Shown piece after piece: positions 1 through 27,105 of a stretch of 27,105 nt of DNA. The translations under genes were made by a program, and so were the position numbers. The DNA is taken from positions 1 to 27,105 of IMG/VR virus record IMGVR_UViG_3300023192_004300. One strand, 5' to 3'. The notes under the pieces are model-generated. The model did not search any database. It was not told the origin of the DNA and saw only the letters and a list, made by a program, of their open reading frames with translations. Every line of letters starts with the position of its first letter. Within the stretch, counting starts at the first letter, position 1. The stretch is from a virus.

Positions 1-19
1 AATTTTAACCCACGATAAA

Positions 20-529
20 ATGGATTTGCCCTCTTCTGCGGAGGCCATTTTGTCAGCTCTTAGGGGAATTTTGGCAAAGCCGTTCGTGCAGAAGGTGGTT
101 TTAGACTCAGAGGGGTTTATGGATGTCTCTTGGTATAGAGCACCAACGGATAGTTTAGAGATTGGACCTGTAGACGAGGACCCGGATGTGACTCTTTCGC
201 GAATAGATCTTCGTGAGTCTAGCTACCAGGAGTCCCCTCCCAAAGAGAACTTAGTGGATTGTTTCACAGAGTTGTCTATTTTGGGGCTTGTCCCGACGCA
301 TCTAATATGCAGCAATGAAAAAGAGTTTAAAAAATGGGTAGGGTTACCACATTTAGTGGTCCTTCCAAAGAGAGCTGAGTTTAGCTACTACTTGGGCTTA
401 AAAATTATTGAATCCGATACCTTGCCGGAGTGTACGGTTGTGTTGGGTGCTGCGAAAGTTTACTCAGATGCTCTTACTGATGTACAGGAAGGCATAAAAC
501 TGATAATGGAGAATTGTAATGACAGTTAA
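20..529 (+). CDS. Hypothetical protein, possibly 5'-truncated by the window
   Basis: 169 residues from ATG at 20; I do not recognise the family. The protein is acidic and has no evident signal peptide, membrane segment or cysteine motif. No SD precedes the ATG, and the frame stays open to the left edge of the window, so the true start may lie upstream. The 3' end overlaps the next gene by 11 bases, which suggests co-transcription and translational coupling. Both this and the next protein have a globular, mixed alpha/beta-looking composition. Confidence 0.7.
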   Translation: MDLPSSAEAILSALRGILAKPFVQKVVLDSEGFMDVSWYRAPTDSLEIGPVDEDPDVTLSRIDLRESSYQESPPKENLVDCFTELSILGLVPTHLICSNEKEFKKWVGLPHLVVLPKRAEFSYYLGLKIIESDTLPECTVVLGAAKVYSDALTDVQEGIKLIMENCNDS

Positions 530-956
530 ATTTCCACCTAATTTTGAAAACCTGCAGCTAGAGTTGAGAGATACGCTGCAGAGGTTAAAATGTTTAGAAG
601 TGGTAGCGATGTCAACTCGCCATGGGGATATGAGATTTCTATGTAAAACATATGATGAGGCAAAGTGGTTTCGAGTGGTGTCATCCTTCTTGGCCCAGGA
701 GGGTAGTTGGTATTCCTTTATAGGGAAAAAATACTTTATCAACAACGGTAAACTTGTGTACGGTTGGGTGTTAATTTTTGAATCAGATGACCTGGAATCC
801 ACTATTACAGACGTCAGGAAGCTGTTTTCGGAAATAGGCGGGGAAGAAAATATAAATGAACTTTCCGAGGAAGAGACCACTATTGAAGTAGACTTGCCGT
901 GGGAGACAAACTATTGGCAGGAGAAGAAACGGTCCAGAGTGAGAACCCTTTCATGA
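519..956 (+). CDS. Hypothetical protein
   Basis: 145 residues; family not recognised. The ATG at 519 follows GGAG at 509-512 with suitable spacing and lies inside the end of the preceding gene. The protein begins MTVKFPPNFENLQ, has a central stretch rich in aromatic residues (EGSWYSFIGKKYF) and an acidic C-terminal half (IGGEENINELSEEE). It is soluble-looking, with no signal peptide or metal motif. The stop TGA at 954-956 overlaps an ATG at 953, the start of a 62-codon open frame that runs antisense into the endolysin gene; I do not call that frame. Confidence 0.75.
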   Translation: MTVKFPPNFENLQLELRDTLQRLKCLEVVAMSTRHGDMRFLCKTYDEAKWFRVVSSFLAQEGSWYSFIGKKYFINNGKLVYGWVLIFESDDLESTITDVRKLFSEIGGEENINELSEEETTIEVDLPWETNYWQEKKRSRVRTLS

Positions 957-1011
957 GCCTGACTGACGTAGATACTGTAATAGCCAGCAAGTTATTGCAG
1001 GTTAATATAGT

Positions 1012-1923
1012 TCACCGACCTGGCAAGCAGGGGAACGTGTTGGGATCGTTTAACGTGTGGCGCAAAGCCGGTATGTTTGGGTCGGGGGACGATATGATGA
1101 AGTTTTGCCCCGTCAATGGCTGCATGGGTGTGATGTGGTAGTGGGCTATGTGCCCTTTAAAAATTTCCGGTTTATCAAGAGCCCGACTAGACTCTGGCGT
1201 CACTAATTCAATACCGAGGTGGCTATTTAAAAACAAAGCCAGCTTTTTTGCAGTTTCAATTTGAGAAGGGTAGTAACCAAGAAAAGGCTTGTGTCGTCTA
1301 CCGTTTGTTACAACTCCCTCAAGAAGAGGCCTGTCGCCCCAACGTGCGTTATAGTAAAGTTGATACTTCGAATAAACGGCGTTTGTTACGTCTATACCTA
1401 TAGAATTCTTGTTCCCCCTGGTCCCAGCATGCCACCCTTTGTGTTTGGTGAAGTCCAAAAACTGGTAGAACCTGCCGTCATTATCTATGCAACCGTGGCT
1501 AGAGATATTTCTCCTAGATAAAACCCTATGGCATGACTTAGCACTAAAACAACAATCCCAATGCCAAACAACTTGTGTGGGCGTAGACCAACGCTTACCG
1601 TGCCCCCGTTTACTTATAAGACTAAGGCCTTCAATATCATTCGGTTGTACTGCGTCAAAGTCCACCGATACGACCTTCCCGCCAATTAGAAGAGAACCTT
1701 TACACTGGTCTTTCCCGTGCTCTCTGGCAAACTCCCTGTTTGCTAAGATTCGACGATGAGTTACCGGTCCCACCTTACCGTCCTGTGCTACACCCGCCTC
1801 TTTCTGAAAGAGTTGAACAGCCTTTGTCACTTCCACCAGCGTAGCTGTTTCCGACAGCCCCACGTCAGAGCGAGTCCAGCCGTATTTTACCATTGAACGC
1901 TTGTTATACTTTTCGGGGTTCAT
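1012..1923 (-). CDS. Endolysin: N-acetylmuramoyl-L-alanine amidase with N-terminal peptidoglycan-binding domain
   Basis: 303 residues. Residues about 28-62 form a peptidoglycan-binding_1-type repeat (AVQLFQKEAG..QDGKVGPVTHRR). Residues about 115-280 are an Amidase_2/PGRP-like catalytic domain: VVWHWD (H121 as first zinc ligand), SSHGCI, GWHAG (H165), the NSIGID signature (174-179) and a late histidine pair at 261/263. The family cleaves the amide bond between MurNAc and L-Ala of the stem peptide. There is no signal peptide, so export would need a holin. The start overlaps the upstream gene's stop by one base (TAATG), and it is the last gene of a four-gene minus-strand operon. The C-terminal DPG-like zinc motif is not typical, so the exact third ligand is uncertain. 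Confidence 0.9.
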   Translation of the reverse strand: MNPEKYNKRSMVKYGWTRSDVGLSETATLVEVTKAVQLFQKEAGVAQDGKVGPVTHRRILANREFAREHGKDQCKGSLLIGGKVVSVDFDAVQPNDIEGLSLISKRGHGKRWSTPTQVVWHWDCCFSAKSCHRVLSRRNISSHGCIDNDGRFYQFLDFTKHKGWHAGTRGNKNSIGIDVTNAVYSKYQLYYNARWGDRPLLEGVVTNGRRHKPFLGYYPSQIETAKKLALFLNSHLGIELVTPESSRALDKPEIFKGHIAHYHITPMQPLTGQNFIISSPDPNIPALRHTLNDPNTFPCLPGR

Positions 1924-2204
1924 TAGTGCACCTCTGCAAAAATCTTATTGAGACCCATAAGAACTCTTCCTGTTTTTCTACACCCCTCACACGTAAACGA
2001 GCCCCAAAGATTCTTTGAAGCAAAACTCAAACACTTATCATAATTGGAACACTCAAAATTTCTCTTTATAAGGCTCACATCTTCAGAAGTTTCAGACTCT
2101 TGTACCTGAAATGGGCCAAATCTATTCTCTAATCCTTTAGCTTTTTCTCTACCTTCTCTGTGAGAATCCCACAAACTTAATTGCTCGTTGACTTTTATAG
2201 CCAT
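1923..2204 (-). CDS. Small protein with four-cysteine zinc-type motif
   Basis: 93 residues; family not recognised. The C-terminal half contains FECSNYDKC followed by GSFTCEGCRKTG, giving two CxxC/CxnC pairs consistent with a structural zinc site. The N-terminal half is charged and looks flexible. It sits between a 68-residue protein and the endolysin, sharing one-base TAATG junctions with both, so translational coupling is likely. Nothing points to a lysis role except its position. Confidence 0.75.
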   Translation of the reverse strand: MAIKVNEQLSLWDSHREGREKAKGLENRFGPFQVQESETSEDVSLIKRNFECSNYDKCLSFASKNLWGSFTCEGCRKTGRVLMGLNKIFAEVH

Positions 2205-2410
2205 TACGTATCCTCGCCTGGTTTATAATAAAAAAGTAAGGAGTCGTGGCCTAATTCTTCTTGGTATGCAGGCTTCACCGAAACTTCTACCGTAACCCCC
2301 TCAGTAAAATTTTCCACCCCATGGTACTCTAACCGCTCCTTGATGACACCTATCATCTCTTCACAGAATTCCATAAAATCTTTCTTGGTGTGCGTATCGG
2401 TCTGAATCAT
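2204..2410 (-). CDS. Small hypothetical protein
   Basis: 68 residues (MIQTDTHTKKDF...), no recognised domain. The sequence alternates charged and hydrophobic residues and predicts as a small alpha/beta protein. The start immediately follows the stop of the MazG-like gene and the stop overlaps the next start by one base, so it belongs to the same minus-strand operon. No membrane segment or cysteines are visible. Confidence 0.7.
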   Translation of the reverse strand: MIQTDTHTKKDFMEFCEEMIGVIKERLEYHGVENFTEGVTVEVSVKPAYQEELGHDSLLFYYKPGEDT

Positions 2411-2722
2411 TTACTGTTCTCCGTCGCTCTGATTATCTTTCTGCTCTAATTGAATACGCCCTAACGATAATAAAGCATAGCCAGCTATGTCTAGCCACGG
2501 GTCCTCCTTAAAAGAGTCATTCCCTGTGGCAATTCTGAACAATTTGTCTAGAACCCGTATAACTGTCAAGGCATCCTTATACTTGGTCTCAGGTATACCG
2601 CCGGGGTACAACACCCTAATGATGTTTTCCGCTTTTGTAAAACTATCTCCGTAAGCTTGCTGTTTATTACAAATTAGCTGGGCAAGGCCTTCAGCTATCA
2701 CGTGGTAGTCAGGTTTCTCCAT
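2411..2722 (-). CDS. MazG-like / DUF1599-type all-alpha NTP pyrophosphohydrolase
   Basis: 103 residues. The pattern KQQAYGDSF (about 20-28), RVLDKLFRIA (56-65) and EDPWLDIAGYALL (73-85) matches the all-alpha NTP-pyrophosphatase fold of small phage MazG/DUF1599 proteins, in which acidic residues bind Mg and (d)NTP is cut to (d)NMP plus PPi. From general knowledge, phages with 2-aminoadenine DNA carry a MazG-family enzyme (MazZ) that supplies dGMP to PurZ. A PurA/PurZ-family gene lies at 13970-15010, so that role is possible but unproven; house-cleaning of nucleotide pools is the alternative. It is the first gene of the minus-strand operon, with SD TAGGAG about 11 bases before the ATG. Confidence 0.8.
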   Translation of the reverse strand: MEKPDYHVIAEGLAQLICNKQQAYGDSFTKAENIIRVLYPGGIPETKYKDALTVIRVLDKLFRIATGNDSFKEDPWLDIAGYALLSLGRIQLEQKDNQSDGEQ

Positions 2723-2874
2723 TTAGCTCAGCTCCTAATCCTACTGTTCAGCGTATATCGTAAGTGTATATCAAATTAAAGTCAACACTACAATTCTTAT
2801 CTTTTTTATGGAATAAAAATATTGGTAACAGTCTGTTGCCAGTACTTTACTCACCCATTAAAGGAAACCTTTTT
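2723..2874. promoter_or_regulatory. Divergent intergenic region with paired GTATATC boxes
   Basis: This region separates the minus-strand MazG-endolysin operon from the plus-strand gene at 2875 and should hold a promoter for each. GTATATC occurs at 2753-2759 and again at 2766-2772, 13 bases apart; read on the minus strand it is GATATAC, which could serve as a -10-like element or an operator upstream of the operon. The same box recurs in pairs at 8716-8741 and singly at 17360-17366, all between genes. No clear -35/-10 pair is seen for the plus-strand gene. Confidence 0.4.
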
Positions 2875-3258
2875 ATGTCAAATAATGGTAAGTCAAATAG
2901 GCCGGATACTCGGTTTAAATTAAAGCTCACAGAACAAAAAGCTGTCGTAGATAGAATTAACGCTTGGGTAGAAGATGAAGGCTACGCGAAAGGAATGCAT
3001 GGATTTTGTGACCATAAATCCGGCCTTCCCAAAATCCCGAATGTTCTTGTCCGTCCTGCATACTGCAACCACTCCGGTTCCTGCACCATAATGATCACTC
3101 CAACTGAGCTTCATGTCGCAGACATTAACAAGCCCTACCATGAGCACACGTGGAGTATCACTTCCTCGGTGCCCTACGGCACTGTAGACGAGCTGAAAGA
3201 ACAACTAGACCCACTGGTCTTCTCAGACTTAGGTATCTGGGTCGCCTCAGAAGGATAA
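2875..3258 (+). CDS. Hypothetical protein
   Basis: 127 residues beginning MSNNGKSNRPDTRF. ATG 2875 is chosen over an in-frame GTG at 2764 because AAAGGA sits 9 bases before it and the 37 extra residues look non-coding. The family is not recognised. The middle has a Cys/His-containing stretch (HGFCDHKSG, YCNHSGSC) and a later PYHEHTW, which could bind metal but matches no motif I know. It stands alone between the divergent promoter region and a terminator, converging on the metallophosphoesterase gene. Confidence 0.75.
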   Translation: MSNNGKSNRPDTRFKLKLTEQKAVVDRINAWVEDEGYAKGMHGFCDHKSGLPKIPNVLVRPAYCNHSGSCTIMITPTELHVADINKPYHEHTWSITSSVPYGTVDELKEQLDPLVFSDLGIWVASEG

Positions 3259-3267
3259 ATAAATATA

Positions 3268-3294
3268 TTGAGGGACTACTGCCCTCAATTTTTT
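3268..3294 (+). terminator. Rho-independent terminator, probably bidirectional
   Basis: TTGAGGG (3268-3274) pairs with CCCTCAA (3282-3288), followed by six T. It ends the gene at 2875-3258. On the minus strand the same hairpin is followed by a T-rich stretch, and the convergent phosphoesterase gene stops at 3293, so it can serve both. Confidence 0.85.
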
Positions 3295-4744
3295 AGCTAG
3301 GTATATTCCCATAGAATATAGCTATAAGCCCGTCATGAATATCGTGCACGTATATAGGGAGTGCCTTGGGTGCCCCCGTATACCCTGCTCTAGCATGCCA
3401 ACGGTCGGGGCCACTTAGACTCGGCAACTGCCTCCGAGTTACCCCGAACGCATTGTCCGTTTCAGTTTTTTCATTATGAAAATGACCTGTGTAGATTGTC
3501 TTAAAATCACACTCTCCCCAACTATCTGATGCCTCTCTTGCCATATGTCCTGCTAACTCTGTCGTCTTACTCACCCCGTCACCGTGTACGAACCCTATGA
3601 GATTATTGCCATAAGTAACGTACTGCCTTGGTGTGTAAGCTCTGTCTACGAAGACATCCTCACAGTCTCTATACAGAGCTTCTAAAGCAAGCATTATGGA
3701 AAGACCCATCATCCTATCATGGTTTCCCGAAAGAAGTACTAAGTGTACATCTGATACTGTGCGGAGGAACTCTACATAATCCTCCATCAATTTTAGGCCA
3801 CCTATCAACATCTCGGCAGGCGTACAATCCGAATCCTGTGCCGTGCCCTTAGTGGTAGTGTTGCTATCATTGTCAATGTGTAAAAAATCACTACCAATAG
3901 GTAAAATTATTTTATCCGGCCTCCCCATTCGACTCATCATGGAAAGAGCCCCGCTAGACGCCTCAAACAAACGCGTCCTGGTTATATCTCTATTATATTG
4001 TTCCCAGTTTTCCCCCGCATCCGAGTACTTACCAAAATGCAGGTCAGACAACCCCACTACCGCAGCATAGGGGCTAGATGCATCTTTAATATCTAACCTC
4101 GGAGGAGGGTACGTATCTCGGTCAGTAGCTTCTATAGCAGCTATTATAGGTCGCAATGTATGCGCTTCGTACTGAGCCCACTTCATGGCGTCTTTTTGTA
4201 TTGCCTTCCACTTATCCCTTTCTATCCTTCTATAGAGGCTAGAAATTCTTAGCTGCTGAGCTTCCTCCGCTAAGGAATCGTCCTGACGTTCGCCCACTTC
4301 CTCTGAAGTAAACGGGAGACTATCGTGGGTAACTCCCATGGCCCGCAGTATCCGTATCATCCACTGCCTAGGTATACCAAATGTGCGAGCACACTCATTC
4401 AGCGAAGCTGGGGAACTATCGAAGGAACTGTAAGCCCTAGTCATATCTCGTATAACCTGGCCAGGAAATACACAAGGCTTCGGTACTCCTGGTAGGGTAA
4501 AAACATAGGTGTCGGTCGTATTATTATGGTAGTAGGACTTGTCGTGTAGGTAAGGGTTACCACCTGACTCCGACTCCTCAGTCATAGCTACTTCACCGGA
4601 GCTTACGGCTTTCGACAGCCTACGAACTTTGGAAGCGTCCTCCAGAGATACACCACACATCCTAGCTATCCTCTGTGTAGATAGTTTTTGGCGGAGTATC
4701 TTTGAGCCAAATCTTTTTGCTAACTCATCAAGTGTGTACTTCAA
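3293..4744 (-). CDS. HTH-containing calcineurin-like metallophosphoesterase
   Basis: 483 residues. The C-terminal half carries the full calcineurin-type two-metal signature: SDLHFGK (D234, H236), GSDFLHID (about 284-291), LSGNHDR (GNHD 340-343), FVHGDG (H387) and TGHFHNEK (GHFH 420-423). The N-terminal 140 residues contain two helix-turn-helix-like segments (STQRIARMCGVSLEDASKV and SLNECARTFGIPRQWMI), so it probably binds nucleic acid; the substrate (DNA, nucleotide or phosphoprotein) cannot be told. The start is TTG at 4744, with AGGAGA about 10 bases upstream and no nearby ATG in frame. A terminator separates it from the gene upstream. Confidence 0.88.
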   Translation of the reverse strand: MKYTLDELAKRFGSKILRQKLSTQRIARMCGVSLEDASKVRRLSKAVSSGEVAMTEESESGGNPYLHDKSYYHNNTTDTYVFTLPGVPKPCVFPGQVIRDMTRAYSSFDSSPASLNECARTFGIPRQWMIRILRAMGVTHDSLPFTSEEVGERQDDSLAEEAQQLRISSLYRRIERDKWKAIQKDAMKWAQYEAHTLRPIIAAIEATDRDTYPPPRLDIKDASSPYAAVVGLSDLHFGKYSDAGENWEQYNRDITRTRLFEASSGALSMMSRMGRPDKIILPIGSDFLHIDNDSNTTTKGTAQDSDCTPAEMLIGGLKLMEDYVEFLRTVSDVHLVLLSGNHDRMMGLSIMLALEALYRDCEDVFVDRAYTPRQYVTYGNNLIGFVHGDGVSKTTELAGHMAREASDSWGECDFKTIYTGHFHNEKTETDNAFGVTRRQLPSLSGPDRWHARAGYTGAPKALPIYVHDIHDGLIAIFYGNIPS

Positions 4745-4763
4745 TATTAAAGTTCTCCTAGGT

Positions 4764-4792
4764 AAAAAAATAGGTGGGACTAACCACCTATT
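4764..4792 (-). terminator. Rho-independent terminator
   Basis: AATAGGTGG (4769-4777) and CCACCTATT (4784-4792) form a perfect 9-bp stem with a 6-base loop. On the minus strand it is followed by seven T (A tract 4764-4770). It ends the minus-strand gene 4800-5666. Confidence 0.9.
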
Positions 4793-4799
4793 CTTTATA

Positions 4800-5666
4800 T
4801 TATGAAGTTAACATGTCAACCGGATCCTGCCCAACGTTCCCCCAAGGTGGAGAAAAGTCCATATCCTTTATCCTCTCGTTGAACCTGAGCATAGTCGCTT
4901 CGAGCCAAGGTTTCAAGGAAGGGTAACATAGGCAGGCCTTAGCAGCATACTTAACTAGATCCCGGTAGTAGTGATAGCTCGACATCTTGTTATACTCAGT
5001 GAGTCTATCATCTACATATGTGAAGTCAGCGATAACTCTGTAAATTTCAGTAGACTGACTGGCTAGGCAATAAGTAATATCTTGAAATGCTCTCCCTAAC
5101 GACCCATGCGATGGAACGTATATTTGTCTAGACGCAGACCTCAATACAAAAATAAACGAAAACGAGCTTATCGACCCGCTATTTTCCCAGAGTTTGAGGG
5201 GACCAGTGGGGCCTATTGGTAAGAACGCGTTCACCTGAACTGTCACCAGTTCCATATTTCTAAGGTCCTCTACTGCCTTTTTGTACGCCCGTACGACTGG
5301 ATTACCGGGTCGACCTCTCTGCTGGTAGTTATAGGCACGTATTCCATAAGAAGTGAAATCCGGCATGACCCCAACCACCGGGAGATTCTTCATATAGTAA
5401 TCTGTGTAGTCTGAGGTCGCAAGGTTATTATCACAGCATGGCAGGTCATACACCGCCTCGTCAAAAAACCAACGCCGCAAAAACCCAGTCATTGCGTACA
5501 CCTGAGCAGACAGCTGGATGGCTGTCGGGACCCCCACAACTTCGTTTACAGTGGAGAAAATTGGATCTTCCCCAATATCGTCTGGTGGATGCCGGTCTCT
5601 AATACTTAAATAAGGTAGAACTTTTTGCTGGAACAAATCAGATTGGAACGGTTGTTCAATAGACAT
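4800..5666 (-). CDS. Hypothetical protein
   Basis: 288 residues; family not recognised. It is rich in Tyr and other aromatic residues (for example DYTDYYMKN, SSYHYYRD) with no signal peptide or catalytic motif I can name. It could be a structural or adsorption protein, but nothing decides this. ATG 5666 follows a strong SD (AGGAGG) with good spacing. A TTGGTATAAGC promoter-like site lies 35 bases upstream at 5701-5711 and a terminator follows directly, so it appears to be a single-gene transcription unit. Confidence 0.8.
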   Translation of the reverse strand: MSIEQPFQSDLFQQKVLPYLSIRDRHPPDDIGEDPIFSTVNEVVGVPTAIQLSAQVYAMTGFLRRWFFDEAVYDLPCCDNNLATSDYTDYYMKNLPVVGVMPDFTSYGIRAYNYQQRGRPGNPVVRAYKKAVEDLRNMELVTVQVNAFLPIGPTGPLKLWENSGSISSFSFIFVLRSASRQIYVPSHGSLGRAFQDITYCLASQSTEIYRVIADFTYVDDRLTEYNKMSSYHYYRDLVKYAAKACLCYPSLKPWLEATMLRFNERIKDMDFSPPWGNVGQDPVDMLTS

Positions 5667-5700
5667 CAGTGCCTCCTAAAGGTAAAAGTGATTCCAAAAA

Positions 5701-5711
5701 GCTTATACCAA
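5701..5711 (-). promoter_or_regulatory. TATAAG-type promoter for the 4800-5666 gene
   Basis: On the minus strand this reads TTGGTATAAGC and starts 35 bases before the ATG. It matches six plus-strand intergenic sites in the window. No -35 hexamer is evident, so it resembles an extended -10 or single-block phage promoter. Confidence 0.6.
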
Positions 5712-5736
5712 TAAAGAGGCAAAAATTACGTAAGTT

Positions 5737-5748
5737 AAGGTATAAGAG
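5737..5748 (+). promoter_or_regulatory. TATAAG-type promoter for the 5799 operon
   Basis: AAGGTATAAGAG lies 50 bases before the ATG at 5799. It is divergent from the minus-strand copy at 5701-5711, making a compact two-way promoter region. It is followed by a weak AGTT/AACT stem and an eight-T run before the SD. Confidence 0.55.
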
Positions 5749-5798
5749 TTTTGCTTAACTAGATAACTTCTAATCTTTTTTTTACTAAGGAGAACATT

Positions 5799-6056
5799 AT
5801 GACGGAAAAATTAAACTACGGTTTCTTGGGGCCTGGGGGGGAACAAGGCACGAAATTATTAGTTGATATAGATAAAGTTCCTTCTGACGACCCACTTGCC
5901 TACGTACATGGTTTCGTGCAGGCATACTCAGGAAGGGAGGTTAATGTAGTAGACGATATGATGGTCCCAGAATACTTAAAAGGACACCAGCATGGTACCA
6001 GCGTAAACAAAGGCAACGAGCCTCTGCCGTTATGGGCCACCGACGAGGCTGGCTAA
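5799..6056 (+). CDS. Hypothetical protein
   Basis: 85 residues; family not recognised. ATG 5799 follows AAGGAG with 7-base spacing. The protein starts MTEKLNYGFLGPGGEQ and has no Cys motif or membrane segment. It is the first gene of a plus-strand run of four closely packed genes reaching 6904, two bases upstream of the next start. Confidence 0.75.
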   Translation: MTEKLNYGFLGPGGEQGTKLLVDIDKVPSDDPLAYVHGFVQAYSGREVNVVDDMMVPEYLKGHQHGTSVNKGNEPLPLWATDEAG

Positions 6057-6057
6057 A

Positions 6058-6390
6058 ATGTTCAATATAGGCTCACAACTAAGCCCTCTGTGGCAACAAC
6101 TAGAAGCTCTTAACAGAAACCTGGGAATTCTAATTTCAAAATCGAACGCAAATAGCTGGTGGTCTAAGAAACTTTGCTACCTCAGCTTTAACGACGGTAC
6201 AGACTCAGGGACAGTAATCGCCCAAATATTCTGCCTAGATAAACTTGGAATAACTTTTAAGGTACTCCACCCACAAACCACTTACTTAACTGAAGGTCAA
6301 ATAGTTTTCATGTCCGAACATGGAAACACCTTCTGTTTCAAAACTCTTAGTGAAGAAGACTACGCCAAGTACGAGGAGGAAGGACAGTGA
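6058..6390 (+). CDS. Hypothetical protein
   Basis: 110 residues; family not recognised. The start ATG is at 6058, right after the preceding stop, with no strong SD of its own, so translation probably depends on coupling. The central part is beta-rich (KLCYLSFNDGTDSGTVIAQI). The 3' end overlaps the next gene by four bases (GTGA). Confidence 0.72.
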   Translation: MFNIGSQLSPLWQQLEALNRNLGILISKSNANSWWSKKLCYLSFNDGTDSGTVIAQIFCLDKLGITFKVLHPQTTYLTEGQIVFMSEHGNTFCFKTLSEEDYAKYEEEGQ

Positions 6391-6641
6391 AATTTAGTGT
6401 AAAGGCCATCCATGAAATAGAGGCTACATACGAAGTCGAAGCCGACTCGCATGACGCAGCCATAGAGAAGCTGTGTGCCTCTGACCCCATCGCAGAATAC
6501 TCACAAGGCACGTTTGGCCCAGATGAATACGACCTTGCTGACAAAGGCATACGAGTCCTGGAAATTTGGATGAACGGACCCGGCCCTAGTGGTCGACAGT
6601 ACACTCGAAGGGATTGGGACGTAGAGGAGGTGACCGAATGA
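6387..6641 (+). CDS. Hypothetical protein (GTG start)
   Basis: 84 residues. The GTG start at 6387 overlaps the upstream stop in a GTGA junction and is preceded by GAGGAAGGA. The first half (KFSVKAIHEIEATYEVEADSH continuing as DAAIEKLC) has the beta-then-helix look of small phage proteins that accumulate over a conserved DA.EK helix, but I cannot name the family. It ends in an ATGA overlap with the next gene. Confidence 0.72.
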   Translation: MKFSVKAIHEIEATYEVEADSHDAAIEKLCASDPIAEYSQGTFGPDEYDLADKGIRVLEIWMNGPGPSGRQYTRRDWDVEEVTE

Positions 6642-6904
6642 GACACATAGAAGTTTCACGGTGGATCAGTGATACCCACTGGTCATGCCCCCACCATGTA
6701 CCATCCGTCCTACTACCAAAAGCAGCACCTGTGTGTTGGATGTACTATTGTGCCTCAAGGAGACCAGATCCAATTTGCGCCGTTCTCACATGCAATAACG
6801 TTTGTAGTTCCAAAAGCAAGTACTGCAGTAGGAAATGCAATAATAAAAATGCCAACTTACGTTACAGGGCTCGCAAAAAAGTTACAGTTCAGCAGGCTTT
6901 GTAG
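6638..6904 (+). CDS. Small zinc-finger-like protein
   Basis: 88 residues from ATG 6638 (ATGA overlap with the preceding stop). The C-terminal part has ICAVLTCNNVC followed by KYCSRKCNNKNANLRYRARKK (C47, C52, C56, C63, C67). This is the YCSxxC...RYRxR pattern of small phage zinc-binding proteins that probably contact nucleic acid. The first 40 residues look less convincing, and the +1 frame over the same bases (MYHPSYYQKQHLCVGCTIV) also looks protein-like, so a frameshift or sequencing error is possible. The 3' end overlaps the convergent protease gene by 23 bases. Confidence 0.55.
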   Translation: MRHIEVSRWISDTHWSCPHHVPSVLLPKAAPVCWMYYCASRRPDPICAVLTCNNVCSSKSKYCSRKCNNKNANLRYRARKKVTVQQAL

Positions 6905-7625
6905 GAACAGGGGGCTTCGACCTTTCAGAAGCCGCTCTCGACTTTACAGATCGAACAATGTCTCTTACAGCTTCGTACGGTGGTGACAAACAGAGATTTT
7001 CAAAATGGACTAGTTTCATGGATACTATCCCCAAAAGGTTCCCAAAACCATCCAAAATAGGACCACCAGAACTACCACCTGTTACGGGTATAGAATACAT
7101 GTCTCTATCTTTACTATCTCTACCAGCATAATAGCCATCAAAAGTTGGGATAAGCCTAGAATTAAAAATTCCTAGTGGGGCCGCTAGATTAAAAACTTTC
7201 TGGCCCATTCTGGGAGGGCTTTCAGACATCCCTATAGTAGGTAGGGCAGTGCCTACTATCTTTAAAATACAAACGTCTACATTATCGTAGATCTTCATCA
7301 CTTCAGCGTCATACTCCGCTCCCCCCAACATGTAGATCGTCATTAAAACTTTAGTGACTTTAACGCCTTTGGGAGGCGGGGGGTAAGAGCACACGTGGCC
7401 TGCTGTAATACCATAAGTATCATAACCATTGGACGCTATTAAAACACCTGAGCCAATCGATACACTTCTACCATCGTGACAGATCTCTTTTAAACACGCC
7501 GTAAATAGTACTTTCTGCTTAACAAGTAAAAAAGACTCCCTGGGCAACCTCTCTTGGATCTTAAGATTCGTCGCGCACGAACCTAAAAATAGGACAGTCA
7601 TGACTGACACTAAAACTCTAAACAT
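6882..7625 (-). CDS. Secreted lipoprotein, trypsin-like serine protease
   Basis: 247 residues from ATG 7623-7625. This start is preferred to one at 7703 because it puts a lipoprotein signal (MFRVLVSVMTVLFLGSC) exactly at the N terminus, with AGGGG upstream. Lipobox cysteine is C17. The trypsin-fold triad is complete: H77 in TAGHVC, D117 in NVDVCIL, S186 in TGGSSGGP. It would be anchored to the host membrane and act outside the cytoplasm; the substrate is unknown. Options are superinfection exclusion, envelope modification or host defence interference. The C terminus is Pro/Lys-rich. It is the only minus-strand gene within a long plus-strand block. Confidence 0.88.
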   Translation of the reverse strand: MFRVLVSVMTVLFLGSCATNLKIQERLPRESFLLVKQKVLFTACLKEICHDGRSVSIGSGVLIASNGYDTYGITAGHVCSYPPPPKGVKVTKVLMTIYMLGGAEYDAEVMKIYDNVDVCILKIVGTALPTIGMSESPPRMGQKVFNLAAPLGIFNSRLIPTFDGYYAGRDSKDRDMYSIPVTGGSSGGPILDGFGNLLGIVSMKLVHFENLCLSPPYEAVRDIVRSVKSRAASERSKPPVPTKPAEL

Positions 7626-7702
7626 TGCTGTTACCCCTAACCCCAGTATGCCTTTTTTGCGACCGGAGTCGGAGTAACTTAAAAATTTAAGGGGAATATT
7701 CA

Positions 7703-7885
7703 TTGGACTTACCAGTAACTTTAGCTGCTTACGAAGCAGATGAACTTAGCGACGACGACACAATACAGCTATTCCAGTTCTTGATAGACAAAGGGCTCGC
7801 GTGGCATCTTCAAGGAAGCTATGGCCGTATGGCGACTAGACTAATAGAGGACGGTTTATGCAAATTGACTACTGCAGATTCTTAA
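7703..7885 (+). CDS. Small conserved phage protein (LFQ.LID.G.AW.LQGSYGR family)
   Basis: 60 residues from a TTG start at 7703 with AAGGGGA about 7 bases upstream. The segment LFQFLIDKGLAWHLQGSYGR, then ATRLIEDG, matches a small phage protein I have seen repeatedly without known function (recalled from memory, not searched). It is helical and soluble. It begins a coupled set of three genes (7703-8596), overlapping the next by 28 bases. Confidence 0.8.
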   Translation: MDLPVTLAAYEADELSDDDTIQLFQFLIDKGLAWHLQGSYGRMATRLIEDGLCKLTTADS

Positions 7886-8145
7886 GAGCCAAAAGTCAAG
7901 GCACCCTGAAAGAGCTTGTTGACGGTGACACAGCCTTGCTGGCACACTTCAATTTACAGGCTTCCGGTTTTGAACCAGGCGTAATGGCTGTGGACAGCTC
8001 AGGAAAGTACACTTTTAGCTTCAACACCCAAGAATGGGAGTGGCTTAGACCCCTACTAGAAGAATTAAGGGACCACCGAGCCAATGGTGACTCCCCCACA
8101 ACAATTGGTATACCTACAACTCAAGGAGAAAATAGTGAAACTTGA
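7858..8145 (+). CDS. Hypothetical protein
   Basis: 95 residues from ATG 7858, overlapping the previous gene by 28 bases; no strong SD. Family not recognised. It is a small mixed alpha/beta protein with a Trp-rich WEWLRPLLEEL helix and a polar tail. It overlaps the start of the next gene by 11 bases. Confidence 0.65.
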   Translation: MQIDYCRFLRAKSQGTLKELVDGDTALLAHFNLQASGFEPGVMAVDSSGKYTFSFNTQEWEWLRPLLEELRDHRANGDSPTTIGIPTTQGENSET

Positions 8146-8596
8146 TTTCAATACTGTCAAAGGGACCCCTATTGGTGCTGTGGCATCGGCGGCCATTTGT
8201 ACCCACATGAACAGTAACCCGGAAGCAGCAGATAGCATCAAACTGACCGACGTGGACCTCTCAATACAGGTTGACGGCTACCCAATTGATATGGACCAAT
8301 TCAAAACGGTCCTAGAAACTGAAAACTCCCTCGCTGGTTTTAGAGAAACTCTGAGCACCCTCGCGGAACGATTAACCACCCTAGAAGCAACCCTTAACGA
8401 TTGTGACAGCAGTAACTCCGCAGCGGAGATCTTTGATGCGTTCTGGGAAGCGCTTAGCAACGTTTCTATCGACATCAGCGACTACGTGAACGTTGGCGTC
8501 AGCCAAGATGACTACTATAATAGTGACCTGAGCTACGCTCGAACCAGCGTCGCCGAAATTAGAAGTGATATCAATCGGTTGCTCAACCGAGAATAA
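8135..8596 (+). CDS. Hypothetical protein (GTG start)
   Basis: 153 residues. GTG 8135 is preferred over an upstream in-frame start at 8084 because AAGGAG lies 6 bases before it. The protein is acidic. Residues about 10-60 include VKGTPIGAVASAAICTHM; the middle helix (about 65-85) is heptad-like (LAGFRETLSTLAERLTTLEA); the C terminus is also helical. No catalytic motif. It is the last gene before a strong terminator. Confidence 0.75.
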   Translation: MKLDFNTVKGTPIGAVASAAICTHMNSNPEAADSIKLTDVDLSIQVDGYPIDMDQFKTVLETENSLAGFRETLSTLAERLTTLEATLNDCDSSNSAAEIFDAFWEALSNVSIDISDYVNVGVSQDDYYNSDLSYARTSVAEIRSDINRLLNRE

Positions 8597-8607
8597 TTGA
8601 AGCCCGT

Positions 8608-8635
8608 AAAGATAGAACCTTTGTCTATCTTTTTT
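8608..8635 (+). terminator. Rho-independent terminator
   Basis: AAAGATAGA (8608-8616) and TCTATCTTT (8624-8632) form a 9-bp stem with a 7-base loop, followed by more T. It ends the 7703-8596 unit. Confidence 0.88.
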
Positions 8636-8650
8636 AACTTTCTCTAAATG

Positions 8651-8818
8651 TTGACAACAAGATATACAAGAGTCCGCAAGTCATTGATTTGATTTAGGTT
8701 TAAAAGGACCCTTTAGTATATCTTTGTATACAATGTATATCAAAATATCGCTTCATGAAAAATGCTACTATTGCGTGGAGCTTCTTTATAAAATATCATT
8801 TATAGTAAGGAGTCTCAA
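8651..8818 (+). promoter_or_regulatory. Intergenic regulatory region with repeated GTATATC/GATATAC boxes
   Basis: Between the terminator and the gene at 8819 lie GATATAC (8661-8667) and GTATATC at 8716-8722 and 8735-8741, the latter pair flanking TTTGTATACAAT. A TTGACA is at 8651-8656 but no -10 stands at proper distance; TATAAAAT is at 8787-8794. A promoter for the 8819-9918 genes must lie here, but I cannot fix it. The paired boxes resemble those at 2753-2772. Confidence 0.4.
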
Positions 8819-9061
8819 ATGAACACCATCCCATCACGATCACCAGAGCCAAGGCCGGATCCGAAGCCCGAACCCAAATATAAAGTTGGGGATATGCTAG
8901 CTAATAACGGTGAGTATTATGGTACTATAGTTCTAATAGAGGGGAATTACCCTTGTAGGTTTTACGGGGTTAGGGTAAAAAACTACATAGGTATTAGCAT
9001 GGTGCGTTCCCAACTTCTAGATAACCCGGAGCACTACCCTAACGTCATCGTTATTGAATAG
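8819..9061 (+). CDS. Hypothetical small beta-rich protein
   Basis: 80 residues from ATG 8819 with AAGGAG at good spacing. The N terminus is a Pro/charged linker (SPEPRPDPKPEPK). The rest (YKVGDMLANNGEYYG continuing as TIVLIEG) looks like an SH3-like or small beta-barrel fold. No enzyme motif. It overlaps the next open frame by 8 bases. Confidence 0.75.
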   Translation: MNTIPSRSPEPRPDPKPEPKYKVGDMLANNGEYYGTIVLIEGNYPCRFYGVRVKNYIGISMVRSQLLDNPEHYPNVIVIE

Positions 9062-9332
9062 GCACAAAGTGTTAAGCGAAGACCGGAAAAAAAAGATATT
9101 ACGTAAACTGGCTGGAGCCGTTCCGGCTCTACGCAGTGCCAAACAAAGAAGCTCAGCGGGATTGATCTCTGGCGGAGATGGGGGAGCTAGAAGCGCCGTC
9201 TCTGTCCGCCTCAAGATAAATCAAGGAAAACCTGCGACCAAAAGTCACTTGGCTAACGTTAGAGCGGGCATGATGACAAAGACCCCCGGTATACCTGCTC
9301 CTACTGACGCCATCACTAGGGTAAACCTGTAA
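9054..9332 (+). CDS. Hypothetical basic protein (TTG start)
   Basis: 92 residues from TTG 9054; GTG 9069 is an alternative start. It is strongly basic (EDRKKKILRKLAGAV, RSAKQRSSAG) and has Gly/Ser-rich low-complexity parts, suggesting nucleic-acid contact or disorder. Support for its reality is the one-base TAATG overlap with the next gene and the lack of any other feature here. No SD of note, so confidence is moderate. Confidence 0.5.
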   Translation: MNRHKVLSEDRKKKILRKLAGAVPALRSAKQRSSAGLISGGDGGARSAVSVRLKINQGKPATKSHLANVRAGMMTKTPGIPAPTDAITRVNL

Positions 9333-9694
9333 TGTCCTTCTCCGACGACGATGACTTTTCTAACACCAAAAGGTATCTCCACATCGCTATCGAGGTACAC
9401 GAAGACAACAAGCTGACCCTCCCCCCAGAAGTCATCAAAAGAATAACGGTAGACCCCGACTATCTCCAAGGGGTGCTCATCGCTCTCTTGATTCTGCAGG
9501 GGTCCGACCCTACACAGCCAGCCTGTGAACTGGACGTAGACCTCCCGTGCGGAGAACCGTGTGCGTGTTATAATGCTACAATAGCTAGTTCTGCACTGGA
9601 AATACTAATGAGCGGGGCCAACAAAGACGACGCTATCCAATTCCTATTCGAAGAGTTTATAACTCAATTTGAAAAACCCTCCATCCTTCACTAA
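9332..9694 (+). CDS. Hypothetical protein
   Basis: 120 residues from ATG 9332 (TAATG coupling). The N terminus is acidic (SFSDDDDFS). The middle is hydrophobic and helical (YLQGVLIALLILQG), followed by a Cys-rich piece (CELDVDLPCGEPCACY). Family not recognised. The cysteines could bind metal, but the spacing fits no standard finger. Confidence 0.7.
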   Translation: MSFSDDDDFSNTKRYLHIAIEVHEDNKLTLPPEVIKRITVDPDYLQGVLIALLILQGSDPTQPACELDVDLPCGEPCACYNATIASSALEILMSGANKDDAIQFLFEEFITQFEKPSILH

Positions 9695-9711
9695 GGAGCT
9701 GACAGAGAACG

Positions 9712-9918
9712 ATGCTTGAAGCAGAATTCGTTAAAACTTTATCCGTAGTCGCACCCGGGGACGACGACCTAGAGTACCCCAATTACATTACCTTAGAGGT
9801 CTACCAAGACCCCTACACAGGGAAATACTTCGCACTCGATACAGATTTCCTCCAGGAAAATCATAACTTAATAGTTATGTCACCTTATTCTAAAAATCAA
9901 CTTAGAGTTTTATCGTAG
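9712..9918 (+). CDS. Small hypothetical protein
   Basis: 68 residues from ATG 9712; AAGGAG lies about 15 bases upstream, rather far. It has a short beta-rich pattern (NYITLEVYQDPYTGKYFALD) of the kind found in small phage proteins without known role. It is the last gene before the 9936 promoter region. Confidence 0.65.
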   Translation: MLEAEFVKTLSVVAPGDDDLEYPNYITLEVYQDPYTGKYFALDTDFLQENHNLIVMSPYSKNQLRVLS

Positions 9919-9935
9919 CAAAACATTTTACCTTT

Positions 9936-9957
9936 TAGGTATAAGGGTTGTGAACCC
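9936..9957 (+). promoter_or_regulatory. TATAAG-type promoter with 5' hairpin
   Basis: TTAGGTATAAGGG (TATAAG 9940-9945) stands 34 bases before the kinase start. GGGTT-GTG-AACCC directly follows (9945-9957), so a transcript would begin at or near a 5-bp hairpin. Confidence 0.6.
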
Positions 9958-9978
9958 GAAACTACTTAAGAGGTAAAA

Positions 9979-10419
9979 ATGGCGGCTTCGATTGTTCTTG
10001 TTAGGGGCCTACCTGGTAGCGGTAAGACCACATTCGTGGAGTGTTTCGTCGGAGACCCGATGATCTCTGCAGATGATTATATGATCGACAAAACAGGTTG
10101 TTACTGCTTCGACCCGAGCAGGCTCGGGGAAGTACACCAGAAATGCTTAAAGGAAGCTGAAGTACTCCTGAAGGAATTTGAGTGTGTAATTGTAGCCAAC
10201 ACATTCTCCATGCGCTGGGAGATGCAGCCTTACCTTGATCTGGCCAAGGCTAACAACGCGTGGCACTTCGTCGTCGACCTTTTCGACAATGGGTTGGCTG
10301 ATGAAGAGCTTGCCACTCGTAACAGCCACGGGGTCCCAATCGAGGGGATCCAGAGAATGAGAGCCAGGTGGGAACACGACTGGAAATCCGGCAGTCCACT
10401 TCCCCCTAAACTCAAATAG
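9979..10419 (+). CDS. P-loop polynucleotide-kinase-like protein (N4BP2/PNK-type)
   Basis: 146 residues. Walker A GLPGSGKTT is at residues 10-18. SADDYM follows at about 31, as in NEDD4BP2-like and T4 polynucleotide kinase domains where this Asp binds the 5'-OH acceptor. A hydrophobic strand, VIVANTFSMRWEMQPYL, is followed by the helical lid with Arg residues (ATRNSHG, QRMRARW). Likely a 5'-OH nucleic-acid kinase; a small-molecule kinase is the alternative. ATG 9979 has AAGAGG upstream and its own TATAAG promoter. It lies 10 bases upstream of tRNA-Leu, which would fit a role in tRNA repair, though that is inference from position. Confidence 0.82.
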   Translation: MAASIVLVRGLPGSGKTTFVECFVGDPMISADDYMIDKTGCYCFDPSRLGEVHQKCLKEAEVLLKEFECVIVANTFSMRWEMQPYLDLAKANNAWHFVVDLFDNGLADEELATRNSHGVPIEGIQRMRARWEHDWKSGSPLPPKLK

Positions 10420-10429
10420 GCATAACATT

Positions 10430-10513
10430 GGGGCTGTGGCGGAATTGGTAGACGCAACGGACTTAAAATCCGTTATCTATACGGGTGTGAGGGTTCGACC
10501 CCCTCCAGCCCCA
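10430..10513 (+). tRNA. tRNA-Leu(TAA)
   Basis: Acceptor GGGGCTG (10430-10436) pairs with CAGCCCC (10506-10512), with discriminator A at 10513. The anticodon loop CTTAAAA within GGA/TCC gives TAA. It has the long variable arm of a class II tRNA and a GGTTCGACC T loop. 84 bases; CCA is not encoded. It reads UUA codons. Confidence 0.95.
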
Positions 10514-10537
10514 TTTTTATGTCGTAAGGAGATTAAG

Positions 10538-10726
10538 ATGAAGGAAAAAATATTAGAAAAAGTTATTGGGGAACGAGATGCGCTACACAGCGTAATACAT
10601 ACTTTTGTAGCGGAATTCCAAATTCTAAAAGATCGTATAAACGAACTAGAAAAAGAACTAAAGGATGTCGCCAATAGTGTTATTGACGCTCAACTAGATC
10701 TTGATCTACCACAAAAAAAGCCCTAA
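10538..10726 (+). CDS. Small coiled-coil protein
   Basis: 62 residues from ATG 10538, with TAAGGAG 7 bases before. A longer open frame extends left through the tRNA-Leu gene and is not real. Residues about 8-52 form a continuous charged helix (FQILKDRINELEKELKDVAN), probably a coiled coil. Function unknown. It stands alone between tRNA-Leu and the CAT tRNA. Confidence 0.75.
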   Translation: MKEKILEKVIGERDALHSVIHTFVAEFQILKDRINELEKELKDVANSVIDAQLDLDLPQKKP

Positions 10727-10730
10727 TCAT

Positions 10731-10770
10731 TGGTATAAGAATACCGTAGAGCCATCTTATGGTTCTGCGG
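10731..10770 (+). promoter_or_regulatory. TATAAG-type promoter and leader hairpin before the CAT tRNA
   Basis: ATTGGTATAAGAA has TATAAG at 10734-10739. CCGTAGAGCCAT (10744-10755) pairs with ATGGTTCTGCGG (10759-10770) as a 12-bp stem (two G-U) with loop CTT. The stem includes the first two G of the tRNA, so leader and acceptor stem compete. Confidence 0.65.
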
Positions 10771-10842
10771 GCCCCTAGCTCAGTTGGTTAGAGCCACCGG
10801 CTCATAACCGGTAGGTCCTGGGTTCGAGCCCCAGGGGGCCCA
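10769..10842 (+). tRNA. tRNA with CAT anticodon: Met or Ile2 (AUA)
   Basis: Acceptor GGGCCCC (10769-10775) pairs with GGGGCCC (10835-10841), discriminator A 10842. The D arm is AGCTCAGTTGGTTAGAGC; the anticodon stem ACCGG/CCGGT holds loop CTCATAA; the T arm is CTGGG/CCCAG. 74 bases, no encoded CCA. C4-G69 and C5-G68 in the acceptor resemble E. coli tRNA-Ile2 (read as AUA after lysidine modification) rather than elongator tRNA-Met. The other three tRNAs here also read A-ending codons, which favours Ile2, but this is not decided. Confidence 0.93.
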
Positions 10843-10869
10843 CTTCTTTTCACTTACTAGGAGCAGTCA

Positions 10870-11088
10870 TTGGCAGAACCAAGCCTGAAGGCCGACGCAA
10901 TCGAAGACCTCCTTGCCGGAGGCTTCGGTTTCGACCGGCGAAAATTTATTAAGGACAATACGTGTGTGCCACATCCGATTGGGTGTGGTGGACCGGCTGT
11001 GGAATTCAGTAGCGAACTAGGCGAAAAAGAGTATACTATCACCGGGCTCTGCCAAGAGTGCCAAAGTAACTTTTTCGACACACCATAG
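10870..11088 (+). CDS. Small zinc-binding phage protein (CxxHPIGCG...GLCQECQ family)
   Basis: 72 residues from TTG 10870, with AGGAG 6 bases before. C32, H35 and C39 in TCVPHPIGCGGP and C61/C64 in GLCQECQ form a likely zinc site. From memory this pattern recurs in short phage proteins, notably of actinobacteria, with no known role. The preceding 30 residues are helical. It lies between the CAT tRNA and the structured region upstream of the Ro-like gene. Confidence 0.8.
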   Translation: MAEPSLKADAIEDLLAGGFGFDRRKFIKDNTCVPHPIGCGGPAVEFSSELGEKEYTITGLCQECQSNFFDTP

Positions 11089-11109
11089 AGGCGCAAAAAC
11101 TCAGCAACA

Positions 11110-11122
11110 ATTTGTTATAAGA
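11110..11122 (+). promoter_or_regulatory. TATAAG-type promoter of the Ro-like locus
   Basis: ATTTGTTATAAGA has TATAAG at 11116-11121. It lies at the left edge of the 570-base structured region before the Ro-like gene. AATGA (11125-11129) and TCATT (11140-11144) form a small hairpin just downstream. Confidence 0.55.
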
Positions 11123-11689
11123 GTAATGATGGAGCACTGTCATTCTACGGGATGCTGCTTGGGACTACATCGCACCATTGAAGCGAAGGTGATCGAAAGG
11201 TCATTTTCAACGTCTCAGCAACTTTGCCCGCTTCCCCTCAGTCTAACGACTGGGGGGATGTGACTGGCTTTGTTTCATCTAGCTTGGATGCTAACTGGCA
11301 CTACATCACCAATTTATGACGTGTCAGTCACCCCCCTTGCCAAGCTATTTTTGGTCACCTTCGAGTCTAGTCTCTGGGTGGCCTCTCGTTTTTCGGATAC
11401 TGAAGGGACTACATCAACGATGTTGTCGGGGTTTTTTAAGAGAGTTCCCCATTTATATCGACACCTTGTGTCACCCCTTAAAAACCACTCCCCCTCGACC
11501 TGCTTAGAGTACTAGAACTCCGGGCTTGTAGAGGCTAAAATTTTCAACCCGTCTCTCCAACTTCTTGCCGGAAAGCGAACCCTGAATGCTAGGCCGAATG
11601 CCTCTCTGGACTACATACAACGTTTACGTCTAGAGAATTATTTGTCGGCCATTTCTCTGCCACTCTCAGCTAATTGTCACGGAGGTGAA
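11123..11689 (+). ncRNA. Structured non-coding region upstream of the Ro-like gene; candidate Y-like RNA(s)
   Basis: No convincing gene lies here, although the neighbours are packed edge to edge. Visible structures are: CAGTC/GACTG plus CCCC/GGGG (11234-11256); GTGACTG (11260-11266) pairing with CAGTCAC (11325-11331), extended by GGGGG/CCCCC across an AT bulge; GGTCACC/GGTGGCC (11353-11383) followed by TTTTT; a GAC-t-ACATC/GATGT-t-GTC hairpin (11407-11425) followed by GGGG and six T; and GGTTTTTTAAG/CTTAAAAACC (11430-11486) enclosing GACAC/GTGTC. Ro/Rsr proteins bind Y RNAs, which are often encoded beside them, so one or more bound RNAs here is a reasonable inference. I see no tRNA-like YrlA domain. 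Confidence 0.5.
11151..11618 (+). repeat. Four degenerate copies of GATGCT-N5-GGGACTACATC
   Basis: Copy 1 is at 11151-11171, copy 2 at 11287-11307, copy 3 at 11396-11415 and copy 4 at about 11596-11618. Each has a GAT(G/A)CT-like hexamer, a short variable spacer and G(G/C)ACTACAT. Start-to-start distances are 136, 109 and 200 bases, so they are not a tandem array. They fall only in the leader of the Ro-like gene, within or next to the hairpins described there. Confidence 0.7.
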
Positions 11690-13264
11690 TTGAATCCTGA
11701 GGTCTTTTCTACATCTAATAAAACGCAAAATCCCGACACGACTAACGAAGCAGGCGGCGTAGCCTACTCGTACAGTCCTGAACACGGACTCGCGCAGTTT
11801 GCCATGACTGGCACACTGAACAAAACGTACTACGCTTCAGCGGAGTCCCAGCTGGACTCCATCACCACTCTCATCCCCCTGGTTAACGACGAGTACCTCG
11901 CCAAGCTGGCAGTCTACTCGCGTACCGAGGGCAGGATGAAGGACATGCCCACTCTCCTGCTGGCCTACCTGGGCGGCAGGAACCCGGGGCTGTTCAAGAA
12001 GGTGTTTCCGGTTGTTATCGACAACGGGAGGATGCTAAGAAACTTCTGCCAAGTAATTCGTTCTGGGGTTACTGGCCGGAAGTCCTTCGGTTCCATGATG
12101 AAGAAGCAGATCCAGGCTTGGCTAATTTCCAGGCCTCCCAAGCTTCTCTTCCGGGACAGCATCGGTTCCAAACCGTCGATTGCGGATGTGATCAAAATGG
12201 TGCACCCCAAAGCCCCTGACAAGGCCCGGGAAGCACTGTTCGGTTACCTCATCGGCAGAACCGTGGACATCAGTTTGCTCCCCGAGGTTATCGTAAGCTA
12301 CGAGAACCGGAAGGTCGACAGCACCATTCCCATTCACAGGGATATCTCTTTCGAGATGCTGACGAGCCTTCCCCTCAGCGATGAGGACTGGACTCAGATA
12401 GCTATGAACGCTTCGTGGACGCAGACGAGGATGAATCTCAACACGTTCCTTCGGCACAACGTATTCCGGGATCCTGAGATGGTCGACCTAGTCGCCAAGA
12501 AACTTCAGAGTCCCACACTGATCGGGAGGTCTCGCTGCTTTCCCTATCAGGTCATGACTACGTACTTCAACACGGATGCTGCTATCCTGACAGGGCCAAT
12601 CAAGGATTCCCTCATCTCAGCCATGGAGACTTCGGTCGAAAAGGTTCCGGAGATACCGGGAGCTTTATGGCTCTGCCCCGACACTTCAGCTTCCATGGGG
12701 GTCTCCATAACTGGGTACCGAAAGGGATCGAGTTCAAAGGCTACCTGTGTTCAGGTTGCAGCGTTGGTGACAAGCGTCATCGCCAGAAAGAACAAGCAGG
12801 CTCGTGTGCTTCCGTTCGATACGGTAGTACGCCATGAGCTGGCTCTCCAGGTAGATCCCCATCTGCCTATTCTCCACAACGCAAGAACTCTAGATCGGCA
12901 TGGAGGAGGGACATCCATCTCTGCTCCTCTGACCTGGTTGAACGATAACAAGATGCCGGGAAGTGCAGTCATACTCATTTCAGACAATGAGTCCTGGATC
13001 GACAGTTCCGACCGGTGGTCCTACCGCCGAACCGAGAACACGGCGGTCCTGCGTCAGTGGAACCTTTTCAAGGAGAGAAATCCACAGGCGAAATTGATCT
13101 GCATCGACCTTCAACCCGGTGGGACAGCACAAGTTCCGGACAGGCCTGACATACTCTCAGTAGGTGGCTTTTCCGATACTGTGTTCGAGGTAATCGCGAA
13201 TTTCCTGAAGCACGGGCACAGCGCGGACCACTGGGTAGAAAGCATCCACAACATAACCCTGTAA
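11690..13264 (+). CDS. rsr: TROVE/vWA-domain RNA-binding protein (Ro60/Rsr-like)
   Basis: 524 residues from TTG 11690, chosen because GGAGGTGA (11681-11688) directly precedes it; a TTG at 11642 is the alternative. Residues about 25-320 form the helical TROVE ring (GLAQFAMTGTLNKTYYAS; YLGGRNPGLFKKV; SFEMLTSLPLSDEDW). Residues about 323-520 are a von Willebrand A domain with complete MIDAS: D331-T-S333-A-S335, T408 in GGGTSIS, D432 in ISDNES. Ro60/Rsr proteins bind misfolded RNAs and Y RNAs and work with exoribonucleases in RNA quality control. Third positions are richer in G/C than in neighbouring genes, suggesting recent acquisition. Structured RNA flanks both ends. Confidence 0.92.
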   Translation: MNPEVFSTSNKTQNPDTTNEAGGVAYSYSPEHGLAQFAMTGTLNKTYYASAESQLDSITTLIPLVNDEYLAKLAVYSRTEGRMKDMPTLLLAYLGGRNPGLFKKVFPVVIDNGRMLRNFCQVIRSGVTGRKSFGSMMKKQIQAWLISRPPKLLFRDSIGSKPSIADVIKMVHPKAPDKAREALFGYLIGRTVDISLLPEVIVSYENRKVDSTIPIHRDISFEMLTSLPLSDEDWTQIAMNASWTQTRMNLNTFLRHNVFRDPEMVDLVAKKLQSPTLIGRSRCFPYQVMTTYFNTDAAILTGPIKDSLISAMETSVEKVPEIPGALWLCPDTSASMGVSITGYRKGSSSKATCVQVAALVTSVIARKNKQARVLPFDTVVRHELALQVDPHLPILHNARTLDRHGGGTSISAPLTWLNDNKMPGSAVILISDNESWIDSSDRWSYRRTENTAVLRQWNLFKERNPQAKLICIDLQPGGTAQVPDRPDILSVGGFSDTVFEVIANFLKHGHSADHWVESIHNITL

Positions 13265-13269
13265 CCACC

Positions 13270-13334
13270 CAGGGTCCCCTGGCTTCAAAGTGGAAGACTC
13301 TCCTTCACTTGTCAACAACTTTGAAGCCAACTTT
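13270..13334 (+). ncRNA. Structured 3' flank of the Ro-like gene: long inverted repeat
   Basis: TGGCTTCAAAGT (13280-13291) is the exact reverse complement of ACTTTGAAGCCA (13318-13329), a 12-bp stem around 26 bases that contain a GAAG/CTTC inner pairing. CCAGGG/CCCTGG just upstream makes a further small hairpin. It lies right after the stop codon of the Ro-like gene. It may be a 3'-UTR element or an RNA bound by the protein. Confidence 0.5.
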
Positions 13335-13384
13335 GAGGGTCGGGGGGAGACGTAAGTCTCCTCTCGACTCTCTTCTTTTCTTTA
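13335..13384 (+). terminator. Long hairpin with GUAA tetraloop and pyrimidine tail
   Basis: Positions 13335-13351 pair with 13356-13372 over 17 consecutive base pairs (three G-U) closed by GTAA, a GNRA-type tetraloop. The tail is TTCTTTTCTTT. It can end the Ro-like transcript; its length and tetraloop exceed what a terminator needs, so a processed stable RNA end is also possible. Confidence 0.7.
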
Positions 13385-13401
13385 ACCAAGGTTTTTTTAC
13401 T

Positions 13402-13956
13402 ATGACAAAATTTGTACCTCTAGAGCCCGACTGGATAGACCAGATACCCAGGGAAACTTTGCTAAAACTAGTAGACATAGGCAGTGGTCACTCCATCGTA
13501 CCATCTGATGTCTATCTAGACGCCGGTATGCCACAAAAGATCGTAGATCATTTTACTGTAATCCATAAAAGTAAACGGGTACCAACCGAAAAATTAATAG
13601 ACCTAGTTCGTGGAACTATCGACCAGGTCTTGACTGCATTCCAAATTGAAAAAATAGATACACAAGATAATTTAGAATTCTATATGGAGGAGTTGACTGA
13701 CGAGATTACGAACTCAATCGCTGAACATGGTTTTAAAGACATCCTAGAAATGGTGAACTACGACCATAAAGAAACCATTTTTACAAACGGAGTCATTGTG
13801 GATGAGCTGAAAGGGGTGTACAGTTTAGACCTGTTGGAAGCCATTGTCCGAACCCTAAAACTACCTGTCGAGGACAAAATGGGCCGAGGTTTCAGGTACA
13901 CGGCAGCCAATAAAGCCATCAAAACCTATTTAGACATCGAGAAGTCTACCAAGTAA
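13402..13956 (+). CDS. Hypothetical protein
   Basis: 184 residues from ATG 13402. An in-frame upstream TTG at 13309 would add residues translated from the hairpin region and is rejected. Family not recognised. It is acidic and mostly helical, beginning MTKFVPLEPDWIDQIPRE, with an SGHSIVPSDVYL segment and a C-terminal helix (AANKAIKTYLDIEKS). I see no HD, kinase or zinc motif. It precedes the PurA/PurZ-like gene by 13 bases and probably shares its transcript, so a link to purine metabolism is possible by position only. Confidence 0.75.
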   Translation: MTKFVPLEPDWIDQIPRETLLKLVDIGSGHSIVPSDVYLDAGMPQKIVDHFTVIHKSKRVPTEKLIDLVRGTIDQVLTAFQIEKIDTQDNLEFYMEELTDEITNSIAEHGFKDILEMVNYDHKETIFTNGVIVDELKGVYSLDLLEAIVRTLKLPVEDKMGRGFRYTAANKAIKTYLDIEKSTK

Positions 13957-13969
13957 AAGGAGACCGCCA

Positions 13970-15010
13970 ATGACTATCTCTGCTGACATCGTAGTGGGAT
14001 TGCAATACGGAGACTGTGGGAAAGGTAAAGTTACTAACTTTTTATGTGGGCCAGGTTCAACAGACCTGTTACCGGAGGTGACGGGGGATTACACCCACGT
14101 TGTAAGATACAACGGTGGTAGTAATGCTGGTCACACTATATTCCATCAAACTAAAAAAGTTGTGCTCCACCAAATTCCATCCGGTGTGTTGTCAGGTATT
14201 AAATCTGTTATTGGACCAGGGTGTGCAATTAGCCCAACCAACTTTTCCAACGAAGTTGAACAACTCTGCTCAATAGGATTTAGCAGAAATGAATTAGAGG
14301 ATCTAATTCTGATCTCTGAAAATGCCACAGTAGTAAGCAACGACCACCTAACCGAGGACAACGGCGATGAAAAAATAGGTACTACAAAAAGAGGTATAGG
14401 GCCCGCTTACAGGGACAGGTACGCTAGAACCGGCATCCTAGCCAAAGAAGTCAAATCCTTCCGACCCTTTTTAGTGGATATCTATAAAGAATTTTATACC
14501 AAAGGTGATGTACGCCTTCTCTTAGAGGGCGCTCAAGGTTTCGGGCTAGATATCCTATGGGGAGATTACCCCTATGTGACTTCAAGCCACTGTACAAGTG
14601 CTGGAGCACTCTTAAATGGAATTCCGCCACAAGCTGTGAGAAACGTTATAGGTGTTGCCAAAGTCTACGAAACGTACGTAGGTAAGAAATCCTTTCAACC
14701 TGTAGGTTCTATGTTTAGTCACATCAGGGATGCTGGTGGCGAATACGGGGCCACCACAGGTAGGCCGAGGCAATGTAACTGGCTTAACTGGGATTTACTA
14801 GAGCGATCAGTCCAAATAAATGGAGCTAGCATTGTTATTCTCAACAAACTAGACGTTCTAAGAAAACTCAACTACTGGGGTGTCCTAGTCGACAGCAAGC
14901 CAGTTATGTTCAATAATGAAGACGATTTTACATCTTGGCTTTATGATAGACTGTACAAACTACCTATGGTCAGAAAAGTAATATTCTCAGACAATCCAAT
15001 GACTGTATAG
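13970..15010 (+). CDS. Adenylosuccinate-synthetase-family enzyme (PurA/PurZ-like)
   Basis: 346 residues, close to archaeal PurA and phage PurZ and shorter than E. coli PurA (432). Landmarks: GLQYGDCGKGK (10-20), with D15 at the catalytic-base position and E of the usual GDEGKGK replaced by C16; RYNGGSNAGHT with the catalytic His; IGTTKRGIGPAY; LEGAQGFGLDI; YPYVTSSHCTSAGALLNG; GATTGRPR; LNKLDVL as guanine-binding NKxD. The family joins aspartate to IMP (PurA) or dGMP (PurZ) with nucleotide hydrolysis. As I recall, ATP-using PurZ enzymes lack this Asp, whereas GTP-using PurZ0 is nearer archaeal PurA. The substrate is therefore open: IMP/dIMP or dGMP. SD AAGGAG precedes ATG 13970. Confidence 0.9.
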   Translation: MTISADIVVGLQYGDCGKGKVTNFLCGPGSTDLLPEVTGDYTHVVRYNGGSNAGHTIFHQTKKVVLHQIPSGVLSGIKSVIGPGCAISPTNFSNEVEQLCSIGFSRNELEDLILISENATVVSNDHLTEDNGDEKIGTTKRGIGPAYRDRYARTGILAKEVKSFRPFLVDIYKEFYTKGDVRLLLEGAQGFGLDILWGDYPYVTSSHCTSAGALLNGIPPQAVRNVIGVAKVYETYVGKKSFQPVGSMFSHIRDAGGEYGATTGRPRQCNWLNWDLLERSVQINGASIVILNKLDVLRKLNYWGVLVDSKPVMFNNEDDFTSWLYDRLYKLPMVRKVIFSDNPMTV

Positions 15011-15020
15011 AGAGGCCCTA

Positions 15021-15311
15021 ATGTTCATAACTATTGTAGCCAAAGAGGGGAACATAAACATAAATATAGACCACATAACTCATATGACAGAGGATAGGGA
15101 TCCAAATCGGATTAACGAAATAAAAGGGACCTGGATACATATCCTGTCGAAAAACCAGCCTCTTTGGACATCGCTAAACACTCATGCGATTATAAGCCTT
15201 ATAGAGCAAGTCTACGCGGCAGAAAGGGCTGCCTACACTATGTTCGTAGACCAAAGCGGGGACGAGTTTGGATGGCCTGTCAATAAGTACGAACCAAAGG
15301 ACCGCAACTAG
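15021..15311 (+). CDS. Hypothetical protein
   Basis: 96 residues from ATG 15021 with AGAGG upstream, 10 bases after the PurA/PurZ-like stop. The N-terminal half (MFITIVAKEGNININIDHIT) is a beta-hairpin-type pattern, followed by a helix (ISLIEQVYAAERAAY). Family not recognised; the tail is polar. It is the last gene of this transcription unit before a new promoter. Confidence 0.7.
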   Translation: MFITIVAKEGNININIDHITHMTEDRDPNRINEIKGTWIHILSKNQPLWTSLNTHAIISLIEQVYAAERAAYTMFVDQSGDEFGWPVNKYEPKDRN

Positions 15312-15319
15312 AGTCCCTG

Positions 15320-15331
15320 TATTGGTATAAG
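15320..15331 (+). promoter_or_regulatory. TATAAG-type promoter before tRNA-Lys
   Basis: TATTGGTATAAG has TATAAG at 15326-15331. Ten bases around the core (ATTGGTATAA) are identical to the site before the CAT tRNA at 10730-10739. Confidence 0.6.
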
Positions 15332-15342
15332 AACAATGGACT

Positions 15343-15394
15343 GGGGCATCTACGGGTTTAGTGAGATGAACCGTAGCTCTGCCCCTTCTTTTTC
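15343..15394 (+). ncRNA. Two-part leader hairpin with U-tract before tRNA-Lys
   Basis: GGGGCA (15343-15348) pairs with TGCCCC (15380-15385) and CTACGG (15350-15355) with CCGTAG (15371-15376), extended by TT/AA; TTCTTTTTC follows. It starts about 11 bases after TATAAG. It could be an attenuator, a very short stable RNA, or a processing signal; the tRNA begins four bases later. Confidence 0.6.
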
Positions 15395-15397
15395 TGC

Positions 15398-15470
15398 GGG
15401 CCGGTAACTCAGTTGGTAGAGTAACGGACTTTTAATCCGTCAGTCGTGGGTTCGATCCCCACCCGGCCCA
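15398..15470 (+). tRNA. tRNA-Lys(TTT)
   Basis: Acceptor GGGCCGG (15398-15404) pairs with CCGGCCC (15463-15469), discriminator A 15470. The anticodon stem ACGGA/TCCGT holds loop CTTTTAA, anticodon TTT. The T arm is GTGGG-TTCGATC-CCCAC. 73 bases, no encoded CCA. It reads AAA/AAG. Confidence 0.95.
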
Positions 15471-15492
15471 CTGACTTGTAAAGGAGATGGCT

Positions 15493-15660
15493 ATGATTCA
15501 GCTTTTTCTAAAAGCGATTGTGGCTTTCTTCCACGCCAGAAAATCGCCCATCGCAGAAGCCAGCAACAATGGTTGTGGAGAACATGACCCGGTCTGCATA
15601 GGCGGGCCCGCTGAGCGACTTTGTAAAGGTTGCTTTTGGAACCTAAATCAACAACACTAA
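15493..15660 (+). CDS. 55-residue zinc-motif microprotein
   Basis: ATG 15493 follows AAAGGAG with good spacing; the frame closes at TAA 15660. After a hydrophobic N-terminal helix (MIQLFLKAIVAFFHA) come C28 and C35 (NGCGEHDPVC) and C44/C47 (LCKGCFWN), a likely zinc site. The hydrophobic start might tether it to the membrane. No family recognised. It lies between tRNA-Lys and a terminator, and its SD, cysteines and placement argue that it is a real gene. Confidence 0.65.
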   Translation: MIQLFLKAIVAFFHARKSPIAEASNNGCGEHDPVCIGGPAERLCKGCFWNLNQQH

Positions 15661-15662
15661 AC

Positions 15663-15690
15663 ACCATCGGGGAGACCCTGTGGTTTTTTT
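15663..15690 (+). terminator. Rho-independent terminator
   Basis: ACCATCGGGG (15663-15672) pairs with CCCTGTGGT (15676-15684), with one bulged T and one G-U, around loop AGA. Seven T run from 15684. It follows the microprotein gene by two bases. Confidence 0.75.
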
Positions 15691-15712
15691 ACCTCAGCAA
15701 AGGACAGTTTAA

Positions 15713-16132
15713 ATGTACGACCCAGACGATACTAAAAAATTAGAAGAGGAAGCCTCTAGACTTGCTAAGGACTTTCCAACATTGACAGGAGCCCTTCTTT
15801 GGCTAATAGCCGTGGCCGAAGAACACCATCAAAAGCTAGATATACTCAGGAACGCTGTAGTCATTATAGGTGGCTACGCAGATGATGCACACACCCCTGG
15901 GTTCAAACCCCCTAGTGAGGAAGAACTCAAAGTTATGCTTAAAAATATAAGGGAGTCCCTTGGACCAGTGGACAACCTAGACGAGCCCTCCGGCGAGGAC
16001 GTGTCCTCAATTTTAAAAGGTATAATAAAAGAGAACTCTACCCCTACGGAAAACCTAGATCTACAATCGGCTATTAGTGGCACTTTATTTTCTTTAAATA
16101 AAAAAGACGACGATGACCCAACAGTCCACTAA
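15713..16132 (+). CDS. Hypothetical helical acidic protein
   Basis: 139 residues from ATG 15713 with AAGGA upstream. The N-terminal half is helical (DDTKKLEEEASRLAKDFP, then LTGALLWLIAVAEEHHQKLD, a possible amphipathic bundle); the C-terminal half is acidic and probably disordered. No family recognised. It overlaps the next gene by 20 bases, implying coupled translation. Confidence 0.75.
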   Translation: MYDPDDTKKLEEEASRLAKDFPTLTGALLWLIAVAEEHHQKLDILRNAVVIIGGYADDAHTPGFKPPSEEELKVMLKNIRESLGPVDNLDEPSGEDVSSILKGIIKENSTPTENLDLQSAISGTLFSLNKKDDDDPTVH

Positions 16133-16634
16133 GCGCAGACTTTGGACTAATGAAGAAATATCAAAACTAATATTTTACTGGGGGAACCGTCCCAAAGAGT
16201 GGATCTCGAAGGAAATCAACCGCACTATCAAAGCCTGCGAGAAACGTATGTTGATGGCTACGGGTAGCCGCAGCATTAAAAGAGGTAAATGGACACAGAG
16301 GTCTTTCGCAGAAGAGACGGGTTTTACCTATTCTCAAATTAAATGGGCTGTAGAAGAGCTAAGATTACAGGTCAAACAACCACCAAACAAAAACAGGACC
16401 AAAGAAGCCAAGAAAGCAAGGCCCTGGGACAACAGGGCGTGGCTTATCGATGAGGAGCAATATGATAAAATTATTGAGTGGCTCTGCCGCTATCGATGGA
16501 TGAAAAACAATAAATTTCCTGGCTGCCGTGACTGCGGAACCAAAGACATTCCACATAAGGGGAAAGGCCTTTGTAGAAAATGTCACGGCAAGCACAGAGC
16601 ACGAAAAAGCAAAAACCAAGAGTCGATGCTGTAG
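16113..16634 (+). CDS. DNA-binding protein with SANT/Myb-like N terminus and C-terminal zinc ribbon
   Basis: 173 residues from ATG 16113. Residues about 8-47 (LWTNEEISKLIFYWGNRPKE ... RTIKACEKRM) resemble a SANT/Myb or phage HTH domain that checks each arrival by Trp-packed helices. A second HTH-like stretch (RSFAEETGFTYSQIKWAVEE) is at 63-82. C138/C141 (GCRDCG) and C154/C157 (LCRKCHGKH) form a CxxC-12-CxxC zinc ribbon followed by a basic tail. It is probably sequence-specific DNA binding, perhaps a transcription factor or an accessory to a nuclease; no nuclease residues are visible. tRNA-Arg begins 7 bases after its stop. Confidence 0.75.
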   Translation: MTQQSTKRRLWTNEEISKLIFYWGNRPKEWISKEINRTIKACEKRMLMATGSRSIKRGKWTQRSFAEETGFTYSQIKWAVEELRLQVKQPPNKNRTKEAKKARPWDNRAWLIDEEQYDKIIEWLCRYRWMKNNKFPGCRDCGTKDIPHKGKGLCRKCHGKHRARKSKNQESML

Positions 16635-16640
16635 CTTCAC

Positions 16641-16714
16641 GCCCCCGTAGCTCAGTAGGATAGAGCAACGGCCTTCTAAGCCGTGGGCCACAGGTTCGAA
16701 TCCTGTCGGGGGCA
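16641..16714 (+). tRNA. tRNA-Arg(TCT)
   Basis: Acceptor GCCCCCG (16641-16647) pairs with CGGGGGC (16707-16713), discriminator A 16714. The anticodon stem ACGGC/GCCGT holds loop CTTCTAA, anticodon TCT. The T arm is ACAGG-TTCGAAT-CCTGT. 74 bases, no encoded CCA. It reads AGA/AGG. Confidence 0.95.
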
Positions 16715-16746
16715 CTATACCGATCCAAGGAGAGGCTCTATGCCAA

Positions 16747-17103
16747 GTGTACTACAAAGCTAGAAATAAAGCCATGAATAATGGCATGAGATATCATATT
16801 GCTGCCTTACTCTGGAGAGGGAAGCGGCTAATACACATAGGTATCAACAGTTATAAAACTCACCCGCTATTTGGCAGAACCTACGAAGATGGGGTTACAT
16901 CCTACTGCCTGCACGCAGAGATGGATGCTGTTCGCTTTGCAAAACCGGGGGACAGGTTAGAAGTTCTACGCTTCATCAAAAGCACCTCTGACTTCGTAAT
17001 GGCAAAGCCTTGCAAACACTGTAACAAGCATATACTATCCGCAAAATTAAAGTCAGTCCGATACACCAATGATGACGGACTATGGGTAACCCTACTACTT
17101 TAG
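16747..17103 (+). CDS. Cytidine/deoxycytidylate-deaminase-fold protein
   Basis: 118 residues from GTG 16747. The zinc motifs are complete: CLHAEMDAV (H56, E58 as proton shuttle) and KPCKHC (C89, C92). RYHIAALLWRGKRLIHIGIN and a THP motif match the strand-helix core of the CDA superfamily. Free dCMP/cytidine deamination or a base-editing/tRNA role cannot be separated; with a ribonucleotide reductase nearby, dCMP to dUMP is plausible. The best-placed start codon after the SD (AAGGAG) is an ATG at 16740 in another frame that ends after seven codons; ATG 16774 is a further in-frame alternative. Confidence 0.82.
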   Translation: MYYKARNKAMNNGMRYHIAALLWRGKRLIHIGINSYKTHPLFGRTYEDGVTSYCLHAEMDAVRFAKPGDRLEVLRFIKSTSDFVMAKPCKHCNKHILSAKLKSVRYTNDDGLWVTLLL

Positions 17104-17121
17104 ACACTATGGAGAAACTAA

Positions 17122-17325
17122 ATGACAATCGGATTTCTAATTATTTGCTACTGGACACTTGTTAGCTGGATTGCGGGCCTTTTAATGTACGAAGACCTCA
17201 GGAATGGCAGGACTTCAGAAGATACAATTCTGTATATACTGACCAGACCTATCATGTGGGTGGTAACACCTTTTATGTACACATTTGACAATGTCTTTAA
17301 AACTAGAAGGCGTTTTCGGTATTAA
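17122..17325 (+). CDS. Small membrane protein
   Basis: 67 residues from ATG 17122 with GGAG about 8 bases before. Residues 3-22 form a clear transmembrane helix (IGFLIICYWTLVSWIAGLLM); residues about 37-54 are a second hydrophobic segment (ILYILTRPIMWVVTPFMY). The C terminus is basic (KTRRRFRY), placing it in the cytoplasm by the positive-inside rule. Family not recognised; a holin-like or envelope role is possible. Confidence 0.72.
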   Translation: MTIGFLIICYWTLVSWIAGLLMYEDLRNGRTSEDTILYILTRPIMWVVTPFMYTFDNVFKTRRRFRY

Positions 17326-17447
17326 TCTTTCAGAGATTACAAACAACTTTCTCAGGCATGTATATCTTTGGCCAAGAGAAAGCTCTCCCTTAAAAATTCA
17401 CAACACTACATAATCATTGAGTTTTAGAGAATTTAGGGAAAAAAATT

Positions 17448-17482
17448 AGTCAAGTCACTACCACAGTGGCTTGACTTTTTTT
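17448..17482 (+). terminator. Rho-independent terminator
   Basis: AGTCAAGTCAC (17448-17458) pairs with GTGGCTTGACT (17466-17476) as 11 bp with one G-U, loop of 7, then six more T (17477-17482). It lies 120 bases after the membrane-protein gene; between them I see only a CTTTCTC/GAGAAAG inverted repeat and a GTATATC box at 17360. Confidence 0.9.
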
Positions 17483-17520
17483 ATAACTAAGTGTAGTTTT
17501 CTTTAGAACTCACACCAACT

Positions 17521-17550
17521 CAACCTCTTACAGAGGTTGCACTATTATAA
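17521..17550 (+). promoter_or_regulatory. Hairpin and TATAAC box upstream of the reductase gene
   Basis: CAACCTC (17521-17527) and GAGGTTG (17533-17539) form a 7-bp inverted repeat, immediately followed by CACTATTATAACG. The latter is a degenerate relative of the TATAAG sites, 19 bases before the start codon. It could be an operator overlapping the promoter. It does not look like a NrdR box or cobalamin riboswitch. Confidence 0.4.
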
Positions 17551-17568
17551 CGACTAGGAGAAACACCA

Positions 17569-19554
17569 ATGATATTTAGCCCGCAAGATAACATCGACGA
17601 ACGAAAAGTGAGAATCTTCACCCTCAGCTCTTCGTTTGTAGACAACTTCGTAGGCCAACAGCCTAATTGGGGTCCGCTAGGTTACTTCACTTTTAAGAGA
17701 ACCTATGCGAGATCCACATCAGAGGGGCAAACAGAAGAATTTTGGGAAACCTGTAAACGCGTTGTTGAAGGCGTCTACAACATTCAAAAAATCCACTGCA
17801 AACGACTCATGCTTCCTTGGAACGAATCTAAAGCACAAAAAAGTGCACAAGAAATGTTTCAAAGGATGTGGGAGTTCAAGTTTACTCCCCCAGGTAGGGG
17901 ACTCTGGGTAATGGGGACAGACGTAGTCTACGAAAAAGGCTCCGCTGCTCTTAATAACTGTGCATTCGTAAGTACAGAAGAATTAGATATCGACTTCTCT
18001 GCGCCATTCTGCTTTCTCATGGACATGAGTATGCTTGGTGTAGGAGTTGGTTCGGATACCCGGGGTGTGGGAAAAGTTAAGCTTCAGGTGCCAAGGTACA
18101 CTGACAAACCTTTCGTTGTCGAAGACAGCAGAGAAGGATGGGTTGACCTAATAAGGATTATCCTTAATTCATTCGTAGGAAAAGGATACTATCCAATACA
18201 GATAGATTACAGCCAAGTCAGACCCAAGGGGTCGGTCATACACGGATTCGGGGGTGTCGCCTCCGGACCAGAGCCTCTCATAAAACTAGTGTCAAGTCTA
18301 AATAAACTCCTGACCCCAGCAGTCGAGGAAACCTATAAAATTTCTAGCACTCACATAGTAGATATATTCAACTATATTGGTAAATGTGTTGTTGCTGGTG
18401 GTATCCGACGAACTGCTGAGATAATGTTTGGGGAACCCGATGATAGTGAATTCGTCGCGCTCAAACAAGACAAAGAAGCTTTAATGGATAGACGTTGGGC
18501 TTCCAATAACAGTGTGTTTGGGCACGTTGGTATGGATTACAGCAGTATTGCTGATTCCATCGCAATAAACGGAGAACCGGGTATAATCTGGTTGGACAAC
18601 ATGCGTCACTTTGGGCGCATGGATGGGGAACGGAATGGTTTTGATGTCAGGGCTATGGGGTCTAACCCATGTTCTGAACAAACGTTAGAAAGTTTTGAGC
18701 TATGTTGTCTCGTTGAGACATTTCCGGCGCACCACGATGACTTAGAGGATTACCAACGAACGCTTAAGTTCGCCTACCTCTATGCAAAGACTGTTACGCT
18801 CGTTCCAACGCATGACCCAAGGACTAACGCCGTCATGATGAGAAACCGAAGAATAGGTTGCTCTATGAGTGGCATTGTCCAGGCCATGAGCAAGCTTGGA
18901 AGGCGTACTTTCCTTCAGTGGTGTGACACAGGTTACTTGTATATAAATAAGTTAGATAATACTTATAGTGAATGGCTGTGTATACCGAGATCTATTAAAA
19001 CAACAAGCGTTAAGCCAAGTGGAACCGTTAGCCTGCTTTGTGGGGCTACTCCCGGTATCCACTATCCACACTCCGAATACTACATAAGGAACATTCGGGT
19101 ATCAGAAACATCCCCCTTGGTCAAACAATGTATTGATGCCGGGTATATTGTGGAACAGGATTCTTACGCTGATGATACGAAAGTTGTATCGTTTCCAGTT
19201 AAAGAGAGTAACTTCTCTCGGTCAAAATTTGATGTATCAATGTGGGAACAGTTTGCCAACGCTGCTGACCTGCAAAAGCACTGGGCAGATAATCAAGTCT
19301 CTGTGACTATTACGTTTCAAAATGGTGAGCACCAAGAAATAAAATCATGTCTCGAAGTTTACGAAACAGCCCTTAAATCCGTGTCCCTACTCCCCTTACT
19401 AGATGAAGACCATGGCTATGTCCAGGCTCCGTATGTTAAAATAGATAAGGAAACATACGAATCTATGATCCAAGGAGTAAAGGAGTTAAAACTAGAAGCC
19501 GCTGTCCACGAAGTTACAGAAAAATTCTGTGACGGAGATAGCTGTGCTCTATAA
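17569..19554 (+). CDS. nrdJ: Class II (adenosylcobalamin-dependent) ribonucleoside-triphosphate reductase
   Basis: 661 residues, somewhat shorter than the monomeric Lactobacillus leichmannii enzyme it resembles. C131 (NNCAF) and C379 (ELCCLVE) fit the reducible pair. NPCSEQ (366-371) carries N366, thiyl-radical C368 and E370; the C368-C379 spacing of 11 equals C408-C419 in L. leichmannii. The tail C654-x4-C659 (CDGDSCAL) is the shuttle pair that is re-reduced by thioredoxin. KPSGTVSLL and ATPGIHYPHSEYYIRN are phosphate-binding and barrel motifs. The enzyme makes dNTPs from NTPs, needs B12 coenzyme from the host and works without oxygen. ATG 17569 has AGGAG 9 bases upstream. Confidence 0.95.
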   Translation: MIFSPQDNIDERKVRIFTLSSSFVDNFVGQQPNWGPLGYFTFKRTYARSTSEGQTEEFWETCKRVVEGVYNIQKIHCKRLMLPWNESKAQKSAQEMFQRMWEFKFTPPGRGLWVMGTDVVYEKGSAALNNCAFVSTEELDIDFSAPFCFLMDMSMLGVGVGSDTRGVGKVKLQVPRYTDKPFVVEDSREGWVDLIRIILNSFVGKGYYPIQIDYSQVRPKGSVIHGFGGVASGPEPLIKLVSSLNKLLTPAVEETYKISSTHIVDIFNYIGKCVVAGGIRRTAEIMFGEPDDSEFVALKQDKEALMDRRWASNNSVFGHVGMDYSSIADSIAINGEPGIIWLDNMRHFGRMDGERNGFDVRAMGSNPCSEQTLESFELCCLVETFPAHHDDLEDYQRTLKFAYLYAKTVTLVPTHDPRTNAVMMRNRRIGCSMSGIVQAMSKLGRRTFLQWCDTGYLYINKLDNTYSEWLCIPRSIKTTSVKPSGTVSLLCGATPGIHYPHSEYYIRNIRVSETSPLVKQCIDAGYIVEQDSYADDTKVVSFPVKESNFSRSKFDVSMWEQFANAADLQKHWADNQVSVTITFQNGEHQEIKSCLEVYETALKSVSLLPLLDEDHGYVQAPYVKIDKETYESMIQGVKELKLEAAVHEVTEKFCDGDSCAL

Positions 19555-19571
19555 CTAACTCCCGGGGTAAT

Positions 19572-19799
19572 ATGGAAGTGAAAGAAGACACTGCGGTCAT
19601 CATAGATTTCACCTCCATCAAGCTAATAGATATGCTCTCTAAAGAGCATGACCCCACAAGGATTTTGATCCTTGAGGCTTTGCTAGAAGCTTACGCTGAT
19701 GGACGTGTGAGTATCCTCTGGAAGGGGGGTGAGCCGTTCTTTTACGACCCAAAGAGGAAAGGGTCAAAAACCATGGGCATAGATGATATGTCAAATTAA
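19572..19799 (+). CDS. Small hypothetical protein
   Basis: 75 residues from ATG 19572, 17 bases after the reductase stop; SD GGGG is weak. It has an N-terminal strand, a helix (LIDMLSKEHDPTRILILEAL) and a basic tail. Family not recognised. It probably shares the reductase transcript, since a strong terminator begins right at its stop codon. Confidence 0.65.
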   Translation: MEVKEDTAVIIDFTSIKLIDMLSKEHDPTRILILEALLEAYADGRVSILWKGGEPFFYDPKRKGSKTMGIDDMSN

Positions 19800-19830
19800 A
19801 AAGGCTAGCCGCAATGGCTAGCCTTTTTTT
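19798..19830 (+). terminator. Strong Rho-independent terminator
   Basis: AAGGCTAGCC (19801-19810) and GGCTAGCC (19816-19823) form a perfect 8-bp GC-rich stem with loop GCAAT, flanked by an A run and seven T. Nearly symmetric, so it may also stop minus-strand transcripts of the next gene. Confidence 0.95.
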
Positions 19831-19869
19831 AGCTATGCATCGCATAGCCGTACTCGGAACCAACCCGCT

Positions 19870-20106
19870 TTAAACGGAATCGGGAACCACAACATCTAAC
19901 TCAGTATCGGTAGGCTTCACCTCAGGAGAGTCCATAGGGACAACATCAGTAGCGTCGTTAGGGGCAACATCCATGACATCTATCTCCTGTGTAGGTGGGT
20001 CTCCGGCCTGACACCCGTAGGTCCACGTGAACACAAAAAAACCAACAACCGTCAGCGCGATCACTACGGCAGCCAATTTAAACATTCTATTTTTAAGGAA
20101 TTTCAT
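19870..20106 (-). CDS. Membrane-anchored protein with acidic Pro/Asp tail
   Basis: 78 residues from ATG 20106. After a basic start (MKFLKNRMFK) comes one transmembrane helix (LAAVVIALTVVGFFVFTW), then a single Cys (YGCQAG) and a 45-residue tail of Asp, Pro, Val and Thr (NDATDVVPMDSPEVKPTDTE). It resembles a spacer-type envelope lipoprotein, but the Cys lacks a standard lipobox. No family recognised. It is an isolated minus-strand gene among plus-strand genes. Confidence 0.65.
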   Translation of the reverse strand: MKFLKNRMFKLAAVVIALTVVGFFVFTWTYGCQAGDPPTQEIDVMDVAPNDATDVVPMDSPEVKPTDTELDVVVPDSV

Positions 20107-20131
20107 ATATTTTACTCCAAGTAGAGTGAGT

Positions 20132-20149
20132 CCCCCTAGGGGGTTTTTT
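20132..20149 (+). terminator. CCCCC/GGGGG hairpin followed by six T
   Basis: CCCCC-TA-GGGGG then TTTTTT at 20132-20149. It is oriented as a plus-strand terminator, though the only upstream gene in that direction already has one at 19798; it may stop antisense transcription across 19870-20106. The rest of 20150-20252 holds an ATTGGGT/ACCCAAT inverted repeat (20176-20207) and a TATACT box at 20230-20235, a possible promoter for 20253. Confidence 0.5.
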
Positions 20150-20252
20150 CAAGTTCGAATATGGTATACCCACTAATTGGGTTAGTCAACCCCACTATTT
20201 ACCCAATACGCAGACAACCAGACGGCTGCTATACTCCTTATTAGGGGTTTCT

Positions 20253-20576
20253 ATGTCATCTGGTAAGGAATTATTGGATAAATACTTTAAGAAGGTTAGT
20301 GTGTTAAACTACTACTCTCCTGGAACTCTCCCATTTGGCTGCCCCAATCCTAAATACTACATAGTAAATTTAGGGAGATACGAACTAAAGTTAGTTCAAG
20401 CAAAGATGGCAAACAGAAACTTCCTAACCCTCAAAGTGGGTATGGCTCTAATCAAGGAATGGGAAAGCAAAAACACCACCCAGTTGGAGAACGACATTAA
20501 AGATGCTTATAGTATCATCATCAAAGATGCCCGATCTATACTAACAACTTTGGGAGTCCCCTTAAATGAAGTTTGA
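20253..20576 (+). CDS. Hypothetical protein
   Basis: 107 residues from ATG 20253 with AGGGG upstream. It is mostly helical and basic. It begins SSGKELLDKYFKKVSVLNYY and ends in a helix (DAYSIIIKDARSILTTL). No motif recognised. It overlaps the next, holin-like gene by 11 bases. Confidence 0.72.
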   Translation: MSSGKELLDKYFKKVSVLNYYSPGTLPFGCPNPKYYIVNLGRYELKLVQAKMANRNFLTLKVGMALIKEWESKNTTQLENDIKDAYSIIIKDARSILTTLGVPLNEV

Positions 20577-20751
20577 CCTCAAAACTATTCTAACAATCGG
20601 TGGCATCATCGTAACCCTTGCCGGGTTTTACCACTCTACTCAAATGAGGCTAGACCAACTAGAAGAGAAAGTTGTTGAGATAGAACAAGCAAATGCTAAA
20701 ATACTGAGGACAGTCAACCGTAGACTAAAAAAGCTTGGAAATTTAAATTAA
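20566..20751 (+). CDS. Small membrane protein with coiled coil, holin/spanin-like
   Basis: 61 residues from ATG 20566. Residues about 7-23 are a transmembrane helix (TILTIGGIIVTLAGFYH), followed by a charged coiled coil (MRLDQLEEKVVEIEQANAKI) and a basic end (RRLKKLG). This architecture resembles phage holin-associated or Rz/XhlA-like proteins. With a second small membrane protein just downstream and a muralytic gene at 25930 it may belong to a lysis or injection module; this is inference. Confidence 0.7.
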   Translation: MKFDLKTILTIGGIIVTLAGFYHSTQMRLDQLEEKVVEIEQANAKILRTVNRRLKKLGNLN

Positions 20752-20755
20752 CCCT

Positions 20756-20827
20756 ATGAACTACCTAACACTATTAACTTTTAAAAAAAAGCCGCCACAA
20801 AAACCGAAAAACGTTACAAATGGTTGA
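20756..20827 (+). CDS. Possible 23-residue basic leader peptide
   Basis: ATG 20756 opens MNYLTLLTFKKKPPQKP and closes at TGA 20825-20827, overlapping the start of the next gene by 8 bases. No clear SD. It could couple translation of the following membrane protein, which has no SD of its own. Too short to be sure. Confidence 0.25.
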   Translation: MNYLTLLTFKKKPPQKPKNVTNG

Positions 20828-21005
20828 GCTACTTAATAACATATTCGACGGAGCTATCTTTACTCTAATCATGTCAGGGATAGCCCAAGGAGCAGCCTTG
20901 CTGGCCATGGCCTATACTTATATGAAAGCTGTTGACCCAGAAATATGTAAGCTTGTTGACTATATTAAGTCTCAATTTGTAGTAGACCATGCCTTCCAAA
21001 TTTAA
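20820..21005 (+). CDS. Small single-span membrane protein
   Basis: 61 residues from ATG 20820. Residues about 11-33 form one hydrophobic helix (AIFTLIMSGIAQGAALLAMA), with a short acidic N terminus and a polar C terminus. No SD is visible and the gene overlaps the 1617-residue gene by 17 bases. A holin or virion-membrane role is possible. Confidence 0.55.
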   Translation: MVELLNNIFDGAIFTLIMSGIAQGAALLAMAYTYMKAVDPEICKLVDYIKSQFVVDHAFQI

Positions 21006-24000
21006 AAAGAAGACTGGCGCGTCTAAACAACAAGTTCACTCCCTTGCGGAAAGGCTGAGCATCCCGTGGGATGACGACCCCAAATTCAAGCGGTGGACTA
21101 AGAAGCTCACCGGAAAGTCTTGTTTAGATGCGATGGGCAAAGGTGAGCTATCTGTTGTTTATGCTGCGCTAAAGAAGAGGGGTAAGGAGAAGACTGCCGA
21201 GCAAAAAGTAAAGGTAAACCGTGAAGCTTTAAAGAACGCAACAAAAAAAGCTCTCACCAAAGCACCCAAAAAAGAACACATAAAAGCATGGCCTAGGCAC
21301 GCAGCGTTGAACCTTGGCCAAGCCAAGAGATTCCTAAAAGAAAAAAATATACCTGTGACGGCAGAAAACATCGCATACGCCATGTTACCGCCAACTCACC
21401 ATACCAAGAAAGAGATGGCCGGTATGATGAGAGCAAGTCACAAGGACTACTACAGGTGGGGGGCAAACCCAGATCCGAATGCTCCAGATCCTGGTAAACT
21501 AAAAAAGACTGCTGATAGAACCTTTACGGACAAGAACAAAACATACGACGTAGAAAAACTATGGAAGTCTAAAAGAAAGGTTAGAAAGATTTCTCCCGAT
21601 AAACTTTTGAGTACTACTGGCAAAACATGGGGCCATGGGGATAAGAAATATGGATGGAAGGATGTACTAGCAAACCCTGAAAAATACCCTAACGAAATGA
21701 AGCGAATAAACGAGGCCGATTTAAGCTATCCAATCGTAGTACGTAAAGGAATTGTAGTCGATGGTATTCATCGTCTCGTAAAGGCAAAGCAAACAGGGCA
21801 GTCAGTGCGTGCGATTAATCTGTCAGGAAAAGAAATGCGGCACGCTAAGGTACTGAGAAAGACTGCTGCCAAGACAACCGTCAAAGAACACTCCAGAAAA
21901 GGTAGGTCAGGACGACTAACGAAAGTAAAGGCTCATCAACGTGAGTATGCCAAAGGTTTGCCGGATAAGAGATATTTCGCCAGAATACCAAAGGTCTCTC
22001 GCCCCGAGACTTGGGAATACGTTGTTCAAGAACACTTGGCCCACAGGGCAGGTAAACACTTCGACCTCCGTCTCGCTAAGGACAAGAAGGCGCACTCCTG
22101 GGTAATAAGAAGACTTCCTAAGCCGGGAGAAAAAGTACTCGCAATCCATCAACCTACCCACACGCGTGAGTATATGGATTGGGAGGGTGTCATACCTAAG
22201 GGCTACGGCGCTGGTAAGGTTTCCAAATTTGGGCGTGGCCAAGTAGAAGTTGTTGAGGCTAACGAGAATAAGGTCATATTCAATAAATACGACGGTAAGA
22301 AAGCCAACGAGTACATACTGATTCGAACAGATGCCAAGAACTGGCTGCTGATGAACCGGACCACAACAGAAGGTAAGTACGAGTACCCTCGTCATAAGGA
22401 CAAGTACAAGTCCGCAAGATTCAGTGACTCTCTTGTGTATCAAGAGGGGATTATGCAGCCCAAGGTCGATGGGGCTCATGCTCTAGTTGTTCTACAGCCC
22501 GGTAGAAGGCCCAGAGTATTCAGCTATAGAACCTCCAAGAAAGGGGATGTCTTAGAATACACCCACAAGATACCTGGACTATTTGCAGAGAAAGTACCCT
22601 ACGGTACCAAAGCTGCTGTTCTCAGAGCCGAGGTCTTCATGACCGACAAGAGAGGTAGGGCTCTCCCCGCTGAGAGGACCGCTGCCGTGCTTAACTCGGG
22701 CATAGAGAGAGCTAGAGAGCTACAGAAGGGTACAGGGGGCCTTAAGATCCTCCCATTCGATGTAGCCACCTCTAAGGAAATACGTGGCTGGGCAGGGAAG
22801 GACATAAGCTACGAGCGACGTCTCGATATTGTAAAAGGGTTATCCTCCTCCATGCCCTTTTTGCTAACGCCAGACTTAGCAATTGATGAGAAGTCTAAGA
22901 GACGCATGATGGAGAAGGTACGCTCAGGTAAACACCCACTTACAAGTGAAGGAGTTGTCACCTGGTCCAAAGAGGGACCGATCAAGTCTAAAATAACAGA
23001 CGACGCTGACGTCTACGTTCATAGTGTATTCGAAGGGGAAGGGAAATACAAAGGAAAGGCCGCTGGAGGCTTTTACTATTCCAAGACTCCGGGAGGACCT
23101 ATAGCTGGTAAAGTTGGTTCCGGATTGTCGGATGCACAAAGGAAACAATTATGGGATAATAGAGACAGCATGACTGATAGAGTGGCCGTGCTAAAGTATA
23201 ACAAGAAAACTTCTAAGGGTGCCTTGTTTGCCCCCAGATTTATTAGTTGGCACGTGGATAAGAACATGGGGGCCAGTGAAATAAAGAAGACAGCCAATGT
23301 GAAAAAAACTCTAGAGCTGTTGAAGAAGGGCATCCTGCCGCAAACCAAGGCAGACAAGGCTCTACTAGCAGCTGCTTGGGGGACCCCCATGTTTGGGGTA
23401 GTGCCAACTGCGCACGCTGTGATTGGGGCCAAGAATATTTTGAAAAAGCCAGTTGTAAAAAGAGTACCGTCTTTTTGGGGAGAAAAGGAATGGACTGCTG
23501 AATCAGCCAAGTTACTTAAAACAGGCTCAGCAGCATTCGATAAAAGAAAGAAATTTATTGACCACCTCACAGGTCAATTAGAAACTGAAGGCAGTACGGC
23601 CTATGGACAGCATAGAAGAATAGCTGTAAAAAAATCTAAATTTAATCTCAAAACTTTAAAAAGAATGGGTTTCAAGACCTCTTTCACAGGTATACCTGAA
23701 CCAGGGCAGTCAAAGTTCAGAACTTGGAGAGGTCCCAAGGGGCTCCATGTCCATGACCACGGATCTCACTGGGTCATGCACCGAGACGCCTACGACCCAC
23801 GTAGGGGATCTCCCAAAAAGTTATGGGCCCATGTAAAAAAAGAAGGGCTACCGGCCCATAAATATTACAAAAAATGGGTAGCGGCGAGGAAAGGGACAGT
23901 CCTAGAAGCCCTCAAAAAACCCATCGAAGCTGTGAAAGCAATTCCAGAGAAGATTAAGATGGCCAGAAGAAAAGACGACATAAAGATAGGTCCAGCGCCG

Positions 24001-25842
24001 CTGGTCGGTGGAGGTCTGGGATTTCTGGGTTCTATCGGTAAAAGCAGACCCTTAACTGGGAAGGGCACCCAGTTCAAAGACTTTAATTCATTTACAAAAT
24101 CTCTGAAGCCAGGAGATATCTTACTCACAGGTCAAGCAACTGGGCAAAACGCCCCCACCACACCCAAGTTCTGGATCTCTGTCGGTACAGGTACCCCCAC
24201 AGCTACACATACCGCAGTAGTAGAAAAAGTTCTTGGTGATGGACGTATCCAAACTATTGACTTTACCGCCGACGGTTATCGAAGAATTATATACGACAAG
24301 ACAGCTATAGATCCACGAGAGGGTAGGCCTCAGATTCTTACTGCACTTAGGCCCAAAGATAAGCAAGTAGCGGCCAACGCTTTAAGCAACTATCAAAGAA
24401 AAACACAAGCATTCCATGCGCTAGAGGCAGAGTTAATAGGAAAAGGCGTGCCCAAACGCCAAGCACGACAAATGATAAGCGCTACCTTTACAGGTGGAAC
24501 CCGGGGTGGCGCAGTCGCCTTCAGGGAACTATTCTTACCATACTTCAAAGATAACAAAGTAAAAATACAAGCCCAACAATCACAGCACGCTGAGGCCCTT
24601 AAAGTACTAGAACAATCAGTTCCCGAAACTGCGGACAGAATGTCTAGACGGTGGGCCTCCGGTGAGAGCGTCAAGTCTATCTCCAGATCAGAAATCCCCA
24701 GGTGCCTTGGTGGTATGTGCTCAACTTCAATAGCCGCCTCTGGTTATCCAACAGCAGGAAAATCATCGGTACCCTACTTCGCCACGCCTGCTGACGCCCT
24801 GAGAAGCGCAGAGGGTATGACTTCTGTAGGCAGATTTAATCCGGTAAACCCAGGCATAAACAAAATTATTAATCCCATGCTTCGGTATTCACCAAACATA
24901 TCTAGAGCGGTGTTGGGGGGTGCCCTAATAGCGGCCCCAATGGCTGCTGGTATATACGGCTATAAGAAGCTCAGAAAGAGTATGGCCGCGAAAAAACTAG
25001 AGGCAGAGATGCCAAAAATAGCTAACAGGAAGCCCCTGACTAAAGAGCAGAGGACTAAACGGGAACGAAGTATATCTAGGTACCGGCGTTCCATCGCCGG
25101 TGGTTTAGGCGTTGGTGCTACAGCGGGGGTTGCCACAGGTCTAAAAGACTACCACATGAAGAAGGATTACTACGAAACTCTAACCGAGAAAATAAAAGAG
25201 CCCCTAAGTAAATCCGAAAAGAAGGTACTAGACCAAGCTAAAAAAATTCCATACTTCGGTAAAAAATTATTAAAGGCTTGGAAGCCTGGAACCGCTGCAG
25301 ATGCTATACCTTCTTGGTCTAAATTTGCACCACAGATAAGAGCGGGATCTTTAAAGGCCGCCAGGGGCGTGGGGATTATAACCGCCCTAGGTGGAGCCGG
25401 GACTTTGTATGCTCTTGACAAAATGAAAGAGAAAGAGGAGCGTAAGAAAAAGTCTAAGACAGCTAGCCAACAAAATGCTAACTACACAGCTACCCGATTG
25501 AATACAGGCCCTCTTACCTTCAGCTCCGAGTACGTCGAAGGGATTGAAGATGCTAATAAAAAAACATCATATCAAATAACCCAATCGACAGATCGGGGTA
25601 AAATGATACCCGCCAGGAGACGCTCTCGCATCTACCTCAAGGATAGGCCTAGCAAAGCCGGTAATCTTAAAATACCTGTAAACCAACCTATCCAAGAGGG
25701 GGCGGCGTTCGGCCTAGTCGCAAAGAGCACCTCGAAAGCAAAAGTTAAATCTGCTTCGAAGAGTACAACAAAAATACAAGAAATAATCGCAGCCAAGGAA
25801 GCCAAGAACCAGGCTCTCCTTGAAAAAATAACAGTGCAATAA
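20989..25842 (+). CDS. Giant multidomain protein: ParB/Srx-like motif, LigD 3'-phosphoesterase, ATP-dependent DNA ligase, permuted NlpC/P60-like peptidase
   Basis: 1617 residues, very Lys-rich. Order: a small N-terminal domain (about 1-65, IPWDDDPKF, KKLTGKS). ParB/sulfiredoxin-like motif VVDGIHRL (256-263). LigD-type phosphoesterase (about 325-440) with H349, H357, D359, R361, H391, Y395 and WEGVIPKGYGAGKV. ATP-dependent ligase core with motif I K492-V-D-G, E548 (motif III region), SEGVV (653-657, motif IV), K666-S-K668 (motif V) and an OB-like GKVGSGLSD part. A His-rich module (GLHVHDHGSHWVMHRD). A permuted NlpC/P60 (YiiX-like) domain with GDILLTG (1042-), H1074 and C1244. Three glycine/alanine-rich hydrophobic stretches (1307-1324, 1368-1385, 1459-1477). 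It may be a virion or ejected protein that seals DNA ends; this is inference. K-T-A tripeptides sit between modules. Confidence 0.88.
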   Translation: MPSKFKKKTGASKQQVHSLAERLSIPWDDDPKFKRWTKKLTGKSCLDAMGKGELSVVYAALKKRGKEKTAEQKVKVNREALKNATKKALTKAPKKEHIKAWPRHAALNLGQAKRFLKEKNIPVTAENIAYAMLPPTHHTKKEMAGMMRASHKDYYRWGANPDPNAPDPGKLKKTADRTFTDKNKTYDVEKLWKSKRKVRKISPDKLLSTTGKTWGHGDKKYGWKDVLANPEKYPNEMKRINEADLSYPIVVRKGIVVDGIHRLVKAKQTGQSVRAINLSGKEMRHAKVLRKTAAKTTVKEHSRKGRSGRLTKVKAHQREYAKGLPDKRYFARIPKVSRPETWEYVVQEHLAHRAGKHFDLRLAKDKKAHSWVIRRLPKPGEKVLAIHQPTHTREYMDWEGVIPKGYGAGKVSKFGRGQVEVVEANENKVIFNKYDGKKANEYILIRTDAKNWLLMNRTTTEGKYEYPRHKDKYKSARFSDSLVYQEGIMQPKVDGAHALVVLQPGRRPRVFSYRTSKKGDVLEYTHKIPGLFAEKVPYGTKAAVLRAEVFMTDKRGRALPAERTAAVLNSGIERARELQKGTGGLKILPFDVATSKEIRGWAGKDISYERRLDIVKGLSSSMPFLLTPDLAIDEKSKRRMMEKVRSGKHPLTSEGVVTWSKEGPIKSKITDDADVYVHSVFEGEGKYKGKAAGGFYYSKTPGGPIAGKVGSGLSDAQRKQLWDNRDSMTDRVAVLKYNKKTSKGALFAPRFISWHVDKNMGASEIKKTANVKKTLELLKKGILPQTKADKALLAAAWGTPMFGVVPTAHAVIGAKNILKKPVVKRVPSFWGEKEWTAESAKLLKTGSAAFDKRKKFIDHLTGQLETEGSTAYGQHRRIAVKKSKFNLKTLKRMGFKTSFTGIPEPGQSKFRTWRGPKGLHVHDHGSHWVMHRDAYDPRRGSPKKLWAHVKKEGLPAHKYYKKWVAARKGTVLEALKKPIEAVKAIPEKIKMARRKDDIKIGPAPLVGGGLGFLGSIGKSRPLTGKGTQFKDFNSFTKSLKPGDILLTGQATGQNAPTTPKFWISVGTGTPTATHTAVVEKVLGDGRIQTIDFTADGYRRIIYDKTAIDPREGRPQILTALRPKDKQVAANALSNYQRKTQAFHALEAELIGKGVPKRQARQMISATFTGGTRGGAVAFRELFLPYFKDNKVKIQAQQSQHAEALKVLEQSVPETADRMSRRWASGESVKSISRSEIPRCLGGMCSTSIAASGYPTAGKSSVPYFATPADALRSAEGMTSVGRFNPVNPGINKIINPMLRYSPNISRAVLGGALIAAPMAAGIYGYKKLRKSMAAKKLEAEMPKIANRKPLTKEQRTKRERSISRYRRSIAGGLGVGATAGVATGLKDYHMKKDYYETLTEKIKEPLSKSEKKVLDQAKKIPYFGKKLLKAWKPGTAADAIPSWSKFAPQIRAGSLKAARGVGIITALGGAGTLYALDKMKEKEERKKKSKTASQQNANYTATRLNTGPLTFSSEYVEGIEDANKKTSYQITQSTDRGKMIPARRRSRIYLKDRPSKAGNLKIPVNQPIQEGAAFGLVAKSTSKAKVKSASKSTTKIQEIIAAKEAKNQALLEKITVQ

Positions 25843-25851
25843 TAACAATTT

Positions 25852-25914
25852 AATTGTTATAAGAACACTGAACCCACTAGTCGTCCCTGAACAATTCTCG
25901 GACGACTTTATTTT
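25852..25914 (+). promoter_or_regulatory. TATAAG-type promoter and leader hairpin before the lytic transglycosylase gene
   Basis: AATTGTTATAAGAA has TATAAG at 25858-25863. AGTCGTCC (25879-25886) pairs with GGACGACT (25900-25907), followed by TTATTTT. The hairpin could be the terminator of the preceding giant gene, an attenuator, or a 5'-UTR stabiliser. Confidence 0.6.
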
Positions 25915-25929
25915 AGGGGCAACGTTATC

Positions 25930-26529
25930 ATGAAAAAATTGTTTTTCTACCTAGTTGTGGCTAGTACCCTACTGGTCCCATCTCACGTATCAGCGGCCCA
26001 CATAAGTGGTGGTGGTCGCAAGCCACCTAAGTCGCTTTCTATAAAACAAGTTGACGTGATCAATAGAATCACCTCCTATTTAAAGGAGCGACACCCAAAG
26101 GAGGATACTATAGAGATCGTGGCTATAGCTATGGTCGAAACGAATCTCAAGGAAGGTCTGATAAGTCACACTGGTGACTACGGCCTTCTACAGGTGAACT
26201 GCAAAGTTCACAAGAAAAAGCTAGCCAAAAGGCTAGGTCTAAAGAACTGTCGTAAGGACATGTTCATTTTAGAACATAATGTAGACGCTGCCGTCCTAAT
26301 ACTAAACCTCTTCCGAAAATATCGGGCGTGTAGAAAGAGTAATCTTTACTCTTGTTACAACGGAGGACAAGGATGGCGAGTCGTCGGTCAAAAATGTAGA
26401 GTCGAGCACTGCGGAAATCGTGACTGCAAACGATGCAACAGACCAGCAAGATACGCATCATCAGTAAGAAAACACATACGATTTCTGAACAAGAAGTACT
26501 CATACTTATTTAATGTAGAAAAGCAGTAG
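25930..26529 (+). CDS. Secreted lytic-transglycosylase-like (SLT) lysozyme
   Basis: 199 residues from ATG 25930. A Sec signal peptide (MKKLFFYLVVASTLLVPSHV, cleavage near SAA-HI) is followed by an SLT/goose-lysozyme-type core: AIAMVETNL with catalytic Glu, HTGDYGLLQVN, a central helix and CYNGGQGW near the end of the fold. The family cleaves the MurNAc-GlcNAc glycosidic bond. Several cysteines (CRVEHCGNRDCKRC) cluster in the C-terminal part and might form disulfides or bind metal. A signal peptide on a phage muralytic enzyme suggests holin-independent export or release into the periplasm. It is distinct from the cytoplasmic amidase at 1012-1923. Confidence 0.85.
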   Translation: MKKLFFYLVVASTLLVPSHVSAAHISGGGRKPPKSLSIKQVDVINRITSYLKERHPKEDTIEIVAIAMVETNLKEGLISHTGDYGLLQVNCKVHKKKLAKRLGLKNCRKDMFILEHNVDAAVLILNLFRKYRACRKSNLYSCYNGGQGWRVVGQKCRVEHCGNRDCKRCNRPARYASSVRKHIRFLNKKYSYLFNVEKQ

Positions 26530-26559
26530 TATGGAGCATTAAGCACTATTGGAGCTACA

Positions 26560-26934
26560 TTGGACGGAACTAACTTTACTATATCGGTACCCTCTGTAAT
26601 GGAGGAACTCTTTCCGATATTGAAAAAACGAAGATTACTTGAGGAATACGAATGGGAGGGTTGGGACTTCAGTCTCTACTTTGGACCTTCCATACCATCA
26701 AGCGCTAGTGAAACAGATATAACGGAACTCTGCTATTGCATGCATGCAACAACGGAAAATCTACCACCCTCTCCTAAGCCTACTGTGTCTACAGATGGGG
26801 GATCAATATTGATAACGTTCGATAACAAGGGAATTGCTTCCTGGACTTACCCAACGAAAGAAGAAACATTCAAGAAAGTATCAGATTCTTTTGACAAACG
26901 ATTTATCCCTAGGAGTAAGAAAAATGCCTTTTGA
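26560..26934 (+). CDS. Hypothetical protein (TTG start)
   Basis: 124 residues from TTG 26560, with GGAG 7 bases before. It has a helix-rich N terminus (SVMEELFPILKKRRLLEEYE), aromatic patches and a beta-rich C-terminal half (GGSILITFDNKGIASWTY). Family not recognised. It overlaps the next gene by 11 bases, so the two are probably co-translated. Confidence 0.7.
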   Translation: MDGTNFTISVPSVMEELFPILKKRRLLEEYEWEGWDFSLYFGPSIPSSASETDITELCYCMHATTENLPPSPKPTVSTDGGSILITFDNKGIASWTYPTKEETFKKVSDSFDKRFIPRSKKNAF

Positions 26935-27105
26935 TTCCAACAACCCAGCTACTACAGCAACAACCGGATTTACTGAAGAAGTTCTTTCCCGGCTAGCTGC
27001 TCTAGAGGCAACTGGACAAACCGATTCCAACACAACCACATTGGCTCCGGTAACCGATACTTGCGTAGTTACCCTGGTTAGGCAAGGAAAGTCTGGCTCT
27101 CAGAC
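26924..27105 (+). CDS. N-terminal part of a protein cut by the window edge
   Basis: ATG 26924 follows TAGGAG with good spacing and the frame stays open to the last base, giving at least 60 residues. It starts MPFDSNNPATTATTGFTEEV with Thr/Asn-rich low-complexity sequence and a short helix (LSRLAALEATG). This is compatible with a virion structural protein, but too little is present to say. Confidence 0.65.
   Translation, partial: MPFDSNNPATTATTGFTEEVLSRLAALEATGQTDSNTTTLAPVTDTCVVTLVRQGKSGSQ

Follow-up and report, generated by a model that had tools for sequence, protein, structure and literature searches.

A 1617-residue phage protein with LigD-type phosphoesterase and ATP-dependent DNA ligase domains, and its relatives in phage contigs

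What could the phosphoesterase and ligase domains of a LigD-like enzyme be doing in one giant phage protein? The question is raised by IMGVR_UViG_3300023192_004300, a linear virus record of 27,105 bases in IMG/VR, analysed here at its full length (the window). A sequence-only reading had placed both domains in a single long frame lacking a polymerase domain, together with a ParB/Srx-like motif and a permuted NlpC/P60-like peptidase. The present analysis upheld that description apart from the peptidase, whose identity is unproven.

Domains of the giant protein

The gene encodes 1617 amino acids with no interruption, and the product has a predicted pI of 10.2 and a lysine content of 13.4%. Its features are as follows.

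20989..25842 (+), gene of the putative polyvalent-type multi-domain protein, 1617 aa
21013..21288 (+), N-terminal region, residues 9-100, weakly like GemA (PF06252, E=0.007, below cut-off) and phrog_286 (E=0.0037)
21508..21822 (+), ParB/Srx-like domain with a DGIHR motif, residues 174-278, phrog_17560
22009..22359 (+), LigD-type 3'-phosphoesterase (PE), residues 341-457, catalytic H349, H357, D359, R361, H391 and Y395
22447..23268 (+), minimal ATP-dependent DNA ligase (LIG; nucleotidyltransferase plus OB), residues 487-760, K492-V-D-G, E548, E654-G and K666-x-K668
23545..23874 (+), unnamed domain, residues 853-962
24070..24768 (+), candidate permuted papain-fold/NlpC-P60-like peptidase, H1074 and C1244
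24898..24954 (+), most hydrophobic stretch of the protein, residues 1304-1322

The span singled out earlier, 21960-23270, corresponds to residues about 324-761 and takes in PE and LIG. Every residue that had been named (H349, H357, D359, R361, H391, Y395, K492, E548, S653-E-G-V-V657, K666, K668, H1074 and C1244) was found at its claimed position.

The PE is a member of the LigD 3'-phosphoesterase superfamily (PF13298) by Pfam match, by its six catalytic residues and by fold. Pfam LigD_N matches residues 347-430 over the cut-off (E=1.2e-13). The NCBIfam model of the LigD PE domain (E=1.3e-17) and the mycobacterial LigD model PRK09632, which spans PE and ligase (residues 339-728, E=4.7e-21), both score under the NCBI full-length cut-offs. 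The Korarchaeal PE 3p4h was reached at E=1.6e-18 by single-sequence phmmer and at 2.4e-33 by a profile of 13 family members, and the AlphaFold model matched it with a TM of 0.83 in Foldseek. The EGxIPxG-YGAG loop is one residue shorter in the window and in several relatives. PE chemistry is a healing of 3' ends, by which 3'-phosphates and 3'-ribonucleotides are removed (PMC8656161); going by its conserved residues, the window protein may act in the same way.

The second domain is an ATP-dependent DNA ligase with KxDG, EG and KxK motifs and an OB domain, the latter matching PF14743 just under the Pfam cut-off (E=9e-5). The PDB entry 2cfm, a DNA ligase, was reached at E=1.5e-12 by the profile built from 13 family members. 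The AlphaFold model (pLDDT 88) matches the T4 and LigE ligases in Foldseek with better scores than the LigD ligase. The viral structure matches listed are DNA ligases, mostly with alignments of about 300 columns and no more than 20% identity, and no clear PE-ligase fusion is among them. Profile searches and structure prediction together confirm the presence of the pair in one giant phage protein.

The ParB/Srx-like region matches phrog_17560, a PHROG of unknown function, at E=1.4e-8 and in a second search at 1.0e-11, and DGxHR is invariant in four aligned sequences; Pfam and PDB profile searches returned no match. The PHROG and the motif speak for a ParB/Srx-like partner, as proposed earlier. 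phrog_17560 occurs in three of the 41 records compared (the window and 40 related ones), the PE-LIG giants of G002 and G057 among them, and always in the same ORF as PE-LIG. The region also matches a gene of Croceibacter phage P2559S (E=4e-3) that lies between capsid-annotated and tape-measure genes.

The domain at residues 853-962 recurs in locus L122, after PE-LIG in the same protein, and in L094, where it stands ahead of a C39-like peptidase; that protein, of 1032 aa, is separate from the stand-alone PE-LIG and encoded upstream of it. The L094 arrangement parallels the order in the window. For the permuted NlpC/P60-like peptidase, the His/Cys pair is present, the CHAP match is below threshold (E=0.017), the single-sequence structure model is uninformative (pLDDT 35), and no homologue of the region was found in the 40 related records. 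The C-terminal third of the protein is without a confident homologue.

The tripeptide K-T-A occurs six times in the protein (residues 68, 173, 291, 767, 1104 and 1490), mostly between domains, against 1.4 expected (15 of 5000 shuffles). Near the N-termini of proteins in related contigs (L087-L131), a hydrophobic-x-K-x-A-small motif was counted in 22 proteins, compared with 3.5 in shuffles. A K-x-A motif serving as a virion-protease site or tag is only suggestive, the motif having been picked post hoc and Arash phage (see below) showing no clear excess.

Related sequences in viral collections

Scanned as single sequences against the viral collection, neither the PE-LIG segment nor the whole protein found a relative. 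The PE motif itself, canonical or one residue shorter as in the window, led to 37 loci; PE and LIG occur together, at 30-41% identity, in about 14 of their records. Four loci (L018, L019, L024 and L027) were discarded as chance matches to an unrelated protein. With a 13-member alignment as query, 49 viral loci were obtained, and 36 distinct near-full PE-LIG sequences, including the window, were aligned. All six PE catalytic residues are present in every one of the 36, as are ligase residues K492 and K668; E654 and K666 are each kept in 35 and E548 in 31. Because active-site residues are conserved across 36 sequences, a chance match is excluded.

In total about 35 related phage contigs carry the pair. 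At single-sequence sensitivity, tblastn against 50,697 phage records gave distant ligase-domain matches only and no PE, and searches of the phage collection with the PE alone, the C-terminal half or two other PE-LIG members returned no PE-LIG. In genomes of bacteria and archaea the similarity was mostly at the level of the PE. The open-licence literature searched contained no account of such an enzyme in a phage. The window protein belongs to a viral PE-LIG family, apparently undescribed, of uncultured large phages. These sequences define a phage family of LigD-like PE-LIG enzymes without Ku or polymerase, and its natural PE-ligase fusions could serve as reagents.

Stand-alone PE-LIG proteins of 433-607 aa form the majority among the 36 sequences. 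Giant forms were found at ten or more loci, combined with SNF2 helicase, 2H phosphoesterase, NUDIX, peptidase or ParB-like domains. Architectures include:

L100 (= L069; 9323-14947 in L069), 1874 aa, PE-LIG, ParB-like phrog_17560, intein, SNF2
L115, 2977 aa, 2H, PE-LIG, ParB-like, SNF2
L117/L073, more than 1800 aa, PE-LIG, NUDIX, SNF2
L105/L128, 1491 aa, PE-LIG, NUDIX, DUF5661
L104, 1271 aa, SNF2, PE-LIG, weak Zn-peptidase match
L129, 1461 aa, SNF2, PE-LIG
L122, 1269 aa, PE-LIG, the 853-962 domain of the window, DUF5661; the next gene is an SNF2-type helicase
L110, L111 and L126, PE-LIG at the C-terminus

Ahead of the L100 giant comes a 1576-aa protein containing a 2H domain; in the giant itself, intein-like splicing domains (PF14890, E=1e-7) lie between the ParB-like part and the end of the SNF2 part. 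Around the giants of L100, L104, L115, L128 and L129, PHROG and Pfam searches gave no match for most of the neighbouring genes. In the tree, the window pairs with the stand-alone L087 (support 100/99) and the giant L129 with the stand-alone L099 (100/100). Because giants group with stand-alone forms, the tree suggests repeated fusion or fission of PE-LIG; at least three changes are seen, but the starred branches force only one and a single origin is compatible.

Two other fusions of LigD domains were met. A 1992-aa ORF (L080:9554-15532, -) contains, in order, DNA ligase, mCpol, GGDEF, LigD primase-polymerase, sigma-70-like and LigD PE domains, so that the three LigD activities are all present, together with signalling domains, but not in the order of LigD. 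A 998-aa protein (L079:9303-12299, +) joins LigD PE, ASCH and a eukaryotic-type topoisomerase I.

Gene neighbourhoods

In the window the giant ORF is flanked by two genes:

20566..20751 (+), holin-like small membrane protein, phrog_1296 (E=5e-6), upstream
25930..26529 (+), SLT-type lytic transglycosylase with a hydrophobic N-terminus, PF01464 (E=2.2e-9), downstream

The sequence-only reading had likened this setting to a structural or ejection region. The holin-like and transglycosylase genes are indeed there, and the window holds no recognised virion structural gene. Because capsid, portal and terminase genes were not recognised among the window proteins scanned, the window alone does not prove a virion context. 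An amidase endolysin, four tRNAs, an exonuclease (phrog_704) and a polynucleotide-kinase-like P-loop protein (9979-10419, phrog_505, E=1.3e-7) are encoded elsewhere in it.

Three further genes of the window were recorded. The product of 13970-15010 is an adenylosuccinate synthetase-like phage protein (E=3.7e-77; PHROG name 2-aminooxy adenylosuccinate synthetase), and 17569-19554 encodes a class II ribonucleotide reductase; from these two genes a modified-base (Z) genome is possible. A Ro60/TROVE-like RNA-binding protein, here in a phage, is encoded at 11642-13264.

Homology to an RNA polymerase was found in 37 of the 41 records, mostly in giant ORFs. One member each of the RNA polymerase and TerL clusters was identified by profile; PE-LIG has a polymerase-cluster gene no more than 10 kb away in 16 loci and a TerL-cluster gene equally close in 11. 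In L118-L121, near-copies from one lineage, TerL is 11 nt upstream of PE-LIG. In L103, PE-LIG starts 2 nt after a polymerase-cluster ORF, and only a few nt separate the L104 giant from a baseplate J-like gene downstream. Directly upstream of PE-LIG in L087, the nearest relative of the window, is an RNA-ligase-like gene. The giant RNA polymerase ORFs (L087, L103, L123, L125, L130 and others) are mostly 1,450-2,600 aa in one frame and adjoin or lie near PE-LIG; the phages concerned are for the most part uncultured.

The nearest cultivated relatives of this RNA polymerase are in Salmonella phage Arash and Vibrio phages D69, D148 and D181. In Arash its gene is annotated near the portal gene. The polymerase was the most-detected protein in purified Arash virions by mass spectrometry, and RNA ligases, a helicase and a DNA ligase were also found (PMC10585845). 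As the same authors point out, abundant, highly expressed enzymes may simply be carried along during purification (PMC10585845).

Possible roles and comparison with known systems

For the polyvalent proteins, large proteins of phages and conjugative elements that join unrelated enzymatic domains in one chain, injection along with the DNA has been proposed (Iyer et al. 2017, PMC5512222). The PE-LIG giants fit this class in carrying several unrelated domains per phage polypeptide. They may lie among late genes: lysis genes flank the giant in the window, and TerL, RNA polymerase or baseplate J genes adjoin PE-LIG in relatives. The reading we prefer, at a probability of about 0.5 with the uncertainty over activity included, is that the window encodes a polyvalent-type protein whose centre is a Ku-free and polymerase-free PE-LIG, delivered by the virion for early repair of the incoming DNA. 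That the enzyme is active, is packaged and ejected, and has phage DNA as its substrate, we infer. At nicks or damaged ends the PE would strip off 3'-phosphates or terminal 3'-ribonucleotides, leaving a 3'-OH/5'-P break for the ligase to close by way of AMP on K492. The protein would be kept on DNA by its ParB/Srx-like domain and its strongly basic chain. Because of the domain company (SNF2, 2H, NUDIX and peptidase in relatives) and the late-gene surroundings, the protein may be made late, packaged and carried into the cell with the genome, so that incoming DNA would be repaired before phage genes are expressed. The wider proposal, that widespread uncultured large phages package a Ku-free PE-LIG, as part of giant virion proteins or alongside a virion RNA polymerase, eject it with the genome and repair DNA before expression, falls a little short of an even chance. 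The family offers a directly testable case for asking if phages carry DNA repair enzymes into the host along with their genome.

The main rival to virion delivery is an ordinary intracellular phage DNA ligase with 3'-end cleaning, used in replication or repair, the giants being incidental fusions that are not packaged. Since no DNA ligase besides PE-LIG was recognised in 34 of the 41 records, PE-LIG may simply be the phage's own ligase, although other divergent ligases may have escaped, as the ATP-ligase profile misses the known PE-LIG in 16 records. The predominance of stand-alone forms and the RNA-ligase-like gene beside PE-LIG in L087 point the same way. Against it, seven records do hold a second DNA ligase (ATP-dependent in two, NAD-dependent in five), and both the recurrent embedding with SNF2, 2H, NUDIX, peptidase and ParB-like domains and the proximity to TerL, baseplate J and phage RNA polymerase are unusual for a replicative ligase. 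We hold this rival to be a serious contender, though on balance doubtful. Virion delivery is likewise something we infer, because PE-LIG is mostly stand-alone and usually the only DNA ligase found, as fits an ordinary phage ligase; the pointers toward delivery come from relatives, in the polyvalent architecture, the baseplate J gene of L104, the TerL of L118-L121 and, in 37 records, homology to an RNA polymerase whose nearest cultivated counterpart occurs in virions.

Two further explanations carry far less weight. Phage non-homologous end joining, a LigD-like and Ku-dependent joining of genome ends after entry (circularisation), would account for the order and sequence of PE-LIG, which resemble LigD in the PRK09632 match. 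Searches of the same 41 records, many of them fragments, found neither Ku nor the LigD primase-polymerase in any, while both controls were detected in B. subtilis; a LigD system of this kind is rejected on that result, which also extends the earlier claim of a missing polymerase domain beyond the window. The PE is moreover nearest to archaeal PEs, and the ligase fold nearer to T4 and LigE than to the LigD ligase, so that this explanation is very improbable. Anti-defence repair, in which PE-LIG and a 5'-kinase would mend 3'-phosphate or otherwise blocked 3' ends left by host defence nucleases or restriction glycosylases, is favoured by the 3'-end healing chemistry of PEs and by the polynucleotide-kinase-like protein and exonuclease of the window. 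No defence target is known, and this account differs from the preferred reading in substrate, not in delivery; we regard it as unlikely.

Arash and the three Vibrio phages offer the nearest cultivated counterparts of the RNA polymerase near PE-LIG genes; they differ in that no PE-LIG homologue was found in them, the Arash DNA ligase Gp177 being only 360 aa. With polyvalent proteins (PMC5512222) the giants share large size, the union of unrelated enzymatic domains, including ParB/Srx-type, SNF2 and 2H, and, in PE-LIG relatives, a place near virion genes. They differ in that the ligases in the text of PMC5512222 are RNA ligases only, with no LigD domain, and that the zincin peptidase typical of the class was not seen in the window protein; DNA end-repair would be added to the activities of these proteins. 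The archaeal LigD-PE of Candidatus Korarchaeum (3p4h) is the nearest solved PE by both sequence and fold, but it is cellular and its solved structure comprises the PE alone. Bacterial LigD resembles the viral enzymes in that a single chain carries the PE and, after it, an ATP-dependent ligase, arranged as in mycobacteria and with the same catalytic residues. Unlike LigD, the viral PE-LIG comes without polymerase domain or Ku, has the shorter PE loop in the window and several relatives, has a ligase fold that scores nearer to T4, LigE and archaeal ligases, and is found embedded with ParB-like, SNF2, 2H, NUDIX or peptidase domains.
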